A stretch of DNA of 10,746 nt, taken from positions 1 to 10,746 of the forward strand of contig CANGJN010000009.1 of NCBI GenBank assembly GCA_947454215.1. The letters run 5' to 3'. The first letter of the stretch is position 1, and every line of letters starts with the position of its first letter. Both the position numbers and the translations under genes were made by a program. Below the pieces are notes generated by a model, which saw only the letters and a program-made list of their open reading frames with translations, made no database searches and was not told where the DNA came from. This DNA is from Neisseriaceae bacterium (GTDB lineage Bacteria; Pseudomonadota; Gammaproteobacteria; Burkholderiales; UBA11063). Below are positions 1 through 10,746 of the stretch, one piece after another.

Positions 1-84
1 AAAAGATAAAATATAGCATTCATAAGAATCTAATATATTACAATTTTTTTAGTATATCTTGAGTTTTAGTTTTACATCTAAAAT

Positions 85-106
85 AAATTTCATAAATATG
101 AAATTT
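85..106 (-). terminator. weak AT-rich hairpin after the MFS gene
   Basis: A 9-bp perfect inverted repeat (AAATTTCAT at 85-93, ATGAAATTT at 98-106) with a 4-base loop lies immediately after the stop codon of the minus-strand transporter gene. On that strand it is followed by ATTTTAG. The stem has a single G:C pair, so it is a weak intrinsic terminator at best and could be chance in such AT-rich DNA. Confidence 0.35.
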
Positions 107-1381
107 TTAATCAAAAACAAACTTTTTTTTCCTTATATATTGAAAACTACAGTAGGATAAAATTATCAAAGTGATATAAATAATCAGAATATCGAATAGA
201 AAATTATTCGCATTAATTTTAACAATATAATTTATCCATAAAGGAGTAATACCCACTCCTAGAATATAGGCACAATTAAAACATATTGAGATTCCAGAAA
301 ATCTTACATTAGTTGGAAATAATTTAGAAAGTACTCCAAAAAAAACACCATTTACTCCTGACAACAATAATGAAATTGCAATAATAAATGTAATGAAATT
401 AAATTGAGTTATTTCTTTTAAGAAAATAAAGTAATACCCACTAACTAAGATAATAATTGAAAAAATTGAAAACTTTATTATGCTATTAACTCGAATATAT
501 TTTACTAGATATCCAAAAATTATAGATCCTACTGCCAAACAAATAGCACCTATGCTACTCATATTTGTAGCATCTACAATATTTATTTTCCCTTGATTCG
601 CTAATATATTAGGGAGCAATAAATGAAAAATTGCGGTAGTTATAGAAACGATAAAACTTAACAATACTCCGTATAAAATTTGAATTTTATAATTCATAAT
701 TAAATCCACAAAAGGAACTTTATTAATTTTCTTTTGATGTTTAATTTTTTTAAACTCTGGACTCTCATTAATTTTTTTTCTGACATATGCTACAATTATA
801 GTTAAAATCCCGCCAGTTAAAAAAGGTATTCTCCATCCAAAATTATACATGAAAGAATGAGAAAAATTTGAAGTTAAAAATTTTATAAGTTGTGCTGAAA
901 AAACTAAACCTAGGTTTGCACCAAATGTTAACCAAGAACAATAAAAAAATATATTTTTCCCTTTAAATACTTCTGATAAATATGTTATAGAGCCTGGGAC
1001 TTCACCACCCAAAGAAAAAGCATTCATTATTCTACAAAATAGAAGTAAAAATGTAGATACAATTCCTATTTTATTATATGTTGGTGTTATTGCCATTGAA
1101 AATGATGGGATAGCCATCATTAAAACTGAAATTGCAAATACAGACTTTCTCCCGTATTTATCACCAAAGTTTGCTAATAAAATCCCCCCTATTGGTCTAC
1201 AGATATAACTTAATGTAATCGATAAAATAGTAAAAATAAATGAATTGGTTTTAAATTGAGGAGGTAAAAAAAGTATAGTTAAAACTGGAGATAAAAATAT
1301 AAAACTTACAAAATCAAACAACTCAAATAAACTAATTATAGTAGAGGCGAACAATAAACGTTTTTCGTTTTTAATAAGCAT
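107..1381 (-). CDS. MFS transporter, metabolite:H+ symporter (MHS/ProP-like) family
   Basis: This is a 424-residue integral inner-membrane protein with about twelve hydrophobic segments, probably a proton-coupled importer of a small organic solute. MHS-family marks are visible in order: an ELFDF element in the first helix (residues 20-24, the counterpart of EWYDF in ProP/KgtP relatives), RPIGG at 62-66, the MFS loop 2-3 motif GDKYGRK at 73-79, and RIMNAFSLGGEVPG at 117-130, matching the RxxQGxxxGGE helix-4 signature with Q replaced by N. The length is near the lower end for this family, and the tail after the last helix is short and basic, so the C-terminal coiled coil of ProP osmosensors is absent. 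The ATG at 1381 is supported by an AAGG site about 8 bases upstream. The gene appears monocistronic with its own extended -10 promoter. The substrate cannot be read from the sequence; MHS members carry dicarboxylates, betaines, shikimate and similar compounds. Confidence 0.88.
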   Translation of the reverse strand: MLIKNEKRLLFASTIISLFELFDFVSFIFLSPVLTILFLPPQFKTNSFIFTILSITLSYICRPIGGILLANFGDKYGRKSVFAISVLMMAIPSFSMAITPTYNKIGIVSTFLLLFCRIMNAFSLGGEVPGSITYLSEVFKGKNIFFYCSWLTFGANLGLVFSAQLIKFLTSNFSHSFMYNFGWRIPFLTGGILTIIVAYVRKKINESPEFKKIKHQKKINKVPFVDLIMNYKIQILYGVLLSFIVSITTAIFHLLLPNILANQGKINIVDATNMSSIGAICLAVGSIIFGYLVKYIRVNSIIKFSIFSIIILVSGYYFIFLKEITQFNFITFIIAISLLLSGVNGVFFGVLSKLFPTNVRFSGISICFNCAYILGVGITPLWINYIVKINANNFLFDILIIYITLIILSYCSFQYIRKKKFVFD

Positions 1382-1416
1382 TATGCAACCTTGTATAAAT
1401 TGATTTTTAAAATGTT

Positions 1417-1425
1417 ATTATACCA
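1417..1425 (-). promoter_or_regulatory. putative extended -10 promoter of the MFS gene
   Basis: On the minus strand the sequence reads TGGTATAAT, a perfect extended -10 element (TGn-TATAAT), about 36 bases upstream of the transporter ATG. No good -35 lies at 16-18 bases, which is tolerable for an extended -10 promoter. The predicted start would give a leader of about 30 bases containing the AAGG ribosome site. Confidence 0.5.
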
Positions 1426-1631
1426 GATTTTTCAAATAAAAATTGTTTTTTTAAAAATTTATGCAAATCTATAATAAAATTGCTGCTAAGAAAATAGATC
1501 ATTACTAGATTAAAAATCATTATTTTTTTTATATTATTAATCTATCTGTGTAGAACTTATTCAAGACAATGAAGTTTACTTAGAAATTAATTAATTTATG
1601 TGGTTTAACTATTATATTTCAATTTACCAAA

Positions 1632-1665
1632 AAAATAAGGAACATATTTTAATGTTCCTTATTTT
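1632..1665 (-). terminator. strong intrinsic terminator of the chitinase gene
   Basis: A 14-bp perfect stem (AAAATAAGGAACAT at 1632-1645, ATGTTCCTTATTTT at 1652-1665) with a 6-base loop lies about 20 bases beyond the chitinase stop codon. On the minus strand it is followed by a run of T (the A tract at 1629-1635), the classic rho-independent arrangement. T residues on the other side mean it may also work on the plus strand. Confidence 0.8.
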
Positions 1666-1683
1666 AATATTAATTTTTTAAAT

Positions 1684-3384
1684 TTATACAATAACACAAG
1701 TAGGAGAACCTGCAGGATCAATGTTTATCACACGATTTTGGTTTAAGTCCAATGTTGATTGGCATATAAAAGTTCCTTGCCATGTGGTATAACTTACGCT
1801 TAAACCAGTCACACCCTCTATGGGAGCGAGTGAAGGGTTGGAGTAAGTATTATACGTAGAACTTGTTTTTGGAGCTTGATAATTTAATGGGCCAACACTC
1901 GCCACACCATTTGCAATTAGTTTAATTGTAATACCAATAGTTGCACTATTGTTACTAATAGTTAAACTATAATTAGTCTGTGCAGGTGGAGTATATGAGT
2001 CAGTATATGCTGTAGTACCATTTGGTAAGTTTTTACCATTATTAGTCCAATCTACAACTGTAAAATTACTGTCATTGAAATTGTTTATAATATAATTATT
2101 GGTAAAAACTCCACTACATTGAGGTAGTGTTGCTGCTGGCATTGCTGTAGAACAGTCATAAGGATCAAAATTTCCTGCTGGAACTGTCGCATCTGGTAAA
2201 AAATTAGCATATAAACCAGTATTCGCTAAACCAGAAACTGGATTTAATAAACCGGAGGCAACATCAATCCCTCCTACAGCACGCCCATAATCACCAAGAC
2301 CAAAAGCAATTTTAGATAATTGTGGTTTTAATAGCAATAACCGTTGCATAAACTGATCTACTGAAAGTGTACCTGCTGCTTCTGGAACAGTTACTGGATA
2401 TGTGTTTTCAAAAAGTCCAGTTTTACCACCTCCAAATGTTGCACCCCAGAACTCATATGTTTCTAGGTTTATACGAGATACAGTAGATAAATTAGATATT
2501 CGAGTATAGTAATTCCATAAAGACCCAGCAAAACCTACAGCACTAGATATGCTAAGTTTATAAGGTGTTCCTTGAAAAGCAGTATCTATCGCTTGAATAA
2601 GTTGATAGTATTGTAAAGCCTGTGCATCATTAAAATAAAGTTCATAATTTAAATCTAATCCATTTAAATTATATTGTTTTAATAAAGCCATTGCAGTTGT
2701 AATAAATTGTTGGGTTGTTTGTTGATTTCCAATCAAATAAGCAAATGATTGATTACCTAAATCACTTCCACCTCCTATAGATAAGTATTTAGTGATATTC
2801 CTACCATTGTTATACTTAGAAAATGCTTCGAAATTACCAAAGTTTGCGGCAAATGGTTTACCTTGTGATTTATATTGATAGCTACAGGTAAGATTTGCAC
2901 CATTTTGACACCATGGATCATCTAATAATAAATCAGCCCATGGATCATTAAAATAAATAGTACCATCCTTTGCAATTTGAAGGAAAGAATAACCAACTGA
3001 ATCTATATATTGCATTTTATGATCAAAATCAAGATTAGTCTCTACTTTTCCGCCATTTTGCACATCTATAGCACCAGGTATAAAGTATGGGGTGCCTGTT
3101 ATTGCTCTGGCAGTAGTATAGATACCCCAGTTAGTCCAATATGTCATAAGATTACCAAGTGGATTTGCATCTTTTATTGCTTTGAACATAGAGTTTGTAG
3201 GATTTACAACAGGATCAACATCACCTGACATTTCCCATACAATAGTTTGACTAACTTGATTTTCTAATTGATACTGCTCAAATACTTTGGTATCTTGAGC
3301 CGATACATAAGATATAAATAGATTTTGTGCTTGGCACCAATAAGAGGTAAATAAAACCCCTGTAATTAAAAACTTATTTTTCAT
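1684..3384 (-). CDS. secreted GH18 chitinase with apparently circularly permuted catalytic domain
   Basis: This 566-residue exported protein belongs to glycoside hydrolase family 18, whose members cleave beta-1,4 bonds in chitin or related N-acetylglucosamine polymers. I chose the ATG at 3384 over an in-frame ATG at 3414 because AAGGAA precedes it by 6 bases and a Sec signal peptide then begins properly (residues 1-19, likely cleaved after Cys-Gln-Ala). GH18 landmarks: beta-1 NLMTYWTNWGIY at 78-89, beta-2 YSFLQIA at 132-138, SIGG at 202-205, catalytic strand NGLDLNYE at 241-248 (acid Glu248), beta-5 KLSIS at 276-280, beta-6 ETYE at 308-311, beta-7 GLGDYGRA at 362-369. The beta-8 signature QTIVWEMSGD, normally C-terminal, is at 46-55, before beta-1. 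Residues 471-566 form a Ser/Thr/Asn-rich, probably beta-sandwich tail with Cys540 and Cys563, of no family I recognise. Loss of the Asp two residues before Glu248 may weaken or alter activity. Monocistronic by its terminator. Confidence 0.85.
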   Translation of the reverse strand: MKNKFLITGVLFTSYWCQAQNLFISYVSAQDTKVFEQYQLENQVSQTIVWEMSGDVDPVVNPTNSMFKAIKDANPLGNLMTYWTNWGIYTTARAITGTPYFIPGAIDVQNGGKVETNLDFDHKMQYIDSVGYSFLQIAKDGTIYFNDPWADLLLDDPWCQNGANLTCSYQYKSQGKPFAANFGNFEAFSKYNNGRNITKYLSIGGGSDLGNQSFAYLIGNQQTTQQFITTAMALLKQYNLNGLDLNYELYFNDAQALQYYQLIQAIDTAFQGTPYKLSISSAVGFAGSLWNYYTRISNLSTVSRINLETYEFWGATFGGGKTGLFENTYPVTVPEAAGTLSVDQFMQRLLLLKPQLSKIAFGLGDYGRAVGGIDVASGLLNPVSGLANTGLYANFLPDATVPAGNFDPYDCSTAMPAATLPQCSGVFTNNYIINNFNDSNFTVVDWTNNGKNLPNGTTAYTDSYTPPAQTNYSLTISNNSATIGITIKLIANGVASVGPLNYQAPKTSSTYNTYSNPSLAPIEGVTGLSVSYTTWQGTFICQSTLDLNQNRVINIDPAGSPTCVIV

Positions 3385-3390
3385 TTTAAT

Positions 3391-3396
3391 TTCCTT
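3391..3396 (-). promoter_or_regulatory. ribosome binding site deciding the chitinase start
   Basis: AAGGAA on the minus strand lies 6 bases upstream of the ATG at 3384. The alternative in-frame ATG at 3414 has no comparable site and would put ten extra polar and charged residues ahead of the signal peptide. Confidence 0.75.
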
Positions 3397-3486
3397 ATAA
3401 TTGAGTAAATTCACTGATTAAAACATTGTGAAAATACTTATTGTTAATGTTCACTTATTTTTATGTAGTTTAATATTACAAAAAAA

Positions 3487-3505
3487 TTATGCTTAGGAAT
3501 CCTAA
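3487..3505. promoter_or_regulatory. TTATGCTTA element joined to a TTAGGAATCCTAA palindrome
   Basis: The element lies about 105 bases upstream of the chitinase start, in the 229-base gap behind the beta-helix gene. The TTATGCTTA part recurs twice upstream of the beta-helix gene. The overlapping palindrome (3493-3505) has the symmetry of an operator. On the minus strand a short TTAGG/CCTAA stem is followed a few bases later by seven T, so it could instead be a weak terminator for the beta-helix gene. No convincing -10/-35 pair for the chitinase gene was found in this gap. Confidence 0.3.
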
Positions 3506-3613
3506 TAATTAAAAATATTAATAATGTAAAAATCGATAAATAGATTATTTTTTAAAATAAATCAATATTAACTGAAATTATCTTGATAATCCTTTTAACT
3601 TAATTTATTATCT

Positions 3614-4654
3614 TTAAAATGAAGCAGATTTAGGAAAGACATTTCCATCTTTAAATGAAACATACCCATTTATTATTGAACCCTTTTCTGCACCTCCATA
3701 GAGTTGATTTGGACCAATTATATTATCTAAACTCAATGTTGAATTAATAGAAGTAACACTAGTAGCGGAGAAATTCAATGCAGGAAAATAACCAGTATTA
3801 TATAATGTAAATTCTGAAAAATCATTATTAGAAATAATAATATTATTTATATTAAATACAGCCTCATTATTATTTCCAAAAAATATACCAATTGCCAAAC
3901 TAGAAGTTTTGGCACTTAAAATAAACTTATTATTAGTTATTACAAAATTATCTCCTGAAACAACTCTGATGGCATCAGCATTAGTAGAGGCTGTTGAAAT
4001 TTGATTGCCACTAATAGTTAATGTATTTCCACCATTTCCTACAATTCCTACTTGTGTTACCGTAGATCCAGTTGAGATTGCTACAGTATTACCAATAAAA
4101 TTACTATTTATAGTATTATTAAAAACTACGCTATCATCAGTAGAGGTATGTGTAACAACATTATTTAACAATGTCACACTAGAACTATTATTTATCAAAA
4201 CTGCACTTCCTGTACCCGACTTAATTATTTTAGTAGAACTTATTGAAATTTTATTAGAATTATTTAATACTATACCATTAGAACCAACACCACTTGATAT
4301 TATATTACTTGTATTTATAGTGACATCATTTACATTATTTCCACAAACTGCATCCTGATTGTCAGTAGATGAAATAAAGTTTGTATTAATAATTCTATCG
4401 CCACTAACCAGCATAACTCCACAGGTATTAGCTGTCGTATTGATCATTAATATATGTCCATTTCCATTAAGTGTTTGATTTTTAGATAGGTGGATAGGGT
4501 AGTTTATAATTATATCAGTATTTAAAGTTACATTATCTGTTTTCGTTAACTCCTCTAGTAATTCTTGTGAATTATTAACCTCAACTGCTGAAACATTGAA
4601 TATTAATGCTCCAGAACTTATTAATATGGATATAGATTGAAAAATATTTTTCAT
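3614..4654 (-). CDS. secreted right-handed parallel beta-helix protein
   Basis: This is a 346-residue exported protein. A Sec signal peptide spans residues 1-23, with a likely cut after Val-Ser-Ala. The mature part is Asn/Ser/Thr/Ile/Val-rich with coils of about 24-27 residues from about 60 to 285, each containing N-x-[IV]-x-[IVLF]-x-x-N-type strands and turns (for example NNSNKISISS at 131-140, NNSSSVTLLNN at 155-165, GNTLTISGNQI at 209-219, GDNFVITNNKF at 234-244). This is the pectate-lyase/PbH1 fold used by polysaccharide lyases, hydrolases, epimerases and adhesins. Cys78 and Cys104 fall one coil apart and could form a disulfide. I see no recognisable lyase catalytic Asp/Arg set, so enzymatic activity is not claimed. 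The start is well supported by AAGGAG 9 bases upstream. It lies upstream of the chitinase gene on the same strand, 229 bases away, so cotranscription is possible but not shown. Confidence 0.75.
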   Translation of the reverse strand: MKNIFQSISILISSGALIFNVSAVEVNNSQELLEELTKTDNVTLNTDIIINYPIHLSKNQTLNGNGHILMINTTANTCGVMLVSGDRIINTNFISSTDNQDAVCGNNVNDVTINTSNIISSGVGSNGIVLNNSNKISISSTKIIKSGTGSAVLINNSSSVTLLNNVVTHTSTDDSVVFNNTINSNFIGNTVAISTGSTVTQVGIVGNGGNTLTISGNQISTASTNADAIRVVSGDNFVITNNKFILSAKTSSLAIGIFFGNNNEAVFNINNIIISNNDFSEFTLYNTGYFPALNFSATSVTSINSTLSLDNIIGPNQLYGGAEKGSIINGYVSFKDGNVFPKSASF

Positions 4655-4694
4655 TTTAGTTATCTCCTTTTAATTTAAATGAGCCGATGAAGGA

Positions 4695-4700
4695 ATTATA
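4695..4700 (-). promoter_or_regulatory. putative -10 element of the beta-helix gene
   Basis: The minus strand reads TATAAT about 41 bases upstream of the beta-helix ATG, giving a short leader that holds the AAGGAG ribosome site. No good -35 is visible at normal spacing, so an activator may be needed, or the match may be chance in AT-rich DNA. Confidence 0.35.
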
Positions 4701-4723
4701 CCTTATTAATATTATTACTTTTA

Positions 4724-4779
4724 TTAAGCATAAACCAAGATGATATCTCATGTAAATAAAAAATCCTACTTATGCTTAA
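4724..4779. repeat. inverted repeat TTAAGCATAA ... TTATGCTTAA
   Basis: Two perfect 10-bp arms (4724-4733 and 4770-4779) are separated by 36 bases, upstream of the beta-helix -10 element. The spacing is too long for a tight hairpin but suits a pair of protein-binding half-sites. Nine of the ten bases recur at 3487-3495 upstream of the chitinase gene. Confidence 0.4.
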
Positions 4780-4891
4780 GTTAATTTTTAAAGTTTTAAA
4801 CCTGTCTTAATTAAAATTATCCCCCTATTTATATTTTACTACAAATAAAAAATAAAGGACAACTTTTTATTTAATATATTTAATTTTAACT

Positions 4892-4920
4892 TTGTTTACA
4901 ATTTAATAAACGCTTATCAT
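4892..4920 (+). promoter_or_regulatory. putative sigma-70 promoter of the FAD dehydrogenase gene
   Basis: TTGTTT (4892-4897) and TATCAT (4915-4920) are separated by exactly 17 bases. The -10 matches 5 of 6 consensus positions and the -35 only the TTG. The predicted start near 4927 leaves a leader of about 29 bases carrying the GAGG ribosome site. Confidence 0.45.
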
Positions 4921-4945
4921 CAACTAAATTATGGTTGATAAATTT

Positions 4946-4949
4946 GAGG
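4946..4949 (+). promoter_or_regulatory. ribosome binding site deciding the dehydrogenase start
   Basis: GAGG sits 6 bases before the ATG at 4956. The only longer in-frame alternative is a TTG at 4935, which would lie upstream of this site and has no site of its own. Confidence 0.7.
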
Positions 4950-4955
4950 TTCGAC

Positions 4956-6332
4956 ATGAATTTAGATTATTTTATAAACCAACTAATAAAAATAGTTTCA
5001 TTAAATAATATTATATTAGATGATCAAATAAAAATAAAATTTGAGGTTGATTGGAGAAAAAATTTTACAGGTAAGTCTTTAGCAGTTTTATTTCCAGTAA
5101 ATATTACTCAAATACAAGATATTATCCTCTTATGTAACCAATTTAAAGTAGCAATTGTTCCTCAGGGAGGAAATACCTCTCTTTGTGGAGGAGCAACACC
5201 TATTGAAAATAGCAGATTGCAACAAATTATCGTAAATATGAGTAAATTAAACAAAATATTAGAAATTAACTCAATAAATAGAACTGTAACTGTTGAATCT
5301 GGATGTCTCTTAGGAAAACTAAAATCTGTTTTATCAGAACAGAATTTATTTTTCCCATTAGCTTTAGGATCTTTGGATAGTTGCCAAATTGGTGGGAATA
5401 TAGCAACTAATGCTGGCGGAATAAATGTCTTGAGATATGGAATGATGAGAGATCTAGTTTTAGGTTTAGAAGTTGTTCTTCCAAATGGAAAAATTATTAA
5501 TGTTTTAAATGAATTAATTAAACATAATACTTATATTGATATAAAACATCTATTTATAGGTAGTGAAGGGACCTTAGGAATCATAACTAAAGCATGTCTT
5601 AAGATATATTCAAATCTTAAAAATTCCCAATCTGGAATGATATATTTAAATAATTTTAGTGAGGCAATCAATTTACTACTGGTTTTAGAACATTATGACC
5701 TAACTGCTTTTGAAATTATTAATAGCGAAACTATTTGTTTATTAAATAAATATTTCAGTGAATATTCATTGAGCACAAAATATGAATGGGTGATAATGTT
5801 TAATTTAGATGTTGATATTGAATTTGATTATGAGATGCTCCTAAAGAAACTTAACACAGTACCTAATATAGAAATTTTTTTGTCTTATAACGAAGAATCT
5901 AAGAATAAGATATGGCACTCTAGAGAATTAATTCCATTAGCAGAAAAACAAGAAGGTAGTATTATTAAGCATGATATTTCTCTGCCCTTGGATAGAATCG
6001 AGTTTTTTATTGCAACAAATAAACTTAACATTTTAAATCACTTTCCTTTAAGTAAATTTATAGTATTTGGACATCTAGGAGATGGTAACCTTCATTATAA
6101 TATTAAAATTGATAATTATACCAAAACAATCGCAAAAAAAATTAATGATTTGGTTTATGCCGATGTTATGAAATTAGATGGTAGTTATTCTGCTGAACAT
6201 GGAATAGGTATGTTAAAAAAAGATTTATTTAAGAATTTCAGCGATCAAAATAATTTTCAATTATGCAAAGATATTAAAGGTTTAATTGATCCAAATAATA
6301 TATTTAATCGAGGCAAAATATTTGATGATTAA
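4956..6332 (+). CDS. FAD-linked D-2-hydroxyacid dehydrogenase (D2HGDH/GlcD type)
   Basis: This 458-residue flavoprotein of the VAO/PCMH fold oxidises a D-2-hydroxyacid, most likely D-2-hydroxyglutarate or D-lactate, to the 2-oxoacid and passes electrons to a carrier such as a quinone or electron-transfer flavoprotein. The FAD pyrophosphate loop is PQGGNTSLCGG (69-79). The GSLDSCQIGGNIATNAGG element is at 138-155, with LRYG at 159-162, and IGSEGTLGIIT is at 201-211. The C-terminal FAD-oxidase domain carries FGHLGDGNLHYN (371-382) and GSYSAEHGIG (409-418). His373, His380 and Glu414 match the spacing of the metal ligands in human D2HGDH, and Arg323 and Lys338 match its substrate-carboxylate residues. 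The Thr of that set is replaced by Pro327, so the exact substrate is open. No signal peptide is present, so the enzyme is cytoplasmic or peripheral on the membrane. It stands alone, without the GlcE/GlcF partners of glycolate oxidase in the window. Confidence 0.88.
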   Translation: MNLDYFINQLIKIVSLNNIILDDQIKIKFEVDWRKNFTGKSLAVLFPVNITQIQDIILLCNQFKVAIVPQGGNTSLCGGATPIENSRLQQIIVNMSKLNKILEINSINRTVTVESGCLLGKLKSVLSEQNLFFPLALGSLDSCQIGGNIATNAGGINVLRYGMMRDLVLGLEVVLPNGKIINVLNELIKHNTYIDIKHLFIGSEGTLGIITKACLKIYSNLKNSQSGMIYLNNFSEAINLLLVLEHYDLTAFEIINSETICLLNKYFSEYSLSTKYEWVIMFNLDVDIEFDYEMLLKKLNTVPNIEIFLSYNEESKNKIWHSRELIPLAEKQEGSIIKHDISLPLDRIEFFIATNKLNILNHFPLSKFIVFGHLGDGNLHYNIKIDNYTKTIAKKINDLVYADVMKLDGSYSAEHGIGMLKKDLFKNFSDQNNFQLCKDIKGLIDPNNIFNRGKIFDD

Positions 6333-6784
6333 ACATGAAAGATAAATCAAAAATATACACTGTATATAGAACTGTGGTAAAATTGAATAATAAACCTTTA
6401 AATAAAATAATTTTTTTAAACGCATATTGTAACAACTACATAAAATATAATTCCATGAAACTAGTTATTAAATTTTAATATAGTTAATGATTTTATGATA
6501 TAATTCTTTATTTTTAAAGTAAAAATTATTATTTGTCAAGTTTTAATATAAAGAGTCAATAACACGAGAATTCAATCGAAAAATTATTTAACAATTTGTC
6601 TATTTTTATTGATACTTAACCTAGTATCTAAACTTGTTCGAACTAAATATGGTGTAATTAAAAGCAAATACATCTGTGTAATTATTAAGTTGGTAATGGT
6701 TATTATTTTTTTAATTTTCTTTAATTTTAAGAATAGTAAAAAATAATAATTATATTTATATTTTAAAACTTTAAAAGGTTTAAT
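6333..6784. other. 452-base gap upstream of yciB
   Basis: This very AT-rich stretch has no convincing gene. It contains a small ATATAC/GTATAT hairpin at 6353-6367 without a T tract, and an extended -10 at 6496-6504. It also holds an open plus-strand frame of about 60 codons ending at the TAA at 6745-6747, without an ATG or GTG and without a good ribosome site. The frame would read as a hydrophobic Ile/Leu/Lys-rich peptide, which is also what random AT-rich DNA gives. No clear terminator for the dehydrogenase gene is visible. Confidence 0.5.
6496..6504 (+). promoter_or_regulatory. putative extended -10 promoter upstream of yciB-rsmA
   Basis: TGATATAAT is a perfect extended -10 sequence. No -35 is recognisable. 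If it serves yciB-rsmA, the leader would be about 270 bases. A closer promoter in the AT tracts at 6740-6765 cannot be excluded. Confidence 0.35.
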
Positions 6785-7324
6785 ATGGAAAATAACTTTT
6801 TTTTTGATCTAATTCCTTTGGTAGCATTCTTTTCAGTTTATTATTTTACTAAGAATATTTTTTATGCAACTGGAGTATGTATCGTAGCTACATGGTTGCA
6901 GGTGGCATTGTGTAAACTGAAATATAAAAAAATTAATAAAAACACATGGTTAAGTGCCATATTGATCACTGTATTTGGTGGTTTAACCATAATATTTCAT
7001 AATAAAACATTTGTTATGGTAAAACCAACGGTATTATTTTCAATAGTGGGGATTTCTATATTAGTGGCTCAATATACTGGAAAAAATGGTTTAAAATTAC
7101 TTTTAGAAAAAGAATTTAAAACCACAGATGGAGTATGGAGAAAATTAAATATATCTTGGGGTGTATTTTTTATCTTCTTAGGATTATTAAATTTATTTGT
7201 AGCCCTTAATTTTAGTGAATCAACATGGGTTAAATTTAAAGTATTTGGTGCTACTATGTTAACCATAGTATACTTAATTATTACTTTGCTAATTATTATT
7301 ATTAGTCAAAAGAAAATTAAATAA
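6785..7324 (+). CDS. yciB: inner membrane protein YciB (IspZ / septation protein A family)
   Basis: This 179-residue polytopic inner-membrane protein is about the length of E. coli YciB. YciB is linked to cell-envelope synthesis and division: it interacts with elongation and division proteins, and mutants in several bacteria show septation or envelope defects; no enzymatic activity is established. Family marks are the N-terminal DLIPLVAFFSVYYF (8-21), KPTVLFSIVG (80-89, the conserved KPT at the start of a helix), and WRKLNISWGVFF (118-129) followed by the Asn/Trp/Lys-rich stretch up to WVKFKVFG (148-155). About five or six hydrophobic segments are visible, and the tail is basic. The start is supported by AAAAGG 6 bases before the ATG. 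Its stop codon overlaps the rsmA start by one base (TAATG), so the two genes should be cotranscribed and translationally coupled. Confidence 0.92.
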   Translation: MENNFFFDLIPLVAFFSVYYFTKNIFYATGVCIVATWLQVALCKLKYKKINKNTWLSAILITVFGGLTIIFHNKTFVMVKPTVLFSIVGISILVAQYTGKNGLKLLLEKEFKTTDGVWRKLNISWGVFFIFLGLLNLFVALNFSESTWVKFKVFGATMLTIVYLIITLLIIIISQKKIK

Positions 7325-8112
7325 TGACTTATAATACAAAAAAAAGATTTGGACAAAACTTCTTAGTTGATCAATTTGTTTTAAATAAAATTATTGCCAT
7401 TATTGACCCCAGACCTGAAGATTTTATTGTAGAAATAGGTCCTGGCATGGGAGCCATGACCTCTATAATATCAAACCATGTAAACAAATTAAATGTTATT
7501 GAAATAGATACAGATTTAGTAAATTATTTGAAAGATAATTTAGCTAAAAATATTATTATTCATAATATTGATGTTTTAAAATTTGATTTTAACCTATTTT
7601 TAGGAAATAAAATCAAATTAATAGGTAATTTACCTTATAATATTTCTACTCCATTACTATTTCATTTGGCACAATACAACAATATAAAAGAAATGTATTT
7701 TGTATTACAAAAAGAAGTCGTTGATCGTATATGTGCATCTCACAGTACAAAAGAATATGGTAAATTAACTGTTATGATGCAATATAAATTTAAATGTGTC
7801 AAACTACTAAGTATTGATGCTGAGAGTTTTAATCCCAAACCAAAAGTTCAATCAGCACTTCTAAAAATAACACCACTTGAAAATATTGTTTATCAAGATA
7901 TTAATGAAAAAATACTATACAATATTGTTAATACTGCTTTTAATAAACGTAGAAAAACAATTGCTAATAGTTTAAAATGTTTATTTAATACCGAAGAACT
8001 CCAACAACATAATATTGATTCAAACCAAAGAGCGGAGAATTTAACAGTTACTCAATATTTATCTCTAGCTAAATATTTATTCAATAAAAGTCATAATTTA
8101 ATTAAATTATAG
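7324..8112 (+). CDS. rsmA: 16S rRNA dimethyladenosine transferase RsmA (KsgA)
   Basis: This 262-residue cytoplasmic SAM-dependent enzyme dimethylates two adjacent adenines (A1518 and A1519 in E. coli numbering) in the 3' terminal hairpin of 16S rRNA during late small-subunit assembly. All family marks are present in order: the N-terminal KKRFGQNFL (6-14), motif I EIGPGMG (37-43) for SAM, the acidic motif II IEID (59-62), Asp83 in motif III, motif IV NLPYNIS (102-108) at the adenine site, FNPKPKVQS (169-177), and the basic RNA-binding FNKRRKTIANSL (206-217) with RAENL (236-240). Length is slightly below the E. coli protein. The ATG overlaps the yciB stop codon (TAATG) and only an A-rich weak ribosome site precedes it, which points to coupled translation. 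No strong terminator follows. Confidence 0.96.
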   Translation: MTYNTKKRFGQNFLVDQFVLNKIIAIIDPRPEDFIVEIGPGMGAMTSIISNHVNKLNVIEIDTDLVNYLKDNLAKNIIIHNIDVLKFDFNLFLGNKIKLIGNLPYNISTPLLFHLAQYNNIKEMYFVLQKEVVDRICASHSTKEYGKLTVMMQYKFKCVKLLSIDAESFNPKPKVQSALLKITPLENIVYQDINEKILYNIVNTAFNKRRKTIANSLKCLFNTEELQQHNIDSNQRAENLTVTQYLSLAKYLFNKSHNLIKL

Positions 8113-8212
8113 ATGAAACGGTCAATTTTAATAAATCTGCCCAATTTACTACCTTAAAATTCCTAATACAGAATAATTAAAAGAATAGGGACTTACTAAA
8201 CATGATTAGGTT

Positions 8213-8235
8213 ATTATAAAAATATTATAATTTTT
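8213..8235 (+). terminator. AT-only hairpin between rsmA and the next gene
   Basis: A 7-bp perfect stem (ATTATAA at 8213-8219, TTATAAT at 8225-8231) with a 5-base loop is followed by T residues. With no G:C pair it is a weak terminator. The same bases hold TATAAT and TATAAA, so they may instead be the -10 region of the downstream gene, although the start would then fall only a few bases before its ATG. Confidence 0.25.
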
Positions 8236-8246
8236 AGGTAAATATT

Positions 8247-10640
8247 ATGTTAATATTTAAAAATTTATTTATCTGTTTATTTAGTGTAGTTAGTACAACT
8301 CATATTCTATCATTAAATGTAGATATATATGGAGAGCAGTCAATCAAGATTACAAGCATACGTCCAAGTTTCCAGCCAAATATTATAGATAGAATGAATT
8401 ATTTACTCGCTCACATTATAGAGATTCATCTTAATAAAAAGGATAAAACATCATCTACTATCTTAGCTCTTTATTATAATAAAAAAATTTTTATAAGCAC
8501 TCCATTGTTTGGAGATATTGCTAATATTAGTAAAATATGGTTTGAGATAGATAGTAAAAGAGTAGAATTAAACGGTATTGATAAATTACATATTCCAGTT
8601 AACACAGTTTTTATTAATTTAGAAGGGATACACAATGAAACTGATATTCATAAACTATTATACGAAAATTATCCGAATATTATAAAGATAATTAAAAGTT
8701 CAAAATTCAGTACTGCAACAAAGGATCCACAAGAAATGAGTGAGTTTTTTTATCCTGTAAATTCAGAGTTTTCTCAATTCTTTAATACTAAAACCTTTTC
8801 CGGAATAAAAATAAATGTTATTGATATAAGTAATTTGGCATCCAGTCAATACACTGATAGTTTCTATATTATTGGGAAAGTCAACAATATACTTACTTAT
8901 ACTAATTTAACTTATGTCCTACTAAATAATCAAATGTATTATTTCTCTTCCTTTGGTAAGGTTTATATCTTAGGAATTTTAAAAAACAATGTTTTTTCTC
9001 CTAGTGATATAGGATCAATTATTGTCTATTGTAATATTGCCACTTGTAGAATGATAGGTCAAATAGTTTACTTAAAAAATTATGAGGCTACCTATGAAAC
9101 AAATAACCATTTAAATATTAACTTACCTGACCATAAAGATAAAGATAAATTCCGCATTTCAGTATTTAAGGCAAATTTATATGCAGATGAAACTACTCAT
9201 GACATACAAACACCTATTTACAATAAATTTAATCATAAATCCCCTCCTGTAAATAAAGAAATATTAGACCTTAATTTAACTAGAATGAAGGCTCAAACTC
9301 ATGTTAAACAAGTACTATTGCCACAAACTTCGAAAGAAATACATTTACAACCTGATGAAGGATTAAGTAGTTTAGATATAAAAAGTAGAAAACGAACTAT
9401 AAATGGTCAAGAGTTATCAACTGCTAAAAGAAAAAAATTAGATCCAAAAGATGAAACTCAAGTTGATTTAATCAAAACCTTAATAACTGAAACTACTCAC
9501 TTAGAAACAAAAGATTCCAATCCAAGGAAACGACCACTTGGTACCAATGAATCACAATTAATTCATACAATAACATCCCAAGAACATTCTAAACCCATAG
9601 AAGAAGAAATTGGTCAAGATACTACTGCCAACTCTATCCCTTCAAATGACAGAAAAGAAATTAAGGAACTTACTGATAAACAATTGTTTGAAGATTGTTA
9701 TAGCACCATCAATTTATTCGACATTGGAGAAACTCAAAGTAAAACATCTGATAATAATAGTTTGATTCCTAATCTTATAAACCCCCAACCTAAGATAGAG
9801 GAAGACCAACCTAATGATAATGGAAAAAACACTCAACAAATTTCTGAACAAGATATAAAATTGATTGAGAAAGAAAAAAATGTGATATTAACATTTCTTC
9901 CAGATAGAGATATATACAAGGTTATTGTTGTAACAGGTATTGAAAAAACCGACTCTACGATAGATGTGGTGTTATTAGATACGGTTAAACCTGTCATTAT
10001 TGCCTTTAAATGTTCTAAAAATATAGTTAGACCGATACTAGAAACATCTGTTAGAAATAGTGAGTATTTAGCCACACCAATCAACCAAGGTAAAAACTTT
10101 ACTATTAAAAAAACCTTTTATAAATCAGAATACGATTCCTCTACCTTGCAAAATGAAACATATAAACCAGGTGGAATTTATCATACAACAGATGACAAAT
10201 ATTTTCAAGTTATTAACTATCCTAAACGTAGGGTTATACGCGAAATGTATCTTAAATCGGAAGATAATAAGGATCGGGTAACTTTTATCGATCAAGAAAA
10301 AGTACCAGAGAATGTACTTGTTCGTCTATTTGAGAATTACACTCTAGATAAAAAAACAATATCAACATTAAAGAAGCAACGCAGTAAAATAGTATTAACA
10401 GAAAGAACAATTCGTAATCATACAACTTACAAGGTAATTGCTTATCATATACTAAGGATGACCGCTGTTGATTTTATAAATGAAAAAGATCGCAATGATG
10501 GTATTTATTATACAAAAGATGATAAATATTTTGAAGTGAAGAATAAGGTTATTCATGAACTTAAATTTAAAGTTGAATCTAAATATTTTTCTCAGTATAA
10601 CTGGACTTTGGCCATTTTTTTAAAATTTAGGATGCCATAA
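8247..10640 (+). CDS. large exported protein of unknown family with bipartite NLS
   Basis: I do not recognise the family of this 797-residue protein. The N-terminus (residues 1-23) has a Lys and a hydrophobic core (LFICLFSVV), consistent with a Sec signal, though the cleavage site is unclear. Residues 24-285 alternate hydrophobic and polar residues and look beta-rich, with a Cys262/Cys267 pair. Residues about 290-545 form a polar linker rich in Lys, Glu, Asp, Thr, Gln and Asn, probably disordered. It contains Lys382-Arg383, ten residues, then KRKKLD (394-399), an exact bipartite nuclear localisation pattern, plus PRKRP at 426-430. Residues about 545-797 are again ordered-looking and hold a duplicated module: GGIYHTTDDKYFQV at 642-655 and DGIYYTKDDKYFEV at 751-764, each followed by a basic VI-[RH]-E segment. 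The ATG has only a weak AGG site about 8 bases upstream. The architecture suggests a secreted protein acting in a eukaryotic host; that function is inference. Confidence 0.75.
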   Translation: MLIFKNLFICLFSVVSTTHILSLNVDIYGEQSIKITSIRPSFQPNIIDRMNYLLAHIIEIHLNKKDKTSSTILALYYNKKIFISTPLFGDIANISKIWFEIDSKRVELNGIDKLHIPVNTVFINLEGIHNETDIHKLLYENYPNIIKIIKSSKFSTATKDPQEMSEFFYPVNSEFSQFFNTKTFSGIKINVIDISNLASSQYTDSFYIIGKVNNILTYTNLTYVLLNNQMYYFSSFGKVYILGILKNNVFSPSDIGSIIVYCNIATCRMIGQIVYLKNYEATYETNNHLNINLPDHKDKDKFRISVFKANLYADETTHDIQTPIYNKFNHKSPPVNKEILDLNLTRMKAQTHVKQVLLPQTSKEIHLQPDEGLSSLDIKSRKRTINGQELSTAKRKKLDPKDETQVDLIKTLITETTHLETKDSNPRKRPLGTNESQLIHTITSQEHSKPIEEEIGQDTTANSIPSNDRKEIKELTDKQLFEDCYSTINLFDIGETQSKTSDNNSLIPNLINPQPKIEEDQPNDNGKNTQQISEQDIKLIEKEKNVILTFLPDRDIYKVIVVTGIEKTDSTIDVVLLDTVKPVIIAFKCSKNIVRPILETSVRNSEYLATPINQGKNFTIKKTFYKSEYDSSTLQNETYKPGGIYHTTDDKYFQVINYPKRRVIREMYLKSEDNKDRVTFIDQEKVPENVLVRLFENYTLDKKTISTLKKQRSKIVLTERTIRNHTTYKVIAYHILRMTAVDFINEKDRNDGIYYTKDDKYFEVKNKVIHELKFKVESKYFSQYNWTLAIFLKFRMP
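9390..9437 (+). other. encoded bipartite nuclear localisation signal
   Basis: The codons for residues 382-397 of the 797-residue protein encode Lys-Arg, exactly ten residues, then Lys-Arg-Lys-Lys, the spacing of the classical nucleoplasmin-type signal read by importin alpha. The last block with Leu-Asp also resembles the monopartite c-Myc signal. It lies in a polar, probably exposed linker. Confidence 0.55.
10170..10538 (+). repeat. duplicated GIYxTxDDKYFxV module in the unknown protein
   Basis: Two copies encoded at 10170-10211 and 10497-10538 share 10 of 14 residues and lie 109 residues apart. Similarity continues loosely on both sides: a VI-[RH]-E-x-x-x-K segment follows each copy, and a TYKVI or IYKVI strand precedes the copies. 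The DNA of the two copies has diverged, so the duplication is old. Confidence 0.6.
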
Positions 10641-10746
10641 GCAAAGTATTTATCAATTCAGTAAAATCGTGGGTTTTGAATTTTAACAAGTCACCTTTTT
10701 TAGTAGACTTATTAAAATATAAACTATTGATTATTTTTTGTTTTAC
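10627..10746 (-). CDS. C-terminal end of an unidentified convergent gene (partial)
   Basis: A minus-strand frame is open from the right edge for 39 codons and stops at TAA at 10629-10627. The encoded tail includes KSTKKGDLLKFKTHDFTELI and looks like ordinary coding sequence: it has Gly-Asp, Thr-His-Asp and an amphipathic end, and it avoids the frequent stops expected in AT-rich spacer. It would overlap the 3' end of the 797-residue gene by 14 bases in convergent orientation. I do not recognise the family. The start is outside the window. Confidence 0.5.
   Translation of the reverse strand, partial: VKQKIINSLYFNKSTKKGDLLKFKTHDFTELINTLLMAS

Follow-up and report, generated by a model that had tools for sequence, protein, structure and literature searches.

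Transaldolase and class I aldolase are related by circular permutation. In PMC2213659 this TIM-barrel pair exemplifies structure alignment that follows or departs from the sequence order. Among the glycoside hydrolases, natural circular permutation is described for GH13-type enzymes, i.e., the GH70 glucansucrases and GH13_19 MalS, the latter with a permuted order of whole domains (C-A-B-A-C), in PMC10223318. The locus described here appears to encode a likewise permuted glycoside hydrolase, but of a different family (GH18) from those in PMC10223318, and, in contrast to the transaldolase/class I aldolase pair, which contains no GH18 member, the swap is read here from the sequence, with relatives that are ca. 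40% identical. In canonical GH18 enzymes (Serratia ChiA and ChiB, Chitiniphilus ChiL, human chitotriosidase, and Coccidioides chitinase 1) the unit helix 7-strand 8-helix 8 comes last in the chain, whereas in the permuted proteins it comes first and the ends of the barrel lie in the insertion domain. No report of a circular permutation in GH18 was found in the literature searched, with subscription journals mostly outside its coverage, and none was found in the available parts of PMC10223318, PMC8250049, and PMC2213659.

The gene is located on the minus strand of the window, i.e., the whole stretch of 10,746 nucleotides that was analysed, at 1684..3384, running from an ATG at 3384, preceded by AAGGAA, to a stop codon at 1684-1686, and it encodes a protein of 566 aa whose features all lie on this strand. 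Residues 1-20 (MKNKFLITGVLFTSYWCQAQ; 3325..3384) read like a signal peptide. Directly behind them, residues 21-74 (3163..3324) represent the displaced C-terminal unit of a GH18 domain, as indicated by rotated profiles, AlphaFold2, BLASTP, and isolated units of relatives (see below); they contain the final insertion-domain strand at residues 22-26, helix 7 at 29-41, strand 8 at 46-50, and helix 8 at 66-73; the strand-8 signature WEMSGD occupies residues 50-55. After a short stretch the barrel starts in the ordinary way, its core from beta-1 (78-84) to beta-7 (359-371) covering residues 78-371 (2272..3153; delimited by Pfam, AlphaFold2, and VIA). The remaining insertion domain (residues 372-468; 1981..2271) follows up to the point where the permuted barrel now ends (NGTTAYTDSYTPP), and an accessory beta domain (residues 471-566; 1687..1974), for which no Pfam match was obtained, completes the protein. 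The first-pass annotation had interpreted the span 1993-3324, which corresponds to residues 21-464, as a circularly permuted GH18 barrel with residues 21-70 as the end of the domain. All landmarks that it named are present where it placed them and residues 21-70 indeed belong to the C-terminal unit, but the displaced segment (21-74) opens with the last insertion-domain strand and helix 7.

Pfam PF00704 matches residues 79-447 to positions 2-262 of its 317 positions (90.1 bits, cut-off 29.6), and the last 55 positions of the profile are absent on the C-terminal side of the protein; residues 76-460 comprise the barrel minus its C-terminal unit. The protein thus combines a GH18 profile match with a strand-8 signature, including the conserved Trp, that is present but N-terminal, and it departs from the canonical order of strands 1-8. 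This rotated strand order makes it a permuted variant of GH18. A second GH18 protein in the same genome (locus L001, 1381-2886; 501 aa) has the ordinary order with the usual strand-8 unit at its end. In the window itself, the gene directly upstream (3614-4654, minus strand) encodes a 346-aa protein with a signal-like start and a weak match, under the cut-off, to the right-handed beta-helix profile PF13229 (E 0.00037), and 8247-10640 (plus strand) encodes a 797-aa protein with a signal-like start and a charged middle but no Pfam or NCBIfam match. An Rfam search of the window gave no match.

A protein search with the window protein returned the protein itself and seven relatives, to which a genome scan added more. 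P0013, one of the relatives, was then used as the query and returned at least 103 proteins, P0013 among them (7997 candidates scored). Depending on whether the unit precedes or follows the catalytic motif, 125 proteins were divided into 90 permuted and 28 canonical ones, with six uncalled (P0008, P0105, P0107, P0108, P0110, and P0111) and P0123, which is a tandem fragment of eukaryote-like character, excluded as artefactual; 11 of the 90 permuted proteins as well as P0087 and P0122 were missed by the motif pattern and placed by hand. The 90 permuted records include a few near duplicates (e.g., the cores of P0010 and P0092 are identical). Classification by best domain score, which sorted 169 proteins into 98 permuted and 56 canonical ones with 15 left undecided, was dropped, as P0048 and P0103 were among the undecided and P0123 was assigned wrongly. 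Nine canonical-order sisters are of special relevance, i.e., P0087, P0088, P0091, P0093, and P0096, which are 39-43% identical to the permuted P0013, and P0112-P0115 (29-33%); L104, with 37% identity in the core, is also canonical. The sisters share stretches such as GNF with the permuted proteins but carry the unit at the C-terminus, and none of the nine has the accessory domain.

When searched in isolation, the C-terminal units of the nine sisters matched the N-terminus of all 90 permuted proteins at 25.8-55.5 bits (median 44.3). Behind the core, matches occurred in 14 of the 90 only (16.9-20.0 bits), stray matches inside the core in 42 (up to 21.6 bits), and in every one of the 90 the N-terminal match outscored that behind the core. 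BLASTP yielded a second match in swapped order over the unit of a sister for 89 of the 90 permuted proteins (all but P0097; 670 protein-sister pairs) vs none of 27 canonical controls, all of which covered the unit in order. For example, residues 21-66 of the window protein align with 466-510 of P0112 (48%, E 6e-8) and residues 99-466 with 79-441; P0074 aligns with P0096 over 81-484 to 26-376 (39%) and 21-74 to 403-457 (42%), and P0013 and P0087 are likewise swapped. Two blocks homologous to a relative thus span the domain jointly and in swapped order, as in a circular permutant. For 56 of the 90 permuted proteins, one or more of the long alignments continued in order across at least half of the sister's unit (78 pairs); we judge this to be over-extension into the accessory domain, because the isolated units score at most 20 bits there, no better than in the core.

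Profile rotation points in the same direction. A HMM of 62 canonical GH18 sequences was cut at each eighth column, and the rotated profile outscored the linear one for all 14 permuted proteins scanned, the gain at cut 304 amounting to 10-36 bits, a gain never reached in 300 shuffles of the N-terminal segment (14/14). For 11 of the 14 the peak fell at cuts 296-304, just ahead of FISYDD, in agreement with a breakpoint common to homologues; ties were obtained for P0001 (280-296), P0002 (288-296), and P0008 (304-328), the last a fragment without its N-terminus. The unrotated HMM was better for all nine canonical sisters, which were outside the HMM and form an independent control, and also for four canonical proteins in the scan, which belonged to it. 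The strand-8 profile matched the N-terminal part of all 14 proteins and scored zero or less after beta-7, where the isolated units also remained at noise level; no match to strand 8 follows the barrel of the window protein. The N-terminal unit of P0013, the sole unit run against PDB sequences, gave 67 distinct matches at E ≤ 5, at least eight of them below 0.01, and among the best 60 of these 67, 59 were GH18 chitinase-type chains matched at the corresponding unit (e.g., Serratia ChiB 373-415 and CHI3L1 299-334). Pfam recovered PF00704 from the N-terminal pieces by themselves in one of six cases. In canonical genes from the genus of the window, N-terminal positions of the permuted profile (18-89, 28-84, and 29-87) were matched at three places, each time downstream of the match to the core of the profile, and two of these matches extend past a stop codon.

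The genome from which the window derives is a fragmented draft (52% complete, 180 contigs), and the gene could thus have been a truncated or rearranged GH18 gene in one assembly, either an artefact or a pseudogene, with an incidental resemblance at its N-terminus. However, the identical order recurs in 90 protein records, which stem from several sources and include contigs of up to 1.76 Mb, and the N-terminal match is significant and never reached by shuffles, which renders such an explanation extremely improbable. The permutation proposed on first reading is supported by the isolated sister units, swapped-order BLAST, rotated profiles, the PDB search, and two AlphaFold2 models, and we consider it very probable that the gene belongs to a natural family of circular permutants of the GH18 barrel.

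The position of the cut can be read from a comparison with the sisters, in which an AYASKW-like strand is followed by a variable loop and FISY. The permuted barrels end just past the AYASKW-like strand (NGTTAY...) and start with the FISY strand, as anticipated by the first reading, in which the barrel stopped where FISY would normally continue. On this sequence comparison the cut is in a hairpin of the insertion domain, because the displaced segment starts with the last insertion-domain strand and helix 7; the place of this hairpin in the fold is assumed from ChiA and ChiB. Both AlphaFold2 models (pTM 0.72 and 0.81) predict a strand where beta-8 is expected near the N-terminus, and the core without the N-terminal unit aligns to chitotriosidase 22-323 and 22-332 with sequential aligners. 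Foldseek TM-scores are modest for the window model (0.54 by target length in the best row), in which pLDDT is <50 in parts of the insertion domain. The chain would fold as an ordinary closed eight-stranded barrel, in which Trp50 of the N-terminal unit would be the conserved Trp, presumably with a role in the sugar site, and Glu248 the acid.

Alternatively, strand 8 could be filled in trans by the N-terminal unit of another chain, in an obligate domain-swapped dimer. Of the 85 chains (out of 90) in which the distance was measured, 84 have 24-35 residues (median 27), including helix 8, between strand 1 and the preceding strand-8 motif, a spacing that fits closure in cis, and the AlphaFold2 models, which are of monomers only, are of fair confidence. 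The exception, P0103 (Vibrio sp. 16, 926 aa), has 268 residues at this place and demonstrates that a long stretch of chain can separate the two pieces; a large insert is therefore tolerated where the old ends are joined. Taken together, a swapped dimer seems very unlikely, and closure of the permuted barrel within one chain remains the preferred reading.

In a quick tree built from the core (beta-1 to beta-7), the permuted proteins fell within one subfamily (branch value 98, 101 rows); a first tree had omitted P0014 through a length rule. When other GH18 proteins served as outgroup, the canonical P0113, L104, then P0087/P0091 and P0096/P0088/P0093 fell outside a clade (branch value 95) made up of all 90 permuted rows and the canonical P0112, P0114, P0115, and L106. 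The trees favour a canonical ancestry and one origin of the permutation but do not prove the latter, because in the free trees some canonical rows, few in number, group with permuted ones. The permutation may thus have arisen more than once, or have been partly reversed, inside one GH18 subfamily, since the free quick trees need two to three state changes. However, one change is enough in two reduced sets (two are needed in another), and holding the permuted rows together was not rejected and gave a better tree, by 3.5 log-likelihood units for an earlier set of 14 (p-AU 0.628) and by 16.3 for the 90 rows (p-AU 0.783). The breakpoint agrees where it was scanned and the accessory domain is common to 83 of the 90. 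We therefore regard repeated or reversed permutation as unlikely and a single origin as the favoured course. It has been suggested in the first-pass annotation that the gene arose perhaps via tandem duplication, which would be a conceivable route; the intermediate form, which would carry the unit at the N- as well as the C-terminus, was looked for among the 125 proteins and none was seen.

Matches that extend through the N-terminal unit were found in 2 of 23 genomes of the genus of the window and, at E ≤ 1e-20, in 2 of 369 sampled genomes of its class, the genome of the window included. In the family of the Legionellaceae MAG that carries L007 such matches occurred in at least 4 of 143 genomes, the others being partial (30 loci read). 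The same 715-aa ORF occurs in one neighbour genome of the genus and in a Burkholderiales record. No relative was found on viral contigs, and the plasmids, searched with the neighbouring genes, gave only matches to the rsmA region.

In GH18 enzymes the middle Asp of DxDxE and the Asp of MTYD are catalytic helpers. DxDxE is intact in 78 of the 90 permuted proteins and MTYD in 75, and most members of the family therefore look catalytic and are probably secreted chitinases. The window protein lacks the catalytic DxDxE of GH18, as residues 244-248 (2641..2655) read DLNYE, with Asn for the middle Asp, and residues 308-311 (2452..2463) read ETYE in place of the usual MTYD. Because of these unusual residues its activity is uncertain, and the window copy probably has weak or altered activity or merely binds its substrate. 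DLNYE, accompanied by ETYE, is, among the 90 permuted proteins, restricted to the window protein and its 68% relative P0002, in line with a chitin-binding pseudoenzyme rather than a chitinase. However, the acid Glu248, the first Asp, Tyr310, SIGG, and Trp50 are all kept (residue roles being those that we assume from work on ChiB), and the changes could shift the pH optimum or slow the rate rather than abolish activity. In our view, the pseudoenzyme has close to an even chance of being the correct interpretation for this copy. P0103 has Gly in place of the first Asp of DxDxE. The motif also deviates (ELDYE, ELAYQ, DVAYE, etc.) in P0033, P0036, P0041, P0042, P0044, P0050, and P0099, with MTYD changed in six of these seven, and these proteins are possible further non-catalytic branches.

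The accessory domain follows the barrel in 83 of the 90 permuted proteins vs none of the nine sisters, counts that are not independent because the proteins are related. P0011, which derives from an environmental MAG, lacks the accessory domain while its DxDxE is intact. The domain is also present on two proteins of the genus that Pfam identifies as GH19 (domain matches at E 1.1e-6 and 1.4e-4; one at 4.8e-7 in another search) and on another type of GH18 (L105). This occurrence with three chitinase types suggests that the accessory domain binds chitin. The distant copies in the genus of the window are carried by the GH19 chitinases L092 (1462-3213) and L098 (1453-3180), and the permuted L010 (2-2146), of the same genus, has two accessory domains in tandem (517-610 and 616-714). 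In the permuted proteins the accessory domain, probably chitin-binding, would be carried by the new C-terminal end in the insertion domain, which presumably borders the substrate cleft as one of its walls.

In profile annotation these proteins come out as GH18 without its end and they may, therefore, be taken for truncated ones. To our knowledge, natural circular permutations within a catalytic barrel have rarely been seen together with close unpermuted relatives. Here, permuted and canonical forms coexist at ca. 40% identity in one subfamily, and this therefore allows direct tests of how strand order relates to folding, of how the position of the termini relates to activity, and of a binding domain on the cleft wall. 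Tentatively, and with somewhat less than an even chance of being right in all its parts, we propose that this is the first natural circular permutation in GH18, that it defines a gamma- and betaproteobacterial family of single origin, and that the cut in the hairpin created a C-terminus that lets a chitin-binding domain mount on the cleft wall rather than at another place of the barrel. If true, a closed loop would have become a C-terminus, and the permutation would be adaptive rather than neutral.
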